64,000 bases of DNA, from NCBI GenBank assembly GCA_934661195.1, contig CAKUJD010000004.1, forward strand, positions 186,001-250,000, given 5' to 3'. Numbering within the stretch: position 1 is the first letter of the stretch; each line of letters opens with the position of its first letter. The position numbers and the translations under genes were made by a program. The notes under the pieces were generated by a model. That model had not been told where the DNA came from and searched no databases. It was given only the letters and a program-made list of their open reading frames with translations. Source of the DNA: an uncultured Muribaculaceae bacterium. Its GTDB lineage: Bacteria > Bacteroidota > Bacteroidia > Bacteroidales > Muribaculaceae. Below, one piece after another: positions 1 through 64,000 of the stretch.

Positions 1-977
1 AATTTCAGGCGGCCGACACCGACGAGTCCAACGAGGAACTCATGACCGAGGCCGTGCGCGAGGTGCACCAGCGCTTCAAGGCCACCTACGAGGCCGAGAG
101 GGTGAGGGAGGCCATAGTCAATGTGGTGCCCGATGTGACTGTCGACGGCCTTGAGTATGTGGTGCCGCAGCGCGGCGACAAACGCAAGCTGCTGGCCATA
201 TCGCTGAAAAACGCCGAGCAATACCGCACCGACAAATACCGCCGAATGGAGAAGTTGAATCCTGAGCAGCGCACCATGCGCACGCTCACCACAATGCAGC
301 GCGATTTCCACCTAAGCGAGCTGCCGCGCCACATTGAGTGCTTCGACAACAGCAATATCTCGGGCACCAATCCTGTGTCGGCCTGTGTGGTGTTCCGCAA
401 CGCCAAACCAGCCAAAAAGGAATACCGCCACTTCAACATCAAGACGGTGGAGGGCTCCGACGACTTTGCCTCGATGCGCGAGGTGATGGTGCGCCGCTAT
501 TCGCGCCTTGTGGCCGAGCATCAGGAACTGCCGCAACTGGTGGTGGTGGATGGCGGCAAGGGGCAGCTTAGCGCAGCGGTGGAGGCCCTCGACTCGATAG
601 GTCTGCGCGGCAAGATAGCACTTGCCGGCATTGCCAAGCGTCTCGACGAGATATATTTCCCCGGCGACAGCGTGCCGCTTTACATCGACAAAAACAGCGA
701 AACGCTGCGCGTGGTGCAGCGCTTGCGCGATGAGGCCCACCGCTTTTGCATAACCCACCACCGCCAGCAGCGCAGCAAGAGCCAGATACACTCGCTCCTT
801 GATGACATTCCTGGAATAGGGCCGAAGACGCGCGACCTACTGCTGCGCAAGTTCAAGAGCATTAAGCGCATGAGTGAGGCCACGGTCGAAGAATTGGCCG
901 AAGTGATAGGCCCGAAGAAAGCTGATGCACTGCATAATGCGCTGATTGCCAGCGGAGTAGACGAGAAAGGCGATTAA
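1..977 (+). CDS. uvrC: Excinuclease ABC subunit C, 3' part
   Basis: UvrC makes the dual incisions on either side of a UvrB-bound DNA lesion in nucleotide excision repair. Only the last 324 codons are here; the frame is open from base 3 and enters from outside the window, so the N-terminal GIY-YIG nuclease is missing. Seen: the RNase H-like second nuclease domain with ECFDNSN (Asp near base 346), the VVVDGG Asp near base 550 and the conserved His of ITHHR near base 760, matching the acidic and His catalytic residues known in the family. A helix-hairpin-helix pair (IPGIGPKTR and the GPKKA region) closes the protein. It heads a same-strand run with dtd, mazG-like and deoC. Confidence 0.96.
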   Translation, partial: FQAADTDESNEELMTEAVREVHQRFKATYEAERVREAIVNVVPDVTVDGLEYVVPQRGDKRKLLAISLKNAEQYRTDKYRRMEKLNPEQRTMRTLTTMQRDFHLSELPRHIECFDNSNISGTNPVSACVVFRNAKPAKKEYRHFNIKTVEGSDDFASMREVMVRRYSRLVAEHQELPQLVVVDGGKGQLSAAVEALDSIGLRGKIALAGIAKRLDEIYFPGDSVPLYIDKNSETLRVVQRLRDEAHRFCITHHRQQRSKSQIHSLLDDIPGIGPKTRDLLLRKFKSIKRMSEATVEELAEVIGPKKADALHNALIASGVDEKGD

Positions 978-1015
978 TACGCTGATTTTCAAAAGTTTAA
1001 ACAGAGTAAAAGCAT

Positions 1016-1468
1016 ATGAGAATAGTGATTCAGCGCGTGAAGCGCGCATCGGTGACTATTGACAATGAGTTGCACAGCTGCATAGGCCCTGGGCTGATGG
1101 TGCTTGTGGGCGTGGCTGTAGGCGACACTGAGGCCGACATGGAGTGGCTGGCGTCGAAAACTGCGCAGATGCGCATCTTCGACGATGAAAACGGTGTGAT
1201 GAACCGCAGCGTGACCGATGTGGGCGGCGATGTGCTGGCCGTGAGCCAGTTTACCCTTACCGCCAGCACACGCAAGGGCAATCGCCCAAGCTATATCCAT
1301 GCGGCAGGCCACGATGTGGCTGTGCCGCTGTATGAAAAGTACTGCGAGCGGGTGGGGCAGCTCACTGGCCGCGAGGTGCAGCGTGGCGTGTTTGGTGCCG
1401 ACATGCAAGTGGAGCTAATCAATGACGGACCAGTGACAATTATTGTGGATTCCAAATTAAAAGAATAA
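1016..1468 (+). CDS. dtd: D-aminoacyl-tRNA deacylase
   Basis: Dtd hydrolyses D-amino acids from mischarged tRNA in the cytoplasm, recycling the tRNA and keeping D-residues out of proteins. The 150-residue length is usual for the family. The two signature motifs are present: SQFTL at residues 77-81, followed by the KGNRPS loop, and NDGPVT at 137-142; together they form the active site of the dimer. It starts 38 bases after uvrC and lies 41 bases before the next gene, so it is probably co-transcribed with both. No competing start is plausible, because the MRIVIQRV opening is typical of Dtd. Confidence 0.96.
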   Translation: MRIVIQRVKRASVTIDNELHSCIGPGLMVLVGVAVGDTEADMEWLASKTAQMRIFDDENGVMNRSVTDVGGDVLAVSQFTLTASTRKGNRPSYIHAAGHDVAVPLYEKYCERVGQLTGREVQRGVFGADMQVELINDGPVTIIVDSKLKE

Positions 1469-1509
1469 ATTTGCAAACGCATAACCCGCAAAGCTAAATA
1501 ATCAGCACT

Positions 1510-1863
1510 ATGACGATAGAAGAAGCCCAGAAACTGGTGGACAACTGGATAAAGACATATGGAGTGCGCTATTTCAGCCCACTCACCAACATGGCCGTGC
1601 TCACCGAGGAGGTGGGCGAGGTGGCCCGCATCATGGCGCGGCGCTATGGCGACCAGTCGTGCAAGCCCAGCGATGAGGGCAAGGACTTGGCCGACGAGCT
1701 TGCCGACGTGATGTGGGTGCTGCTGTGCATTGCCAACCAGATGGGGGTGGACATGACTGGGGCGCTGAAGCGCAACGTCGACAAGAAAACCCGCCGCGAT
1801 GCCACCAGGCACCTTGCCAACCCAAAGCTGCTCGGCAACGTAGCCCCCGACAAAAAGAAATAA
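1510..1863 (+). CDS. MazG-like nucleotide pyrophosphohydrolase
   Basis: A 117-residue all-alpha protein of the MazG/RS21-C6 type, which hydrolyses (d)NTPs to monophosphates and pyrophosphate and is thought to clean up non-canonical nucleotides. Seen: the metal-binding pattern EEVGE at residues 33-37 and ELAD at 63-66 (the ExxE...ExxD signature) in helices separated by a short basic loop, and a Lys-rich C-terminus. A single MazG domain of this length is distinct from full MazG, which carries two. It sits between dtd and deoC (24 bases before deoC), suggesting one unit for nucleotide and tRNA quality control. Substrate preference cannot be read from the sequence. Confidence 0.88.
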   Translation: MTIEEAQKLVDNWIKTYGVRYFSPLTNMAVLTEEVGEVARIMARRYGDQSCKPSDEGKDLADELADVMWVLLCIANQMGVDMTGALKRNVDKKTRRDATRHLANPKLLGNVAPDKKK

Positions 1864-1887
1864 AAAACAATAACACTGATAACAATT

Positions 1888-2808
1888 ATGGCAGAATTAA
1901 CCATCCAAAAAGGACAAGACATTCCCGACAACAAGTATTTGAAGGCGATTGCCGACACACAGGTGTGCACCGATGACGCCCAAGTGGCAGCCGCCGTGCA
2001 GAAAATCATTGATGAGCACTATCAGGAAAACTGCACCAACGAGGTGTATCAGTTCCTGCTGAACTGCGTTGACCTGACCACGCTCAGCACCACCGACAGC
2101 GAGCACAGCGTGGCCGAGTTCACCAAGAGAGTCAACGACTATTGGGTGAAGTATCCCGACTACAAAAACGTGGCCGCCATTTGCGTGTATTCCAACTTTG
2201 CCGCTGTGGTCCAGGCCAATCTTGAAGTGAGCGATGTGGGCATAGCCGTGTGCAGCGCATGCTTCCCGTCGTCGCAAGCCCATCTTGAGTCGAAAATAGC
2301 CGAGACAGCCCTTGCCGTCAACGACGGAGCCGATGAGGTGGACATTGTGATAAACATGGGCTACTTCATCGACGGTGCCTATGAGGAGATGTGCGACGAG
2401 ATAGCCGAGCTCAAAGCCGCCGTAGGCGAGCGCCACTTGAAAGTGATTCTCGAGACGGGCTGCCTCAAGACGGCCGAAAACATCAAGAAGGCTTCGGTTC
2501 TGGCCATGTATTCGGGCGCCGACTTCATCAAGACGTCGACTGGCAAGATGTATCCCGGTGCGTCGCTTGAGGCAGCCTATGTGATGTGCCAGTGCATCAA
2601 GGACTACTATCAGAAGCACGGTGTGATGATTGGCTTCAAGGCCGCAGGCGGCATCCGCACCACCGAAGATGCGGTGAAATACTACACCATAGTCAAAGAG
2701 GTGCTGGGCGAGGAGTGGCTCAGCAACGAGCATTTCCGCATAGGTGCGTCTAGCCTTGCCAACGCACTGTTCCAGTCGTTCACAGGCACCGATGCAAAGC
2801 CCTTCTGA
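1888..2808 (+). CDS. deoC: Deoxyribose-phosphate aldolase
   Basis: DeoC splits 2-deoxyribose-5-phosphate into glyceraldehyde-3-phosphate and acetaldehyde, the last step of deoxynucleoside catabolism. It is a class I aldolase with a TIM-barrel fold. Seen: EVDIVIN with Asp152, the Schiff-base Lys215 in DFIKTSTGK, and the second lysine Lys251 in GFKAAGG. These correspond to Asp102, Lys167 and Lys201 of the E. coli enzyme. At 306 residues it is longer than the 259-residue E. coli protein because of an N-terminal extension of about 45 residues. It ends the uvrC-dtd-mazG run and is followed by two hairpins. Confidence 0.96.
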   Translation: MAELTIQKGQDIPDNKYLKAIADTQVCTDDAQVAAAVQKIIDEHYQENCTNEVYQFLLNCVDLTTLSTTDSEHSVAEFTKRVNDYWVKYPDYKNVAAICVYSNFAAVVQANLEVSDVGIAVCSACFPSSQAHLESKIAETALAVNDGADEVDIVINMGYFIDGAYEEMCDEIAELKAAVGERHLKVILETGCLKTAENIKKASVLAMYSGADFIKTSTGKMYPGASLEAAYVMCQCIKDYYQKHGVMIGFKAAGGIRTTEDAVKYYTIVKEVLGEEWLSNEHFRIGASSLANALFQSFTGTDAKPF

Positions 2809-2834
2809 CGGGCTGACATTTTGCAGCAACACAC

Positions 2835-2881
2835 AGCAAGGCCGCAGGCAGCCCCCAAAAAAGCAGGCCTGTGGCCTTGCT
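2835..2881 (+). terminator. Hairpin terminator after deoC
   Basis: Inverted repeat with 15-base arms at 2835-2849 and 2867-2881 (14 of 15 paired) around a loop containing a run of C and A, 26 bases past the deoC stop. No T-tract follows, as is common for Bacteroidetes terminators. Confidence 0.65.
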
Positions 2882-2887
2882 TGCACC

Positions 2888-2936
2888 CATAGTTGGGCCA
2901 AATCGTGCGAAAATCATTCGATTTGGCTCAACTATG
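2888..2936. repeat. Second long inverted repeat after deoC
   Basis: Arms of 18 bases at 2888-2905 and 2919-2936 pair at 17 of 18 positions around a 13-base loop, only 6 bases after the preceding hairpin. It could be a back-up terminator or a dispersed palindromic repeat. Nothing in it codes. Confidence 0.6.
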
Positions 2937-3062
2937 GCTTGCCGGCTCAAAAAATATCGCTATTTCGTGGTATTTTGATTGAGGTGACGCTTGACGGGCT
3001 TTTTTGTGACGGTGATTAGGGCTTAAGGCCGTGATTTTTAGTGGCGGCAATCAATTTTTTAG

Positions 3063-3070
3063 TAATTTTG
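3063..3070 (+). promoter_or_regulatory. Bacteroidetes -7 box for the SGNH/MBOAT pair
   Basis: TAATTTTG fits the TAnnTTTG consensus. No clear TTTG -33 element is present 19-21 bases upstream. Transcription would begin near 3077, ahead of both candidate starts (3096 and 3150) of the next gene. Confidence 0.55.
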
Positions 3071-3149
3071 CAACCATTATGGCTGCGCGCGCTGAATGCA
3101 GTGCGCACGGCTGGTTATTGAGTTACATGTCTATTATCAAAACTGCATA

Positions 3150-4517
3150 ATGGGAAGAGGCTATTTGCACTCTGTGCTATGGATAGTGCTGGCGTCGATG
3201 CTTGCGCTCATTGCCATGTACTGGCTGCCCGATGTGGCCGCCGGCGACTGGACTATGCGCAAAATCGACATGCTCAGCGACTTGCGTCCCGACTCGGCGG
3301 CCACCGACTCGGTGGAGAAGCTTGAGGTGAAAAACAAAATTGACTCGTGCCGCCCTGGCATGACATGCATCGACGACATGAGTGGCCTTGAGCATCAGGG
3401 CATGGAGCCGCTATGGCTCGCGCTCGACAGCCTCGGCTCGCTGGGACGCCCCGTGCGCATTGCCGTGCTCGGCGACTCCTACATCGAGGGCGACATACTC
3501 ACCAGCGACCTGCGCGAAGCGCTGCAGCGCCGCTTTGGCGGCTCGGGCGTGGGCTATCTGCCCATGTGCAGCGAGGTGGCCGGCTTCCGCCGCAGCGTGC
3601 AGCAGCAGTTTGGCGGCTGGACGGCTCACAATGGCAACGACCCCAGCGGATATTCGCCGCAATGGGCCAACCTCACGGGCCACTACTTCATGGCCGGCAG
3701 CGGGGCTTGGGTGAGTGCGTCGGGCGTGCGCAACTTCCTTAGCCGCCTCGACACTTGCGCGCAGTCGTCGTTCTACTGCATGGGCTCTGGCTCGGCAAGC
3801 GTCACTGCCGAGGTCAACGGAGTGCCGCAGCCGCAGCTGTCGCTAAGTCCTGCCGGATCGGTGGCCACGGCCACGGTGCGCGGCCGTATAGGCCGTGTGC
3901 GCTGGACGGTGAACCGTTCGAGCGGCAACCTGGCCTATTTGGGCGTCAGCATGGATCCTGACGGCGGCATAGTGGTCGACAACTACTCGCTGAGGTCGGC
4001 CAGCGGCTTCCAACTGTACAACGTGAGTCCGAAGATGCTCAGCGACTTCGACGCTGCGCGCCACTACGACCTGGTGGTGGTGATGTATGGCCTTAACGTG
4101 GCCACGTCGCGCGGCTCAAACTACACGCACTACCACAACAAGATGAAGGAAATCATCGACCGCATGAAGGCCGCAATGCCGCGCACGGGCTTCCTTGTGG
4201 TGGGGTGCAGCGACCGCGCCGAGCGTAGCGGAGGCTCGCTGAAGACCATGCGCGGTGTGCTTGGGCTCATCAACACGCAGCAGCGCCTGGCCTATGACTG
4301 CCATGTGGCCTTCTGGAACCTGTATGAGGCCATGGGTGGCGAGGGCAGCATTGTGGCCATGGTCAATGCCCGTCCGCGCATGGCCAACCTCGACTACACC
4401 CACATCAACTGGAATGGCGGCCACCACTTGGCCTCGATCATGGCCGATGCCATAGTGTGGGGTTACCAGTGCCACCAGGTGGAGACCGGGCAAATCAAAA
4501 AAACTGAAATGAAATGA
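3150..4517 (+). CDS. SGNH/GDSL hydrolase-family membrane-anchored protein, likely O-acetylation partner
   Basis: The gene encodes 455 residues from the ATG at 3150, chosen because the MGRGYLHS opening leads directly into a single transmembrane anchor (about residues 6-25); a frame-open start at 3096 adds 18 unconvincing residues. The rest should be periplasmic. Seen: block I of the SGNH fold, AVLGDSYIEG, with the nucleophile Ser at about residue 110, and the closing Asp-x-x-His motif DYTHINWNGG (about 415-418). The stop overlaps the start of an MBOAT acyltransferase (ATGA). By analogy with AlgJ/AlgX-AlgI and PatB-PatA systems, this partner probably places or removes acetyl groups on an exported glycan. 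The substrate is unknown. Confidence 0.8.
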   Translation: MGRGYLHSVLWIVLASMLALIAMYWLPDVAAGDWTMRKIDMLSDLRPDSAATDSVEKLEVKNKIDSCRPGMTCIDDMSGLEHQGMEPLWLALDSLGSLGRPVRIAVLGDSYIEGDILTSDLREALQRRFGGSGVGYLPMCSEVAGFRRSVQQQFGGWTAHNGNDPSGYSPQWANLTGHYFMAGSGAWVSASGVRNFLSRLDTCAQSSFYCMGSGSASVTAEVNGVPQPQLSLSPAGSVATATVRGRIGRVRWTVNRSSGNLAYLGVSMDPDGGIVVDNYSLRSASGFQLYNVSPKMLSDFDAARHYDLVVVMYGLNVATSRGSNYTHYHNKMKEIIDRMKAAMPRTGFLVVGCSDRAERSGGSLKTMRGVLGLINTQQRLAYDCHVAFWNLYEAMGGEGSIVAMVNARPRMANLDYTHINWNGGHHLASIMADAIVWGYQCHQVETGQIKKTEMK

Positions 4518-6025
4518 TAGATATCGCAGCTCAACATAATTCACTGCAGGCCGTGTGGCAGCTCATAGAGCACCAGCTGGCCTACGACCCGCAGTCGCCC
4601 ATGATTTTCAGCAGCGGCATATTCATGTGGCTGTTTTGCGGCTTCATAGTGGTGTATGCCATGCTGTGGCGCAAGGCCACGCCGAGGCTGCTGTTTGTGC
4701 TCGCCTTCAGCTACTACTTCTACTACAAGAGCAGCGGCACCTATTTTTTCCTGCTCGCCTTTGTCACTTGCACCGACTTTGTGATAGCCAGCGTGCTGGG
4801 GCGTGCCACGGGCAAGGTGCGGCGCAAGCTTCTGGTCACGCTCAGCCTGGCCATCGACCTCGGGCTGCTGGGATACTTCAAATACACCAATTTCCTGGGC
4901 GAGATATGGAGCCAGCTCAGCGGTGAGGCTTTCCACAACATGAACATATTCCTGCCCGTGGGCATATCGTTTTTCACCTTCCAGTCGCTTAGCTACACCA
5001 TCGATGTGTATCGCGGCAAGATAAGGCCGCTCGACAATTTGCTCGACTATGCCTTCTATGTGTCGTTTTTCCCGCAGCTTGTGGCCGGCCCCATAGTGCG
5101 GGCCAGCGACTTCATCCCGCAAATCAGGCGGCCGCTGTATGTGTCGCGTGAAATGCTGGGCATGGGCTTCTGGTTCATAATCATTGGCTTGTTTAAGAAA
5201 GCTGTGATAAGCGACTACATAAGCGTCAACTTTGTGGAGCGCATATTCGCCGACCCGTCGCTGTACAGCGGCATCGAAAATCTGGTGGGAGTGTATGGCT
5301 ACGCGCTGCAAATCTACTGCGACTTCTCGGGCTACAGCGACATGGCCATAGGCATTGCCCTGCTCATGGGCTTCCACTTCAACATCAACTTCAACAGCCC
5401 CTACAAGTCGGCCTCAATAACCGAATTCTGGCGGCGCTGGCACATATCACTGTCCACATGGCTGCGCGACTACCTCTACATCTCGCTCGGAGGCAACCGC
5501 CACGGCAAGCTGCGCCAGTATGTGAATCTAATCATCACCATGCTGCTGGGTGGACTGTGGCACGGCGCGTCGTGGAACTTTGTGGCGTGGGGCGGCCTCC
5601 ACGGCGTGGCCCTGGCCGTGCACAAACTGTGGATGCAGGTCACGGGGCAGCGGGCCGGCGTGCCCCACCGCAGCCGACTGGCGCAGGCTCTGTGCGTGCT
5701 GTTGTGCTTCAACTTCGTGTGCCTGTGCTGGGTGTTTTTCCGCAACCGTGAGTTTTCCGACTCGGTGACCATGATCACCCAGATTTTCACCAATTTCCAT
5801 GCCGAACTGCTGCCGCAGCTGCTGGCCGGCTACTGGAAGGTGATGGCCCTCATAGTGCTGGGCTATGCGCTGCACTTTGCCCCCGATGATGTGGAGCAGC
5901 GCTGCAAGCGCGCCTTCGTGAAACTGCCCACTGGCTGCTATGCCGTGGCGCTGGTGCTGATGATAGTGCTCATCATTCAGGTGAAGAGCAGCGACATTCA
6001 GCCGTTCATCTACTTCCAGTTCTAA
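4514..6025 (+). CDS. MBOAT-family O-acyltransferase (AlgI/DltB-like)
   Basis: A 503-residue polytopic inner-membrane protein of the MBOAT family, which moves an acyl (usually acetyl) group across the membrane for transfer to an extracytoplasmic polysaccharide. Seen: roughly ten hydrophobic segments, the conserved FWRRWHISLS block with His310, and the catalytic His350 in GGLWHGASWNF. The order and sequence match AlgI rather than DltB; for instance, there are no dlt genes around. It overlaps the upstream SGNH gene by 4 bases, implying translational coupling and a shared job. No glycan synthesis genes lie nearby, so the target polymer (capsule, LPS O-antigen or peptidoglycan) cannot be named. 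Confidence 0.92.
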   Translation: MIDIAAQHNSLQAVWQLIEHQLAYDPQSPMIFSSGIFMWLFCGFIVVYAMLWRKATPRLLFVLAFSYYFYYKSSGTYFFLLAFVTCTDFVIASVLGRATGKVRRKLLVTLSLAIDLGLLGYFKYTNFLGEIWSQLSGEAFHNMNIFLPVGISFFTFQSLSYTIDVYRGKIRPLDNLLDYAFYVSFFPQLVAGPIVRASDFIPQIRRPLYVSREMLGMGFWFIIIGLFKKAVISDYISVNFVERIFADPSLYSGIENLVGVYGYALQIYCDFSGYSDMAIGIALLMGFHFNINFNSPYKSASITEFWRRWHISLSTWLRDYLYISLGGNRHGKLRQYVNLIITMLLGGLWHGASWNFVAWGGLHGVALAVHKLWMQVTGQRAGVPHRSRLAQALCVLLCFNFVCLCWVFFRNREFSDSVTMITQIFTNFHAELLPQLLAGYWKVMALIVLGYALHFAPDDVEQRCKRAFVKLPTGCYAVALVLMIVLIIQVKSSDIQPFIYFQF

Positions 6026-6080
6026 GCCGCGCTTGCCCTCGTGTCTCGTGCCCTTGCGCATTGCCGAGAAAACAAAAAAA

Positions 6081-6134
6081 CGGCCATGTCAGTCTCCGTC
6101 TCCGCTATTGCGGTTTGGAGTCGTGACATGGCCG
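6081..6134 (+). terminator. Hairpin after the MBOAT gene
   Basis: Perfect 11-base arms CGGCCATGTCA (6081-6091) and its complement (6124-6134) enclose a 32-base loop with a further weak stem. An A-run precedes it at 6071-6080, so it would read as a T-tract terminator on the minus strand. Confidence 0.6.
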
Positions 6135-6272
6135 ATTTCATCGATTGAGTTACTTATGTCAGCATGGCTTTTTCATGGCACAACGTGTGTTTTTAACTAT
6201 GGCTTGTGTGCCTTCATAGGCTTATGGCGATTTTAATGTGGAGGTTTGCCTCCCTTTTTACGTATGCAAAGT

Positions 6273-6313
6273 AAAAGCGCACATGGGCTTAAAAGTTGCC
6301 CATGTGCGCTTTT
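6273..6313. terminator. Bidirectional rho-independent terminator
   Basis: Arms at 6273-6288 and 6298-6313 pair perfectly (core GCGCACATGGGC) around a 9-base loop, with A bases on the left and T bases on the right. It can serve the MBOAT transcript on the plus strand and the AraC-type operon on the minus strand. Confidence 0.85.
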
Positions 6314-6450
6314 TAAAGTTAATTGTTGAAATAAGGCTGCCTACGTCAGCTGTTTTAGTGGCCGCTGAGGCTGTTTTGCCGGCTTGGACGATAAAACACC
6401 TGTCACCGACATTTGCGGTGCTTAGACGGCCTCGCAGGCGGTTTGTGGCG

Positions 6451-7563
6451 TCAGTCTGCGCTGCTGCCGTGCTTCTGCTGATATGCCTTCGGAGTCATTC
6501 CGGTTAGTTCTACAAATTTGTTGTGAAAATTGCTGCGGTCGTTGAACCCCACCATTTCGTGCAGTTGCGACACCTTGAGGTCCGGTGTTTCGCGTATCAG
6601 CCTTTGCGCCTCCTCGAGCCTCAGCCTAAGGCGCCACGACCTGAAGGTGGTGTGGAACGTCGACTGGAAGTAGCTGGCCAGTTGCTGCCGTGTCACGCCC
6701 AGTTCAAGTGCTATTTGGTCGGTGCTGACGTCGCACTGCGTGTAGCCTCGCCGTTCCACCCAGCCTGCAATGGCCTTGTTGAGGGCTTCTGTCGCGCCGC
6801 TGTCGGTGTCCGGCTTGGCCTTGGCGGTGGCAGATGCGGCGGTCTCACTGACTGTTTGCCTCTCAGCTGCTTTCACAAAGAAGTCGCCGGCTATGAAGTA
6901 GTTTATCACCATGGCCCCTACCCACACGTAGTAGAGTGTGTAGATGGCCACAAACACGCTATAGCACAAATTGCTTATGGGAATGGCGGCAAACACGGCT
7001 GCCATGATGCCTATGCACAGCGCGCTGTAGAACAGTCTGTTCACCGGGCGCAGCCGGTGGTCCACATCTTCGTCATAGAAAGTTTCGAGCTTGGCTTTGG
7101 CCTCGGCCTCCATCTTGCGGTAGCGCACGGTGTGTGCGCACAACTGCACGCAGTAGGCTGCGAGGGCCGCCACGAGCGCAGCAGTGCCATACTGTGGCAG
7201 CCACACCATTATTGCAGTCACGGCGCCCACCGCGGCCGTGACTGCGGCAAAAATGGCGGCTGTGCGCTTCACAGTCACAGCCAGCGGAGCGACAAACGCC
7301 GTGGCCGTGTAGGCAAACAGCAGCGCCTGATACGAGCCCACGCATATTGTGGCCATCGACATCAGCTCGCGTGTGTCGTCGCCCACCTTGAAGCACCCCG
7401 AGGCGGCAAGGGTGATAAACGACGCCACCAGAGTCCATCTTGCCGCATTCGACCTCCGCCACCCTTTGGACCGAGGCAGGTGCACCATGGCCAGCGTCAC
7501 GGCCACCGTGGCTATCACGGCCGATGACGCTATCGACAGCATGAAGTGGGTGTTGAGGTCCAT
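6451..7563 (-). CDS. Membrane-embedded AraC-family transcriptional regulator
   Basis: The 370-residue protein has two parts. Residues 1 to about 235 form six or seven hydrophobic segments typical of an integral inner-membrane module. Residues about 270-365 are an AraC-type double helix-turn-helix DNA-binding domain (SQLHEMVGFNDRSNFHNKF then TGMTPKAYQ). A regulator whose sensor is in the membrane and whose DNA-binding domain is cytoplasmic fits detection of an envelope or lipid signal; this is inference. It is the last gene of a close run with the ABC exporter, purN and an outer-membrane protein (25 bases after the latter), so it may regulate that run or itself. No ligand-binding motif is recognisable. 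Confidence 0.82.
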   Translation of the reverse strand: MDLNTHFMLSIASSAVIATVAVTLAMVHLPRSKGWRRSNAARWTLVASFITLAASGCFKVGDDTRELMSMATICVGSYQALLFAYTATAFVAPLAVTVKRTAAIFAAVTAAVGAVTAIMVWLPQYGTAALVAALAAYCVQLCAHTVRYRKMEAEAKAKLETFYDEDVDHRLRPVNRLFYSALCIGIMAAVFAAIPISNLCYSVFVAIYTLYYVWVGAMVINYFIAGDFFVKAAERQTVSETAASATAKAKPDTDSGATEALNKAIAGWVERRGYTQCDVSTDQIALELGVTRQQLASYFQSTFHTTFRSWRLRLRLEEAQRLIRETPDLKVSQLHEMVGFNDRSNFHNKFVELTGMTPKAYQQKHGSSAD

Positions 7564-7588
7564 GGGCGCTTGGCGGCGTTTTGGTGTC

Positions 7589-8380
7589 TTAGAATTCGAT
7601 GCCGGCCTTCACCATTACGTTGTGAAACGCGGTGCCTTTGCTCAGATAGCTGCTGCCCGAGTGGTCGGGAATGGCCCCGGGTGTGTCGCCCGTGCACCAC
7701 AGCTTGTAGCTTGCCGTCTGCAGTGCGTAGGCCACGCTCACGTTGAACGAGAAATATTGCTTTGCCTTGAAGTGCCAGCCAATGGCAGGCGAGGCGTAGA
7801 AGCCGTCGTGGTTGATGAATGTGGCGCCCGCCTTAAGGCTCAGGAATGGGGTGTTGTGCGACTCGCTGCGCAGGTTGTAGCGGCCTTCAATGTAAATGGG
7901 GATGAACGGATATTTCCAGTCGGGGTCGTTGAGTTGCGGCTTCTCCTTGTCGGTGCGCATGGGATAGCTCTCAAGGCACGGCTTGAAGTTGTGCAGCGCA
8001 AGTCCGGCGCCCAGATAGTAGTGGGGGGTGAGCTGGTAGCCAAACGAGGTTTCTACCGCCCAGAAGTTGTTGCGCGGCGAGCCAAAGCCGAAGCCGTAGC
8101 CCAGGTCGATGAAGCCGCGGAATTTGCTGGTGTCGTAGTTTTTCTTCTTTGCCTCATGGCTGATGTGGTCGATGTCGCTGGCGGCGAACTCGTATTTCAG
8201 GTTGTCGTCGCTGCTCACTATCACCACGCGCTCGCTGTTGCGCTCGGTTATGGTGCCGGTCACAAACTGGCCGTTGCGCAGGTGCACGGTCGACTTCCCC
8301 GGGGCCTTGTCTGCCGCCTGGGCCGATGCCACAATGGCCGCTACTGCGGCTGTGGCCAATAAAATGCGTTTTAGTCTCAT
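7589..8380 (-). CDS. Small outer-membrane beta-barrel-like protein
   Basis: A 263-residue exported protein. Residues 1-22 form a clean signal peptide ending AQA. Residues about 30-70 form a small beta-rich module (LRNGQFVTGTI ... DIDHI) that is common at the N-terminus of Bacteroidetes proteins of unknown role. From about residue 85 to the end, alternating aromatic/Gly strands (GFIDLGYGFGFG, YYLGAGLALH) and a final strand ending in Phe (VKAGIEF) are typical of a small outer-membrane beta barrel. The function is not known. It lies 26 bases downstream of purN and 25 bases upstream of the AraC-type gene. Confidence 0.75.
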   Translation of the reverse strand: MRLKRILLATAAVAAIVASAQAADKAPGKSTVHLRNGQFVTGTITERNSERVVIVSSDDNLKYEFAASDIDHISHEAKKKNYDTSKFRGFIDLGYGFGFGSPRNNFWAVETSFGYQLTPHYYLGAGLALHNFKPCLESYPMRTDKEKPQLNDPDWKYPFIPIYIEGRYNLRSESHNTPFLSLKAGATFINHDGFYASPAIGWHFKAKQYFSFNVSVAYALQTASYKLWCTGDTPGAIPDHSGSSYLSKGTAFHNVMVKAGIEF

Positions 8381-8406
8381 AATTCCTTTTGCTTTTTTGA
8401 AGTTGA

Positions 8407-9015
8407 TTATTGCTTGGTAGTCTGCCGCTGCTTGTGAGCCTCGATTGCAAGGCGCTCGACGGCGGCGGGAAAATATCGGTATTCAAGCTGGTGCACCCTT
8501 TCGGCAAGGCTTTGCGGCGTGTCGGTGGCAAGCACGGGGCAGCTGTGCTGCTCCACTATGGCGCCGCCGTCGACCTCAGCCGTCACCAGGTGTATGGTGA
8601 TTCCCGACTGCGTGTCGCCGCTGGCCAGCACGGCCTCGTGCACGTGCATGCCCCACATGCCCTTGCCGCCGTGTAGCGGCAGCAGCGAGGGGTGCAGGTT
8701 CACAATGCGGCCGCTGTAGGCGCTCAGCAGCGGTTCGCGCACCATGGCCAGAAATCCGGCCAGCACCACCAGGTCCACATTGCGCCCGGCCAGGGCGCGC
8801 GCTATGCCGTCGGGCTGCTTCCACTCGTCGCGCCCGCGCACTTCCACGTCGATGCCCAGCGGCTTCAGCCGTCCGATGACGGGAGCCGTGGCCACATTGG
8901 TCATCACAGCGGCCACCTGCACAGTGCCGCGCTGTGCGAAATATTTCACCAGTCGCTCGGCATTGGTTCCGTTGCCCGAGGCCAGAATGGCTATGCGAGG
9001 TTTGTTTTGCGTCAT
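8407..9015 (-). CDS. purN: Phosphoribosylglycinamide formyltransferase
   Basis: PurN transfers a formyl group from 10-formyl-tetrahydrofolate to GAR, the third step of purine synthesis. Seen in 202 residues: the N-terminal nucleotide-binding loop LASGNGTNAE (11-20), the catalytic Asn106 and His108 in IVNLHPSLLP, and Asp149 in EVDGGA. These are the expected catalytic trio. It starts 18 bases after the ABC exporter stop, so it is probably read from the exporter's promoter, an unrelated function carried in the same transcript. Confidence 0.95.
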   Translation of the reverse strand: MTQNKPRIAILASGNGTNAERLVKYFAQRGTVQVAAVMTNVATAPVIGRLKPLGIDVEVRGRDEWKQPDGIARALAGRNVDLVVLAGFLAMVREPLLSAYSGRIVNLHPSLLPLHGGKGMWGMHVHEAVLASGDTQSGITIHLVTAEVDGGAIVEQHSCPVLATDTPQSLAERVHQLEYRYFPAAVERLAIEAHKQRQTTKQ

Positions 9016-9033
9016 TGCTTGTTACGTGTTTTT

Positions 9034-10860
9034 TTAGAAAGTTTGCATATCCACAAGGTGCTTGTAGGCGCCACCTTGCTCCATTAGCTGCGCGTGTGTG
9101 CCGCGCTCAATTATCTTGCCGTCTTGCACCACACATATCAGGTCGGCGTTTTTAATGGTGCTCAGGCGGTGTGCAATCACCAGTGTGGTGCGGTTGCGCA
9201 TCAGGTTGTCGAGGGCTTCCTGCACCAAATGCTCGCTTTCGGTGTCGAGGGCCGATGTGGCCTCGTCGAGGATGAGAATGGGCGGATTTTTGAGAATGGC
9301 GCGCGCAATGCTTATGCGCTGGCGCTGGCCGCCGCTCAGGTTGCACCCGCGGTCGCCTATGCAGGTGTCAAAGCCCTGCTCGCTGGCCATGATAAAGTCG
9401 TAGGCGTTGGCGATTCGTGCCGCCTCCTCCACCTGCTCGCGTGAGGCCTGCTCCACGCCGAAGGTGATGTTGTTGTAAAACGAGTCGTTAAACAGTATGG
9501 CCTCCTGGTTCACGTTGCCCATCAGGGCCCGCACATCGGCCACGCGGTATTCGCGCAGGTCGTGGCCGTCGATGCTTATTGAGCCCTCCTGCACATCGTA
9601 GAAGCGTGGCAGCAGGTCGGCCAGCGTGGTCTTGCCGCTGCCGCTTTGGCCCACGAGGGCCACCGTCTGGCCGCGACGAATTTCGAGCGACACTCCGTCG
9701 ATCACCCACTGCTCGCCATAGCGGAATCGCACGTTGCTGAAGCTGATGCCTTGGCGCATCTCTGTCAGCTCGATGGGGTGCACGGGGTCTTTTATCGGGT
9801 TTTGGGCTTGCAGAATCTTGTCGATGCGCTGCATCGACGCCATGCCGCGCTGAATCGAGTAGCTGGCCTTGCTGAAGTCTTTGGCGGGGTTGATGATGCT
9901 GTAGAAAATCACCATGTAGTAGATAAACGACGGCGCCGTGATGCTGCTGTGGCCGTCGAGAATAAGCGTGCCGCCAAACCACAGCACTATGGCAATGGTG
10001 GCCGTGCCCAGAAACTCGCTCATGGGGTGGGCCAGCTCGTAGCGGCGGTTCATGCGGCGCGATGTGTTGCGGAATTTCTCATTCTCCTCGCTGAAGCGGC
10101 GCCGCACCTTGCCCTCGGCATTGAAGGCCTTGATCACGCGCAGGCCGCCCAGGGTCTCCTCGATGTTGCTGAGCAGCACGCCCAGCTGCGTCTGCACCTC
10201 CAGCGACACGCGCTTCAGCCGCTTGCCCACCTTGCCCATCACCAGCCCGGCCAGCGGCAGCAGCACCAGCACAAACACCGTGAGCTGCCAGCTCACCACT
10301 ATCATCATCACCAGGCACACCACAATCATTATGGGGTTCTTAAACATCATGTCGAGCGACGACATTATGGAGTTTTCCACCTCGGTCACATCACCGCTCA
10401 TGCGCGCCATCACGTCGCCCTTGCGCTCGTTGCTGAAGAAGCCTATTGGCAGGCTCACAATCTTGTTGTAGATTTGGTTGCGCAGGTCGCGCACCACGCC
10501 GGTGCGTATGCCTATCATGAAAAACGCGCTCAGGTAGGCGCTGCCCGTTTTCAGTCCCGTCATCAACACCAGCGCCAGTGCTATGCTTGCAAGGGCGGTC
10601 GACGGGCCGTATTGCGCTATGATGCACTGCACGGCATAGTAGAAGTCGTTGACCACCACCGTCTTCACACTGGCGCTGCCCCAGGCCATGAATGTGTAGG
10701 TGGTTTGGTTGATGCCAAACAGCATTTCCAAAATCGGGATTATTAGCGCGAATGAAAACAGGGTGAGGAATGCCGCCAGCACGTTGAACAGCACGTTCAG
10801 CGCCAGCAGCTTCTTGTAGGGTGGCACAAAGCGCGCCAGCAGTTTGAAGAATCCTTTCAT
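9034..10860 (-). CDS. ABC exporter, MsbA-like, fused permease and ATPase
   Basis: A 608-residue half-transporter. Residues 1 to about 325 form a six-helix membrane domain, and residues about 370-608 form the ATPase. Motifs seen: Walker A GQSGSGKTT (404-412), signature LSGGQ (508-512), Walker B ILILDEATSA (528-537) and a switch-region His in IAHRLST. It would act as a homodimer in the inner membrane. Overall it resembles MsbA-type lipid exporters, and the envelope-related setting agrees, but drug or peptide export cannot be excluded. It is the first gene of the minus-strand run, with its own promoter at 10913-10942. Confidence 0.9.
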   Translation of the reverse strand: MKGFFKLLARFVPPYKKLLALNVLFNVLAAFLTLFSFALIIPILEMLFGINQTTYTFMAWGSASVKTVVVNDFYYAVQCIIAQYGPSTALASIALALVLMTGLKTGSAYLSAFFMIGIRTGVVRDLRNQIYNKIVSLPIGFFSNERKGDVMARMSGDVTEVENSIMSSLDMMFKNPIMIVVCLVMMIVVSWQLTVFVLVLLPLAGLVMGKVGKRLKRVSLEVQTQLGVLLSNIEETLGGLRVIKAFNAEGKVRRRFSEENEKFRNTSRRMNRRYELAHPMSEFLGTATIAIVLWFGGTLILDGHSSITAPSFIYYMVIFYSIINPAKDFSKASYSIQRGMASMQRIDKILQAQNPIKDPVHPIELTEMRQGISFSNVRFRYGEQWVIDGVSLEIRRGQTVALVGQSGSGKTTLADLLPRFYDVQEGSISIDGHDLREYRVADVRALMGNVNQEAILFNDSFYNNITFGVEQASREQVEEAARIANAYDFIMASEQGFDTCIGDRGCNLSGGQRQRISIARAILKNPPILILDEATSALDTESEHLVQEALDNLMRNRTTLVIAHRLSTIKNADLICVVQDGKIIERGTHAQLMEQGGAYKHLVDMQTF

Positions 10861-10912
10861 TTATCGAGATTGTATATCGTTTTGCAAGGGGTGGAAGCCC
10901 CCTTCAAATTGG

Positions 10913-10942
10913 CAAAGTTACAAAACATTCGCCACAATCAAA
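10913..10942 (-). promoter_or_regulatory. Promoter of the ABC exporter operon
   Basis: On the minus strand, TTTG (10942-10939), an 18-base spacer, then TAACTTTG (10920-10913), which fits the Bacteroidetes -33/-7 pattern. The leader of about 45 bases holds a small GGGG/CCCC stem before the ATG at 10860. Confidence 0.6.
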
Positions 10943-11027
10943 ACTTCCGCCCCCAAAACCGCTTGGCATCTGTAATCATGGTAGGAGAAACTTTAATTTG
11001 GCCACAGCACGGGTGTCGAGTGCGCGC

Positions 11028-11035
11028 TACCTTTG
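11028..11035 (+). promoter_or_regulatory. -7 box of the flavodoxin gene
   Basis: TACCTTTG fits TAnnTTTG and lies 28 bases before the ATG. No well-placed -33 TTTG was found. Confidence 0.5.
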
Positions 11036-11063
11036 CAGCGTGTAATCAAAACAAGCATTAGTT

Positions 11064-11567
11064 ATGAAGACTCTAATCGTTTATTTCTCGTTCACGGCTG
11101 GCAACACAAGGCGCATAGCCGAGAAAATCCAAAGTGAGGTGGGCGGCGACCTGGTGCGGCTGCTCACGGTGCAACCCTATCCGTCTGATTATGAGGTGGC
11201 CGTCAGCCAGGGCCACAGCGAGGTCAACAGAGGGTTCAAGCCCGAATTGCAGCCTATTGGAAAAGAGGTTAAGGACTATGACCGAATTATTTTGGGCACT
11301 CCCACTTGGTGGTACAAGATGGCGCCGGCGGTGCTGTCGTTCCTTTCATACAACGACTTCACTGGCAAGGTGGTGGTGCCATACATGACCGATGCCGGCT
11401 GGCCAGGCAGTGTGCTGGCCAACATCACCGAGATAGCCCGCCGCAATGGTGCCACGGTGCAAAACGCGCATGAGTTCCGCTTCAGCGCCGATGCGCGCCA
11501 CTACGACCGCATGACCACGCCCGAAAGTGAACTCAACCAGTGGATTGGCTCGCTTAAGCGGCAGTGA
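11064..11567 (+). CDS. Flavodoxin-family protein
   Basis: A 167-residue flavin-binding protein with a Rossmann-like fold. Seen: the FMN phosphate loop near the N-terminus (YFSFTAGNTRRIAE, residues about 7-20), the GTPTWWYKMAPAV segment (about 77-90) that packs on the isoalloxazine ring, and a C-terminal helix. It resembles the short flavodoxins of Bacteroidetes that are often annotated as electron carriers or NAD(P)H-dependent reductases. It is a single gene with its own promoter box, read divergently from the ABC operon. The redox partner cannot be inferred. Confidence 0.85.
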   Translation: MKTLIVYFSFTAGNTRRIAEKIQSEVGGDLVRLLTVQPYPSDYEVAVSQGHSEVNRGFKPELQPIGKEVKDYDRIILGTPTWWYKMAPAVLSFLSYNDFTGKVVVPYMTDAGWPGSVLANITEIARRNGATVQNAHEFRFSADARHYDRMTTPESELNQWIGSLKRQ

Positions 11568-11637
11568 AGCCCCCACAGAAAGGCGGGGTGGAGTGGGGGG
11601 CGTTTGTCGATGAAATCGCGGCGGCGGTATATCTTTT

Positions 11638-11669
11638 TTGCCGGAGTGGAATGTAATTGTTACCTTTAT
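11638..11669 (+). promoter_or_regulatory. Promoter of the 985-residue outer-membrane protein
   Basis: TTTG (11638-11641), a 20-base spacer and TACCTTTA (11662-11669) give a near-consensus Bacteroidetes promoter. Transcription should start near 11676, which rules out the upstream in-frame ATGs at 11604, 11610 and 11673 and supports 11718 (or 11697). Confidence 0.65.
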
Positions 11670-11717
11670 GCTATGAAAAAGGCTTGGCGAGTTGCCATGA
11701 CCGAAAAACAATTATCG

Positions 11718-14675
11718 ATGAATAAACTAATCTCAATAATTGCATTGGCGGCAGCGCTGCTTGCTCCGCTGGCTGCACGCGCGGCCACGATTAATGGCAT
11801 TGTGGTTGATGGCGCCGACACCACCGAACTCGTGGGCGCCACTGTGAAACTGCTGCGAGCCACGCCCGACAGCACGTTTGTGGCCGGCACGGCCACCGAT
11901 GCCCATGGCGTGTTTAACCTGCGCAATGTGCCGCGCGGCAAGTATTACCTGAAGTTCAGCTATCTCGGCTACTCCGACGCTGTGCGTCGCGTGAGTGTGG
12001 AGGGCCGCGACGTCAATATTGGCGCCGTGGAGCTCGGCACAGGCTCGATACGCCTCAAGGAGGCTGTGGTGGTGGGTGTGAAGACCCCCATTACCGTAAA
12101 GGAGGACACGGTGGAGTATAACGCCGACACCTACAAGACGCAGAGCAACGCTGTGGTTGAAGACCTGCTGAAGCGCCTGCCGGGCGTGGAGGTGGGCAGC
12201 GACGGCAAGGTCACGGCCAACGGCAAGTCGGTGACAAAGATATTGATCGACGGTAAGGAGTTTTTCAGCGACGACCCCACTGTGGCCTCTAAAAACATTC
12301 CGGCCGACATGGTCGACAAACTGCAGGTGATTGACCGCAAAAGCGACCTGGCGCGCCTCACGGGCGTGGACGATGGTGAGGACGAGACGGTGATCAACCT
12401 CACCGTGAAGAAGGGCATGAACAATGGCTGGTTTGGCACAGCCACGGCCGGCTACGGCACCGACAGCCGCTATATGGGCAATGTGATGGCCAACTATTTT
12501 AGCGGCGGCAACCAACTGACCCTGATGGGCGGCGGCAACAACACCAACAATCTGGGCTTCACCGACGGCGGCGCGTCGCGCTTCCAGCGCTTTGGCGGCA
12601 GCAACGGCATCACCACATCGCAGAATGCCGGCATCAACTTCAATGTGGGCTCGCGCGACAGCGAGCGCCTGCGCATTGGCGGCGACGTGATGTATTCGCA
12701 CAGCGACCGCGACACGCGCTCGTCGCGCGACCGCACCTATCTGTTCCCCGACAGCACCAGTTACTACCGCTCGGCATCGCTCTCGCGCGACAAGGGCCAC
12801 AACGTGCGCGGCGACTTTCGCATAAAGTGGGAGGTGGACTCGCAAAACACCATTGAGTTCCGCCCAAACTTTTCATTCAACTTCAGCAACAGCACCAAGA
12901 GCGACTCTTCGATGACACGCGCGGGCGACGCCGCGCTCACCCCAGTCAACCGCAGCCTAAGCTCGTATGCCAACCACGGCAGCAGCTATGAGGCCGCCGG
13001 CCAGCTGGTGTGGAACCGCAAGGTGAAGTCGCACCCCGGGCGCAGCTACAGTGCGCAGCTGCGTTACAGCTACTCCAATGTGGATGAGGACGGCAACACC
13101 TACACCCGCAACACATATTTCCTTAAGCCAGACCCCGATGAAACCATCGACCAGATATATGACAACCACCGTCTCACCAACGGCGTGAACGGCCGCCTCA
13201 CGTGGACCGAGCCGCTGGGCAGTGTGAGCAATGCGCGCTTCCTGACCGTGGCCTACAGCGCAAACTATCGTGTGAGCAAGGCCAACAAGGCCGTCTACGA
13301 CATCACCCGCCAGCCCTCGGCACAGCCTGTGCCCAGTGCCAACTGGCTGATGGCCGACCTGCTGCACGACGCCAGCTTCACGTCATACGTCAGCCGGCAA
13401 TATGGCGGCTATGCGCTCACCGATGGCGTGGTGCTGAGCCAGATCATCGACAGTGAACTTGGCCCTGAGCTTGAGCGCACGTTTAACGAGAGTCAGAGCA
13501 ACAATTTCCGCAACCGCTACTTCAACCAGTCGATGCAGCTGGGTTTCCGCCAGGTGCGCAAAGCCTACAACCTGAATTTGGGCTTCACTGTGCAGTCGGC
13601 AATGTCGGCAAGCGAGAATTTGCTGAACTCGCTGCGCACCATTCCCTCGCGCTGGGTGTGGAGCGTGGCGCCTTATGCGCGCCTGCGCTACAAGTTCTCA
13701 AAGACTCGCAATTTGGCGTTTGACTATCGCATGCGCTCCAGCCAGCCGTCGCTCACCAAGTTGCAGCCAGTGGCCGATGTGTCCAATCCGCTCAACATCG
13801 TGATTGGTAACCCTGAGTTGAAGCCCACGTTCACCCATCGCATCAACGCCCGCTACAGCGACTTTAACCAAGGCGCGCAGCGCAGCATAATGGCCATGAT
13901 GAATGTCAACTTCGAGCAAAACAGCATCATTTCCAAGACCGACTACAACTCCACCACCGGTGGACGCACCACCACCTACACCAACGTTGGCGGCGTGTGG
14001 GACGCTATGGGCATGAACATGCTCAGCTTCCCATTCGGGGCGCAAAAAACGCTTTACTTCACCAACCACCTGTTTGCGCGCTACTCGCAGACCAAGGGAT
14101 ACAACAACGGCAAGTATAACCGCAGCGCCACGGCCAGTGTCAGCGAGTCGCCCGGTCTGGCTTTCCGCAACGGCGTGTTCGACATCGAGTTGCGCCCGCG
14201 CTATAGTTTCCAGACCACCCACAACACTGTGCAGACATCGGGCAACCGCAATATCCATACCTATGGCGGCATGCTTAATGCCACTGTGAGTGCGCCGTTT
14301 GGCTTGGTGGTTAGCACCGACCTCAGCTACAGCGCCACATCGGGATACGCCAGCGGCTACAACACGCGCCAGTGGCTGTGGAACGGTTCGGTGGGCTACC
14401 AGTTTCTGCACGACAAGCAAGCATCAATCCAGCTGTCGGTCTACGACATTCTTGGCCAGCGCAAAAGCGTGAACCGCAACACCACCGCCAGCTACATCGA
14501 GGATGTGGCCTACAACTCCCTTTCGCGCTATGGCATGCTGTCGTTCACCTACCGCTTCACCACATTCAAGAAGGGTCAGCAGCCCAAGGACCGCCGCGAC
14601 GACGGCGACCATCCAGGCCCGCGCCGCGGCTTCGGCGGCCGCCCGCCCATGGGCCCGCCTCCAGGCCGCTTTTAG
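11718..14675 (+). CDS. TonB-dependent-receptor-like outer-membrane protein
   Basis: The gene encodes 985 residues from the ATG at 11718; that start gives an immediate signal peptide (MNKLISIIALAAALL...ARA) and is downstream of the promoter. After the signal come a carboxypeptidase-regulatory-like beta domain (INGIVVDGADTTELVGATV ..., about residues 25-105), a plug-like domain (VVEDLLKRLPGVEV, about 135-230) and a long outer-membrane beta barrel of the OMP_b-brl_3 type to near the end. The last 35 residues are Pro/Gly/Arg/Asp-rich (ending GPPPGRF), an unusual tail for a barrel protein. No SusD partner or glycan enzymes are adjacent, so the transported substrate is unknown. Confidence 0.88.
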   Translation: MNKLISIIALAAALLAPLAARAATINGIVVDGADTTELVGATVKLLRATPDSTFVAGTATDAHGVFNLRNVPRGKYYLKFSYLGYSDAVRRVSVEGRDVNIGAVELGTGSIRLKEAVVVGVKTPITVKEDTVEYNADTYKTQSNAVVEDLLKRLPGVEVGSDGKVTANGKSVTKILIDGKEFFSDDPTVASKNIPADMVDKLQVIDRKSDLARLTGVDDGEDETVINLTVKKGMNNGWFGTATAGYGTDSRYMGNVMANYFSGGNQLTLMGGGNNTNNLGFTDGGASRFQRFGGSNGITTSQNAGINFNVGSRDSERLRIGGDVMYSHSDRDTRSSRDRTYLFPDSTSYYRSASLSRDKGHNVRGDFRIKWEVDSQNTIEFRPNFSFNFSNSTKSDSSMTRAGDAALTPVNRSLSSYANHGSSYEAAGQLVWNRKVKSHPGRSYSAQLRYSYSNVDEDGNTYTRNTYFLKPDPDETIDQIYDNHRLTNGVNGRLTWTEPLGSVSNARFLTVAYSANYRVSKANKAVYDITRQPSAQPVPSANWLMADLLHDASFTSYVSRQYGGYALTDGVVLSQIIDSELGPELERTFNESQSNNFRNRYFNQSMQLGFRQVRKAYNLNLGFTVQSAMSASENLLNSLRTIPSRWVWSVAPYARLRYKFSKTRNLAFDYRMRSSQPSLTKLQPVADVSNPLNIVIGNPELKPTFTHRINARYSDFNQGAQRSIMAMMNVNFEQNSIISKTDYNSTTGGRTTTYTNVGGVWDAMGMNMLSFPFGAQKTLYFTNHLFARYSQTKGYNNGKYNRSATASVSESPGLAFRNGVFDIELRPRYSFQTTHNTVQTSGNRNIHTYGGMLNATVSAPFGLVVSTDLSYSATSGYASGYNTRQWLWNGSVGYQFLHDKQASIQLSVYDILGQRKSVNRNTTASYIEDVAYNSLSRYGMLSFTYRFTTFKKGQQPKDRRDDGDHPGPRRGFGGRPPMGPPPGRF

Positions 14676-14700
14676 GTGAAAGGGTATAGAAATAATAAGG

Positions 14701-14739
14701 CCGCTTTTCCTTGCGCCGCAGGGCGCGATGGAAAGGCGG
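14701..14739. terminator. Hairpin between convergent genes
   Basis: Arms 14701-14710 and 14730-14739 pair at 9 of 10 positions, with an inner GCGCC/GGCGC stem. A T-rich stretch follows on the plus strand. It can end the outer-membrane-protein transcript and possibly dnaX. Confidence 0.7.
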
Positions 14740-14781
14740 TTGCTTTTGTTTTGCCGTTTTGCTTGGTGGGTGTAGAGCCGG

Positions 14782-16563
14782 CTATGCCATGCTAAGCTCG
14801 AAGTCTTTGATGAATTGGTTGAAGTCGGGGTTGCTCTTGCGCAGGTTTTCCACAATCTCGCGGTCGGTGAGCACGGCGGGGCGTGGCCCGCTTTTGCGCA
14901 GCTTCACGTCGATGGCCAGCATATCGTTGTTCACGGCATTGCGCAAGAAGGTCAGCAGATTGCGCATGCTGTCTTCCATAAATTCCACTTGGGCGTCGTT
15001 GTCAACCTCAATTTGGTATTGGTCGTCGGTTACACGCTGTGGCAGCGAGTTGCGCATGGTGTTGATTATCACCTTTTCTTCTGGGTGCTGCTTTATGTAG
15101 CTGTTCCAGGCTTCCAGCAACTGTTGCGCGGTGAAGGGGGCGCTGCGGTGGGTGGCTTGCGAGGCTGGCGCGGCTCGCTTGCTTGCAGCCTGCTGTGCCG
15201 CTGCGGCCTGGTTGTTGATGTAGATGCGGTGAGTGTTTTGTGCCGCTACTGGGCGGGGTGTATAAGCCGTGTGGCCGCTGGCCGTCATGGCTGGCTGTTG
15301 TGGCACTTGGCGCTGTTGTGGCGGCTGCTGGATGCCCGCTTGCGGTGCGGCAGGGGCTGTTGCCTTAGGTGCAGCGGCAGCGTGGCTTTGTGGCTGTTGT
15401 GCCTGTGGGGCTTGCTGTGGGGCCACATCGCGCAGTTGGGGCTGGCCTCCGCCTGTGGGCGGCTGCGGGTTGAGCAGTTGGCACAGCTTAATCAGCGTGA
15501 GTTCCACGAGAAACTGCTTGTTCGATGCGTCGCGGTAGTTAAGGTCGCAGGTGTTGCACAGGTCCATGGCCATATAGAAGAATCGCGGGTTGAAGCTGGC
15601 TGCAGCCTTCACATGGCGCTGGGCAATGTCACCGTTCATTTCGAGCAGCGACACCGTTTGCGGCGAGCTGGCCACCATCAGGTCGCGTATGTGCTGCGCG
15701 AGCCCGTTGATGAAAAACAGCGAGTCAAACCCGTGGTCGCGCACCTCCTTGTAGATGAGCAGTGCCTGTGGCACATCGCCCTTAAGGAAGGCGGCGTCGA
15801 GCCTGAAGTAGTAGTCATAGTCCAGCACGTTTAGGTTGTCGATTGCGCTCTGGTAGGTGATGTGCCCCTCGCTTGAGGCGTTCACCTGGTCGAAAATCGA
15901 CAATGCGTCGCGCATGGCCCCGTCGGCCTTTTGCGCTATCACGTTGAGTGCGGCGGGTTCGGCCTCGATTCCTTCCTTTTGGCATATTCCCTGCAGCTGC
16001 TGCACAATGTCGGGCACGGTGATGCGCGCGAAGTCGTAGATTTGGCAGCGTGACAGAATGGTGGGTATGATCTTCTGCTTCTCGGTGGTGGCGAGGATGA
16101 ATATGGCATATTCCGGCGGCTCTTCAAGCGTCTTCAGAAATGCGTTGAATGCAGCCTGCGACAGCATGTGCACCTCATCGATGATAAACACGCGGTAGCG
16201 TCCCACTTGGGGCGGAATGCGCACCTGGTCCACGATGTTGCGTATGTCATCCACCGAGTTGTTGCTGGCCGCGTCAAGCTCCACTATGTTGTACGACCGC
16301 TGCTCGTTGAAGGCGCGGCACGACTCGCACTCGTTGCACGGCTCGCCGTCGGCGGTAAGGTGCTCGCAGTTAATGGCCTTGGCAAAGATGCGCGCGCATG
16401 TGGTCTTACCCACGCCGCGCGGACCGCAAAACAGGTAGGCGTGCGCCAGCCGGTGGCTCGTTATAGCCGTCTTTAGCGTGTGTGTCAGGGCCTGCTGGCC
16501 CACCACTGTGCCAAACGATGACGGGCGGTATTTGCGTGCCGATACTATGTAGTTTTCGCTCAT
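14782..16563 (-). CDS. dnaX: DNA polymerase III subunit gamma/tau
   Basis: The clamp-loader ATPase that places the sliding clamp and links polymerases at the fork. The 593-residue start at 16563 (MSENYIVSARKYRP) is chosen because the -7 box at 16588-16595 puts the transcript start downstream of the alternative ATG at 16590. Motifs: Walker A GPRGVGKT (47-54), zinc-binding Cys66, Cys76, Cys79 and Cys82, Walker B box DEVH (129-132) and sensor-1/SRC (171-173). After about residue 365 comes a Gln/Pro/Ala-rich linker of roughly 110 residues, then a tau-type C-terminal domain. I did not identify an obvious slippery site for a short gamma form. Confidence 0.95.
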   Translation of the reverse strand: MSENYIVSARKYRPSSFGTVVGQQALTHTLKTAITSHRLAHAYLFCGPRGVGKTTCARIFAKAINCEHLTADGEPCNECESCRAFNEQRSYNIVELDAASNNSVDDIRNIVDQVRIPPQVGRYRVFIIDEVHMLSQAAFNAFLKTLEEPPEYAIFILATTEKQKIIPTILSRCQIYDFARITVPDIVQQLQGICQKEGIEAEPAALNVIAQKADGAMRDALSIFDQVNASSEGHITYQSAIDNLNVLDYDYYFRLDAAFLKGDVPQALLIYKEVRDHGFDSLFFINGLAQHIRDLMVASSPQTVSLLEMNGDIAQRHVKAAASFNPRFFYMAMDLCNTCDLNYRDASNKQFLVELTLIKLCQLLNPQPPTGGGQPQLRDVAPQQAPQAQQPQSHAAAAPKATAPAAPQAGIQQPPQQRQVPQQPAMTASGHTAYTPRPVAAQNTHRIYINNQAAAAQQAASKRAAPASQATHRSAPFTAQQLLEAWNSYIKQHPEEKVIINTMRNSLPQRVTDDQYQIEVDNDAQVEFMEDSMRNLLTFLRNAVNNDMLAIDVKLRKSGPRPAVLTDREIVENLRKSNPDFNQFIKDFELSMA

Positions 16564-16587
16564 TTTGGTGTCGTTTTCGTGTAATGG

Positions 16588-16595
16588 CAAAGTTA
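16588..16595 (-). promoter_or_regulatory. -7 box of dnaX
   Basis: TAACTTTG read on the minus strand fits TAnnTTTG. Initiation near 16581 gives a leader of about 18 bases and decides the dnaX start at 16563. Confidence 0.55.
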
Positions 16596-16738
16596 GCTAT
16601 AATTTTCATAATCACACCCAATATGCCACTCCAATCTTGACTCAAAACGCACGACACTGCACCATGAGGGCACAGGGCGATTTGAATTAAATTTGTGGCA
16701 GCTGTGGCAAAAAGCTGTGAAATTTCGCTGGTTTATTG

Positions 16739-16746
16739 TAATTTTG
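16739..16746 (+). promoter_or_regulatory. -7 box of the 950-residue secreted protein
   Basis: TAATTTTG fits TAnnTTTG, with a start expected near 16753, before both candidate ATGs (16779 and 16791). Confidence 0.5.
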
Positions 16747-16790
16747 CTACTAAATCGGATAAATTGTAATAACCGTTAATGTTTTCATCT

Positions 16791-19643
16791 ATGAACAAAA
16801 ATTACCTATTGCTGGCACTTATGGCCGCTGCGGCGGTCACGGCAAATGCCGGCACAGGGCTTTACGGCTACCAGACATGGCAGCGCGGAGCCCTCACCGC
16901 CAAGCGCGGCCCAGTGAAAATCGACCCCGCCAACACCGAGTCCCTGACCCTGCTCAACGATCAAAGCAGCAAGGGCGTGTGCTACAGCGGCTTCTATTAC
17001 AACTACAAGTGGTATGCCCAGGCGGTGCAACCTGGCACCCAAAGCACTTTTGAAGGGCTCTATACCATCGACATCAACACCGGCGAGCGCACTCTGGTGG
17101 GCTCGAAGGGCAGCAAGCTCGTCGACATGACCTATGACTACAGCACCGGCAAGGTGCTTGGCGTGCAGACGGGCAACGAGTATCTTGCTTCGATGGACAT
17201 TGCCACGGGCGCTGTCACGCGCCTGGCCAAGTTTAACACCGCAGGCGGCACTGGCCTCTACATAATAGCTCTTGCGGCCGACAAGGCCGGCCAGCTGTAT
17301 GGCATCGCCACGAGCGACACTCTCTACACCATCGACAAGGCCACGGCGCTGTGCACCCCTGTGGGCTACACAGGTGTGGATGCCGCCTACGACCAGACGA
17401 TGGCTTTCGACTACAACACCGGCACTCTCTATTGGGCCAACAATGGCGACTACTCGCTCTACACCGTGGACAAGGCCACGGGCAAGGCCACACGGCTGGG
17501 CGCGCTTAAGATGGACGGCTGCTCGAGCAGCATGGGCGGCCTTATGGTGCCCTACATCGATGTGGCTGCCGGAGCGCCCGACCGCGTGACCGCCCGCAAA
17601 GCCACTGTGAGCGGCAACAGCGTCACGCTCAGCTGGACCAACCCCTCGACCGACGCGCAGGGCAACGCCCTTGCAAGCCTCACGGCTGTGAAGGTGATGC
17701 GCAACGGCGCGCTTGTGACCACTGTGAACACTACGGCCATAGGGCAGCAGGCCTCATACACCGACAAGGACCTCGCCGACGGCCAGTACACCTACAGCCT
17801 TGTGCCTGTGAACGGCAAAGGTGACGGCGGCGTCGAAACCGACGGCATTGCCGTGACTGTGGGCAACGACACCCCTGGCCAGGTGAAGGGCTTCAGTGTG
17901 GCCACTGGCGACAGCAACGCACAGCTGTCGTGGAGCGCGCCCGATGCAGGTGAACATGGCGGAGCGTTCGACCCCGCAGGCATCACCGGCTATGTGGTGA
18001 CACGCCGCGCCGAAGGCTCCACCACAGCTACCACCATCAATGTGGAGGCCGGCAAAACCGCGCTGACCGACGCTCCCGGCTTTGGCCGCTACGTCTACAG
18101 CGTTGCTGCTGTCAACGGCGTTGGCCAAGGCCCGGCTGTATCTGCTCCGCAGGTGCTTGTCAAGCCTGCCAACTGGATTGTGATGGGGCAGGGCGCAAAG
18201 GCCGAGGTCGAAGATGGCGTGACCTACAAGTTCTATGACTATTCCGGCACAGGATATTATCCCAACAACCGCCGCGACACCATAGTGGTTGCCCCGAAGT
18301 CGCCCAACAGCTATGTGACTGCCGACTTCACACAATTCTCGCTCGACACCTACGGCGACTCACTGAAGGTGTTTAACGGTGCGGGCGTTACCGCTCCGCT
18401 TTATGGCAGCTTCACTGCCGAGAGCGTACCTGCTGAACTGAAGCACGTTGAGGCCACCAACGCTGCTGGCGCACTCACATTTGTCTTCTTCAGCGATGCT
18501 ATGAGCCGCGACCAGGGCTGGGTGGCCAATGTCTCCGCAGTGGTCAAGAAGGCCAACGACCTGGCTGCAACCAGCCTTGCCACCAACGGCTACCCAAAGG
18601 TAAACGAAAATGTGGACTATGAAGTGGGCGTGATGAACAAGGGCGTGAACACGGCCAGTGGCTACAAAGTGCAAGTGAAGGACGCCTCTGGGCGCGTGCT
18701 TGCCGAGGCCGACGGCCCGCAACTTGCCTCAATGGCTACCGCCAGCGTCAAACTCAGCTATGTGCCTAAGACGGTGGGCACCACCACCGTGGAGGGCTAT
18801 GTGCAGTATGGCGCCGACGACGACAACACCAACAACACCACGGCCCAGACCCAGCAGCGCGTGCTGCCCGAGGGCAGCCACTACGTGAGCATCGCAGCCA
18901 GCGAGCCGAGCAACCTCTATGTGCTGCCCACTTCGTTCCTTAGCTCAGAAGCCATCTCTGAAACCGTATATCCCGCCTCGCGCATCGGCGTGGGCGCTGG
19001 TTGCAACCTCGAACTGCTCTCATTCCCCTACACCAAGTGCTCGCGCACCTATGAGGCCGTTCCTGTTCAAGTGTGGGTTGGCGAGGCTGATGCCGACAAT
19101 CTCACTGCCGGTGTGATTCCTGCAAGCTCGCTCACCAAGTTCTTCGACGGCAAGGTTAACATCAGCGCGGGCGACACCGAGCTGACATTGCCGGCTGCTG
19201 CACCCTACAGCTACAAGGGCGGCAACTTGGTGGTGCTGTTCTACAAAAACGCTCCAGGCACCGATGCAGGCGACGTCACATTCCGCGGCACATTCGGCAA
19301 CAATGGTGATGCAAAGTGCTCGGTGTTTGACTCGAAGTACGACGACACCCACTTCGACCCCAATGCGTCATTCGGCTACAGCGCCGGCACTATGATGGCC
19401 GATGTCAACCTGATTCTCGTGCCCGGCACCACCGCCGTAGAGGCAGTTGGGGCTTCGGCAGCCAAAGTGAGCGTGGCAAGTGGCGCAGTTGCCATCAGCG
19501 GCAACGACGGCGCAGTCTATGCCGTGTATGGCGTAGATGGCCGCAAGGTGGCCGCAGGCGTTGGCAACGCCACAGTTTCCCTGCCCGCAGGCGTGTATGT
19601 GGTGAAAACCGGAGCTAAAGCCACAAAAGTGATTGTGAAGTAG
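16791..19643 (+). CDS. Secreted multidomain protein (FN3, CUB-like, C-terminal sorting-type tail)
   Basis: The gene encodes 950 residues from 16791, giving a signal peptide MNKNYLLLALMAAAAVTANA; ATG 16779 would add four residues. In order: a repetitive Asp/Tyr-rich beta region resembling propeller blades (about 40-265), two fibronectin type III-like domains (about 265-365 and 370-460), a CUB-like domain with Tyr/Asp/Gly-rich strands and a closing QGWVANV (about 475-590), a CARDB-like beta domain with a DDDNTNN loop (about 595-700), another beta domain, and a C-terminal tail of about 65 residues (VYGVDGRKV ... GVYVVKTG ... KVIVK). The tail resembles type IX secretion sorting domains and is shared with two other proteins in the window. 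The function is unknown; probably surface-exposed or secreted. Confidence 0.78.
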   Translation: MNKNYLLLALMAAAAVTANAGTGLYGYQTWQRGALTAKRGPVKIDPANTESLTLLNDQSSKGVCYSGFYYNYKWYAQAVQPGTQSTFEGLYTIDINTGERTLVGSKGSKLVDMTYDYSTGKVLGVQTGNEYLASMDIATGAVTRLAKFNTAGGTGLYIIALAADKAGQLYGIATSDTLYTIDKATALCTPVGYTGVDAAYDQTMAFDYNTGTLYWANNGDYSLYTVDKATGKATRLGALKMDGCSSSMGGLMVPYIDVAAGAPDRVTARKATVSGNSVTLSWTNPSTDAQGNALASLTAVKVMRNGALVTTVNTTAIGQQASYTDKDLADGQYTYSLVPVNGKGDGGVETDGIAVTVGNDTPGQVKGFSVATGDSNAQLSWSAPDAGEHGGAFDPAGITGYVVTRRAEGSTTATTINVEAGKTALTDAPGFGRYVYSVAAVNGVGQGPAVSAPQVLVKPANWIVMGQGAKAEVEDGVTYKFYDYSGTGYYPNNRRDTIVVAPKSPNSYVTADFTQFSLDTYGDSLKVFNGAGVTAPLYGSFTAESVPAELKHVEATNAAGALTFVFFSDAMSRDQGWVANVSAVVKKANDLAATSLATNGYPKVNENVDYEVGVMNKGVNTASGYKVQVKDASGRVLAEADGPQLASMATASVKLSYVPKTVGTTTVEGYVQYGADDDNTNNTTAQTQQRVLPEGSHYVSIAASEPSNLYVLPTSFLSSEAISETVYPASRIGVGAGCNLELLSFPYTKCSRTYEAVPVQVWVGEADADNLTAGVIPASSLTKFFDGKVNISAGDTELTLPAAAPYSYKGGNLVVLFYKNAPGTDAGDVTFRGTFGNNGDAKCSVFDSKYDDTHFDPNASFGYSAGTMMADVNLILVPGTTAVEAVGASAAKVSVASGAVAISGNDGAVYAVYGVDGRKVAAGVGNATVSLPAGVYVVKTGAKATKVIVK

Positions 19644-19678
19644 AGAACCCCAGCACAATCAGCGTAAACACAACATAA

Positions 19679-19726
19679 GCGCGCCGCGCAGCTACAAAGA
19701 TAGCTGCGCGGCGCGCCCGTTTTTTC
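19679..19726 (+). terminator. Strong rho-independent terminator
   Basis: Perfect 16-base GC-rich arms (19679-19694 and 19701-19716), a 6-base loop, then CCG and a T6 run. It ends the transcript of the 950-residue protein. Confidence 0.92.
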
Positions 19727-19763
19727 CTCTCGTTAATATGCATAAGATCAAAATTGTCTGTTA

Positions 19764-19814
19764 TGTAAAATCGACTTTACAAAATAGATTTGTTTTTGTA
19801 AAGTCGATTTTACA
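19764..19814. repeat. Perfect 21-bp inverted repeat with nested palindromes
   Basis: The 21-base arms at 19764-19784 and 19794-19814 are exact reverse complements around a 9-base AT-rich loop. Each arm is itself nearly palindromic (TGTAAA, six bases, TTTACA, with one mismatched pair), so the locus presents two copies of one dyad site in opposite orientation. It is not GC-rich and has no T-tract, which argues against a terminator. It may be an operator pair, a MITE-like element or a remnant end of a mobile element; I cannot decide from one copy. Confidence 0.7.
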
Positions 19815-19974
19815 AAACGCCTCTTCCCAGAAAATAGCAGCTCAATGACAACATCTCCATACCATTGCGACAACGCTGATTTAGAGTTGACCGACAGACA
19901 ATACGGGTCTTGGAATCCTTGGGGAATAATTAACACTATTTAATAATCGGGGGGGCTAATAGTTAAATTTCGCT

Positions 19975-19982
19975 TAATTTTG
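19975..19982 (+). promoter_or_regulatory. -7 box of the orphan exported protein
   Basis: TAATTTTG fits TAnnTTTG and lies 44 bases before the ATG at 20027. No clear -33 element. Confidence 0.5.
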
Positions 19983-20026
19983 CATCGAAATTATTCACAT
20001 TTAATTAACAACTAATTTATTGCTAA

Positions 20027-20566
20027 ATGGAAAAAGAAATTAATCCCTGGAAATGTTTCATTTCAGTCCTGTTGATTTTTGCTTTGATGTTCTCGTTCCC
20101 TGCGTGGGCCATTGCGCAATCAACAAATCGCAGCAACATTCTTGACGGTGGTGCACCTGTAGTTTTAACTGTATCGGAAACAGTCAAAATGAACAATAGT
20201 GCAGAAAATGGCCTAATTAAAGCAACTGTCGCCAACGATGTTTACTCCTCAGATGGCACTCGAGTTTTGATCTCTGCCGGTACTCCTGCAAGTATTGAAT
20301 ATTCTCTTGAGCAAAGCGGCTCATGGGGCAAGGCTGGTAAAGTATGCATGACTAACGCAACCACCAAAACAATTGGCAACAAGCGTGTGCCATTGCGTTT
20401 AAGCACTTGCAAAAAAGGTGGTGGTAAACTTGGTGGTGTTATTGCACTTTCAGTAATATTTTTCCCAATAGGCCTTTTAAGCGGTCTTATGAAAGGAAGC
20501 AATCCCAAAATAGAACAAGGAACAATTCTGAACACAACTGTTACACAAGAAGTCGCTGTAGACTAA
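20027..20566 (+). CDS. Exported protein of unknown function
   Basis: A 179-residue protein without a named family that I recognise. Residues 1 to about 31 form a signal peptide with a hydrophobic core (VLLIFALMFSFPAWAIA). The mature part looks beta-rich: a GAPVVLTVSETV strand at about 42-53, TVANDVYSSDGTRVLISAGTPA at about 69-90, a Gly/Lys-rich turn, a hydrophobic stretch LGGVIALSVIFFPIGLLSGL (about 134-153) and a closing GTILNTTVTQEVAVD. The pattern of 'GTxV...V...DV...G..vI..GTPA' resembles a widespread but uncharacterised class of exported proteins. Base composition is visibly more AT-rich than the neighbours, and it sits beside a palindrome and an IS remnant, so recent acquisition is likely. 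Confidence 0.7.
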   Translation: MEKEINPWKCFISVLLIFALMFSFPAWAIAQSTNRSNILDGGAPVVLTVSETVKMNNSAENGLIKATVANDVYSSDGTRVLISAGTPASIEYSLEQSGSWGKAGKVCMTNATTKTIGNKRVPLRLSTCKKGGGKLGGVIALSVIFFPIGLLSGLMKGSNPKIEQGTILNTTVTQEVAVD

Positions 20567-20627
20567 TACTACGTCTTTTCATCGTAGTGAAGGTGCGTCA
20601 AAATGATATTCCCCTATTTGTATGAAC

Positions 20628-20815
20628 TGAAGTGCATCCCAAAAGTTGGATGAATAAACATCTTATAAGAGAAAGAGTTCGGTATTTTTGCCGGGCTCTT
20701 TCCTTTTGATAGTGATTTAATTCTTTCATTGTCAATATATTCTTCAAAATCCCTCTTGCCGTTTTTCCAGCAAACAAACTCTGCTTTATATAGGAGTCAA
20801 CGGCTATCTTGCAAA
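20628..20815 (-). mobile_element. Remnant of an IS3-family (IS150-like) insertion sequence, 3' end
   Basis: Read on the minus strand, this AT-rich stretch translates to EEYIDNERIKSLSKGKSP, closely matching the C-terminal end of IS3-family transposases (YIxxYNxERI...LKGxSPxxYR). Just beyond, at 20628-20650, TGAAGTGCATCCCAAAAGTT resembles the terminal inverted repeat of IS150-type elements in Bacteroidetes. The frame is closed by a stop a few codons upstream of the matching part, and no other transposase sequence remains, so this is a fragment of under 200 bases. Family assignment is by motif memory, not by search. Confidence 0.6.
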
Positions 20816-20844
20816 AAAAAGTGAAATAAGATGGGTAAATGTGG

Positions 20845-20883
20845 CTACTCCGCGCTGCGGCTTTGGAACGCGGCGCGGAGTAG
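20845..20883 (-). terminator. Hairpin terminator of the pdxJ-exb-tonB run
   Basis: Arms 20845-20859 and 20869-20883 pair at 14 of 15 positions. On the minus strand the hairpin is followed, after about 20 bases, by a long T run (complement of 20813-20820). Confidence 0.7.
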
Positions 20884-20911
20884 TGTGTGTCGTTGAGTGT
20901 GTGTCGTTGCT

Positions 20912-21736
20912 TTAAATGAATCGCCAGGTGATGATGCCAATGCCCTCTGTGGTGCGGCTCTTTTTCACCGAGAATGCCGATTTCATTGATTCCTGCTCGC
21001 AGCTGCGGCGCACTTCGGGGTGGGCGTAGGCCTGTCCGCTGCCTCCCACTGCGTGGGCCTCAATCACCTTGCCGCGGGCGTTGACGCGCACCCTCACCTG
21101 CACGGTGCCTTCCCAGCGGCTGTGCGGGCGGCCCCAGGAGGCCACAGTGTAGCCGTCGAGGCCCGACAGGCCGGGGTTGCCCTGCAGTGCGCCTTGCGAA
21201 GCGTTGCCGTTGGGCGAGCCCTGCTTGCCGCTGCCGTTGCCCTGTGAGCGGCCGAAGGCGTTTTTCACGCTGCTGGCCACTGCCGACGCTGCTTTGCCGT
21301 TGCGGTTTTGCTCAACCTTTTTGTTGGGCCGCGCTGCCGTTGCGGGCCCCGTCTTTTCATTCTTCTTTTCAGCGGGTTTCACCTTCATGGGCGACGGCTG
21401 CTTTTGTGTTATTGGTTCGGCCTGCTTGGGGGCGGGTTTGCCGGCGTCTTCCATGTCGTCGCCTGGCGCCTCGGGCTGGTCGGTTGGCTCTTTGGCTGCC
21501 TCGGCGGGCGATTCGGTGTCCATTTCCTGTGATTCGGTTGGCTCAAGGGTGTTGCCGAGCATCACATATTCACCGCCAAACATTATGGAGTCTTGCTGCA
21601 GCTGCTGCGCCAGGTCGGCCTCGGCCGGCGGCCACTGGCAGTGCAGGCTGGAAAAGACAAGAACGAGCAGAGCGGCCACCGCTATGATTAGCGTTGCCAC
21701 CGCAGCCATTATTTCATTCTTGTTGCCTCGTTTCAT
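20912..21736 (-). CDS. tonB: TonB-family energy transducer
   Basis: The protein spans the periplasm and passes energy from ExbB-ExbD to outer-membrane receptors. In 274 residues: a short cytoplasmic start, one transmembrane helix (about 9-31, AAVATLIIAVAALLVLVF), a Glu/Pro/Lys/Gln-rich extended linker (about 60-190), and a C-terminal domain of TonB type (VQVRVRVNARGKVIEAHAVG ... GIGIITWRFI). It follows exbD with an ATGA overlap, confirming that it belongs to the complex. This is one of probably several TonB proteins in the genome. Confidence 0.9.
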   Translation of the reverse strand: MKRGNKNEIMAAVATLIIAVAALLVLVFSSLHCQWPPAEADLAQQLQQDSIMFGGEYVMLGNTLEPTESQEMDTESPAEAAKEPTDQPEAPGDDMEDAGKPAPKQAEPITQKQPSPMKVKPAEKKNEKTGPATAARPNKKVEQNRNGKAASAVASSVKNAFGRSQGNGSGKQGSPNGNASQGALQGNPGLSGLDGYTVASWGRPHSRWEGTVQVRVRVNARGKVIEAHAVGGSGQAYAHPEVRRSCEQESMKSAFSVKKSRTTEGIGIITWRFI

Positions 21737-22212
21737 TGCTGTGCTGCTGAGGGTTGCTGTGCTTGCCGGCCGCCTTCGCCGGGTGCTTGTGCCGGCTTGG
21801 TGGCAAGCACTATTTTAAGGCCGTTTTTCGAGCCTTTGTCCAGTATTTCCACAATTTTGCCGTAGGGCACCTCCTCGTCGGCGTGCAGTGCCACGAAGTC
21901 TTGCGGGTTGCCCTGCTTTATGCTTTGCAGGAAGCCGTCGAGTTGGTCGGCGGGCAGCGGCACCGGCTGGCTTTCGGTGGCCGAGTCGGGCTGCACCTGC
22001 GTGGCATACATGTTTAGGTCTTTGTCGATGTAGATGCGCGTGCTGGGCTTGAGCGCCGTCTGCTGGCTGCTTTGCGGCAGGTTCACCTCCAGCGCCGACG
22101 GAAACACGAATGTGCTCGTCACCATAAAGAAGATGAGCAGCAGGAATATGACGTCGGTCATCGACGCCATGCTGAACATCGACAGCGAACTGTGTTGTCG
22201 TTTTAAAGCCAT
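21733..22212 (-). CDS. exbD: Biopolymer transport protein ExbD/TolR
   Basis: A 159-residue single-pass inner-membrane protein that works with ExbB as a proton channel and motor for TonB. Seen: a short basic N-terminus, a transmembrane helix with the essential acidic residue (MTDVIFLLLIFFMVTS, Asp at about residue 20), and a periplasmic domain ending in a Gln/Ala-rich tail. It starts 25 bases after exbB and overlaps tonB by 4 bases. TolR would look alike, but the adjacent TonB-type gene favours ExbD. Confidence 0.9.
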   Translation of the reverse strand: MALKRQHSSLSMFSMASMTDVIFLLLIFFMVTSTFVFPSALEVNLPQSSQQTALKPSTRIYIDKDLNMYATQVQPDSATESQPVPLPADQLDGFLQSIKQGNPQDFVALHADEEVPYGKIVEILDKGSKNGLKIVLATKPAQAPGEGGRQAQQPSAAQQ

Positions 22213-22237
22213 AATATCAGTGAGAGTTGCTTATGAA

Positions 22238-23005
22238 TTATTTGGCTGGCTCGTTGAGCAGGTCCATGAAGTCCATGGCGTTGCCCTCGAGCTTGTTCAT
22301 TACCTTGTTGACGCGCGATGTGAGGTAGTTGTAGGCAAACAGTGCTATGATGCCCACAATAAGGCCGGCCACGGTGGTCACCAAAGCCTCATAGATGCCG
22401 CTGGCCAGAATCGACACGTTGCTGTTGCTGCCGGCGCTTGCCAGTGCAAAGAAAGCCTGCACCATGCCGGTGACGGTGCCCAGGAAGCCAATCATGGGCG
22501 CTCCGGCGGCTGTGGTTGCCAGCCAGGTGAAGCCTTTTTCGAGCTTGGCCACCTCCATGTTGCCCACGTTTTCAATGGCCACCAGCACATCGTTCATCGG
22601 GCGGCCTATGCGCGACACGCCTTTCTCAATCATGCGCGAGTAGGGGGTGTTGGCGCTTTTGCACAGCTTCTCGGCCTCGTCGATGCGCCCGTCGTGGATG
22701 AGGGTGCGTATTTGCTGCATAAAGTTCTTGTCCTCGCGTGTGCTCGAGCTTATGGCAAAGCAGCGCTCGAAAAATATGTAGATGCTCACAATGGCAAGCA
22801 GAGCCAGCGGAATCATCAGCCAGCCGCCCGACAGGGTGAGGTCCCACACCGAAAGCTCCTTGGCTGTGGCTTCGGCGGCAGCTGGGGCTGCCTGTGTGGC
22901 GGCGGTGGCCGCCTGAGCCGCTGTTTGCACTGCCGTGTCGGTTATTTGCTGCACGCTGTCGCCTGTGGCGGCCACCTGTGCCAGTATTAAGTTGAGTAGA
23001 GCCAT
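22238..23005 (-). CDS. exbB: Biopolymer transport protein ExbB/TolQ (MotA family)
   Basis: A 255-residue inner-membrane protein with three transmembrane helices, forming the channel of the TonB motor. Seen: an Ala/Thr/Gln-rich N-terminal segment of about 45 residues, TM1 (GGWLMIPLALLAIVSIYIFF), the long cytoplasmic loop, the conserved APMIGFLGTVTGMVQAF block in TM2, and TM3 (GLIVGIIALFAYNYL). It lies 77 bases after pdxJ with no clear promoter between, so it is likely in the same transcript. The pdxJ-exbB-exbD-tonB order next to nadK is one I associate with Bacteroidales genomes. Confidence 0.92.
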   Translation of the reverse strand: MALLNLILAQVAATGDSVQQITDTAVQTAAQAATAATQAAPAAAEATAKELSVWDLTLSGGWLMIPLALLAIVSIYIFFERCFAISSSTREDKNFMQQIRTLIHDGRIDEAEKLCKSANTPYSRMIEKGVSRIGRPMNDVLVAIENVGNMEVAKLEKGFTWLATTAAGAPMIGFLGTVTGMVQAFFALASAGSNSNVSILASGIYEALVTTVAGLIVGIIALFAYNYLTSRVNKVMNKLEGNAMDFMDLLNEPAK

Positions 23006-23082
23006 GATAGTTTAATTTCTTTAATCGTGATTATGTGTAATGATGTGTGAGTAGTGAAATCTGTTGGTTTGCCTCCTGCCCG

Positions 23083-23796
23083 CTATTTCAAGCACTCCTT
23101 GTAGGCCTTGATGGTCTGCTCCAGGCCCAGATACAGCGCATCGCTGATTATGGCGTGGCCTATCGACACTTCCAGCAGGTGAGGCATATGGTCCTTGAAA
23201 TACTTGAGGTTCTCAAGGTTTAGGTCGTGCCCGCCGTTGATGCCAAGGCCCACGCTGTGTGCCACTGCGTCGGCGGCGGCAAATGGGGCTATGGCCTTCT
23301 CGGGGTCGTCCTTGAACTGCGCGGCATACGGGCCCGTGTACAGCTCCACGCGGTCGGTGCCCGTCTTGGCTGCCTCGCGTATGTTGTCGGGGTCGGTGCC
23401 CACGAATATGCTTGTGCGTATGCCGGCTTCTTTAAGGCGGTCGACGATGCCTGTGAGGAACTCAAGGTTGGGGGCCACGTCCCAGCCGCTCGACGATGTG
23501 AGGGCGTCGGGCGCATCGGGCACCAGTGTCACCTGCGACGGCTTGGCCATGAGCACGAGGTTCATAAAGTCGTCGGTGGGGTAGCCCTCGATGTTGAACT
23601 CGGTGCGGATGAGTGGGCGCAGGGCAAACACGTCGCTGTGGCGAATGTGGCGCTCATCGGGCCGCGGGTGCACTGTGATGCCCTGGGCGCCAAAGCGCTC
23701 GCAGTCTACCGCCACACGTTCCACATCGGGCACATTGCCGCCGCGGGCGTTGCGCAGCGTGGCCACTTTGTTAATGTTAACACTTAAATTTACCAT
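23083..23796 (-). CDS. pdxJ: Pyridoxine 5'-phosphate synthase
   Basis: PdxJ condenses 1-deoxyxylulose-5-phosphate with 3-amino-2-oxopropyl phosphate in the last ring-forming step of the DXP-dependent vitamin B6 pathway. The 237-residue protein begins with the usual [17 protein letters not shown] segment, has [13 protein letters not shown] at about 40-52 with the catalytic His, and [13 protein letters not shown] at about 192-204, all family hallmarks. An AGGAG-like sequence precedes the ATG. It is divergent from nadK across a 223-base gap. Confidence 0.96.
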
Positions 23797-23904
23797 CTTT
23801 CAGTTCTTCTCCTGCCGATAAAAAATGAGTATGTGTGCATATGTCTTTTCAGCGCACTGCGGCAGCCAGTGTGCCGCGGCGGCTGTGTTATGCGAAATTA
23901 TTTG

Positions 23905-23912
23905 TATATTTG
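23905..23912 (+). promoter_or_regulatory. -7 box of nadK
   Basis: TATATTTG fits TAnnTTTG. The leader to the ATG at 24020 would be about 100 bases and is AT-rich. No -33 TTTG at the right distance. Confidence 0.5.
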
Positions 23913-24019
23913 CCAAAGCAAACTATAGGCAAATTTAAGGGGAAATAATGGAATATAAAAGCAAAATATATTAAAAACGGCTTTCCCCGCCACAATTCAA
24001 AAGTAAAGCAAGGCACACT

Positions 24020-24889
24020 ATGGAATTGGCTATTTTTGGCAATGAATATCAGCACGGGCATCTGCCCGGGGTGGAGCGGCTGCTGGCCACGCTCAGCCAG
24101 AGCGGAATCAGGCTGCTCGTGGAGGGGGCGTTTCTGGCTTATCTGCGCCAAAGTGGCGCATTGCTGCCGCTTGGCACTGAGGCTATTGGCGGTAAATGCG
24201 GCCCTGGCGACGTGGATGCGGTGCTAAGTCTCGGTGGCGACGGCACTTTTCTGAAGGCTGCACACTGGGTGGCCGGCACCGGCACGCCTGTGATGGGCAT
24301 CAACACTGGTCATTTGGGCTACCTTACCACGGCTGGCATTGATGAAGCCGATGAGGTGGCCCGCGAACTCACCAGCGGCGACTACCGCATTGAGCCGCGC
24401 ACCACGCTGCAGGTGGCCGCTGACTGCCGTGAGGCCGATTTCAGCGGTCTGTGCGCGCTCAACGAGGTGGCCATCCTGCGCCAGGACACATCGTCGATGA
24501 TAGCGATGCGCACCACCGTCAACGGCTCGGAACTCACAACCTACAAGGGCGACGGCTTGGTGGTGTGCACCCCCACGGGCTCCACTGCCTACAACATGAG
24601 TGTGGGCGGCCCCATACTCGACCCCATGAATTCGTGCCTGGTGCTGTCGCCGGTGTCGCCCCACTCGCTGTCGATGCGTCCGCTGGTTATGCGCGACGAC
24701 GTCAGGGTGGCTGTCACCACCGTGACGCGTGCCCGCGCATTCCAAGTGAGCGTCGACGGCAAAGAGGTGCTTTGTCCAAGTGGCACCACCGTCACCATCT
24801 GGCGCTCGCCCACGGCCATTAGGGTGATTCAGCGCACCAGCCACAACTTTGCGGCCACGCTGCGCGGCAAGCTAAACTGGGGCGTGTGA
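24020..24889 (+). CDS. nadK: NAD kinase
   Basis: NadK phosphorylates NAD+ to NADP+ in the cytoplasm. The 289-residue protein shows all main motifs: the GGDGT loop at 72-76 (SLGGDGTFLKA), the NE motif at 148-149 (ALNEVAI), GDG at 177-179, and the glycine/threonine stretch TPTGSTAYN at 184-192. It is read divergently from pdxJ and followed 19 bases later by a metalloprotease gene on the same strand. Confidence 0.96.
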   Translation: MELAIFGNEYQHGHLPGVERLLATLSQSGIRLLVEGAFLAYLRQSGALLPLGTEAIGGKCGPGDVDAVLSLGGDGTFLKAAHWVAGTGTPVMGINTGHLGYLTTAGIDEADEVARELTSGDYRIEPRTTLQVAADCREADFSGLCALNEVAILRQDTSSMIAMRTTVNGSELTTYKGDGLVVCTPTGSTAYNMSVGGPILDPMNSCLVLSPVSPHSLSMRPLVMRDDVRVAVTTVTRARAFQVSVDGKEVLCPSGTTVTIWRSPTAIRVIQRTSHNFAATLRGKLNWGV

Positions 24890-24908
24890 AAAAAAACGAC
24901 GTACGACT

Positions 24909-25631
24909 ATGGCAGTATACAAATACGAAGACAAAGAGTTTGGCTCGGTGCAGATTAGGACGCGCGTGGGCATGCGCAACGCCACCTTCAGGTGGTCGGA
25001 AGGGAGGCTGCGCATAGGCATGCCGCCCGAAGGGGCCACGCAGCAATGTGTGGCGCGCCTCATTGAGCGTGAGCGCGAACGGCTGCGCAGCCTGCGTGGC
25101 ATCTCGTCGGTGGGAGCGCCGCTGGCCGTGGGCCAGCGCATTGAGTGCTTCGGGTGTGCCATCACCATCAAGGAGCAGGACCGCGCTCCGCACCTGCTGC
25201 TGTTTGGCTACGATGATGATCCAGAATACACGCTGAGCATACCTGCCGGGGCCGATCTTACCGACCGCAATGTGTATCGCTCGGTGGCCAACGCGCTGCT
25301 GAAGATGATGGAGCATGGTGCCCGTGAGCACTTGCTGCCTCACGCCCGACGCATTGCGGCGCGGCTTGGACTGAAGCCGGCGGGGTTTGAAGTGGGGCGA
25401 GGCTTGCGCAAGCTGGGGCACTGCACCACTGGCAAGGTGATACAGCTGTCGCGCGCGGTGATGATGCTCCCGCCCGACCTTGTGGATTTGGTTATATGCC
25501 ACGAACTGGCCCACCTCACGCACATGGACCACTCGTCGGCCTTTCATGCGCTGTGCAACAGTTACCTTGGTGGCCGCGAGCGCTCGCTGGAGAAGCGGCT
25601 GCGCTCATTCTGCTGGCCCGTGCACAGGTGA
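24909..25631 (+). CDS. YgjP-like zinc metallopeptidase domain protein (DUF45/M48-type)
   Basis: A 240-residue protein of the YgjP/SprT-like type. Seen: the zinc-binding signature CHELAHLTHMDHS, with HELAH at residues 198-202 and a further His at 205 and 208, preceded by the family's FRWSEGRLRIGMP-like N-terminal region (27-39). No signal peptide, so cytoplasmic. It lies 19 bases after nadK, probably co-transcribed. The family is often linked to proteolysis or nucleic-acid-associated protease roles, but its substrate is unknown. Confidence 0.85.
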   Translation: MAVYKYEDKEFGSVQIRTRVGMRNATFRWSEGRLRIGMPPEGATQQCVARLIERERERLRSLRGISSVGAPLAVGQRIECFGCAITIKEQDRAPHLLLFGYDDDPEYTLSIPAGADLTDRNVYRSVANALLKMMEHGAREHLLPHARRIAARLGLKPAGFEVGRGLRKLGHCTTGKVIQLSRAVMMLPPDLVDLVICHELAHLTHMDHSSAFHALCNSYLGGRERSLEKRLRSFCWPVHR

Positions 25632-25650
25632 CGCCGCTGCGGTGTGAAAG

Positions 25651-26640
25651 TTATCTTAGCAGCAACTGAGTTCCGGGAGTGGGCGTGTGGTCGGCTGGCA
25701 GTTTGTTGAGCTTTAGCAGGTTGTCGAGGCGTATGCCGAATTGCTGGGCTATGGCGCGCATGCTGTCGCCGTGGCGCACGGTGTAGGTGTCGAAACCCAT
25801 GGGAGCGCGTTTCTCCTTCTTTTCCAGCCACACCATCTCGCCTTCGGCCAGTGGGCCAGCGCCGGGGTCAGCATCGTTGAACTCAAGCAGTTTTTTCGGT
25901 TTTATGTCAAATTCCGCGGCTATGGCCTGGTAGGTGTCGCCGCGTTGGGCCTTGACGCAGTGCAGTCCCCACTTCAGGTGCACCGTGTGCAGAGCCGCCA
26001 CATTGCGCAGTGTGGCTTCGCTGCCCGACGCCGCAGCGGCGTCGTGTCCGATGCTGGGGTCGGGCTTCAGCGGCTGCGGTTTGGCCATGCGTGGCTGCCC
26101 CGAGTCGTAGTTGTACAGCTGGTATTGCTCTATGATGCCGGTGAGCTTGGCCGGATAGTCGGGGTCGGTGGCATAGCCGCAGTCCTTGAGGCCTTGCGCC
26201 CAGCCCTGATAGTCGGTCACGTCGAGCTGGTAGAGTGGGGCGTAGCGCTTGCCCTTGAGGAAGCGTGCGTGGTCGGCAAACGAATCTTCGGCCTTGGCAT
26301 ACTGGCGGTAGCACTCGTGGTGCAGCGTGTCGTCGTAGGTCACCACATCGCCGCTCCAGTTATGGCACTTGATGCCGAAGTGGTTGTTGCCGCGGGTCGA
26401 GAGGTAGCTCGACCCCGCCGAACTTTCCAGCAGACCCTGCGCCAGTGTGATGCTTGCCGGAATGCCGTATTCCTGCTGGTGCCTGATGGCAATGTCTTTG
26501 TAAAGGTCGATGTAGGCCAGGAAGCGCGCGCTCTGCTTTTGCGGATGGGCCGCGGAGGCGCACATGAGGCACGCCAGCAGGCAAAATAGCGTCCGTAGAT
26601 TGTTTTTTGAGAAAATATCAATATATTTGCAGCACATCAT
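25651..26640 (-). CDS. Exported peptidoglycan N-acetylglucosaminidase with LysM domains
   Basis: A 329-residue exported hydrolase that should cut the glycan strand of peptidoglycan. Residues about 14-35 look like a signal peptide core (LRTLFCLLACLMCASA). Residues about 40-185 match the glucosaminidase (FlgJ/Atl-type) domain, with catalytic Glu in AQGLLESSAGSS and the typical RGNNHFGIKC and YATDPDYPAKL blocks. Two LysM modules follow (about 210-255 and 287-329, the latter YTVRHGDSMRAIAQQF), binding N-acetylglucosamine. The start is uncertain: only Met1/Met2 precede the signal core, and the cdd promoter box overlaps this start. Confidence 0.9.
   Translation of the reverse strand: MMCCKYIDIFSKNNLRTLFCLLACLMCASAAHPQKQSARFLAYIDLYKDIAIRHQQEYGIPASITLAQGLLESSAGSSYLSTRGNNHFGIKCHNWSGDVVTYDDTLHHECYRQYAKAEDSFADHARFLKGKRYAPLYQLDVTDYQGWAQGLKDCGYATDPDYPAKLTGIIEQYQLYNYDSGQPRMAKPQPLKPDPSIGHDAAAASGSEATLRNVAALHTVHLKWGLHCVKAQRGDTYQAIAAEFDIKPKKLLEFNDADPGAGPLAEGEMVWLEKKEKRAPMGFDTYTVRHGDSMRAIAQQFGIRLDNLLKLNKLPADHTPTPGTQLLLR
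26622..26629 (+). promoter_or_regulatory. -7 box of cdd inside the divergent gene's start
   Basis: TATATTTG on the plus strand lies in the first codons of the divergent glucosaminidase gene. It gives a leader of about 22 bases for cdd. Confidence 0.5.
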
Positions 26641-26657
26641 TTTTTAATTGAAACATC

Positions 26658-27125
26658 ATGACCGAAAAAAACATTACTACAAAGATAGTGGTTTACTCTT
26701 ACAATGAGTTGGCCGAAAACGACAAAAAACTCGTTGAAACAGCCCGTCGGGCCACACGCAACAGCTACACGCCCTACAGCCATTTTAATGTGGGTGCGGC
26801 CGTGCGCCTCGACAATGGTGTGGTGATAATGGGAGCCAACCAGGAGAACGCCGCCTTTTCGGGCATATGCGCCGAGCGCAGCGCCATCTACAACGCCGGG
26901 GCCAACTATCCCGGTGTGCACATTGCCGCGATTGCCATTGCGGCCTACACTGGCGGCGACTTTGTGCAGGAGCCCATATCGCCTTGCGGCGTGTGCCGCC
27001 AGGCTCTTATAGAGTTTGAGAAAAACGCGCCTCATCCCATTCGCGTGCTGCTTGCCGGCCGCGACTGTGTGTACGGGCTGGCCAGCGTGGCTGCCCTGCT
27101 GCCGCTCACGTTCAAGGAATTTTAG
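26658..27125 (+). CDS. cdd: Cytidine deaminase
   Basis: Cdd deaminates cytidine and deoxycytidine to the uridine forms in pyrimidine salvage. The 155-residue length suits the short tetrameric type. Seen: the substrate-binding NQEN at 61-64, the zinc ligand and catalytic pair Cys71 and Glu73 (CAE), and the remaining zinc ligands Cys110 and Cys113 in SPCGVCRQ. It is divergent from the glucosaminidase gene with only 17 bases between the two starts, and convergent with the LytTR regulator. Confidence 0.96.
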   Translation: MTEKNITTKIVVYSYNELAENDKKLVETARRATRNSYTPYSHFNVGAAVRLDNGVVIMGANQENAAFSGICAERSAIYNAGANYPGVHIAAIAIAAYTGGDFVQEPISPCGVCRQALIEFEKNAPHPIRVLLAGRDCVYGLASVAALLPLTFKEF

Positions 27126-27132
27126 CAGGAGG

Positions 27133-27867
27133 CTATTTGTTGAGAAACTTGGTGTTGATGTAGGCCATCAGCGCGTCTTTGTAGAGGTCGCCGATGGGCA
27201 CCTCCACGCCCTCTCCAGGCCCCTCGATGATGATGCGGCTCTTGCGTACCTCAATGATGCGCTTTAGGTTGATGATGTATGAGCGGTGCACGCGCATAAA
27301 CCACGATCCCGGCAGCCGCTCCTCCATCTTTTTCATGCTCAGCAGCACCACCAGTGGCGACTTGCGTCCGTCGAGGTGAATGCGCAGGTATTCGCTCATG
27401 GCCTCAATGTAGCGGATCTCGCTCACCTTGATGCGCACTATCTTGTAGTCGGTCTTCAGAAATATAGAGTCATCGGCGTCGACTGTCGACACGGCCGTGG
27501 CGGCATGCTCCATGGCCAGTAGGTGCTGCACCTTCTCGACGGCGGCGGTAAAGTCGGCATAGCTGAAGGGCTTAAGCAGATAGTCGACGGCGTTCACTTT
27601 GAACCCGTCGAGGGCATACTCGCTGTAGGCGGTGGTGAACACCACTTTGGGCGCTTCGGGCAGCGACCTCACAAAGTCGAGTCCGTTGAGGTCGGGCATA
27701 TTGATGTCTACAAACATAGCGTCGACTTCCCCGCTTTCGGCAGCCTCGCGCGCCTGTTCGGCACTTTGGCACGCCTGCATCAGCATCATGCCGGGGGTGC
27801 GTTTGATGTAGCTGGTGATTTGTTCAAGAGCCAGAGGCTCGTCGTCGATTGCAATGCACTTTATCAT
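27133..27867 (-). CDS. LytTR-family response regulator
   Basis: A 244-residue two-component regulator. The receiver domain covers about 1-120, with the acidic pocket Asp8/Asp9, phospho-acceptor Asp54 (MFVDINMPDL) and Lys99 (YLLKPFS). The LytTR DNA-binding domain covers about 145-240 (IRYIEAMSEYLRIHL ... RVHRSYIIN). It starts 3 bases after the stop of its partner kinase gene, so the two are one transcript. LytTR regulators of this class typically bind paired imperfect repeats near their targets; none was identified here. Confidence 0.94.
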   Translation of the reverse strand: MIKCIAIDDEPLALEQITSYIKRTPGMMLMQACQSAEQAREAAESGEVDAMFVDINMPDLNGLDFVRSLPEAPKVVFTTAYSEYALDGFKVNAVDYLLKPFSYADFTAAVEKVQHLLAMEHAATAVSTVDADDSIFLKTDYKIVRIKVSEIRYIEAMSEYLRIHLDGRKSPLVVLLSMKKMEERLPGSWFMRVHRSYIINLKRIIEVRKSRIIIEGPGEGVEVPIGDLYKDALMAYINTKFLNK

Positions 27868-27870
27868 AAT

Positions 27871-29019
27871 CTATGCTGTTTTTTCGGTTTCTTGCCCGGT
27901 GGCGCCTTGCGGCTTGAATGGAATCACAAGACTCACGGTGAATGTGTCGGCCCCGTCGTCGATGTCGAGCGTGTAGTCGTTGCCGTATATCAGGTTCAGC
28001 CGCTTCTTGGCGTTCACCAACCCCACGCCTCCTTGCTGTTTGCCGGCAGCCGCAGGGGCCTTGCTGTTGCTGCAGTAGAATCGCATGGTGTCGCTGTCGG
28101 CGCTTATGCCGATGCTTATGAACGATGGACGCTGATACGACACCCCGTGCTTGAACGCGTTCTCCACAAACGTGATGAGCAGCAGCGGCGGCACGGTGCG
28201 GTCGGGAGCGTTTTGCGGCGCATCGAGGCTGATGCTCACCGTGTCGGGGTAGCGCAGCCGCATCAGTTTCACGTAGTTGGTGATGAAGGCTGTCTCCACT
28301 TTGAGCGGAATCTGCTCTTTGGCTCCGTCATACAGCAGGTAGCGCATCATTTTCGACAGCTCCACTATGGTGCTTTTGGCGCGCTCGGGGTTGATGTCGA
28401 CCAATGCGTGTATGTTGTTGAGCGTATTCATGAAGAAGTGCGGACTGATCTGGTACTTCAAGTATTCCAGTTCCTGTGCCATGTTTTCCTTTTGCAACTT
28501 TTCAAGGCGCTTGCGGTCGCTCGATGCTTTGAACATGGCCTTCACTCCCAGATTCACGCCCATCAGCAGCAGCAATGTGGAAATCATCACCATGTCGTGG
28601 CTGTCGAAAGGCGGCTCATTGTCGCCTGGCGGCGGCATCATGTCGTAGTTGAGCTCTGGCGCCTGGTGGCGTGGAGCGGGTCCGCCCATTTCGATGCGGT
28701 GGTGCTTGCGCGGCTTCGGCTTGTGTGGCATCATGTTCTGGCCGGCAAAGAATACCGCCACCAGGCACAGCACAGCCAGTGTGTAGGCCTTCCAGTTGCG
28801 GTGGTAGATGAGCAGCGGCGCAATGGCATAGTTGTGCACGGCAAAGGCAACCATGAACCCTCCCAGAGCCTCCCAGATGGGTGTCACCCACCGCCATTCA
28901 AACGTTTCGGGCGTGAGCTGTGAGTAGGTCCACATGGTTAGCATCGGCGCAAGAAACGCCGTGATCCACGCACCCAGATATATCAGTTGCTCATATTTGT
29001 TGTATTGGCTCGATTGCAT
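27871..29019 (-). CDS. LytS/YehU-type sensor histidine kinase
   Basis: The start at 29019 gives 382 residues (MQSSQYNKYEQL...), chosen because a near-consensus promoter at 29052-29083 would lie inside any longer protein; the frame stays open to 29199. Four or more transmembrane helices span about residues 8-165, interrupted by a His/Pro/Lys-rich loop (about 95-140). The His_kinase domain has the phospho-accepting His194 in QISPHFFMNTLNN, and the ATP-binding lid region has LITFVENAFKHGV. It precedes its LytTR regulator by 3 bases. The signal sensed is unknown. Confidence 0.92.
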   Translation of the reverse strand: MQSSQYNKYEQLIYLGAWITAFLAPMLTMWTYSQLTPETFEWRWVTPIWEALGGFMVAFAVHNYAIAPLLIYHRNWKAYTLAVLCLVAVFFAGQNMMPHKPKPRKHHRIEMGGPAPRHQAPELNYDMMPPPGDNEPPFDSHDMVMISTLLLLMGVNLGVKAMFKASSDRKRLEKLQKENMAQELEYLKYQISPHFFMNTLNNIHALVDINPERAKSTIVELSKMMRYLLYDGAKEQIPLKVETAFITNYVKLMRLRYPDTVSISLDAPQNAPDRTVPPLLLITFVENAFKHGVSYQRPSFISIGISADSDTMRFYCSNSKAPAAAGKQQGGVGLVNAKKRLNLIYGNDYTLDIDDGADTFTVSLVIPFKPQGATGQETEKTA

Positions 29020-29051
29020 GTTGCTAATTATGGTCTGACGATACTCGTGTG

Positions 29052-29083
29052 CAAAAATAGCACATTGCCAGCCAATGGCCAAA
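29052..29083 (-). promoter_or_regulatory. Promoter of the two-component pair
   Basis: On the minus strand, TTTG (29083-29080), a 20-base spacer and TATTTTTG (29059-29052), a full match to the Bacteroidetes consensus. Transcription near 29045 leaves a leader of about 26 bases to ATG 29019. Confidence 0.7.
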
Positions 29084-29235
29084 CGAAACAAGCCGAGCCG
29101 TCCTAAATTCAAGTGAAACCGCCAAATCACCCCCACCAATCTACTGCCGTTGCCCCCCCATATTCGATTTGTGCGATCGTAGTATAAGGTCGGCGGCATC
29201 TCGTCAATGCAGTGAAAAGAGCGCGGCTCTTTTTC

Positions 29236-29266
29236 TTGCCATTGCTCTCGATTTGCGCTACCTTTG
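29236..29266 (+). promoter_or_regulatory. Promoter of thyA-folA
   Basis: TACCTTTG (29259-29266) with a partial -33 element (TTG at 29236-29238) 20 bases upstream. An AAGAGGA purine stretch lies just before the ATG at 29291. Confidence 0.55.
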
Positions 29267-29290
29267 TAGCCAAAAAAAGAAACAAGAGGA

Positions 29291-30085
29291 ATGAAGCAGT
29301 ATCTCGATTTGTTGCGTTATGTTATGGATCACGGCACCGTGCGCCACGACCGCACAGGCACAGGCACCAAGAGCGTGTTTGGCTACCAGATGCGTTGCAA
29401 TCTGGCCGACGGCTTTCCGTTGCTCACCACTAAAAAAGTGCACCTCAAGTCAATCATCTACGAGCTGCTGTGGTTCTTGAAGGGCGACACCAATGTGCAC
29501 TACCTGCAAGAGCACGGCGTGCGCATTTGGAACGAGTGGGCCGACGCCAACGGCGACCTTGGCCCCGTGTATGGCCACCAGTGGCGCTCATGGCCCGACG
29601 GCCGTGGCGGCACCATCGACCAAATCAGCAATGTGGTGGAGCAGATTAAGCATAATCCCGACTCCCGCCGCCTGATAGTGAGCGCATGGAATGTGGCCGA
29701 TGTGCCCAGCATGAAGCTGCCGCCGTGCCACACGCTGTTTCAGTTTTATGTGGCCAATGGCAAACTGAGCCTGCAGCTGTATCAGCGCAGCGCCGACTTG
29801 TTTCTGGGTGTGCCGTTCAATATCGCGTCGTATGCGCTGCTGCTTATGATGGTGGCCCACGTCACGGGGCTTGAACCGGGCGAGTTTGTCCACACCATGG
29901 GCGACGCCCACATCTACCTTAACCACCTCGACCAGGTGCGAGAGCAGTTGAGCCGCACCCCGCGGCCGTTGCCCACAATGTGCCTCAATCCGGAGGTGAA
30001 GAGCATATTTGACTACGACTACAGCGACTTCACACTTGAAGGCTACGACCCCTGGCCGGCCATCAAGGGCGTAGTGAGTGTGTGA
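29291..30085 (+). CDS. thyA: Thymidylate synthase
   Basis: ThyA methylates dUMP to dTMP using methylene-tetrahydrofolate. The 264-residue length equals that of the E. coli enzyme. The catalytic Cys146 lies in [12 protein letters not shown], the dUMP-binding arginines in [11 protein letters not shown] (124-134), and the [18 protein letters not shown] block follows. It is followed 33 bases later by folA, the enzyme that recycles its dihydrofolate product. Confidence 0.97.
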
Positions 30086-30118
30086 TGTGAGCGTAAAACC
30101 ATTAAAATATTCGATGAA

Positions 30119-30622
30119 ATGGAGAAAAAACTGTCGGCGATAGTGGCTGTGGCGCGGGGCGGCGCCATAGGTGCGGCGGGCGCGCTGCTGTGCCACCTGC
30201 CCGCCGACTTAAAGCACTTTAAGACCCTGACCATGGGCCACACCATAGTGATGGGCCGCAAAACATTTGAGTCGTTTCCACACGGCCCGCTGCCAGGCCG
30301 CCAAAATGTGGTGGTGACCCGCAACACCGGCTATCGCGCACCCCAGGGGGTGACGGTGGTCCATAGCCTTGCCGAGGCCGTTGAGGCCGCAACCATGCCG
30401 GGTGAGGTGATGGTGATAGGCGGCGCGCAGATCTACCGTGAAGCAATGCCTCTCATAGGCACGCTGCATCTCACACGCATTGAGGCTGAGTTTGCGCAGG
30501 CCGACACTTTTTTCCCTGAAATCAATGCCAGCGAGTGGCAGGTTGCGGGCATGGAAGAACGCCATGAGGCCGACGAACGTAATCCGTTTGCCTACAGCTT
30601 CGTAACCCTGCGCCGCAAGTAG
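30119..30622 (+). CDS. folA: Dihydrofolate reductase
   Basis: FolA reduces dihydrofolate to tetrahydrofolate, regenerating the cofactor oxidised by ThyA. Seen in 167 residues: the N-terminal strand LSAIVAVARGGAIG, the catalytic acid Asp30 in HLPADLKHF, MGRKTFESF at about 45-53 for NADPH binding and a C-terminal F-rich sheet. Oddity: the tryptophan that usually sits a few residues before the catalytic Asp (MPW in E. coli) is replaced by Cys25 (LLCHLPAD), next to the active site. The partner role with thyA is clear from the operon. Confidence 0.95.
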   Translation: MEKKLSAIVAVARGGAIGAAGALLCHLPADLKHFKTLTMGHTIVMGRKTFESFPHGPLPGRQNVVVTRNTGYRAPQGVTVVHSLAEAVEAATMPGEVMVIGGAQIYREAMPLIGTLHLTRIEAEFAQADTFFPEINASEWQVAGMEERHEADERNPFAYSFVTLRRK

Positions 30623-30762
30623 TCCACGCGCACTAAATTTACAAGTGCAAATGCCAAGGGCAGCCGAAACTCGGTTTTGCCGTCTGAACAGCCCTATAAC
30701 AGTCGCCTTGAGGGGTTGTTAATAACTTTTTGCCCCCAATGCATAAAAAACACGAATTTAAA

Positions 30763-30795
30763 TTTGTAAACTTAGGGGAATAATAGCTAACTTTA
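30763..30795 (+). promoter_or_regulatory. Promoter at the head of the division/cell-wall cluster
   Basis: TTTG (30763-30766), a 21-base spacer and TAACTTTA (30788-30795), one base from the TAnnTTTG consensus. The leader to rsmH would be about 75 bases. No mraZ gene and no repeated MraZ-type boxes are evident here. Confidence 0.6.
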
Positions 30796-30875
30796 CGCCC
30801 TATTATATAACCGCGCATACGCTTGCGCACAAATGTGCGGACGTTATTGATATAAAAAAGCAACTATTCACCCTT

Positions 30876-31784
30876 ATGGCGACAAGTGTTTATCATATCC
30901 CAGCACTGCTCGATGAGTGCATGCAAGGGCTTGACATCAAGCCCGAAGGCACGTATGTCGACGTCACCTTTGGCGGCGGCGGGCACAGCCGTGCCATAAT
31001 GCAGCGGCTGGGAGCCGGAGGCCATCTCTACAGCTTCGACCAGGACATGGACGCTTGGCAGAACCGCATCGACGACCCTCGGTTTACATTTGTACACAGC
31101 AATTTCGCGTTTCTGAAGAATTTCATGCGCTACTATGGCGTGCAGGGCATCGACGGCCTGCTGGCCGACCTCGGGGTGTCGTTTCACCACTTCGATGCGG
31201 CCGACCGCGGATTCTCGTTCCGCTTCGACGGCGCCCTGGACATGCGCATGAACCGCGACAGCGGCCGCGACGCCGCAGCGTTGATAGCCTCCAGCAGCGA
31301 ACAGCAGCTGGCCGACATGCTCTACCTCTACGGCGAACTCAAGCAGTCGCGCCGCATGGCCGCCGCCATAGTCAAGGCCCGTGCCGCCAGCCCCATCACC
31401 ACCACTGCGCGCCTCATCGAGGTGGTGCGCCCGCTGGTGCGCCCCGCTCAGGAGAAGAAAGAACTGGCGCAGGTGTTCCAAGCCTTGCGCATAGTGGTCA
31501 ACGACGAGATTGGCACACTCAAGCGCATGCTTGCACAGGCACTTGAAATGCTGAATCCCGGCGGACGGCTGGCGGTGATCACCTACCACTCGCTCGAAGA
31601 CCGCCTGGTGAAAAACTTCATTCGCAGCGGCAATGTGGAGGGCAAAATCGAAAAGGACTTCTTCGGGCGCGTCAGCACTCCGCTCAAGGCCGTAAACAAC
31701 CGCGTGATAGTGCCCACCGAGGCCGAGGTGGAGCGCAACCCCAGGGCGCGCAGCGCCAAGCTGCGCATAGCGCAAAAGCTGTGA
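30876..31784 (+). CDS. rsmH: 16S rRNA (cytosine(1402)-N4)-methyltransferase
   Basis: RsmH (MraW) methylates C1402 of 16S rRNA using S-adenosylmethionine; the gene is by tradition near the front of division clusters. The 302-residue protein shows the SAM-binding VDVTFGGGGHSRA block (28-40), the LLADLGVSFHHFD segment and ITYHSLEDRLVK near the C-terminus, all typical. It is the first gene of the cluster, just after its promoter. Its stop overlaps a possible GTG start of ftsL. Confidence 0.96.
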   Translation: MATSVYHIPALLDECMQGLDIKPEGTYVDVTFGGGGHSRAIMQRLGAGGHLYSFDQDMDAWQNRIDDPRFTFVHSNFAFLKNFMRYYGVQGIDGLLADLGVSFHHFDAADRGFSFRFDGALDMRMNRDSGRDAAALIASSSEQQLADMLYLYGELKQSRRMAAAIVKARAASPITTTARLIEVVRPLVRPAQEKKELAQVFQALRIVVNDEIGTLKRMLAQALEMLNPGGRLAVITYHSLEDRLVKNFIRSGNVEGKIEKDFFGRVSTPLKAVNNRVIVPTEAEVERNPRARSAKLRIAQKL

Positions 31785-31828
31785 GCAGCACAAAACTTGT
31801 AAGTAAGAAGGCAACAAAAAAGAAAACT

Positions 31829-32197
31829 ATGGCAAAAGGCAGAAACAATGCAAACCGAAACGGCGCAGGCAGCATGAAGGGGCTTGCGCTGCTGCGCGAG
31901 CTCATGCGCGGCCGCTTGTTCTTGTCGTTTGACTTTTTCCGCCGCTACTGGTTCTATGTGGTGATGGTCACAATCATGGCGCTTGCCTACATCTCGCTGA
32001 AATACGACACGCAAAACAAGATGAGCGAGCTGCGGCGGCTCAAGGTGGAGCTCAACAACGCCAAAACTGACTGTGTCGACGCCAGCGCGCGCTATAACTC
32101 CAAAATACGCGAGAGCCAGATGACCCAGATGCTCGACACCATGCACATCGATCTGGCCGCTCCCGAGCAACCGCCCTACAAGCTATACGACAACTAA
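31829..32197 (+). CDS. ftsL: FtsL-like cell-division protein
   Basis: A small bitopic protein expected to join FtsQ/FtsB-type partners at the septum and activate FtsI-FtsW. The ATG at 31829 gives 122 residues; a GTG at 31781 overlapping the rsmH stop would add 16 Lys-rich residues. Seen: a basic cytoplasmic N-terminus, one transmembrane helix (about residues 45-62 from the ATG, YWFYVVMVTIMALAYISL) and an extracytoplasmic helix likely to form a coiled coil (ELRRLKVELNNAKTDCVD). Sequence alone is weakly conserved; size, topology and position between rsmH and ftsI make the call. Confidence 0.8.
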   Translation: MAKGRNNANRNGAGSMKGLALLRELMRGRLFLSFDFFRRYWFYVVMVTIMALAYISLKYDTQNKMSELRRLKVELNNAKTDCVDASARYNSKIRESQMTQMLDTMHIDLAAPEQPPYKLYDN

Positions 32198-32229
32198 TCG
32201 CCAAAGTCAAATGCCACGCAGAGAAAGTT

Positions 32230-34281
32230 ATGAAAGCAACTAAGAAGAAATTGATACTGGGGCGCTACGCGGTGGTGGTGGGCATAATGCTGCTTATGTC
32301 CACAGCGGTGGTCTACAGCCTTGTGCGCAACACGGTGTTTGAGGCCGCGGCGTGGAACGCCAAGGCCGACAGCCTGCTCACCCGCGAGACTCCGGTAATC
32401 CCCGACCGCGGCAAGATTTTCAGCGACAACGGCGCCGTGCTGGCCGCCAACCTAAACTACTACGTGCCGCGCATCGACTGGACCGTGCAGAAAATCAAGC
32501 TCAAGCCCGACACCGTCGACCGCCTGCTGCGGCAGCTTGGCGACAGCCTGGCCGCGTTCCAAAGCGGCAAAAGCGCCAAGCAGTGGTACGACGAGCTGAA
32601 GCGCGAGGCCACATCGCCCAAGCCCAAGCGCTCCTACCGCCTGTTTAAGGAACTCACCCACAACGAATATGAGCGCCTCAAGACGTTCCCGTTCTTGAAT
32701 CTGCCCAAAAGCAAAAACGGATTTTACTACGACGGCACCATGCGCCGCGTGAAGCCCTACGGCTCGATGGCGTCGCGCAGTGTGGGCAACATCGGCCCCA
32801 ACAACCACGGCCGCTCGGGCCTTGAAATGGCTCTCGACAGCCTGCTCTATGGCGTGGAGGGCAAGGCCAAGAGCATACAGCTGAATTCAGGCATGGCCAA
32901 GTGGGAGAGCGTGCCGGCCGTCAACGGCTACGACATCACCACCACCATCAACATAGGCCTGCAAGACATTGTGGAAAACGAACTCTATGACATGTGCCGC
33001 GAGACCGACGCCCGCTGGGGCACTGCCGTGCTCATGGAGACGGCCACCGGCGAAATCAAGGCCATATCCAACCTGGAGTGGAACAGCAAGCAAAACGACT
33101 ACATCGAAGGCACCAACCACGCCGTGCTCGGCTACGAGCCTGGCTCGGTGATGAAGCCCATAAGCATGATGGTGGCGCTGGAAGACGGCAAGGTGGGCAA
33201 CATCAACACCCCCATTGCCACGGGCACCTCGATGCTGTATTGCGGCAAATACATCAAAGACCCCCACGGCGGCGCGGCCCTGTCGCCGGTGCAAATCATC
33301 GAGACGTCGTCGAACATAGGCATGTCGAAAATCATATTGCGCGACTATGAGAGCAACCCCGACGGATTCCGCCAGAGGCTGGAGCAGATGGGCTTCTTCG
33401 CGCCCTACAACACTGGCATCGCCGGCGAGCAGCTGCCGCACATACGCAAGGTGAAAAACAACGCCGAAGGACGCTTGTCGCTCACGCGCATGGCCTTTGG
33501 CTACGCCACCGAGATTCCGCCCATGCGCATCCTGGCCATGTACAATGCCATTGCCAACGGCGGAAAATACGTGCGCCCAAGGCTGGTGAAGGAACTGTCG
33601 CGCGAGGGCGGCCCCGATTCCATCGTGCCTGTGTCGTACATCCGCAAGCAGGTGTGCTCGCCCGAGAATGCAGCCAAGCTGCGCGAAATGCTGCACGCCG
33701 TGGTGTGGGGCTCGCGCGGCACCGCACGCAAGTGGGTGCAGGACGACCGCGTGGAGATTGCCGGCAAGACGGGCACGGCCTACGTCACCGAAAACGGCCG
33801 TTACACCAGCCAGAAGCGTCTGGCCTTTTGCGGCTTCTTTCCCTATAAGAATCCTAAGTACACCTGCGTGGTGCTTATGGCCGGCGCTAACCGAGGCGCT
33901 GGCGCAAGCAGCGGCGTGGTGCTTAAAAACATAGCGCTTAAGATGTATGCCCGCGGACTGCTGGGTAACCAGAGCGACTACAGGACTGATGGCGGCCTGG
34001 GCGGTCAGCCACGCCTGTTTGCCTCCTACGGCAACAGTCTGCGCCGCAATGTGGCGCGTGGCCTTGGCTTGAGCCAGATGCCGGGCGCGTTCACCGTGCC
34101 AAAGCCGTGCGGCGGCGTGCCCGACGTGCGCGGACTCAACGTGCGCGAGGCTGTGGCCCGGCTCGAGGGACTGGGCCTGAACGTGAGGCTGAGCGGAGCG
34201 GGATATGTGGGCGACCAGAGTCTGGCGCCAGGCAGTGCATATCACCGCGGCCAGACCATTGAATTGCGCCTGAGCCGCTGA
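32230..34281 (+). CDS. ftsI: Septal peptidoglycan transpeptidase with PASTA domain (FtsI/PBP3-type)
   Basis: A class B penicillin-binding protein that cross-links septal peptidoglycan together with FtsW. In 683 residues: a cytoplasmic start, one transmembrane helix (about 12-31), a pedestal domain (about 50-240), and the transpeptidase with the catalytic SVMK (Ser306-Lys309), SSN (360-362) and KTG (513-515) motifs. The last 55 residues are a PASTA domain (VPDVRGLNVREAVARLEGLG), not found in E. coli FtsI but frequent in Bacteroidetes and Firmicutes septal PBPs. It starts 32 bases after ftsL and is followed by murE. Confidence 0.95.
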   Translation: MKATKKKLILGRYAVVVGIMLLMSTAVVYSLVRNTVFEAAAWNAKADSLLTRETPVIPDRGKIFSDNGAVLAANLNYYVPRIDWTVQKIKLKPDTVDRLLRQLGDSLAAFQSGKSAKQWYDELKREATSPKPKRSYRLFKELTHNEYERLKTFPFLNLPKSKNGFYYDGTMRRVKPYGSMASRSVGNIGPNNHGRSGLEMALDSLLYGVEGKAKSIQLNSGMAKWESVPAVNGYDITTTINIGLQDIVENELYDMCRETDARWGTAVLMETATGEIKAISNLEWNSKQNDYIEGTNHAVLGYEPGSVMKPISMMVALEDGKVGNINTPIATGTSMLYCGKYIKDPHGGAALSPVQIIETSSNIGMSKIILRDYESNPDGFRQRLEQMGFFAPYNTGIAGEQLPHIRKVKNNAEGRLSLTRMAFGYATEIPPMRILAMYNAIANGGKYVRPRLVKELSREGGPDSIVPVSYIRKQVCSPENAAKLREMLHAVVWGSRGTARKWVQDDRVEIAGKTGTAYVTENGRYTSQKRLAFCGFFPYKNPKYTCVVLMAGANRGAGASSGVVLKNIALKMYARGLLGNQSDYRTDGGLGGQPRLFASYGNSLRRNVARGLGLSQMPGAFTVPKPCGGVPDVRGLNVREAVARLEGLGLNVRLSGAGYVGDQSLAPGSAYHRGQTIELRLSR

Positions 34282-34325
34282 TAGAGATTGGTTACAACTA
34301 AGAAAAATATAAGCATAAAAGAGAT

Positions 34326-35810
34326 ATGGAAATGAAACTTAACGAACTGTTAGCCGCTGTGAGCGTGAAGAGCGTTATGGGCCCCGCGCCCGAGGCGGTG
34401 GCCATTGCCGATGTCATCAACGACTCGCGCAAGGCCGCTCCCGGCGTGCTCTTTGTGGCCGTGCGCGGCGTGGCCGTGGACTCGCACAAATTCATACCCG
34501 ATGTGGTGGCTGCGGGAGCAGCCGCCGTGGTGTGTGAGCAGCTGCCAGCCGCCACCGACCCCTCGGTGGCCTATGTGGTGGTGCCCGACAGCACCATCGC
34601 CCTTGCCCACCTCGCCTCGCAATGGTATGGCCGCCCCTCTGAGCATCTGCAGCTGGTGGGCGTCACCGGCACCAACGGCAAGACCACCACTGCCACGCTG
34701 CTCTACGAGATGGCGCGGCTCATGGGCTACAAGGCCGGATTGCTGTCGACCGTGAAAAATGTGGTCGACACCACCGAGTATCCAGCCAAGCAGACCACGC
34801 CCGACCACCTGTCGCTCAACCGCCTGCTGCGCCAAATGGTGGATGCCGGCTGCCAATATGCCTTTATGGAGGTTAGCTCGCACGCCTGCGTGCAGCGCCG
34901 CATCGACGGCCTGCGCTTCAAGGGGGCCATATTCACCAATCTCACCCGCGACCACCTCGATTTTCACAAGACGGTGGAGAACTACATACGCGCCAAGAAG
35001 ATGTTTTTCGACGGCCTGCCCACCGACGCCTTCGCGCTGGTCAATGCCGACGACAAGGTGGGCAGCGTGATGGTGCAGAACACCGCCGCCAGCATACACA
35101 CCTATTCGCTGCGCACCGTGGCCGACTTCAAGTGCCGCATAATCGAAGACAGGCTCGACGGCACGTCGCTCAACATCAACGGCCACGACCTGGAGGTGAT
35201 GTTCACGGGCCGCTTCAATGCCTACAATCTGCTGGCAGTGTATGGCACGGCGCGTCTGCTGGGCTGGCCCGAGCATGAGGTGCTGGTGAACATGAGCCGC
35301 CTCGTGCCGGTGGCCGGCCGCTTCCAGACCATGCGCTCGCCGCGCGGCTATGTGGCTGTGGTCGACTATGCCCACACGCCCGATGCGCTGGTCAACGTGC
35401 TGTCCACCATCCGCGAGGTGCTTGGCCGCCGCGGCCACATCATCACCGTGTGCGGCTGCGGCGGCAACCGCGATGCGGGCAAGCGCCCCATCATGGCCCG
35501 CGAGGCCGCCACGCGCAGCGACCGCGTGATTCTCACAAGCGACAACCCCCGCTTTGAGGACCCCGACGACATATTGGCGCAGATGCAAACCGGCCTTGAT
35601 GCCGAAACCAGCCGCAATGTGCTAAAAATCACCGACCGCCGCGAGGCCATACGCTGCGCTTGCCAAATGGCACAGCCGGGCGATGTGGTGCTTGTGGCCG
35701 GCAAGGGCCACGAAACCTATCAGGAAATCAAGGGCGTGAAGCACCACTTCGACGACCGCGAGGAGCTGGCCAACGAGTTCAAGCAGGAGCAGCAGCCGAG
35801 CGGCAAGTGA
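34326..35810 (+). CDS. murE: UDP-N-acetylmuramoyl-tripeptide synthetase, diaminopimelate type
   Basis: MurE adds the third residue of the peptidoglycan stem peptide. The 494-residue protein has the ATP loop GVTGTNGKTTT at 112-122, substrate-binding region TTPDHLSLN, the NLTRDHLDFH block and DNPR at 406-409. DNPR is the motif of MurE enzymes that use meso-diaminopimelate rather than lysine, so the wall is predicted to be DAP-type. An ATG two codons downstream (34332) is an equally possible start. It lies 44 bases after ftsI. Confidence 0.96.
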   Translation: MEMKLNELLAAVSVKSVMGPAPEAVAIADVINDSRKAAPGVLFVAVRGVAVDSHKFIPDVVAAGAAAVVCEQLPAATDPSVAYVVVPDSTIALAHLASQWYGRPSEHLQLVGVTGTNGKTTTATLLYEMARLMGYKAGLLSTVKNVVDTTEYPAKQTTPDHLSLNRLLRQMVDAGCQYAFMEVSSHACVQRRIDGLRFKGAIFTNLTRDHLDFHKTVENYIRAKKMFFDGLPTDAFALVNADDKVGSVMVQNTAASIHTYSLRTVADFKCRIIEDRLDGTSLNINGHDLEVMFTGRFNAYNLLAVYGTARLLGWPEHEVLVNMSRLVPVAGRFQTMRSPRGYVAVVDYAHTPDALVNVLSTIREVLGRRGHIITVCGCGGNRDAGKRPIMAREAATRSDRVILTSDNPRFEDPDDILAQMQTGLDAETSRNVLKITDRREAIRCACQMAQPGDVVLVAGKGHETYQEIKGVKHHFDDREELANEFKQEQQPSGK

Positions 35811-35877
35811 TCAGCATAAAGAAAACGAAGTGTAACGCAGAGTATAGCAAAAAACGTAAAAACAAGAAAATAGAGTC

Positions 35878-37137
35878 ATGATTTATCATCTGTTTCACTA
35901 TTTGGAGCAATTCGATGTGCCGGGAGCGCGCCTCTTCGACTACATCTCGTTCCGGGCGGGCTTTGCCCTGATTTTGTCGTTGTTCATAGCCATAGTCATA
36001 GGCCGCCGCATCATCGACCGCCTGCAGCTGATGCAGGTGGGCGAGATAGTGCGCAACCTGGGGCTTGAGGGCCAGATGCAGAAAAAGGGCACCCCCACCA
36101 TGGGCGGCATCATTATTATAATATCAATACTCATTCCGTGCCTGCTGCTGGGCAAGCTCAACAATGTGTATATGCTGCTCATGATAGTGTCCACCATTTG
36201 GACCGGCGCGCTCGGCTTTGCCGACGACTACATTAAGGTGGCCCACCACAACAAGGAGGGCATGAAGGGCAAGTTTAAGATAGTGGGCCAAGTTGGCCTG
36301 GGCCTGATTGTGGGCCTCACCATTTATCTTAGCCCCGCCATAGTGATGAGCGAGAATGTGGAGACGGTGAACACCGCCACCCACGAGCTGGTGGTGAAAA
36401 ACGAGTCGGTGAAGGAAAAGTGCACTCAGACCACAATACCCTTTGTGAAGAGCAACAACTTCGACTACGCCTCGCTCACCAAGTGGATGGGCAGCCATGC
36501 GCAGACGGGCGGCTGGATTGTGTTTATTCTGGTCACCATATTCGTGATCACCGCCACCAGCAATGGCGCCAACCTCACCGACGGCCTCGACGGCCTTGCC
36601 GCGGGCACATCGGCCATAATAGGGGTGGCGCTGGCCATAATGTGCTATTTGGGCGGCAATGTGATCTATTCCACCTACTTGAATATAATGTATATCCCCG
36701 ACAGCTCCGAACTGGTGGTGTATGCGGCGGCGTTTATCGGCGCCACAGTGGGCTTCCTGTGGTATAATTCCTATCCGGCCCAGGTGTTTATGGGCGACAC
36801 TGGCAGCCTGTGTCTTGGCGGCATCATAGCGGTGTTTGCAATTCTCATCCGCAAGGAGCTGCTGATTCCGCTGCTGTGCGCCATTTTCTTTGTCGAAGAC
36901 CTCTCGGTGATGATTCAGGTGGCCTATTTCAAATACACCAAGAAGCGCACCGGCACCGGCCGGCGCGTGTTCAAGATGACTCCGCTGCACCACCACTTCC
37001 AGGTGCCTGGCGGCAAAGTTGAGGCACTGCTTCAGCACCCCAAGCAGGCCATTCCGGAGAGCAAAATAGTGATGCGCTTCTTCCTGGTGGCAGTGCTGCT
37101 TGCAGTGCTCACGTTTGTAACATTAAAAATAAGATAA
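35878..37137 (+). CDS. mraY: Phospho-N-acetylmuramoyl-pentapeptide transferase
   Basis: MraY attaches the muramyl pentapeptide to undecaprenyl phosphate, forming lipid I. The polytopic 419-residue protein shows DDYIK with Asp116/Asp117, NLTDGLDGLAAG (232-243) and the LHHHFQ motif near the C-terminus, matching the metal and substrate residues of the family. It is about 60 residues longer than E. coli MraY; most of the extra length is a hydrophilic insertion at about 155-205. It sits between murE and murD as expected. Confidence 0.96.
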   Translation: MIYHLFHYLEQFDVPGARLFDYISFRAGFALILSLFIAIVIGRRIIDRLQLMQVGEIVRNLGLEGQMQKKGTPTMGGIIIIISILIPCLLLGKLNNVYMLLMIVSTIWTGALGFADDYIKVAHHNKEGMKGKFKIVGQVGLGLIVGLTIYLSPAIVMSENVETVNTATHELVVKNESVKEKCTQTTIPFVKSNNFDYASLTKWMGSHAQTGGWIVFILVTIFVITATSNGANLTDGLDGLAAGTSAIIGVALAIMCYLGGNVIYSTYLNIMYIPDSSELVVYAAAFIGATVGFLWYNSYPAQVFMGDTGSLCLGGIIAVFAILIRKELLIPLLCAIFFVEDLSVMIQVAYFKYTKKRTGTGRRVFKMTPLHHHFQVPGGKVEALLQHPKQAIPESKIVMRFFLVAVLLAVLTFVTLKIR

Positions 37138-37153
37138 AAAACATCAGCATATT

Positions 37154-38506
37154 ATGAAGAAACTGGTTGTATTAGGAGGCGGAGAGAGCGGCGCAGGGGC
37201 CGCCGTGCTCGCCAAGGTCAAGGGCATGGATGTGTGGCTCAGCGACATGGGCCCCATCAAGCCCAAGTATCAAGACATGCTCAACGACTACCACATAGCC
37301 TGGGAGCAGCAGCACCACAGCGAGGACAAGATTCTTGCCGCCGACGAGATAGTGAAGAGTCCGGGCATTCCGTGCGACGCGCCCATCATCCGCAAGGCGC
37401 AGGCCAAGGGCATTCCCGTGATAAGCGAAATCGAGTTCGCCGGCCGCTACACCGATGCCAAGATGGTGTGCATCACTGGCAGCAACGGCAAGACCACAAC
37501 CACGCTGCTCACCTACCACATTCTGCAAAAGGCCGGCCTCAACGTGGGTCTCGCCGGCAACGTGGGCCGCAGCCTTGCCTATCAGGTGGCCACGGCCAAG
37601 CACGACGTGTATGTGATAGAGCTCAGCAGTTTCCAGCTCGACAACATGTATGAGTTCAAGGCCAATGTGGCGGTGATTCTCAACATCACCCCCGACCACC
37701 TCGACCGCTACGACTACAAGATGGAGAACTATGTGGCGGCCAAGTTCCGCATCATACAGAACCAGACCAGCGACGATGCTTTCATCTTCTGGCAAGACGA
37801 CCCTGTGATAGCGGCTCAGTTGAAGCATGTGAAGACCGAGGCACACATGTTTCCCTTCAGCAGCGAGGATGAGGAAGACTGCGCGGCCTATGTGAAAGAC
37901 GGCGAGCTGCACTTCGATGCCGACGGCCGCGAGTGGAGTATTGCCCGCAACGAGTTGTCGCTCAAGGGCCTGCACAATGTATACAACTCAATGGCTGCCG
38001 GACTTTCGGCCACCATTCTCGACATAAAGAAGGACGTGATTCGCAAGGCCCTTTCCGATTTCGAGGGCATAGAGCACCGCCTGGAGTATGCCGGCACCGT
38101 CGACGGAGTGCGCTACATCAACGACTCCAAGGCCACCAACGTCAACAGCACTTGGTATGCCCTGGAAAGCATGACCAGCCCCACGGTGCTGATCCTTGGC
38201 GGCAAGGACAAGGGCAACGACTACACCCCCCTGCTGCCGCTCATAAAGAAAAGAGTGAAGGCCATTGTGTGCCTTGGCGCCGACAACGCCAAGTTGCTGA
38301 CGTTCTTCACAGGCAAGGTGCCAGCTATAGCCGACACCCACAGCATGTCCGACTGCATGGCTAAGTGCCGTGAACTGGCCGGGCAGGGCGACACTGTGTT
38401 GCTGTCGCCATGCTGCGCAAGTTTCGATCTGTTCAAGAATATGGAAGACCGCGGCTGCCAGTTCAAGGCCTGCGTGCGCGCCATGCAGGAGGGCAAAAAA
38501 GAGTAA
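37154..38506 (+). CDS. murD: UDP-N-acetylmuramoyl-L-alanine:D-glutamate ligase
   Basis: MurD adds D-glutamate to UDP-MurNAc-L-Ala using ATP in the cytoplasm. The 450-residue protein carries the N-terminal UDP-binding Rossmann region (VVLGGGESGAGAA), the ATP loop TGSNGKTTTTLL (108-119), NITPDHLDRYDY and the C-terminal DSKATNVNST segment, all typical of MurD. It begins 16 bases after mraY. Confidence 0.96.
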   Translation: MKKLVVLGGGESGAGAAVLAKVKGMDVWLSDMGPIKPKYQDMLNDYHIAWEQQHHSEDKILAADEIVKSPGIPCDAPIIRKAQAKGIPVISEIEFAGRYTDAKMVCITGSNGKTTTTLLTYHILQKAGLNVGLAGNVGRSLAYQVATAKHDVYVIELSSFQLDNMYEFKANVAVILNITPDHLDRYDYKMENYVAAKFRIIQNQTSDDAFIFWQDDPVIAAQLKHVKTEAHMFPFSSEDEEDCAAYVKDGELHFDADGREWSIARNELSLKGLHNVYNSMAAGLSATILDIKKDVIRKALSDFEGIEHRLEYAGTVDGVRYINDSKATNVNSTWYALESMTSPTVLILGGKDKGNDYTPLLPLIKKRVKAIVCLGADNAKLLTFFTGKVPAIADTHSMSDCMAKCRELAGQGDTVLLSPCCASFDLFKNMEDRGCQFKACVRAMQEGKKE

Positions 38507-38524
38507 ATTAAAGGAAAACAAATA

Positions 38525-39862
38525 ATGTCGTCGGAGGAAAAACGCAAACGTCACAGCGAGCTCACGCGCAAGTATGGCGACTCGTGGATATGGGGCATCT
38601 ACTTCATCCTGCTCATTGTGTCCATAGTGGAGAGCTATTCGGCTTCGAGCCAGATAGTGGCCGGCCGCAGCGTGTATTCGCCCATCATCAGCCAAGGTGG
38701 CTTTCTGCTGCTTGGCCTTGGCATCATAGTGGCCATGAGCCGCATCAAGTATAACAACACCTACTTGCTCACCGGCATCATTCCGCTGCTGTGGTTTGTC
38801 AGTGTGGGCGGACTGCTATATGTGTTGGTGGCCGGCAAGGTGGTCAACGGCGCCGCCCGTGCCATATACATTATGGGCTTTTCGGTGCAGCCGGCTGAGT
38901 TGGCCAAGCTGTCGGTGGTCACGATGCTTGCGTTTATCCTTGCCCGTAGCCAAAAGAACAACGATGTGAGCATGTGGGGCCTTATAGCCAGCGTGGCGGT
39001 GGTGGCCGTGTTTGGCCTGCTGATGCTGCGCGACGGCCTCACCAACACAGCCCTGCTGATGGGCATCAGCCTCTCGATGATGGTGGTGGGCGGCATCAGC
39101 TGGCGGCGCATAATTCTTGTGCTTGTGCTGTTTTGCATAGTGGGCGCCGCCGGCTACGCCATAAAGTCGCACAACGACAGCAGCGACAGCGTGGTGCAGA
39201 CCAACCAGACCGTAGGCCCCCGCGCTGAGGAAAAAAACAACGTCGACCGCACCGACATGCGAAAGGGACGCGTGTCGAAGTGGCTGCACAGCGATTCGCT
39301 GATCTACGAGCCTGTGAGCGACGACAATGCGCAGGAAATGTTCTCGCGCATGGCCCAGGCCCACGGTGGCATTACTGGTGTTACGCCAGGCCACTCGCGC
39401 GAATGCAGCCGTCTGCCGCTGGCCTTCAGCGACTACATTTATTCAATCATAGTAGAGGAAACGGGTCTTGTGGGCGGCATAATAGTGCTTATGCTCTACT
39501 TTGCGCTCATGTCGCGTGCGGCAATCATAGCCAGCCGCTGCAGCCGCTCGCTGCCGGCTCTGCTCATAATGGGCATGGCGGCAATGATCACCTGTCAGGC
39601 CCTGTGCCACATGGCCATCAACGTGGGCGCGATGCCTGTGTCGGGCCAGCCGCTGCCGCTCATCAGCAAGGGCGGCACGTCGATTCTGGTCACCAGCGTG
39701 GCCTTTGGGCTTATGATTTGCATCAGCCGGTCGGTGGCCAACGGCGACGACCGCCGTAACAATAAGAAAAACAAAGATAACAAGGGCGACGCCGAGATTG
39801 CCGCTGAAGCTCTCGACGAAGCCACTAACCCTTCACAATATTTGAAAAATGAGTGGAAATAA
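38525..39862 (+). CDS. ftsW: Septal peptidoglycan glycosyltransferase FtsW
   Basis: FtsW is a SEDS-family polymerase that joins lipid II at the septum together with FtsI. The 445-residue protein has about ten transmembrane helices, the FSVQPAELAKLSVV block (about 119-132) carrying a conserved Glu, and the closing GMPVSG-like segment (GAMPVSGQPLPLISKGGTS). The large extracytoplasmic loop (about 225-300) is polar, and the C-terminal 45 residues form a Lys/Asn/Asp-rich cytoplasmic tail. Its stop lies 14 bases inside murG, implying coupled translation. Confidence 0.94.
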   Translation: MSSEEKRKRHSELTRKYGDSWIWGIYFILLIVSIVESYSASSQIVAGRSVYSPIISQGGFLLLGLGIIVAMSRIKYNNTYLLTGIIPLLWFVSVGGLLYVLVAGKVVNGAARAIYIMGFSVQPAELAKLSVVTMLAFILARSQKNNDVSMWGLIASVAVVAVFGLLMLRDGLTNTALLMGISLSMMVVGGISWRRIILVLVLFCIVGAAGYAIKSHNDSSDSVVQTNQTVGPRAEEKNNVDRTDMRKGRVSKWLHSDSLIYEPVSDDNAQEMFSRMAQAHGGITGVTPGHSRECSRLPLAFSDYIYSIIVEETGLVGGIIVLMLYFALMSRAAIIASRCSRSLPALLIMGMAAMITCQALCHMAINVGAMPVSGQPLPLISKGGTSILVTSVAFGLMICISRSVANGDDRRNNKKNKDNKGDAEIAAEALDEATNPSQYLKNEWK

Positions 39863-40991
39863 CGAAAACAACACGCTGAATATATTGGTGAGCGGCGGCG
39901 GCACGGGCGGACACATCTTCCCCGCGCTGTCGATAGCCAACGAAATTCGCCGCCGCCGTCCCGACGCACACATCCTGTTTGTGGGCGCGCTGGGACGCAT
40001 GGAAATGGAGCGCGTGCCCGCCGCTGGCTACGAGATAGTGGGCCTGCCGGTGAGCGGATTCGACCGCAAGCACCTGCTTCGCAACATCAAGGTGCTATAT
40101 CACTTGCAGAAGAGTCTGCGCATGGCGCGCCGCATAGTGCGCGACTTCAATCCCGACATAGCCATCGGTGTGGGCGGATATGCCAGCGGACCGGTGCTCA
40201 AGGAGGCGCAGAAGCGCGGCATACCCACGCTGCTGCAGGAGCAGAACTCATATGCCGGCGTCACCAACAAGCTGCTGGCCAAGAAGGCCGATTGCATATG
40301 CGTGGCCTATGAGGGCATGGATCGCTTTTTCCCGGCCGACCGCATTGTGCTCACGGGCAACCCCGTGCGCCGCGGCCTGCTGGAGTGCACAGCCACGCCC
40401 GAGGAGGCGCGAGCCTCGTTTGGGCTCGACCCCAACAAGCGCACAGTGCTGATAATCGGCGGCAGCCTTGGAGCCCGCACGGTGAACAACAGCATCATAG
40501 GCGGGCTAGGCGAAATCGCCAGCCATGCCGGCGATGTGCAGGTGATATGGCAGTCGGGCAAGATATATGATGAGCGCTGCCGCGAGGCTCTGGCCGCCTC
40601 GGGCGCGAAAAACGTGGTGCAGATGCCATTCATCTCGCAAATGGACATGGCCTACCGCGCTGCCCACCTGGTGGTGTCGCGCGCTGGTGCCAGCAGCATC
40701 AGCGAGCTGCAGCTGCTGGGCAAGCCGTCGGTGCTGGTGCCGTCGCCCAATGTGGCCGAGGACCATCAGACCAAAAACGCACTTGCGCTCGTCAACCGCG
40801 ACGCGGCTGTGATGGTGCGCGACGCCGAGGCCGGAAGTGTGCTTGTGGGCACCATGCTCGAGCTCGTGGCCGACGACGCCAAGCTGGTCCGGCTCAGTGA
40901 CAATGTGGGCAAAATGGCCCTGCGCAACGCTGCCGAGCACATTGTGGACAAGGCAATGGAACTGATTGAGAGTAAAAAGCATAGCAATTAA
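39849..40991 (+). CDS. murG: Lipid II synthase (MurG N-acetylglucosaminyltransferase)
   Basis: MurG transfers GlcNAc to lipid I on the inner face of the membrane, making lipid II. The 380-residue GT28-type protein has the glycine loop SGGGTGGHIFPALS (15-28) and the C-terminal donor-site segments GGSLGARTVN, RAGASSISELQLLGKPSVLVP and AEDHQTKNA. It overlaps ftsW by 14 bases and precedes murC. Confidence 0.96.
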   Translation: MSGNNENNTLNILVSGGGTGGHIFPALSIANEIRRRRPDAHILFVGALGRMEMERVPAAGYEIVGLPVSGFDRKHLLRNIKVLYHLQKSLRMARRIVRDFNPDIAIGVGGYASGPVLKEAQKRGIPTLLQEQNSYAGVTNKLLAKKADCICVAYEGMDRFFPADRIVLTGNPVRRGLLECTATPEEARASFGLDPNKRTVLIIGGSLGARTVNNSIIGGLGEIASHAGDVQVIWQSGKIYDERCREALAASGAKNVVQMPFISQMDMAYRAAHLVVSRAGASSISELQLLGKPSVLVPSPNVAEDHQTKNALALVNRDAAVMVRDAEAGSVLVGTMLELVADDAKLVRLSDNVGKMALRNAAEHIVDKAMELIESKKHSN

Positions 40992-41017
40992 GCAACGACA
41001 TAAAAATACAATAAGAC

Positions 41018-42403
41018 ATGAAAGATTTCAAATCGCTATATTTCGTGGGTGCCGGCGGCATAGGCATGGCCGCCCTTGAACGCTATTTCCTGGCCAAAGG
41101 CAAGCGCGTGGCCGGATACGACCGTACTGCCACCGATCTGACACGTGCCCTTGAAAAGGAGGGCGTGGCCATAAGCTACGATGAAGACCCGGCCCTGATT
41201 CCCGACTACTGCCGCGACAGCGCCACCACTCTGGTGGTCTACACCCCAGCCGTGCACGAGTCGCACAAGGGCCTGCAATACTTCCGCTCACACGGTTTCG
41301 AGGTGGTGAAGCGCGCCAAGCTGCTGGGTGTGGTCACCGAGCATTCCAAGGGCCTCTGCTTTGCGGGCACCCACGGCAAGACCACCACATCGAGCATGGC
41401 CGCCCACATACTGCAGACGGCCGGCATCGGCAGCAACGCCTTTCTTGGCGGTGTGCTGCGCAACTATGGCAGCAACTTCCTGCTGTCGGACTCCAGCCCT
41501 TATTCGGTGATTGAGGCCGACGAGTTCGACCGCTCGTTTCACCAGCTGAGCCCCTACATTGCTGTGGTCACCAGCACCGACCCCGACCATCTCGACATAT
41601 ATGGCAACTATGAGAACTATCTTGAGAGCTTTGCCCACTTCACCGAGCTCATCCGTCCCGACGGCGCGCTCATAGTGCACACCGGGCTCAAACTCAAGCC
41701 GCGCGTGCAGCCGGGCGTGCGCGTCTACACCTACTCACAGGCCGAGGGCGACTTCCATGCCGCCAATGTGCGTGTGGGTGGCGGCGAGATAGTGTTCGAC
41801 TTTGTGGCCCCTGACGGCACTGTGATTAAGGACATCAGTCTTGGCGTGCCCGTCGACATCAATGTGGAGAACGCCATTGCGGCAATGGCAGCATGCTGGC
41901 TCATACACGCCCCTGCCGAGGCCATGCGCAAGGCCATAGCCACTTTTAAGGGGGCCAAGCGTCGCTTTGAGTTCTGGCTTAAGGAGCCGGGCGACCACGG
42001 CAAGGTGGTGATCGACGACTATGCCCATCACCCCAACGAACTGAAGGCCAGCATCAGCTCGGTGCGCGACCTGTATCACGGCCGCAAACTCACGGTGATA
42101 TTCCAGCCTCACCTCTACACCCGCACACGCGATTTTGCCCCCGAGTTTGCCCGTGCCCTTTCGGCGGCCGATGAACTCTACCTGCTGCCCATCTACCCGG
42201 CGCGCGAAGAGCCCATTCCCGGTGTCACGAGCGACATAATACTGAAGGACGTCACCTGCCCAGTGAAGAAGATATTCACCAAGCAGCAGTTGCTTGAGGC
42301 CATTCCCGGCCTTGACTTCGACGTGCTGCTCACCGTGGGTGCCGGCGACATTGTGAACCTGTTGCCGCAGATTTGTGAAGAGGTAAAGAAGCAAAAACGT
42401 TGA
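41018..42403 (+). CDS. murC: UDP-N-acetylmuramate:L-alanine ligase
   Basis: MurC adds L-alanine to UDP-MurNAc, starting the stem peptide. The 461-residue protein has the UDP-binding GAGGIGMAAL (11-20), ATP loop GTHGKTTTSSM (117-127), EADEFDRSF and the DDYAHHPNE motif in the C-terminal domain. The final TGA overlaps the first base triplets of ftsQ (TTGA), so the two are probably translationally coupled. Confidence 0.96.
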   Translation: MKDFKSLYFVGAGGIGMAALERYFLAKGKRVAGYDRTATDLTRALEKEGVAISYDEDPALIPDYCRDSATTLVVYTPAVHESHKGLQYFRSHGFEVVKRAKLLGVVTEHSKGLCFAGTHGKTTTSSMAAHILQTAGIGSNAFLGGVLRNYGSNFLLSDSSPYSVIEADEFDRSFHQLSPYIAVVTSTDPDHLDIYGNYENYLESFAHFTELIRPDGALIVHTGLKLKPRVQPGVRVYTYSQAEGDFHAANVRVGGGEIVFDFVAPDGTVIKDISLGVPVDINVENAIAAMAACWLIHAPAEAMRKAIATFKGAKRRFEFWLKEPGDHGKVVIDDYAHHPNELKASISSVRDLYHGRKLTVIFQPHLYTRTRDFAPEFARALSAADELYLLPIYPAREEPIPGVTSDIILKDVTCPVKKIFTKQQLLEAIPGLDFDVLLTVGAGDIVNLLPQICEEVKKQKR

Positions 42404-43425
42404 AGATAGTCCGCTACATACTGCTGATGGTGCTCACTGCCCTGCTGGTGGCTGGCATGCTGTGGTCGCGCGGGGAGGCGCGCGACATGGCCTGCCGGCA
42501 GCTCGATGTGGAGGTGGTGAACGACGACAGCACCACATTCGTGTCGGTCGATGGGGTGACGCGCACCCTCGAGCAGAGCGGGTTGTCGCCTGTGGGCCGC
42601 CCCATGTGGCAAATTAACTGCGACGCCATGGAGCGCGTGCTCGGGCGGTCGGAGTATATCGAGAGTGTGCAGTGCTACAAGGACGAGGCCCTGGGTGTGG
42701 TGCACGTGCGCGTGCAGCAAATAGTGCCGGTGATGCGCGTGTTCGACGGCGATGTGTCGTATTACGTCAACCGCACAGGCAAGCGCATGACGGCCACCGA
42801 CGCCTTCCGCGCCGACGTGCCGGTGGTGGAGGGCCACTTTGGCGGCGGCTTCAGTCCCACGCGCCTGCTGCCCATGATTGAGTATGTGGAGTCCGACTCC
42901 ACGTTGCGCTCACTCGTCACCATGTATTGCGTGGCCGACAGCAACGACGTGTTCATTGTGCCCAGCATACGTGGCCATGTGGTGAACATGGGCTCGCCCG
43001 ACGGATTTAAGCAGAAGTTCAGCAAACTGCTGCTGTTCTACCGCAAGGTGATGCCCATCAAGGGCTGGAACACCTACGACACCATATCGGTGAAGTGGAG
43101 CCACCAGGTGGTGGCCACGCGCCGCTACAGCCAGCAGCGCACCGAGGATGCCTACGACCCCGACGACGATGAGCCGGCACCCGACATGGAGATGATGACC
43201 GACGCCGCCACGCCTGCACCCAAGGCCGACGCTCAAGAGGGCGAAAAGGCCGAGCCCAAGAAAAAAGAGCCTAAAAAGCCCGAGGCCAAGCCTGCCGCCG
43301 ACAAGAAGCCAAAGCCCGAGGCCAAAAGCAACGACAAGGCAAAGTCCAAGTCGGCCGACAAGGCAAAAAAAACCGCAAAGTCCGACAAGGCCAAGAAGGA
43401 CCCGGACAAAAAGAAATCAAAATGA
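42400..43425 (+). CDS. ftsQ: FtsQ-like cell-division protein with long Lys-rich tail
   Basis: A bitopic septal protein expected to recruit FtsL-type partners. The start is a TTG overlapping the murC stop; the first downstream ATG (42427) would remove part of the membrane anchor, so TTG is preferred. In 341 residues: transmembrane helix about 4-21, POTRA-like and beta domains (about 35-240), then about 95 residues (248-341) that are nearly all Pro, Ala, Lys, Glu and Asp and must be disordered. The E. coli protein is 276 residues and lacks such a tail. Identification rests on topology and on position between murC and ftsA. Confidence 0.85.
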   Translation: MKIVRYILLMVLTALLVAGMLWSRGEARDMACRQLDVEVVNDDSTTFVSVDGVTRTLEQSGLSPVGRPMWQINCDAMERVLGRSEYIESVQCYKDEALGVVHVRVQQIVPVMRVFDGDVSYYVNRTGKRMTATDAFRADVPVVEGHFGGGFSPTRLLPMIEYVESDSTLRSLVTMYCVADSNDVFIVPSIRGHVVNMGSPDGFKQKFSKLLLFYRKVMPIKGWNTYDTISVKWSHQVVATRRYSQQRTEDAYDPDDDEPAPDMEMMTDAATPAPKADAQEGEKAEPKKKEPKKPEAKPAADKKPKPEAKSNDKAKSKSADKAKKTAKSDKAKKDPDKKKSK

Positions 43426-43470
43426 CGTGTTATTAACTCTAAAATAATTAACTATTAAATAATCACTCTT

Positions 43471-44787
43471 ATGGCAAATACCCAATATATAGTGGCCATT
43501 GAGGTTGGCAGCTCCAAAATTGTGGGGGCTGTGGCCGAGAAATACAGCTCGGGCAACATTCAGGTCAACAGCCTGGCCGAGGAGCGCATGCAAAACAGCG
43601 TGCGCTATGGCTGCGTGCAAAATGTGGAAAGTGTGAAAAATGCCGTGAGCAAAATCCTCTCGCGTCTCACCCCAAGTCTTGACTGCACCATCAACGACGT
43701 GTTTGTGGGCATCAGCGGCCGCTCGCTGCATTCTGTGCCGGCCGAGCTCGTGCGCCAGCTAAACCCGTCGGACGTGATAACCAAAGAGGCTCTCGTGGCC
43801 ATTGAAAACGCTGCGGGCAAGACCCCAGTTGACGGCTACGACCTTCTCGCCACCGTGCCGCGTGCCTACTATGTGGACGGCATCGAGACCAAGACTCCGT
43901 GCGGCCAGTTTGGCTCGCAAATCAAGGTGAACGTGAACCGCATAGTGGCAAAGCCCATATTAAAGAAAAACCTGAGCTATGTGATGGACAACTGCACCCA
44001 CGTGCGCCGCTACTTCGTGACCCCGCTGTGCGTTGGCTCGCAGGTGCTCACCGACACCGAGCGGTCGCTGGGATGCATGCTTGTGGACTTCGGAGCCGAG
44101 ACCACCACTGTGTCGATCTACAAAAACGACTATCTGGTGTATCTGGCCACGCTGCCTCTGGGCTCGCGCAACCTGACGCGCGACATAGCCAACGGCCTTG
44201 GCACCGTGCTTGAGGACACTGCCGAACAGGTGAAACTCAACCTTGCCCATCCGCTCGACCCTTCGTCGGAGCCAATTGTGATAAAGTCGGTGAACTCAAC
44301 CGACGCCATCAACTTCATTGTGGCACGCACGGGCGAGATTGTGGCCAACATCAACCAGCAAATTGAGTATGCCGGCCTTGAGGCTGGCGACATCAACAAC
44401 ATAGTGCTCGTGGGCGGCGGCTCGCAGCTCAACGGCCTGGCGCAGGAACTCACAAAGGCCACCAAGCTTAATGTGCGCATGGGGTCAATTCCCGCCTCGC
44501 TCAGCATCACCGACCAGCGCCTCAACCGCATTGAGTACATCGAACTCTATTCGCTGCTGTCACGCGCCGCCGGGGTTATGAAGCCCGGTGACACCTGCAT
44601 CACCATCAATGAGTATGATGAAGGCGACATTGAAGTGAATAGGCCAGAGCAACCGACTGTAAGAGAACCTGAACCTGAGCCTGCCCCCGCTCCAGACTCC
44701 AAAAAGTCGGGAAAGAAAAAAAGAGGCTTTTTCGAAAAATTCCAGCGCGCTCTTGGCCAGATAATGAGTGAACCGCCCGAAGAATAG
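43471..44787 (+). CDS. ftsA: Cell-division actin homologue FtsA
   Basis: FtsA tethers FtsZ filaments to the inner membrane. The 438-residue protein has the actin-type phosphate loops (VAIEVGSSKIVGAV at 7-20, MLVDFGAETTTVS near 205-217), the inserted 1C domain and VLVGGGSQLNGL for adenosine binding. After a Pro/Glu-rich linker (about 395-415) the protein ends in an amphipathic helix, GFFEKFQRALGQIM, which is the membrane-targeting sequence. The 3' end of this gene is duplicated further downstream, beyond a broken ftsZ head. Confidence 0.96.
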   Translation: MANTQYIVAIEVGSSKIVGAVAEKYSSGNIQVNSLAEERMQNSVRYGCVQNVESVKNAVSKILSRLTPSLDCTINDVFVGISGRSLHSVPAELVRQLNPSDVITKEALVAIENAAGKTPVDGYDLLATVPRAYYVDGIETKTPCGQFGSQIKVNVNRIVAKPILKKNLSYVMDNCTHVRRYFVTPLCVGSQVLTDTERSLGCMLVDFGAETTTVSIYKNDYLVYLATLPLGSRNLTRDIANGLGTVLEDTAEQVKLNLAHPLDPSSEPIVIKSVNSTDAINFIVARTGEIVANINQQIEYAGLEAGDINNIVLVGGGSQLNGLAQELTKATKLNVRMGSIPASLSITDQRLNRIEYIELYSLLSRAAGVMKPGDTCITINEYDEGDIEVNRPEQPTVREPEPEPAPAPDSKKSGKKKRGFFEKFQRALGQIMSEPPEE

Positions 44788-45566
44788 TGGAGAATAACAA
44801 TATCGGATAACAACAATAAAACAGATATAATCATGTCCGATGAGAATAAAAAACAAGGGCAGCCAACCAGTAAGCAGATAGACGACACGATTGATGAGGT
44901 GACGGCAAACCATGGCTTTGAAGCAGAGAAAAAAGCCCCGGTTGTCATTAAGGTGATAGGTGTGGGCGGTGGTGCCATCAATGCCGCAACCACATGTATT
45001 CGCAGCACATAAAGGGCGTATCGTTTGCGGTGATCGACTCAGACTGCTATGGTCTCTATAACTCACCCGTGCCCAACCGCCTGCTCATAGGCGCCAATAT
45101 GATGGACGACATTGTCCCCATTAATGTCAGTAAACCTGTGGAGGCTCCTGTGAGCAAAAAAAACGTCAAAAAGCCAAAGTCAGGCTGGTTCAGCAAATTT
45201 CAGCGCATCCTTAGCCGCATAATAAATGGAGGCGACTATGAGTAGCGCGCCAGCATAACTAAATTATAAGAACAACAGAAAAAACAGATGTAATCATGTC
45301 CGATGAGAATAAAAAACAAGGACAGCCAACTGCATCACCCGACGGAATGCAGATTGACGCCATGATAGATGAAGCTACGGCTAACCCCGGCTTCCAAGTA
45401 GAGAAAAAAGCCCCGGTCATCATAAAGGTGGTGGGTGTGGGCGGCGGTGGCAACAATGCCATCAACCACATGTATGCCCAGCACATCGAGGGGGTGTCGT
45501 TTGAGGTGATCAACACCGACCGCCAGGCTCTCGACAATTCACCCGTGCCCAACCGCCTGCTCATAG
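44626..45566 (+). repeat. Degenerate tandem duplication of the ftsA-ftsZ junction
   Basis: Two consecutive units each run from the ftsA 3' end through the spacer into the ftsZ 5' end. Unit 1 is 44626 to about 45092 and unit 2 is 45108 to about 45566. The ATGs of the two ftsZ heads are 463 bases apart. The bases around them are almost identical (about 25 bases of leader plus the first nine codons differ at only two or three positions), whereas other parts have diverged at many codons. In unit 1 the ftsZ head is truncated and frameshifted; in unit 2 only the last part of ftsA is left. Confidence 0.85.
44833..45245 (+). pseudogene. Broken ftsZ head fused to a second ftsA tail
   Basis: From ATG 44833 the frame reads MSDENKKQGQPT... 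and follows FtsZ through IKVIGVGGG, then one base is missing near 44986 relative to intact ftsZ and the frame ends at 45009. In the next frame FtsZ similarity resumes (MYSQHIKGVSF ... NSPVPNRLLIG, 44994-45092) and stops where the tubulin core would continue. From 45108 to 45245 the protein instead matches the end of FtsA, including the amphipathic helix (SGWFSKFQRILSRI against RGFFEKFQRALGQI). No GTP-binding GGGTGTG motif is present, so it cannot act as FtsZ. It looks like a decaying duplication product; whether the second frame (83 codons) is translated is open. Confidence 0.85.
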
Positions 45567-46732
45567 GCCCCGAAACCACAGGCGGCCTTGGCGCTGGCAA
45601 CGACCCCGAGCGTGCGCGTATGGCTGCCGAGGAAAGTGCAGAAGACATAGGCAACCTGTTTGAGGACGACACCAAGATGGCGTTTATCACAGCTGGCATG
45701 GGCGGCGGCACCGGCACCGGAGCTGCGCCTGTGGTGGCCCGCATCGCACGCGAGCACGGCGTGCTCACCATCGGCATCGTCACCATTCCATTCCTGTTTG
45801 AGGGCAAGAAGAAAATTCTCAAGGCCCTTGCCGGAGCCGACGAGATGCAGAAATACGTCGACGCCCTGCTGATAATCAACAACGAGCGCCTCACTGAAAT
45901 ATATCCCGACCTTGACTTCGACAATGCATTCGGCAAGGCCGACGACACGTTGTCGGTGGCCGCACAAAGCATTTCCGACCTCATAACCGTGCCGGGTATC
46001 ATCAACCTCGACTTCAACGATGTCAACACCACCTTGCGCGATGGCGGTGTGGCAATAATCAGTTCGGGTTGCGGCGAGGGTGAGCACCGCATCACCAAGG
46101 CAGTTGAGAATGCGCTTGAGTCGCCGCTGCTCAAAAACCGCGATGTGTACACGTCGAAGAAGGTGCTTGTTAACATCTACTACTCGCCCAAGAGCAAGAA
46201 TCCGTTTAAAATGGAGGAGGTGAATGAAATGACTAATTTCATGAACAATTTCATTCCCGATGTGGATGTTATATGGGGCACTGCCCACGACGAGTCGCTT
46301 GAAGACAGCATAAAGGTCACCATCCTGGCTTCGGGATTCGATGCCAACTCCAGTTTGTCGCCCGAGAAGGAGGCTGGAGTGAAGGCCCCTTCTGTTGAGC
46401 CGGAACGCGCTCACCACAGCAATCGTAAGCCCATTGCAGTCCAGCCCGACCCTGAGGACGACCGGAAACGGCTTGAAGACATCTATGGCGATAAGTTCAA
46501 AACGCAGGACATGGAAAAAGCCAAGCAGAAGTTTGTGGTGCTTAAGCCCAACGAGATGGACAACGATGAAATCATCGACCGGCTTGAGCGCACTCCTGCA
46601 TACAACCGCCCGGCAAAATTCAAGACCGAAATCCGCGAGTTGCAACAGCAGCAGGCTCAGCCGCAGCCTGCATCCGTCCCGGCACCGGGCGCACTGGCCC
46701 AAAGCGGAACCATAACCTTTGGCGCTTCTTGA
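45296..46732 (+). CDS. ftsZ: Cell-division tubulin homologue FtsZ
   Basis: FtsZ polymerises with GTP into the ring that organises division. In 478 residues: an acidic N-terminal extension (1-38), the GTPase domain with GGGTGTG at 136-142 and the T7 loop NLDFNDVNT, and a C-terminal domain to about 345. The variable tail contains a conserved-looking block (DNDEIIDRLERTPAYNRP, about 422-439) and then a Gln/Pro/Ala-rich end finishing TITFGAS. The usual C-terminal peptide (IPxFLRxxxD type) is not at the terminus. The gene is preceded by a partial, broken copy of its own start. Confidence 0.97.
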   Translation: MSDENKKQGQPTASPDGMQIDAMIDEATANPGFQVEKKAPVIIKVVGVGGGGNNAINHMYAQHIEGVSFEVINTDRQALDNSPVPNRLLIGPETTGGLGAGNDPERARMAAEESAEDIGNLFEDDTKMAFITAGMGGGTGTGAAPVVARIAREHGVLTIGIVTIPFLFEGKKKILKALAGADEMQKYVDALLIINNERLTEIYPDLDFDNAFGKADDTLSVAAQSISDLITVPGIINLDFNDVNTTLRDGGVAIISSGCGEGEHRITKAVENALESPLLKNRDVYTSKKVLVNIYYSPKSKNPFKMEEVNEMTNFMNNFIPDVDVIWGTAHDESLEDSIKVTILASGFDANSSLSPEKEAGVKAPSVEPERAHHSNRKPIAVQPDPEDDRKRLEDIYGDKFKTQDMEKAKQKFVVLKPNEMDNDEIIDRLERTPAYNRPAKFKTEIRELQQQQAQPQPASVPAPGALAQSGTITFGAS

Positions 46733-46759
46733 TTGATAAAGAATTATTGTGTATTTTTG
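46728..46759 (+). promoter_or_regulatory. Promoter of the YqeY-like gene
   Basis: CTTG (46728-46731, in the last codons of ftsZ), a 20-base spacer and TATTTTTG (46752-46759). It separates the YqeY-like gene from the division cluster. A purine-rich AGGAGA precedes the ATG. Confidence 0.55.
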
Positions 46760-46792
46760 CAAAAAGTTAAAAAACAATAGGAGATAACTGAT

Positions 46793-47242
46793 ATGAGCAT
46801 TTTTGATGAAGTGAGTGCCGGAATCAAGACGGCTATGAAGGCTCGCGACCACGAGCGCCTGGAGGCCCTGAAAGGTATCAAGGCCGAGTTGCTGCTTATT
46901 AAGACCGCTCCCGGCGGCAACGGTGAGGTGAGCGATGCCGATGCCATCAAGGCTCTTGTGAGAATGAACAAGCAGCGCAAGGAAAGTGCCGAAATCTACA
47001 CTCAGCAAAACCGTAAGGACCTGGCCGATGTGGAGTTGGCGCAGGCTGCCGTTATCGAGGAATTCCTGCCCAAGCAGCTCAGCGACGATGAACTGACGCA
47101 AGCCATCAAAGAGGTGATTGCCCAAGTGGGTGCGCAGAGCATGAAGGACATGGGCAAGGTGATGGGCGTGGCCACCAAGCAGCTCGCCGGCAAGGCCGAG
47201 GGGAAGGCCATATCGGCCAAGGTGAAGCAGCTGCTCGCATAG
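46793..47242 (+). CDS. GatB/YqeY domain-containing protein
   Basis: A 149-residue all-alpha protein of the YqeY family, homologous to the tail domain of GatB, the amidotransferase subunit that handles tRNA. Seen: the ALKGIKAELLLIKTAPGG start, the charged KQRKESAEIYTQQNRKDLADVE helix pair, IEEFLPKQLSDDEL, and the closing GKAEGKAISAKVKQLL. The cellular role of free-standing YqeY proteins is not settled; tRNA-related function is assumed from the fold. It is followed 44 bases later by serS. Confidence 0.92.
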   Translation: MSIFDEVSAGIKTAMKARDHERLEALKGIKAELLLIKTAPGGNGEVSDADAIKALVRMNKQRKESAEIYTQQNRKDLADVELAQAAVIEEFLPKQLSDDELTQAIKEVIAQVGAQSMKDMGKVMGVATKQLAGKAEGKAISAKVKQLLA

Positions 47243-47286
47243 CCGCAATGCTCTTCAATATTGACAATTAAAGAAATCAATTAGAT

Positions 47287-48558
47287 ATGCTTACACTACA
47301 ACTGATCAACGAGAACCCTGAAGACGTGATTCGCCGCCTTGCCATAAAGCAGTTCGACGGCCGCGAACCCATCATGAAGGTGGTTGAACTCGACAAGCAG
47401 CGCCGTGCCGCCCAGAAGCAGCGCGACGACAATGCCGCCGAACTCAACAAAATGGCTGCGCAGATTGGCGCACTCATGAAACAAGGCAAAAAAGACGAGG
47501 CCGAAGGCGCCAAGAGCCAGGTGGCCGCGCTGAAGACGGCCAACAAGGACATCGACGACAAACTCAAGGCCATTGAGCATGAAATCACCGAGATACTCCT
47601 CTCTGTGCCCAATGTGCCCTACAAGGGTGTGCCCGAGGGCAAGAACAGCGACGACAACGTGGTGGAGAAGACGGGCGGACCGATGCCCGACCTGCCTGCC
47701 GATGCGCTCCCTCACTGGGAACTTGCCAAGAAGTATGGCATCATCGACTTCGACCTGGGCGTGAAAATCACAGGTGCAGGCTTCCCCGTGTATGTGGGCA
47801 AGGGTGCGCGCCTGCAGCGTGCCCTCATCCAGTTCTTCCTCGACGAGGCCAACAAGGCCGGCTACACCGAAATCGAGCCGCCCTATGTGGTCAACGAGGA
47901 TTCGGGCCTTGGCACAGGCCAGCTGCCCGACAAGGAGGGACAGATGTATCACTGCGAGGTCGACAACTTCTATCTGATTCCCACCGCCGAGGTGCCTGTC
48001 ACCAATATCTACCGCAACGAGATTATCCCGCAGAGCGAGCTGCCCAAGAAGAATTGCGCCTACTCGGCATGCTTCCGCCGCGAGGCTGGCTCATATGGCA
48101 AGGACGTGCGCGGTCTTAACCGCCTGCACCAGTTCGACAAGGTGGAGATCGTGCGCATCGAGAAGCCCGAGAACAGCTACGCTGCCCTCGAAGACATGAA
48201 GGCCCATGTTCAGGGCCTGCTCGAGAAGCTTGAGCTGCCTTGGCACATTCTGCGCCTGTGCGGCGGCGACACCAGCTTCACATCGGCCATCACATTCGAC
48301 TTCGAGGTGTGGTCGGGCGCGCAGAAGCGCTGGCTTGAGGTGAGCTCGGTGAGCAACTTCGAAAGCTATCAGGCCAACCGCCTGAAGTGCCGCTATCGTG
48401 GCGACGACAAGAAGACCCACCTGTGCCACACGCTCAACGGCTCGGCCCTGGCCCTTCCGCGCATCGTGGCCGCGTTGCTCGAAAACAACCAGACGCCCGA
48501 GGGCATACGCATACCCAAGGTGCTGCAAAAATACACTGGCTTCGACATTATCGACTAA
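47287..48558 (+). CDS. serS: Seryl-tRNA synthetase
   Basis: SerS charges tRNA-Ser (and tRNA-Sec) with serine in the cytoplasm. The 423-residue class II enzyme has the long N-terminal antiparallel coiled coil (about 30-105) that grips the tRNA arm, the serine-site TAE motif (233-235, IPTAEVPVTN), motif 2 with FRRE (263-266) and motif 3 near the C-terminus (GSALALPRIVAALLEN). No anomaly. Confidence 0.97.
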   Translation: MLTLQLINENPEDVIRRLAIKQFDGREPIMKVVELDKQRRAAQKQRDDNAAELNKMAAQIGALMKQGKKDEAEGAKSQVAALKTANKDIDDKLKAIEHEITEILLSVPNVPYKGVPEGKNSDDNVVEKTGGPMPDLPADALPHWELAKKYGIIDFDLGVKITGAGFPVYVGKGARLQRALIQFFLDEANKAGYTEIEPPYVVNEDSGLGTGQLPDKEGQMYHCEVDNFYLIPTAEVPVTNIYRNEIIPQSELPKKNCAYSACFRREAGSYGKDVRGLNRLHQFDKVEIVRIEKPENSYAALEDMKAHVQGLLEKLELPWHILRLCGGDTSFTSAITFDFEVWSGAQKRWLEVSSVSNFESYQANRLKCRYRGDDKKTHLCHTLNGSALALPRIVAALLENNQTPEGIRIPKVLQKYTGFDIID

Positions 48559-48583
48559 GCGCAGCCAGATTACAACTTTTTTG

Positions 48584-48649
48584 GAGGAGAGAAATTTGCA
48601 ACTGCACGGCAGCCAAGCCGTGCCGAGTTGTGGTTTCTCTTCTCTTTTT
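48584..48649 (+). terminator. Long hairpin terminator after serS
   Basis: Three nested stems: GAGGAGAGAAA (48584-48594) with 48634-48644, CAACT with AGTTG, and the inner GCACGGC/GCCGTGC (48604-48610 and 48617-48623), followed by a T5 run. Confidence 0.85.
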
Positions 48650-48720
48650 CATTTGAATAGGAAAGTATCGTACATATACATCATTCATTTTTTTATCAAC
48701 AAACTAAACAACAAACGCAC

Positions 48721-50049
48721 ATGAACAAGATTTTTACCAAGGCGGCTTTAGCCGTTGCCTGCCTCGCCGTGGTGGCTGGCCAGGCAAGTGCCCAGATGGT
48801 GGGCGGTGTGAACTACAAAATTGTGTCGAAGACCGACAAGACGGCCGAAGTCACTTTTCTTGAGGGTGATGACAGCGGGTTTGAAGACGATCCAGTGTAC
48901 ACTGGCAAGGTCGAGATTCCTGCTTCGGTGAAGATAGGCGGCACCACCTACACAGTGGTGGGCGTGGGTAAGATGGCGTTTTCCGACGCCTCGCTCACTG
49001 GCCTCACTCTGCCGTCTACCATCAAGTATCTGGGCTACGGCAGCTTCTGGAGCGCCACTCTGCCCGAAAAGTTTGCCATTCCCGCATCGGTCGACAGCAT
49101 TGGCGAAAATGCCTTTTGGGGCACCAATGTCACTTCGCTCGACCTCACTAACGTGCGCAAAATCGGAACTTACGCCTTCATTGAGTGCAAGAGTCTCGAG
49201 AAAGTGGTGCTTGGCTCCAAGCTCGACACCATTCCCGCCAACTGCTTTGAGTCGTGCATCAAGCTCAAGGACATCAACCTGCCGTCCACACTCAAGGGCA
49301 TTGGCAAGTTTGCCTTCAACGAGTGCTATGCGCTCGACTCAATCATTGTGCCCGAGGGCGTGACCACGCTTGCCGGCTACTGCTTTGGCAAGTGCGAGGG
49401 CATCAAGAAGGCTGTGATTCCCGAGAGCGTGACTTCGCTGGGCGACGGTGTGCTGGGCGCATGCACCAGCCTCACCAGCGTCACGCTGCCATCGCACCTC
49501 ACCACTCTGCCCGAGTTCACATTCGGCTATTGCGCCGCCCTCAAAGACTATGAGGTGGGCGACAAGGTGACAAAGCTTGGCAAGCAGGCGTTCACCTACT
49601 GCCTGGGCCTTGAGAGCGTGACGCTGCCGGCATCGCTCACCGAAATCGGCACCGACGCGTTTGTGAAGACTCCGGCGCTGCGCACCGTCACAGTCAAAGC
49701 CCAGGTTCCGCCCACAGGAGCCGTGTTTGGCGACTCAACCTACACCCTTGGCACTCTGTATGTGCCTGCAGGCTGTGTTAAGGCTTATAAGGAGGCCGAA
49801 GGCTGGAGCAAGTTTGTCAACATTAAGGAAATCACCTCGACGGGCGTCAACACAGCTCTGGCTGCCGATGTTAAAGTGGTGACTGTGGCTGGAGGCATCC
49901 GCGTTGAGGCCGCCGCCGATGCCCATGTGGCTGTGTACACCGTGAGTGGCCGTCAGGAGTATGTTGGCAAGCCAGGCTTCATTGCCCTTGGCAGCGGAGT
50001 GCATGTGGTGGTAGTGGGCAGCAAAGCCTTTAAAGTGGCCGTAGAGTAA
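48721..50049 (+). CDS. Secreted BspA-type leucine-rich-repeat protein
   Basis: A 442-residue exported protein. Residues 1-24 form a signal peptide (MNKIFTKAALAVACLAVVAG). From about 60 to 340 there are roughly ten LRR_5 (BspA) repeats of about 23 residues with a recurring I..FA/F..C..L..V.LP pattern (for example IGKFAFNECYALDSIIVPEG). The last 65 residues (VYTVSGRQEYVG ... GVHVVVVGSKAFKVAVE) resemble the type IX-like C-terminal tails of two other proteins in the window. Family members act in adhesion and host or community interaction; nothing more specific can be said. Confidence 0.88.
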   Translation: MNKIFTKAALAVACLAVVAGQASAQMVGGVNYKIVSKTDKTAEVTFLEGDDSGFEDDPVYTGKVEIPASVKIGGTTYTVVGVGKMAFSDASLTGLTLPSTIKYLGYGSFWSATLPEKFAIPASVDSIGENAFWGTNVTSLDLTNVRKIGTYAFIECKSLEKVVLGSKLDTIPANCFESCIKLKDINLPSTLKGIGKFAFNECYALDSIIVPEGVTTLAGYCFGKCEGIKKAVIPESVTSLGDGVLGACTSLTSVTLPSHLTTLPEFTFGYCAALKDYEVGDKVTKLGKQAFTYCLGLESVTLPASLTEIGTDAFVKTPALRTVTVKAQVPPTGAVFGDSTYTLGTLYVPAGCVKAYKEAEGWSKFVNIKEITSTGVNTALAADVKVVTVAGGIRVEAAADAHVAVYTVSGRQEYVGKPGFIALGSGVHVVVVGSKAFKVAVE

Positions 50050-50441
50050 CCCCATCGCAGAATAGCAACGAACAAACCTAAGCGGACAGCATGGAGTGGA
50101 TTGAGATGCCACCCTGTGCTGCCCGCTTCGTTTTTCGCCGTCTAAGCCCACATTTCCGCCCGCTCAAGCAACTAACCACGCTGCCGCCGAAGCGTCTTCA
50201 CAGCGCCCCTAATCGCCCTCAAAACCGTTCTTGCCCCCATTCACCATCCGTCCCGAATCTCCCGCGTAATCCAATATAAGTTGCGCTGCAGGACATAAAC
50301 GCGTAATAATCAGCAATTTGCTGCATTGGCGCGGTATGCCGAAAGCGCTGAAAAAGTTTATTTCTCAGTGAGATAAGGTTTAATGTAGAGGGTTTTAAGT
50401 TTAAAGAAAAAACTACTAAAAATCCGGTTTACAACGAATTA

Positions 50442-50595
50442 CTGTAGGGACGCGGCATGCCGCGTCCGATGGGCGCAGCCCTCCAGCTCGAAAGCAAAAT
50501 CACATCAAATACAGCTCCTTTGACTGTAATTATTTATGTGTAATTAGTTAGCGTACAATAAATTATGGCGGACGTGGCATGCCACGTCCCTACAG
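50442..50595. repeat. Pair of palindromic repeats in inverted orientation
   Basis: Two 26-base units, 50442-50467 and 50570-50595, face each other across 102 bases. Each has a fully palindromic 20-base core, GGACGCGGCATGCCGCGTCC on the left and the same with T/A replacing the inner C/G pair on the right, and shares the flank CTGTAG or its complement. This looks like a dispersed REP-type element. Copies elsewhere could not be checked. Confidence 0.7.
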
Positions 50596-50698
50596 CATTC
50601 ATCGCTGTTTGGTGCACTCGCCAGTTCCGTGGAATTGCGGCTTTTCAGTGCTTTCCCAAAGGCGGCATTCCGCTGCGTCGTGTAATTGTAGCAAAAGC

Positions 50699-50744
50699 GG
50701 GCTGAAAGCCCAGTGACACCCATAGCCCAGGGCAACGCCCTGGG
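50699..50744. repeat. Short hairpin cluster
   Basis: GGGCTGAAAGCCC (50699-50711) and CCCAGGGC-AAC-GCCCTGGG (50726-50744) form two stems close together. Similar pairs recur between genes in other Bacteroidetes in my recollection; a repeat family rather than terminators is likely. Confidence 0.5.
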
Positions 50745-50844
50745 TGTAAGCGCACAGCAGCATTGCGCCATGAAAGGGCAAAAGCTTTAGCCATTGGGAG
50801 GAAACACGCATCGTGAATGCTGTGTGCTGCCGATGTGTAGGCAC

Positions 50845-50888
50845 AAAAAAAGCCGGGCGGCTGCTGTGCAGCGCCGCCCGGCTTTTTT
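50845..50888. terminator. Bidirectional rho-independent terminator
   Basis: A7 (50845-50851), perfect 10-base GC-rich arms (50852-50861, 50873-50882), then T6. It ends the yebC-like gene on the minus strand and could stop read-through from the plus side. Confidence 0.9.
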
Positions 50889-50909
50889 GCTTGTGTGGGG
50901 TGAGGTGGA

Positions 50910-51647
50910 TTACTCCTCCTCGTCGCCCTCTGCGTCTTCCTTCATTGTTGAGAACACGTTTTGCACGTCGTCGTCCTCTTCGAGGGCTTCGATGAGCTTG
51001 TTGACGTCGGCAGCCTCTTCGGCTGTGAGCTCCTTGTAGTCGGCAGGCTCATACACAAACTCGGTGCTCTTAATCTCAAATCCGTTGTCCTCCAGGTACT
51101 TCTGGATGTCGCCGTTGGCTTCGAAAGCGCCAGAGATAATGATTTCCTCCTCATCCTGGTCGAAGTCTTCGGCGCCGCAGTCAATCAGCTCCAGTTCAAG
51201 GTCATCGAGTGTGACGCCGTCTTTGGGAGCAATGTGGAAGTAGCACTTGTGCAAGAACATGAACGACACCGAGCCGGAGTTGCCCAGCTGGCCGCCGTTT
51301 TTGTTGAAGTAGTTGCGCAGGTTGGCCACGGTACGGGTGGTGTTGTCGGTGGCAGTCTCCACCAGCATGGCGATTCCGTGGGGTGCGAATCCTTCGTAGA
51401 TCACCTCCTTGTAGTCGCTTGCGTCTTTTTCGGTGGCCTTTTTAATGGCGCGTTCAATAGTGTCTTTGGGCATGTTGGCCGTTTTGGCGTTGGCAATGAG
51501 TGCGCGCAGGCGCGAGTTGCCGCTGGGGTCGGGGCCTCCAGCCTTCACAGCCATTGTGATTTCCTTTCCCAGGCGGGTGAATGTGCGCGACATGCTGCCC
51601 CACCGTTTTAATTTTCTTGCTTTGCGATATTCAAACGCTCTTCCCAT
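50910..51647 (-). CDS. YebC/PmpR-family protein (TACO1-like)
   Basis: A 245-residue member of the YebC family, long annotated as transcriptional regulators; members are also reported to help ribosomes through proline-rich stretches. Seen: the invariant start MGRAFEYRKARKLKRWGSMS, the GGPDPSGNSRLRALIANAKT block (about 37-56), NMPKDTIERAIKKA, the GGQLGNSGSVSFMF central motif and an acidic C-terminal end. It lies about 65 bases downstream of pheT on the same strand. Confidence 0.95.
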   Translation of the reverse strand: MGRAFEYRKARKLKRWGSMSRTFTRLGKEITMAVKAGGPDPSGNSRLRALIANAKTANMPKDTIERAIKKATEKDASDYKEVIYEGFAPHGIAMLVETATDNTTRTVANLRNYFNKNGGQLGNSGSVSFMFLHKCYFHIAPKDGVTLDDLELELIDCGAEDFDQDEEEIIISGAFEANGDIQKYLEDNGFEIKSTEFVYEPADYKELTAEEAADVNKLIEALEEDDDVQNVFSTMKEDAEGDEEE

Positions 51648-51714
51648 AAGTTTGCTTGTTGTGAAAATTTATTTTTTTGTTCGTTTTTTGTCTCTTTGTG
51701 TTTGCTGCAGTGTA

Positions 51715-54189
51715 TTATCGCAGCTGTGCGCCCACTTGCTTTTGCAGGTTGGTCACGATTTTCTTCATCACGGCCTCAATCTGCTTGTCTTGCAGGGTCT
51801 TATCGTTGTCTTGCAGGGTGATGCTGATGGCGTATGACTTCTTGCCGGCGGCTTTCAGGGCCTTGCCCTCGTAGGCGTCAAACAGCGTTACGCCCTTCAG
51901 CAGCTTCTTCTCGCTCTGCTCCACCACGCGGCGCACGTCATCGTAGCTCACTGCCGAGTCTACCAGCAGGGCCAGATCGCGGCGCACTGGCAGCGTCTTG
52001 GGCAGGTCGGTGAATGTGACGCTGTGCTTGGCTGCGGCCTTGCACACTGCGTCCCAGTTTATTTCGGCGTAATACACCTCTTGGTCGATGTCGAAGCGCT
52101 TAAGCACGTCGTCGGTGACCACGCCAAGTGTGGCCAGCACCTTGCCGCCGCGGTTCTTGTAGAGCAGTGCGGGGCTCAGCACCTCGTTGTCGGTCTGCTC
52201 CAGCACCAGCTCCTTGTGGCCGATGCCGAGGCGCGTGAGTGTGTTCTCAAGGTCGGCCTTGAGGTCGTAGACAGTGGTGGGGCGTGCCTTCTCGGCCCAA
52301 CTGTCGTCGTGGTTGTTGCCGCTCACCCATGCGCCCATGGCAGTGTGCTCGCTGTAGGCTGCCAAATGGCTGCCGCTGGCGGGGCGCTCGGCTTCGTGGT
52401 CGAACGAGTAGACATCGCCAAACTCATACATCTTTACGTTGGCGTTTTTGTGGTTGATGTTGCGGGCCACGCTCTCGAGTCCGCCAAACAGCAGTGTCTG
52501 GCGCATCACGCTCAGGTCGGAGCTGAGTGGGTTCATTATCTTCACGCATTTGGCCTCGGGGTAGGTGGTGAGGCCGCTGTAGTAGCCCACGGCGGTGAGC
52601 GAGTTGTTCATTATCTCGTGGTAGCCCACAGCGGTCAGCTGGTTGCTGATGAGCTCCTGCATGTCGTCTTTGAAGTCGGTGGATCCCTTAATCGAGAGGC
52701 TGCTGTGCACCTCGTTGCCAAACTCCACGTTGTTGTAGCCATACACGCGCAGAATGTCTTCCACCACATCGCAGGGGCGCTGCACGTCCACGCGGTAGGT
52801 GGGCACCACCAGGCTCAGCTTTTCGTCGTCTTCGGCTGTGATCTCCATTTCAAGGCTTTTCACAATGCTCTTGATGGTGTCGTGGCCAAGTTCCTTGCCG
52901 ATGAGGCGGTTAGCGTAGTCGTAGTGTAGCTCCACGGGAAATCCGGGGAAGTCGTGCTGCTTCACGTCGGCAATCTCGCCGCAAATCTCACCGCCGGCCA
53001 GCTCCTTGACGAGCAGTGCGGCCAGCTTCAAGTTGTAGATGGTGTCGTTGGGGTCGATGCCGCGCTCGAAGCGGAACGAGGCGTCGGTGTTGAGGCCGAA
53101 TCGGCGGGCCGTCTTGCGCACCCAGGTGGGATGGAAGTAGGCCGACTCGATAAACACGTCGGTGGTCTGCTCGGTGACTCCGCTCTTGAGGCCGCCAAAC
53201 ACGCCGGCTATGCACATGGGCTCGCTGGCGTTGCATATCATCAGGTCGCGGTCGGTGAGCGTGCGCTCCACGCCGTCGAGTGTCACAAATTTGGTGCCGG
53301 CCTCCACGGTCTTCACCACCACCTTGCCGCCGTCGATGTGGTTAAGGTCGAAGCAGTGCAGCGGTTGACCCGTGCCCAGTAGAATGTAGTTGGTGATGTC
53401 CACAATGTTGTTGATGGGGCGCTGGCCGGCGGCGCTGAGGCAGTCGCGCAGCCACTTGGGGCTTTCTTGCACCTTCACGCCGCGAATGGTCACTCCGCAG
53501 TAGCGCGGGCAGGCTTCGGTGTTTTCCACCGTCACGGGTATGGCGCCGTCGGTGCGGTCGGTCTTGAAGGCGTCAACCGCAGGGCGGTGAGCCTTGGTGG
53601 GGTGGCCGTTTTGCGTGAGCCATGCGGCCAGGTCGCGCGCCACGCCATAGTGCGATGCGCCGTCGATGCGGTTGGGCGTGAGGTCCACCTCAATCATCCA
53701 GTCGCTTTCCACGCCGTAGTATTCAGCGGCTGGTGTGCCCACCACTGCGCTTTCGGGCAGCACTATGATGCCGGCGTGGTCGGTGCCAACGCCTATCTCG
53801 TCTTCGGCGCAAATCATGCCATACGACTCAGTGCCGCGCAGTTTCGACTTTTTGATGGTGAACTCCTGGTCGCCGTCGTAGAGCTTGGCTCCGATGGTGG
53901 CCACTATCACCTTTTGCCCTGCGGCCACGTTGGGCGCGCCGCACACTATCTGCTTAGGCTCGCCGCCGTCGCCCAGGTCTACTGTGGTCACGTGCAGGTG
54001 GTCGCTGTTGGGGTGCGGCTCGCAGGTGAGCACTTTGCCCACCACAAGGCCCTTAAGTCCGCCGCGAATAGTTTCCACTTCTTCAAGGGCGTCGACCTCG
54101 AGGCCCAGCGAAGTGAGCGCGTCGCTCACCTCCTGCGGTGTGAGGGTGAAGTCGACGTATTTCTTCAGCCATTTATATGAAATGTTCAT
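51715..54189 (-). CDS. pheT: Phenylalanyl-tRNA synthetase beta subunit
   Basis: PheT partners with PheS to charge tRNA-Phe and carries the editing site. The start at 54189 (MNISYKWLKKYVDF) gives 824 residues; the frame is open to 54339, but the promoter at 54271-54300 excludes the longer start. Domains in order: N-terminal helix, EMAP/OB tRNA-binding domain (about 42-155), B3/B4 editing domain (about 215-390), B5 (about 410-480), catalytic-like core and the C-terminal FDX-ACB anticodon-binding domain. pheS is not in the window. Confidence 0.96.
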   Translation of the reverse strand: MNISYKWLKKYVDFTLTPQEVSDALTSLGLEVDALEEVETIRGGLKGLVVGKVLTCEPHPNSDHLHVTTVDLGDGGEPKQIVCGAPNVAAGQKVIVATIGAKLYDGDQEFTIKKSKLRGTESYGMICAEDEIGVGTDHAGIIVLPESAVVGTPAAEYYGVESDWMIEVDLTPNRIDGASHYGVARDLAAWLTQNGHPTKAHRPAVDAFKTDRTDGAIPVTVENTEACPRYCGVTIRGVKVQESPKWLRDCLSAAGQRPINNIVDITNYILLGTGQPLHCFDLNHIDGGKVVVKTVEAGTKFVTLDGVERTLTDRDLMICNASEPMCIAGVFGGLKSGVTEQTTDVFIESAYFHPTWVRKTARRFGLNTDASFRFERGIDPNDTIYNLKLAALLVKELAGGEICGEIADVKQHDFPGFPVELHYDYANRLIGKELGHDTIKSIVKSLEMEITAEDDEKLSLVVPTYRVDVQRPCDVVEDILRVYGYNNVEFGNEVHSSLSIKGSTDFKDDMQELISNQLTAVGYHEIMNNSLTAVGYYSGLTTYPEAKCVKIMNPLSSDLSVMRQTLLFGGLESVARNINHKNANVKMYEFGDVYSFDHEAERPASGSHLAAYSEHTAMGAWVSGNNHDDSWAEKARPTTVYDLKADLENTLTRLGIGHKELVLEQTDNEVLSPALLYKNRGGKVLATLGVVTDDVLKRFDIDQEVYYAEINWDAVCKAAAKHSVTFTDLPKTLPVRRDLALLVDSAVSYDDVRRVVEQSEKKLLKGVTLFDAYEGKALKAAGKKSYAISITLQDNDKTLQDKQIEAVMKKIVTNLQKQVGAQLR

Positions 54190-54270
54190 AACGTTATGAG
54201 TGTGTTGTTTTAATAAGCTTATTTTGTTGCGCAGTAGGCCCCGTAAAGGCCTAATTATCATAATCAGTTG

Positions 54271-54300
54271 CAAAGTTATAAAGAAAAATCCACATACAAA
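54271..54300 (-). promoter_or_regulatory. Promoter of pheT
   Basis: On the minus strand, TTTG (54300-54297), 18 bases, then TAACTTTG (54278-54271). The leader of about 75 bases contains a small AGGCC/GGCCT stem at 54235-54253. Confidence 0.6.
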
Positions 54301-54329
54301 AGCGCATTGCCGCCTGAGGCCTGAATGCA

Positions 54330-54367
54330 GCAGGGGCATCAGCGCCTGTCGGCGCCGATGCCCCTGC
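54330..54367 (-). terminator. Hairpin after the 682-residue secreted protein
   Basis: Perfect 11-base arms GCAGGGGCATC (54330-54340) and complement (54357-54367) with an inner GCGC/GCGC stem. No T-tract. It lies 45 bases past the stop of the minus-strand gene. Confidence 0.65.
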
Positions 54368-54411
54368 CATTATGCCTTGTGTGCGCCTTTTACGGGCGCT
54401 GCGGTTGGGTT

Positions 54412-56460
54412 TTACTTAACCACCACCTTGGTGGCCTTGCCGCCTGCAACCACCACATAGATGCCTGCGGGCACGCTCACTTGGGTGGCGTCGGCGGCCA
54501 CTTGCGCGCCGCCTATGGTGTAGACGTTGGCCTTGGCGCCGCTGATGCTGATCACACCGCCATTTGCGCTCACATTCACGCCGCCGTCGGCAGCAATGCC
54601 GTTCACGCCCGATGCGTCGGTGAACTCAACGGGATAGAGCTGCAGAGCTTTCTTGAAGATGCTAACGAATGCTTTGACCACATATTTCTTCGAGTAGTCG
54701 GTGGGCACTGTCACCTCGGGGTCGTAGTAGCTCTTGCCCTCGGGGTTCACAAACTGGTTGTGGGCCACCATGTCGATGGTGCCGTCGTTCAGGTTGTAGT
54801 TGGCTGTGCCGGTGCCGGCCGAGATGGTGACGTTCTTCACCACCACATAGCTGTTGAGCATGTCTTGTGAGATGTCTTCGAGGGCCATTTCGGTGGGAGC
54901 CACGGCTGCGCCTTGAGTGCCGGCTGCGAATGTGGCTGCGTCGGGAACCATTTCGGGCACGTCGTAGTTAACCTTCTTGGTGCCGGTGATGCCTGTGAGC
55001 ACTGTGCCGTTGGCATACTTGTTGTTGAGGTCGCCATACACGAGCGTGCTTGCCGTAGCGTCTTTAATGTAGAGGTAGCGGCCGTTTTGGTAAACGGCTG
55101 TCACGCTGCCTGTGATTTTGGCCTTGCTGCCCTCGGCCAGAGCCAGGAATTCCTTGATGCTGGCCACTTCGGTCACTTGCGATGCGGCGGGGTCTTCGAT
55201 GGCCACAGGCAGCAACTGATATGTGGCTGTGGTCTTGCCGTAAGAGCCCACAATGGCGGTGAGGTTGAACGACTTCACCGAGTCGGTCACGTTAACGCCC
55301 ATGCTGGCATAGCCGGGAACCGAGCCAGAAGCGTCGGTGACGGTGAAGTTCTTGCTCTTGATGCCGCTGAACTTCACGCCCTTGAGCAGCACCAGGTGGC
55401 CGAAGAGCGATGCGTCGATGTCGCTGGCCTGCACAGTTTCGGGTGTCACAGCCTCGTTGCCTTCGGCTGCCTTAAAGTTGTCGGTGTCATACACGCTCAG
55501 CTCAGGCTCGCAGTTGTAGGTCACCTTTGTGCCTGTGAATCCGGCCGGAATCTTGTCGCCCTGCTTGTAGGTCTGGCCAGTGGCGCCAAACACCAGCATA
55601 TAGCCCGAATTGTCTTTCACATACATGGTCTTGCCGCTTTGCGCAAGCACGGTAACGCCGCCCTCGAAGGCCACCTTTGTGCTGTCGGCCACCTTTTGGT
55701 AGGCGGCTATGTCGGCCACTTTGGTGGCTGTGCCAAATGTGTAGGTGGCGCTCACCACCTGGCTCTTGAGTTCGCCCTTCACGGCTATGGCCTTAATTGT
55801 GGTTTCGCTGCTAACGGCCAGCGGAGTGGTGAATAGGGCGGAAGCCTCGCTGGGTTCAGTGCCGTCGGTGGTGTAATACACGCTGGCGCCGGTGGTCGAC
55901 GAAGCTATGCTCACATTCACTGGGGCGTAGTAGGTTCCGCCTTTGGGGGTGAACACGGGGGCGCTTACAGTGGTCTGGCTGCCGCTGGTGTACTCAATCG
56001 TTATGGTGTTGATTTGAGTGTTTTTGGTGACAGTGAACACCACGTTTTGCTCGCTGCCGGTCCACACGTTGCCGTCAATAGTGCCGGTGGTGGTTGTGAC
56101 ATTGAATTTGTCGGTCACGGCGCTGACTGTGATCTTGGTCATAGTTGCGCCCTCGGGAGCGCTCACTGTGAGTGTGCCGCTGTACATGCGCAGGCGGCCG
56201 TTTGCTGAGCTCCAGATGCGGTTCTCAAAGTTGCCGGTGGTCTTCGCACTCACTGTGAGCGTGAAACCGTTTTGAGGGGTCGATGTGGTGGTGGTTGTGA
56301 AGTCACCGTCGGTCGATGTGCTTGACGATGTTCCCTTAAGCGTGGGGAACAGCTTGGCGTAGTCGCTCGAGATGTTGAATGTCTCGGTGTCGGCCCACGC
56401 TGTGCTTGCCCAAGCTATGCAAGCCAGGCAAAGCAGCAGTTTAGTAAAAATCTTTCTCAT
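54412..56460 (-). CDS. Secreted multidomain protein with chitobiase-C-like domain and sorting-type tail
   Basis: A 682-residue exported protein (signal peptide MRKIFTKLLLCLACIAWASTAWA). After a beta domain (about 25-155) comes a chitobiase/hexosaminidase C-terminal-like domain (FTPKGGTYYAPVNVSI ... YYTTDGTEPS, about 170-240). Next are two OB-fold-like repeats, each opening with a helix and strand (VADIAAYQKVADSTKVAFEG at about 247; VASIKEFLALAEGSKAKITG at about 434), the style often labelled DUF5689 in Bacteroidetes. It ends in a tail (VYTIGGAQVA ... GIYVVVAGGKATKVVVK) like those of two other proteins here. No catalytic site is visible, so carbohydrate or surface binding is more likely than hydrolysis. 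Confidence 0.78.
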   Translation of the reverse strand: MRKIFTKLLLCLACIAWASTAWADTETFNISSDYAKLFPTLKGTSSSTSTDGDFTTTTTSTPQNGFTLTVSAKTTGNFENRIWSSANGRLRMYSGTLTVSAPEGATMTKITVSAVTDKFNVTTTTGTIDGNVWTGSEQNVVFTVTKNTQINTITIEYTSGSQTTVSAPVFTPKGGTYYAPVNVSIASSTTGASVYYTTDGTEPSEASALFTTPLAVSSETTIKAIAVKGELKSQVVSATYTFGTATKVADIAAYQKVADSTKVAFEGGVTVLAQSGKTMYVKDNSGYMLVFGATGQTYKQGDKIPAGFTGTKVTYNCEPELSVYDTDNFKAAEGNEAVTPETVQASDIDASLFGHLVLLKGVKFSGIKSKNFTVTDASGSVPGYASMGVNVTDSVKSFNLTAIVGSYGKTTATYQLLPVAIEDPAASQVTEVASIKEFLALAEGSKAKITGSVTAVYQNGRYLYIKDATASTLVYGDLNNKYANGTVLTGITGTKKVNYDVPEMVPDAATFAAGTQGAAVAPTEMALEDISQDMLNSYVVVKNVTISAGTGTANYNLNDGTIDMVAHNQFVNPEGKSYYDPEVTVPTDYSKKYVVKAFVSIFKKALQLYPVEFTDASGVNGIAADGGVNVSANGGVISISGAKANVYTIGGAQVAADATQVSVPAGIYVVVAGGKATKVVVK

Positions 56461-56532
56461 AAAAAGTTGTTATTAATTGGTTGATAATTGTATCGTTGCC
56501 GTCTGATTAATGCTAATAATCAGCGAAGTTCG

Positions 56533-56540
56533 CAAATATA
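56533..56540 (-). promoter_or_regulatory. -7 box of the 682-residue secreted protein
   Basis: TATATTTG on the minus strand fits TAnnTTTG, giving a leader of about 65 bases to the ATG at 56460. Confidence 0.5.
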
Positions 56541-56680
56541 CGAAATCCACACGATATAAAAATCGCGGAATGCAAAAAAATCCCCAAAAAGTCATTATTT
56601 TGCGGTTTTAACGCATTAAATGGCACAAGTGGTTTCGACGGGCCGGAATTAATTGTGTAACACAAATGGAAAATTGTGTA

Positions 56681-56711
56681 ATTGCCGCATCATGCCGCTG
56701 CCGTAACTTTG
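56681..56711 (+). promoter_or_regulatory. Promoter of the TonB-dependent receptor
   Basis: ATTG (56681-56684), a 19-base spacer and TAACTTTG (56704-56711). Just upstream AATTGTGTAA occurs twice (56651-56660 and 56672-56681), 21 bases apart, and the first copy extends into the dyad TTGTG-TAA-CACAA (56653-56665). Confidence 0.6.
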
Positions 56712-56741
56712 CCGCCGATTTAGAACAAGGATTTTTGTGCA

Positions 56742-59102
56742 ATGAATAGGATGAATTTACGATTGATTGCGGCACTGGCCGCAGCTCCGGTCGCAACGGC
56801 CGCGCTTGCCGCCGGCTACCACGGCCTGGTGGTCGATGGAGACGGCGCTCCGCTGCCCGGTGCCGCTGTGCTGTGGGCCGGCACCAATGTGGGCACCGTC
56901 ACCGACTCGGTGGGCCGCTTCAGCCTGCATCCGGTGAAGGGCCGCAGCCTGCTGGTGGCTCGCTTTGTGGGTCTTGAGCCCGACACTGTGGATGTGGCCA
57001 AGGCCGGCGACGACATAAAAATAGTGCTTGGCCGCGACGCCGCCGCGCTGGGCGAGGTGGTGGTGCATGGCATGGACCGCGGCAACTTTATCAAGGCCAA
57101 TGCCCTTAGCAAGACCGAGAACATCTCGTTTGCGGGGCTCACCAAACTGGCGTGCTGCACCGTGGCCGAGTCGTTTGAAAACTCTGCTTCGGTGACGGTT
57201 GGCTACAGCGACGCCATATCGGGCGCACGCCAAATTAAGATGCTTGGCCTTGCCGGCCCTTATACGCAAATTTTGGACGAGAGCCGCCCGGTGATGCGCG
57301 GCCTTGGCGCCCCATACGCCATGACCTACACGCCCGGCATGTGGCTCAAGTCGATACAGGTGTCGAAGGGTGTGTCGAGCGTGTCGGCCGGGCACGATGC
57401 CATTGCGGGCCAGATTAATTTGGAATACCGCAAGCCCACCGATGAGGAGCGGCTGTTTGCCAACGTGTATTTCGACGACATGATGCGCCCCGAGGTGAAC
57501 CTCTCGGCAGCCATTCCGCTCACGGCCGACAAGCGGCTGTCGACCATAGTGCTGGCCAATGGCGCGCTCGACACCGAGTGGCGCGGCATGAAGGCAATGG
57601 ACCGCAACCACGACGGATTTCGCGACCAGCCCGACACGCGCATGCTGAATGTGGCCAACCGCTGGCTGTATATGACCCCCGGCGGGGTGCAGATGCGCTG
57701 GGGCTGGCGTGCCACGGCCGACCGCCGCATTGGCGGCAGTGTACACTTCGACGGCAGCGACGCCATGCGCCATGCTATGGCCACCGGCTGGCAGAGCGGT
57801 GCAGTCTACGGCTCGCGCATCGACAACCGCGCCGCCAACGCCTACTTTAAGATAGCTGTGCCCGTGGGCGCAGGCGTCTACGACACTGACTCGAAGAGCG
57901 AGCGTCGGTCGAGTCTGGCCGCGGTGGTCGATTACGACCACTTTGGCGAGCACGCCTACTTCGGCCTCAACGCCTATGGCGGCAACGAAAACGACGTGAC
58001 GGCCAGCGTGATGCTCAACAGCTACTTCGACCTGTACTCGTCGCTAATGGTGGGTGTGCAGACGCGTTTGGCTCACTATGGCGAGGATGTGGTCAACTTC
58101 ACTCCATGGCAGCAGGCTGCGCCGCTTGCGCAGCTTGGCCTTGGCCGCGACGAGCGCGAGTTAGGGGCTTACGCCGAATACACCTACGACCTTAAAGACC
58201 GCCTGACAGCGGTGGCCGGCCTGCGCGCCGACTACAACGGCCTGCACCGCCGCTGGCTGGTGACACCGCGCGCCCACGTCAAGTGGGCCATCACGCCAGC
58301 CACCGCCCTGCGCGCCTCGGCCGGCCTCGGCTACCGCACGGCCAACGTGATTGCCGACAACATTGGAATGCTCACCACAGGCCGCCGCATAGTGGTGGGC
58401 GGCGTCGAGGCCACAAGCGAGGCGTTCAAGCAGGTGAACACGCTCGAACGGTCGCTCACGGCCGGTGCCAGCCTTACGCAGCGCTTTAGACTGGGCTCGG
58501 ACCCCGGCGCAAGCATTAGTCTCGACTACTTCCGCACCCGTTTCTACAATTCGGTGATTGTCGACCAGGAGTGGAGCGCCGATGTGATAAACATATACAG
58601 CACACGCGGCCGCGCCACCACCGACAATGTGCAGCTCGACTTCAACTGGACTCCGGTGCAGCGCTTCGACGTGCTGGCCACATTCCGCTACACTGCAAGC
58701 CGCATGACGCTTAACCGCCCCGACGGCACAACAGCGCGTGTCGAACGTCCGCTCATGAGCAAGTTCAAAGGCCTGCTCAACCTGTCGTATGCCACCAAGT
58801 TCCGCCTGTGGGTGTTCGACGCCACTGTGCAGGTCAACGGCCCGCAGCGCATACCCTCGGCCACGGGCAGCCCTGTCGACTCGCACCACTCGCCCGCCTA
58901 TGCAATGCTGTTTGCGCAGGTGACGCACAAAATAGGCAAGGCCGATGTGTATGCCGGCTGCGAAAACATAGCCGACTACCGCCAGCCCAACCCCATTGTT
59001 GAGGCCGCCAACCCGTTTAGCACAGCATTCAATTCGATGAATGTGTGGGGGCCGCTGATGGGCCGCAAGTTCTATGTGGGGGTTCGGTTTAATTTATATT
59101 GA
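56742..59102 (+). CDS. TonB-dependent receptor, probable metal-related
   Basis: A 786-residue outer-membrane receptor. After a signal peptide (about 1-25; ATG 56751 is an alternative start) come a carboxypeptidase-regulatory-like domain (LVVDGDGAPLPGAAVLWAG), a plug domain (about 115-225) and a 22-strand-type barrel ending YVGVRFNLY. The plug has an unusual vicinal Cys pair in LTKLACCTVAESFEN and the block GARQIKMLGLAGPYTQILDE. The gene is followed by a small Cys-rich heavy-metal-binding protein, so copper or another soft metal, or a metal complex, is the likely substrate; this is inferred from the neighbour and the Cys pair. ExbB-ExbD-TonB elsewhere in the window could energise it. Confidence 0.88.
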   Translation: MNRMNLRLIAALAAAPVATAALAAGYHGLVVDGDGAPLPGAAVLWAGTNVGTVTDSVGRFSLHPVKGRSLLVARFVGLEPDTVDVAKAGDDIKIVLGRDAAALGEVVVHGMDRGNFIKANALSKTENISFAGLTKLACCTVAESFENSASVTVGYSDAISGARQIKMLGLAGPYTQILDESRPVMRGLGAPYAMTYTPGMWLKSIQVSKGVSSVSAGHDAIAGQINLEYRKPTDEERLFANVYFDDMMRPEVNLSAAIPLTADKRLSTIVLANGALDTEWRGMKAMDRNHDGFRDQPDTRMLNVANRWLYMTPGGVQMRWGWRATADRRIGGSVHFDGSDAMRHAMATGWQSGAVYGSRIDNRAANAYFKIAVPVGAGVYDTDSKSERRSSLAAVVDYDHFGEHAYFGLNAYGGNENDVTASVMLNSYFDLYSSLMVGVQTRLAHYGEDVVNFTPWQQAAPLAQLGLGRDERELGAYAEYTYDLKDRLTAVAGLRADYNGLHRRWLVTPRAHVKWAITPATALRASAGLGYRTANVIADNIGMLTTGRRIVVGGVEATSEAFKQVNTLERSLTAGASLTQRFRLGSDPGASISLDYFRTRFYNSVIVDQEWSADVINIYSTRGRATTDNVQLDFNWTPVQRFDVLATFRYTASRMTLNRPDGTTARVERPLMSKFKGLLNLSYATKFRLWVFDATVQVNGPQRIPSATGSPVDSHHSPAYAMLFAQVTHKIGKADVYAGCENIADYRQPNPIVEAANPFSTAFNSMNVWGPLMGRKFYVGVRFNLY

Positions 59103-59194
59103 AAATCACTAAATAAGCAAAACTGAAGGCCGTGTGTGTGGCGCATGACCGCGCAAATGGCTATTTTTGGACAAACAAAAACAATAACGCTATT

Positions 59195-59683
59195 ATGAAG
59201 AAATTACTATCAATCCTGATGGCAGCCGTGCTTGTGGCACTGGCTGCACAGGCCAAGGGGAAGGCCAATGTCACCACCACTGTGTTTAATGCCGACGTCA
59301 CATGCAACAGCTGTGCCGACAAAATTATGAACAATGTGCCCTCGCTTGGCAAGGGCGTGAAAGACGTGAAGGTGGATGTGGACAAGAAAACCGTGACTGT
59401 GACCTACGACGCCGCTAAAAACAATCCGGCCAACATCGTCAAGGGGCTGGCTTCGCTCAGCGTGGCCGCCAGCGAGGCCAATGCCGCACCTGCCGCCCAG
59501 CAGCAGTGTGCCAAACTCAAGGCCGGTGGCTGCTGCAAGCGTGCCAGCGAGGCCAAAACGCCCGACTGCTGCAAGGCTAAGGCCGCAGCGGCTGCCGCCA
59601 CCCACACCGAGTGCAGCGAGGCTCAGCCCGAGTGCAAGGTGGCCAGTCCGGCTGCAGAGCGGGGCAGCTGCCACAGCAAGTGA
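59195..59683 (+). CDS. Exported heavy-metal-associated (HMA) protein with Cys-rich tail
   Basis: The gene encodes 162 residues from 59195, giving the signal peptide MKKLLSILMAAVLVALAAQA; the frame is open from 59132, but that would hide the signal. Residues about 24-95 form an HMA (ferredoxin-like) domain with the metal-binding TCNSCADK (Cys37, Cys40). From 105 on it holds eight more Cys (105, 113, 114, 125, 126, 140, 147, 159) including two CC pairs, in an Ala/Lys-rich setting. It should be periplasmic and bind Cu(I), Zn or another soft metal. It lies about 90 bases after the TonB-dependent receptor and is probably co-transcribed. The tail is unlike ordinary HMA chaperones of about 70 residues. 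Confidence 0.88.
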   Translation: MKKLLSILMAAVLVALAAQAKGKANVTTTVFNADVTCNSCADKIMNNVPSLGKGVKDVKVDVDKKTVTVTYDAAKNNPANIVKGLASLSVAASEANAAPAAQQQCAKLKAGGCCKRASEAKTPDCCKAKAAAAAATHTECSEAQPECKVASPAAERGSCHSK

Positions 59684-59702
59684 CATTGATTAGAAAATAA
59701 GA

Positions 59703-59732
59703 CAAAGGCGGGAAGCTGGCTTCCCGCCTTTG
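59703..59732. terminator. Bidirectional rho-independent terminator
   Basis: Perfect 14-base arms (59703-59716 and 59719-59732, core GGCGGGAAGC) with a two-base gap, A bases on the left and T bases on the right. It serves the HMA gene and the convergent acyltransferase gene. Confidence 0.88.
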
Positions 59733-59734
59733 CT

Positions 59735-60739
59735 TTATTGGGCCCGGCTAATCAGTCGGCTACACTTCTGCACAACTAAAATACCCAATGAACAGCAAAT
59801 CAGGCTGACAGCAGAGAATGCCAGATTCAGCCATACGCCATCGTCCATAACGTCGACGCTGATGTGCATCACGTATACCATAAACCCCTTGATGAATGTG
59901 AACGACATCAAGTGGAATCCGCAAATGTAGAGCGTGTTGCGTGAAACAAACATCAAAGCCCGCCTGCAAATGGAGGGCAATATTGATTCAGTCCAAGAGC
60001 ATATCCACATGGTGGCGTAGACGCCACAGGCTCCGCCCGCCAGAAACGGCAGATAGTGGTTATAGAAGTTTTTGTGCATGTTGATGCGCCCGTTGAAGTG
60101 GGCTACGGCAATTGTGGCTGCGAAGCACAAAATGGCCGCCGCAGTGTTTCTGAACCCAATGCCGGCAAGGCGCGACTCTTGTCCCAATGAATAGAATACC
60201 ATTGCCACCAGGGCGGTGCCAAGGCTGAACGGAAGTGTGACGGGATTGTATTGGCTGTTGGCAAACCCCAATATGGCAATCGCAGTTGTGATGCATAAGC
60301 GAGTTGTGCGCGATTTGTTGTGGTAAATGGCATAGTAGCCAATTTCCACCACGAATAGGCACATCAAAAACCACAGTGGCACGTCGTGCAGCATCAGGGG
60401 CCCATTGCCAAGCAGTGCAGCCTTAAGCGGTGTTAACGGGCTCACCGCCCCATCGTGCCCACTGCCCACATGGCGTGCCACAATCAGCCAAAACAGGTAT
60501 GTGGCGAGGTTGATGGCAAAGTAGGGAACCATGAGCCGATGAAACCGTTGCTCGATGAAACTGCGCTTTTGCGGATGTCTTGCAAAACTGAACAGATAGC
60601 CCGAAATGAAAAAGAACAGGGGCATGTGGAACACATAAATCCAGTCTTGCAGTGGCTTCCACAGCATAGTGTGGGCGTAAATCACCAGAAATATGCCCAA
60701 AGCCTTTGCATTGTCGATTGAGTCAATTCTTTTCTGCAT
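59735..60739 (-). CDS. Acyltransferase-3 family membrane O-acyltransferase
   Basis: A 334-residue polytopic inner-membrane protein with about ten hydrophobic segments. The N-terminal signature (IDSIDNAKALGIFLVIYAHTM) carries the conserved His23, and the FHMPLFFFISGYLF block follows at about 37-50. Family members acetylate exported sugars, for example O-antigen, capsule or exopolysaccharide. It starts 17 bases inside the end of the phosphoethanolamine-transferase-like gene, so the two are translationally linked and probably modify the same envelope glycan or lipid. Confidence 0.9.
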   Translation of the reverse strand: MQKRIDSIDNAKALGIFLVIYAHTMLWKPLQDWIYVFHMPLFFFISGYLFSFARHPQKRSFIEQRFHRLMVPYFAINLATYLFWLIVARHVGSGHDGAVSPLTPLKAALLGNGPLMLHDVPLWFLMCLFVVEIGYYAIYHNKSRTTRLCITTAIAILGFANSQYNPVTLPFSLGTALVAMVFYSLGQESRLAGIGFRNTAAAILCFAATIAVAHFNGRINMHKNFYNHYLPFLAGGACGVYATMWICSWTESILPSICRRALMFVSRNTLYICGFHLMSFTFIKGFMVYVMHISVDVMDDGVWLNLAFSAVSLICCSLGILVVQKCSRLISRAQ

Positions 60740-62276
60740 TGCCAGTGGGTGTTAGGTGAAACACGTCGTCGCCGGGGTTGAGCCACCGTGTGGCTATGTC
60801 GCCGGCGTCAATCATCGAGTGGAACAGAAACGATGAGTTGTAGCGCTTGTAGCGGTTGGCGCGCAGGGCTGCGGCCTTGCCGGGGTGGCGCGCCACATAT
60901 TTGTCGCTCATCCACACCCAGCAGCCCGGGTAGTGCAGCGGCGGAGCGTCCTGGCCGTGGCCGAATATGCCGTTCTCGCCAAGATTCTCGCCGTGGTCCG
61001 ACAGATATACTACAATGGCGTTGAGGCCGCGCAGGCGGTTGCGCACCTCATTCCAGAAGTGGTCGGAATACAGCACCGAGTTGTCGTAGGAGTTGATGAA
61101 CTCCTCGCGGCTGTTGGCGCTGAGCACACGGCTTTCCAACTCTGGCTTCCAGCGGGCGAATTGCCGCGGATAGTGTGAGTTGTACCACCAGTGTGACCCT
61201 ATGGTGTGCAATATCAGCAGCTGACGCTTGTGCCCCTGCTTGAGCTGTGCATCGAGCACGGGCAGCACGTCGCCGTCGAGCCACTGGTCGAATATGTAGA
61301 GCGACTTGCCGCTGTTCACATAGGCCAGCGTGTCGGCCTCCTTCATGAAGTAGGTGAACGTCTTTATGTTTTCCTGATTGGCAATCCACGCTGTGTGGTA
61401 GCCGGCCTTCTTGAATATGTCGATAAACGACCGTTCGTCATACATGCGGTCGATGTGGTTGCGGTCGGCGCGTGTGAGTATGTAGGGCACGCTCTTGTGC
61501 GTGAAGCCGAACTCCGAGTAGATGTTGCGCATCGACACCACATTGCTCTCGCGGCACAGCAGCGGGGTGGTGGGGCGCTGGTAGCCGTTGATTTGCATGT
61601 TGGCGGCCCGCAGCGTTTCGCCTATTATCAGCACCACGGTTATCGAGTCGCTGCTGCAGGTGGCCTTGCCGCTGAATGCCGGGCGCGACTCTGAAGCCGT
61701 TTCATGCTCCGCCAGATAGGTGCACACCGATGCCCCGAGGTTGAACGGCAGCCGCGCCATCACCGGGCGCTGCAGGGCGCTGATGCCGGTGAACGCCAGC
61801 AGCATGGCTGCCGGCAGCGCGGTGTGCAGCCACCAGGGGTCGAACTTCACTCGCTTGCACCTTATCCATGCGGACCACACTGCCAGGGCAAGGGCCGCCA
61901 GCATGGCCGCTATCAGCTGCCACGTGACCACGTCGAGGCTGGTGCGCATGTCGTTGACAATGGCGAGGTCGATTGCCATGGGGGTTAGCGACACACCGCT
62001 GGTGTAGCGGAAGTAGGCCGCCGCTGCGCACAGTGTGCTCAGGATGGGAAATGTGATGGCAAACACTGTGCGGCTCACGCTCAGCAGCCACAGCAGGGCA
62101 AACGTGGCCGCGGCCACCGTGCCCCACTGCATGGCCAGAATCATAAGGTCGCCTACCGACTTGAACGGGGAGTCGCTGAAGTCGGCCATGGTGAAGCACA
62201 GGGCGTAGCACAGTGTGATTGCCGCTACAAACGGCAGCGGTCGCAGCAGCGGCTTGAGTGATGATGGCAGTTTCAT
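60723..62276 (-). CDS. Phosphoethanolamine transferase-like protein (EptA/CptA type)
   Basis: A 517-residue inner-membrane enzyme of the alkaline-phosphatase/sulfatase fold. Five transmembrane helices (about 13-175) precede a periplasmic catalytic domain. Seen: the metal-site Glu220 in IIGETLRAAN, the likely nucleophile Thr259 in FTHKSVPYIL, and YLSDHGENLGENGIFGHG with metal-binding Asp/His. The family moves phosphoethanolamine from phosphatidylethanolamine to lipid A or core sugar, which can change resistance to cationic peptides. No regulator lies adjacent. The acceptor here cannot be read from the sequence. Confidence 0.88.
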   Translation of the reverse strand: MKLPSSLKPLLRPLPFVAAITLCYALCFTMADFSDSPFKSVGDLMILAMQWGTVAAATFALLWLLSVSRTVFAITFPILSTLCAAAAYFRYTSGVSLTPMAIDLAIVNDMRTSLDVVTWQLIAAMLAALALAVWSAWIRCKRVKFDPWWLHTALPAAMLLAFTGISALQRPVMARLPFNLGASVCTYLAEHETASESRPAFSGKATCSSDSITVVLIIGETLRAANMQINGYQRPTTPLLCRESNVVSMRNIYSEFGFTHKSVPYILTRADRNHIDRMYDERSFIDIFKKAGYHTAWIANQENIKTFTYFMKEADTLAYVNSGKSLYIFDQWLDGDVLPVLDAQLKQGHKRQLLILHTIGSHWWYNSHYPRQFARWKPELESRVLSANSREEFINSYDNSVLYSDHFWNEVRNRLRGLNAIVVYLSDHGENLGENGIFGHGQDAPPLHYPGCWVWMSDKYVARHPGKAAALRANRYKRYNSSFLFHSMIDAGDIATRWLNPGDDVFHLTPTGNAEKN

Positions 62277-62292
62277 TTGCTTTTTAATATTG

Positions 62293-62332
62293 ACAAAGGC
62301 AAGCGGTGCGCAATGCAGCCACTTGCCTTTGT
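62293..62332 (-). terminator. Hairpin between the PorZ-like gene and the EptA-like gene
   Basis: Perfect 11-base arms ACAAAGGCAAG (62293-62303) and complement (62322-62332) around an 18-base loop. It falls 34 bases after the stop of the PorZ-like gene and just before the EptA-like start. Confidence 0.65.
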
Positions 62333-62365
62333 GTGATGTTTATTGCTTGCTGTATGCTGGCCGCA

Positions 62366-64000
62366 TCAGCGTATAATCATGATTTTGGTCACGGCCGAGT
62401 TGCTGCCCTCAGCCTCGCTTTGGCTGGCAAACACGAAGTACACGCCCGTCTTCACGCGTGCGCCGCTTTCGTTGCAGCCGTCCCAGGTGGCCATGCCGCC
62501 GTTCGACTTCAGCTGCTTCACCACATTGCCCGCAGGGTCGGTGATTTTCACCAGTGAGTTGTCCATAAGGCCCTTGATGGTGATTAGGCCGGTGAAGTCG
62601 GGCCGCACGGGGTTGGGGTAGGCGTAGACGCTGCTGTAGTCGCTCTCGGCGGGGGTGGAATCGCTGAAGTACTCAAAGAAGCCGTTGTCGGTGATCACAT
62701 ACACCGAGTTGTTGTTTGGATTGCAGCACACGGCATATATGGTGTTCGACGTGAGGTAGCTGTTCGACGAGGTGAACTGCTTGATGATTTCCGAGCCGTC
62801 GGCGCTCACCAGAAACAGGCCCGATGAGTTGGTGCCAATCCACTTGCGGTTGGAGCCGTCGACGGCGATGCTGTTCACCTGAATTCCGTCGAGCAGGTAG
62901 TCGGCGAGGTTGGTGCCGTCGTTGCGCGGCACCTTGATGTGGTTGATGCGGAAGTTTTGCGAGTAGGCCTCTTTGGGATCAAACGACACCACACCTTCGG
63001 TGCTGCCCATCCACACCTTGCCGTTCAGGTCCTCCACAAGGCTGGTCACATAGCCCCACTTGTATATTTTGCCGTCCTGGTCGGTGAATGTGGAATAGCT
63101 TGCGCTCTTTATGGTCGACGACGGATTGCCACCGTCGTTGAAAAACACTATTGGCTTTTCATAGTCGCCGCAAGAGTATATCTTGTCGTCGGTCTTGCTC
63201 ATGCCCAGCAGTCGGCCGCGCTTGTTGCTCTGAATGTTGGCAATGGAGGGGGTGATCCAGTCGCTCTTGGTCACGCTCTCGGACTGCCGCTTGCTCTTGG
63301 GCAGGGCCAGCACTTGGTGGCTGCCTGCATGCACTACCCACAGCGTGCCTGCACGGTCGATCATGGGGATTGCGTGGCAGTAGTAATTGCTGTTGTTCTC
63401 CATGGGGCTGTTGGTCCAGTTGTAGGCTTGAACCACCTTGTCGCCCTTCACCTTAAGCACGCCGAACCACCACGAGCCCAGGTAGTAGGTGCTTGCGTCA
63501 TCGGGGTCGGGAGTCACCCAGTAGGTGCCCGTGTTAAGGGTGATAGAGTTGCGTCCTGGAGCCAAAGTGGACCAGTCGGCTGTGGGCGTCACGTCGGCCC
63601 AGCTGCTGCCGTCGTAGGTGTTGACTGCCATGGGCATGAATTGGTCGCCAAAGAAGTGGTTGGTGCCCGTTGAACTCACATACAGCTTGTTGTCGAGCTT
63701 GTTGAATGTCATGTAGAACGGAGTGCCCATCGAGAGTCCCGTGGGCTTGAAGTATTCGCCCGACACACCATTGTCAATCAGGTGCAGGCCCTTGCTGCCC
63801 AATGCCCACCACTTGCCTTCGGCGGCGCTGCTCATGATGTCCTTGGATGGGTTGCTCACCAAGGTGGCGTTGTTGCCGTTGGAGTCGAAGGTGTAGTAGT
63901 AGTCCAAACTGGGACCGAAGTTGGCAATGATGCCGCTGGGGGTGCGCTGCACACTGGTGGGAGCAGCCTTGGTTATCAGGCTGCCTGTGAGTGAAATGGC
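62366..64000 (-). CDS. PorZ-like beta-propeller protein, partial at window end
   Basis: The frame is open to the window edge, so the N-terminus is missing; at least 544 residues are present. Repeated propeller blades with W/Asp/Gly motifs (WWALGSKGLHLIDNG, WVVHAGSHQVLALP, VWMGSTEGVVSF, WIGTNSSGLFLV) match two-component-regulator-type propellers. The C-terminal 85 residues (VYAYPNPVRPDFTG ... LVKITDPAGNVV ... GVYFVFASQ ... KIMIIR) closely resemble the end of PorZ, a surface component of the type IX secretion attachment complex. PorZ is the best call, but some free-standing propeller proteins have similar tails. A hairpin follows the stop. Confidence 0.72.
   Translation of the reverse strand, partial: AISLTGSLITKAAPTSVQRTPSGIIANFGPSLDYYYTFDSNGNNATLVSNPSKDIMSSAAEGKWWALGSKGLHLIDNGVSGEYFKPTGLSMGTPFYMTFNKLDNKLYVSSTGTNHFFGDQFMPMAVNTYDGSSWADVTPTADWSTLAPGRNSITLNTGTYWVTPDPDDASTYYLGSWWFGVLKVKGDKVVQAYNWTNSPMENNSNYYCHAIPMIDRAGTLWVVHAGSHQVLALPKSKRQSESVTKSDWITPSIANIQSNKRGRLLGMSKTDDKIYSCGDYEKPIVFFNDGGNPSSTIKSASYSTFTDQDGKIYKWGYVTSLVEDLNGKVWMGSTEGVVSFDPKEAYSQNFRINHIKVPRNDGTNLADYLLDGIQVNSIAVDGSNRKWIGTNSSGLFLVSADGSEIIKQFTSSNSYLTSNTIYAVCCNPNNNSVYVITDNGFFEYFSDSTPAESDYSSVYAYPNPVRPDFTGLITIKGLMDNSLVKITDPAGNVVKQLKSNGGMATWDGCNESGARVKTGVYFVFASQSEAEGSNSAVTKIMIIR

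Follow-up and report, generated by a model that had tools for sequence, protein, structure and literature searches.

Chimeric genes formed by tandem duplication of adjacent genes, in which the 5' part of the downstream gene is joined to the 3' part of the upstream gene and both parents stay intact, have been described mainly in eukaryotes. In bacteria, strong constraint acts on the division genes ftsA and ftsZ. The small proteins SulA and MciZ bind the C-terminal domain of FtsZ. Complexes of MciZ and SulA are mentioned in PMC11938149, and phage proteins targeting FtsZ in PMC13423816. According to PMC5979038, the engineered protein FtsZ-YFP-mts needs no FtsA to reach membranes, its added amphipathic helix being sufficient.

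The locus described here resides in a 64,000-nucleotide stretch of DNA from an uncultured Muribaculaceae bacterium (the window; contig CAKUJD010000004.1), and carries between ftsA and ftsZ a chimeric gene made up of an FtsZ head and an FtsA tail. It shares its architecture with the tandem-duplication chimeras known from other organisms, but is found in a bacterial division cluster, across the ftsA-ftsZ junction. As in FtsZ-YFP-mts, FtsZ material is combined with an amphipathic helix, a putative membrane seat independent of FtsA; the latter is however engineered and retains a polymerising GTPase core, whereas the chimera is natural, retains of the N-terminal domain only its first third, has a changed G1 loop and uses the helix of FtsA itself. 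Like MciZ and SulA it is a small protein proposed to act on FtsZ, yet no sequence relation to either was found, and the chimera is itself built of FtsZ and FtsA parts. FtsZ paralogues, whether truncated or additional, are similarly FtsZ copies with missing motifs, but keep most of their length, and no FtsA tail is present in the sequences read. No FtsZ-head/FtsA-tail fusion of this kind was found described in the open-licence literature searched. The gene probably encodes a membrane-tethered FtsZ-fragment accessory that would tune the Z ring, functional in relatives and broken in the window.

The order ftsA, ftsZ head, ftsA-like tail, intact ftsZ, claimed in the initial annotation, was found again upon re-reading coordinates and open reading frames (Table 1), and the claimed period of 463 bases between the two ATGs was reproduced. 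What that annotation overlooked is that the ftsZ head of copy 1 continues into the ftsA tail of copy 2, forming the chimeric frame. The ftsA product exceeds the Pfam FtsA cut-off (68.3 vs. 31.8 bits), and is slightly below that of SHS2_FTSA (24.2 vs. 25.4 bits). The gene preceding ftsA (42400-43425, ftsQ-like by position) features a long Lys/Pro/Ala-rich C-terminal tail, encoded at 43230-43425.

Table 1. Features of the ftsA-ftsZ junction (window positions).
Feature	Positions	Strand	Evidence and remarks
ftsA, intact	43471..44787	+	ORF of 438 aa; C-terminal amphipathic tail RGFFEKFQRALGQI
Duplication unit, copy 1 (ftsA end, leader, ftsZ head), approximate boundaries	44626..45095	+	repeats, identity profile, blastn
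Leader ahead of the chimera start	44818..44832	+	1 of 15 bases different from its twin at 45281-45295
Chimeric gene, FtsZ head and FtsA tail	44833..45245	+	one-base frame slip at about 44983-44993; intact relatives P0121, P0122, P0123 (137-142 aa)
FtsZ-head open frame up to slip and stop	44833..45012	+	ORF of 59 aa; identical protein P0124, 19 contigs
Second open frame, remaining FtsZ head and FtsA-like tail	44994..45245	+	83 aa; 94, 77 and 61% identity to P0121, P0122 and P0123
Fusion point, FtsZ (...NRLLIG) / FtsA-like tail	45093..45110	+	identity to ftsZ head drops past ~45092; alignment to P0004 FtsA tail starts at INVSKPVEAPVS
Duplication unit, copy 2 (ftsA-like tail, leader, head of intact ftsZ), approximate boundaries	45100..45590	+	repeats, blastn, tail shuffles
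FtsA-like tail, linker and amphipathic helix WFSKFQRILSRIIN	~45108..45245	+	0/1000 shuffles; moment 0.82, 4/1000 shuffles as high
ftsZ, intact	45296..46732	+	478 aa; TIGR00065 346 bits, cut-off 295.2; Pfam Tubulin and FtsZ_C

The duplication is real. Three pairs of direct repeats (44818-44867/45281-45330, 44874-44985/45349-45460 and 44987-45114/45463-45590, 96, 81 and 79% identical, respectively) are spaced 463 to 476 bases apart, and base-level alignment of 44626-45100 with 45101-45600 by blastn gave a single match, 44809-45095 against 45271-45571, with 80% identity over 301 columns (E 3e-77). The match spans the leader and the ftsZ head, not the ftsA-tail part (44626-44775), for which blastn returned no match, identity ranging from 29 to 68% per 30-column block. 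At the protein level, the ftsA-like tail was compared to five FtsA tails, and in each of 20 comparisons 0/1000 shuffles reached the score. The two-unit alignment, the repeat spacing and the FtsA homology of the tail bear out the tandem duplication of the junction proposed initially, and a single duplication in tandem across ftsA-ftsZ, about 475 bases long, explains the gene order. Both parents are intact, the hybrid lies between them, and the spacing is constant over the unit, as in genes known to have arisen in this way.

Upon searching with the 83-residue piece encoded by the second open frame, which yielded four candidates at E values up to 1, exactly three proteins were found, P0121 (137 aa), P0122 (141 aa) and P0123 (142 aa, 61% identity over 88%). 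Compared as proteins, each carries the complete fusion in a single open frame. The fusion is absent from the other proteins among the top 120 matches listed, as judged from domain annotation and lengths, 13 sequences having been inspected. In a tree of 70 heads, all four chimeras group together in a clade of their own (support 0.979). The clade uniting them with the window FtsZ has 20 members, includes fast-evolving paralogues and has a support of 0.591, the chimeras not being adjacent to the window FtsZ; the common leader and N-terminus are a stronger sign of a local origin than the tree. The ASP-stretch is missing in three of the four chimeras, but present in P0123 and the window ftsZ, a distribution consistent with vertical inheritance in which P0123 holds the outermost position.

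The closest FtsA proteins fall in five clusters at 85-97% identity to that of the window, the next one being at 55%. The longest contig is 29,590 for both P0123 and the FtsA P0004, and this equality, the sole hint on gene order in the relatives, suggests that the two are neighbours. A single-sequence FtsA query matched 27 stretches of the genome contigs, 0 of which were confirmed; a scan with FtsA alignment A1, in which 306 loci were confirmed, supplied 80 related loci, none belonging to the clade of the window (best identity 55%). An ftsZ match is found in 78 of the 80 (L052 and L078 have none), and L054 ends right after the head, which leaves 77 informative loci. The junction is plain in these 77, 0 of which have a copied head in the ftsA-ftsZ interval, and the copy in the window is unusual, as had been remarked. 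In one locus (L045, 6303-6630) ftsA and ftsZ are 314 bases apart against the usual tens; this gap was checked, and holds no head or tail copy. In the nearest genus, ftsA DNA matched at E 1e-60 in 4 of 101 genomes (best 69%). At E 1e-80, 396 genomes of the family gave 0 matches, a figure which by itself proves nothing. The best match of the chimera query in 397 family genomes (E 2.7e-26, 53%) was an ordinary FtsZ, and the exact leader-and-start pattern had 0 matches in viral contigs. Since the 77 loci lack the head copy, the best hit in 397 genomes is at 53%, and no genome searched belongs to the clade, the range of the gene, in what was examined, is limited to a small clade close to a Muribaculaceae genus including Candidatus Sodaliphilus.

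The chimeric products score 45.8, 48.1 and 43.4 bits (P0121, P0122 and P0123, respectively) against TIGR00065, below the cut-off of 295.2, and 16.3-18.6 against Pfam Tubulin, below 33. In the G1 loop GGGG is replaced by GGGA, all four chimeras featuring GGGAIN against GVGGGG in 62/62 FtsZ heads; the fragment stops before T4 (GGGTGTG), and T7 and the C-terminal domain are also missing. Given the role of these elements in FtsZ, GTP hydrolysis is excluded. For P0122, AlphaFold predicts beta strands at residues 39-44, 63-69 and 82-85, and helices at 46-57 and 72-77, with pLDDT block means of 87-92 over residues 41-80, an unstructured linker (pLDDT below 50) and a further helix at 123-135; the overall confidence is modest (mean pLDDT 63, pTM 0.49), and FtsZ fragments make up 30 of 33 rows in the alignment used. 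The 50 PDB fold matches listed for this model are all FtsZ entries, and all 45 PDB sequences matched are named FtsZ. The beta-alpha-beta core of the FtsZ N-terminal domain is thus recognized as a prediction, from an alignment dominated by FtsZ rows.

No FtsA domain, either actin-like or SHS2, was found in P0121-P0123 or the two window pieces, and the FtsA contribution is the C-terminal amphipathic helix, recognized by similarity (0/1000 shuffles) and by a moment which is significant in the window, P0121 and P0122 tails (matched by 4, 4 and 0 of 1000 shuffles), and not in P0123, which lacks the final residues (157/1000 shuffles). The tail of the window ftsA has a moment of 0.68 (12/1000 shuffles as high). 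FtsA P0004 is the best match for all four chimera tails, and this suggests that the copied tail represents an older form of the FtsA tail than that of the present-day window ftsA. The chimera tail would bind membranes.

The loss of one base in the first ftsZ head, reported initially, holds true, the register being lost around 44983-44993 and a stop codon following at 45010-45012. A profile search recovered a single protein cluster identical to the 59-residue broken head in every residue and recorded on 19 contigs, the longest of 583,135 bases, although contigs may not be independent samples; since an identical broken head recurs on all of them, the slip is unlikely to be the error of one assembly. 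Near the slip (44940-45060) no base occurs four or more times in a row, and the two observations largely dispel the suspicion of an assembly artefact. Programmed frameshifting was considered and set aside, as neither a slippery heptamer of the kinds scanned nor such a run is found in that interval. Translation might restart at the internal ATG at 44994, after the stop of the head frame. The window lineage has probably lost the gene as a full-length product, and because the copy is broken on 19 contigs the chimera is dispensable there. The gene is disabled in this genome as a pseudogene is, and not throughout the lineage, three relatives being open. The label of fossil initially given to the locus suits the broken window copy, and does not suit the three relatives, which carry the fusion in one open frame and show a pattern of change pointing to selection on the fusion protein.

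It may be argued that the locus is plain duplication debris, never functional, decaying, and still open by chance in the three relatives sampled. The broken window copy fits this view, as does the GC content at third codon positions, lower in the chimera head (0.52) than in the matching part of ftsZ (0.66). A neutral simulation allowing substitutions only left the frame without a stop codon in 666 of 1000 runs at 94% identity, in 329 at 81% and in 142 at 66%; stop-free runs being so frequent, an open frame alone is weak evidence. The tail features no purifying pattern with respect to ftsA (pS 0.33, pN 0.33 over 20 codons), and neither the stop-free frame alone nor the tail substitutions prove selection. 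What makes debris unlikely is the pattern of conservation. P0122 and P0123 are identical at 87 of 136 aligned residues (64%), but share a run of 30 identical residues that 0/20,000 shuffles reproduced, and this run holds GGGAIN, IKGVSF and SFAVI, states which none of the 62 distinct FtsZ heads collected at 107 related loci contains. The 62 heads were taken from frames of at least 300 residues with GTGTG and GVGGG, and damaged paralogues (reading GGGGINAVNHMY) were thus left out. As its states are absent from these heads, copying from ftsZ does not explain the run, unless the FtsZs of the clade itself differ. Moreover, GWFSK is conserved in the tails of all four chimeras, and the dN/dS ratio, calculated on the duplicated parts as the initial annotation had proposed, is 0.31 between the window copy and the window ftsZ head (dS 0.50; bootstrap 0.15-0.61), a value which includes the constraint on ftsZ itself, a neutral chimera beside a constrained ftsZ being expected at about 0.5, within the interval. 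Four ftsZ codons lacking a partner, the codons around the slip and the first 12 codons were left out of the stated value. Selection on the protein in the relatives is likely from these comparisons, though not proven.

Alternatively, the repeat could be a cis-acting element, the copied leader and the short upstream frame being kept to tune ftsZ translation or message stability, with the protein secondary. The leader and first codons are the best conserved DNA (96%, rising to 97% in the block 44831-44860); conservation is not perfect, contrary to what had been claimed, since the 50-nt block containing the leader has 2 differences. The gap before ftsZ (50 nt) resembles the ordinary ftsA-ftsZ gap of relatives. 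In addition, KQGQPT is found near the start in both window copies (44833-44868, 45296-45331), KQEQPA in the chimeras of the three relatives, which fits, and suggests without proving, copying by gene conversion between the two starts. Yet the protein part most conserved among relatives is the core, far from the leader, synonymous change in the first 12 codons is not clearly low (2/6.3 vs. 18/49.2 sites), and neither a Bacteroidetes-type promoter motif in 44301-45400 nor any Rfam match in the window was found, so that this explanation appears improbable. Even less credit is given to a decoy, a tethered FtsZ head soaking up FtsZ-directed proteins such as division inhibitors made by phages. FtsZ-targeting phage proteins are known (PMC13423816), and the nearest genus repeatedly carries additional FtsZ genes whose T4 loop is damaged (8 loci in 7 of 101 genomes, three of the eight loci having been read), both being context only, and against the idea the fragment is devoid of the C-terminal domain. 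That the second junction does not exist, and was created by the assembly, is hardly credible, as the two copies differ by about 20%, the fusion is carried by three other proteins and the broken head by the contigs mentioned above, which may not be independent.

The chimeric gene, which in the reading we favour encodes an FtsZ accessory, originated in a single event in the common ancestor of the window lineage and the P0121, P0122 and P0123 lineages, when about 475 bases were duplicated in tandem, from a point in the 3' part of ftsA to a point about 90 codons into ftsZ. The event left ftsA and ftsZ whole, and created between them a third gene, in which FtsZ residues 1 to about 90 are followed by the linker and the amphipathic helix that end FtsA; the leader ahead of it and the ftsA stop behind it are copies. 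The one-base slip was acquired by the window lineage. The small product would consist of an FtsZ core of the form beta-alpha-beta-alpha-beta, lacking most of the GTPase site and any C-terminal domain, followed by a flexible linker and a membrane-binding helix. Most likely it would act as an FtsZ accessory partner at the membrane, tuning Z-ring assembly by binding either FtsZ itself or a partner that binds FtsZ. More tentatively, the young gene may supply a natural membrane-tethered, GTPase-less FtsZ head, brought to the division site by the FtsA helix, which would pair with FtsZ filaments and set ring assembly or turnover. The locus looks like a lineage-specific young gene rather than a mere fossil.

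If true, this would be the first natural counterpart of the laboratory FtsZ-mts fusions, obtained by one mutational step within the division gene cluster. The birth of a hybrid gene in one step, open and unevenly conserved in several relatives, would provide a datable origin of a new gene in bacteria, and the window lineage, in which the gene is broken, a natural loss for comparison. The obvious functional question is whether a tethered non-hydrolysing piece of FtsZ is a help or a restraint for the Z ring.

Additional FtsZ genes were observed in related genomes. A second ftsZ-like gene lies directly 3' of ftsZ in 6 of the 78 related loci with an ftsZ match (L048, L068, L070, L073, L075 and L076), encoding 388-418 aa in five loci, and being cut or broken in L075. 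Others, residing outside the division cluster, make up the eight distal damaged copies counted by matches in the nearest genus. The three of these that were read (L125:2017-2757, L126 and L127, in genomes G191, G361 and G311, respectively) feature GGETGTD instead of GGGTGTG, and their G1 region reads GGGGIN. These distal copies and the chimera have INAVNHMYSQ-like letters in common.
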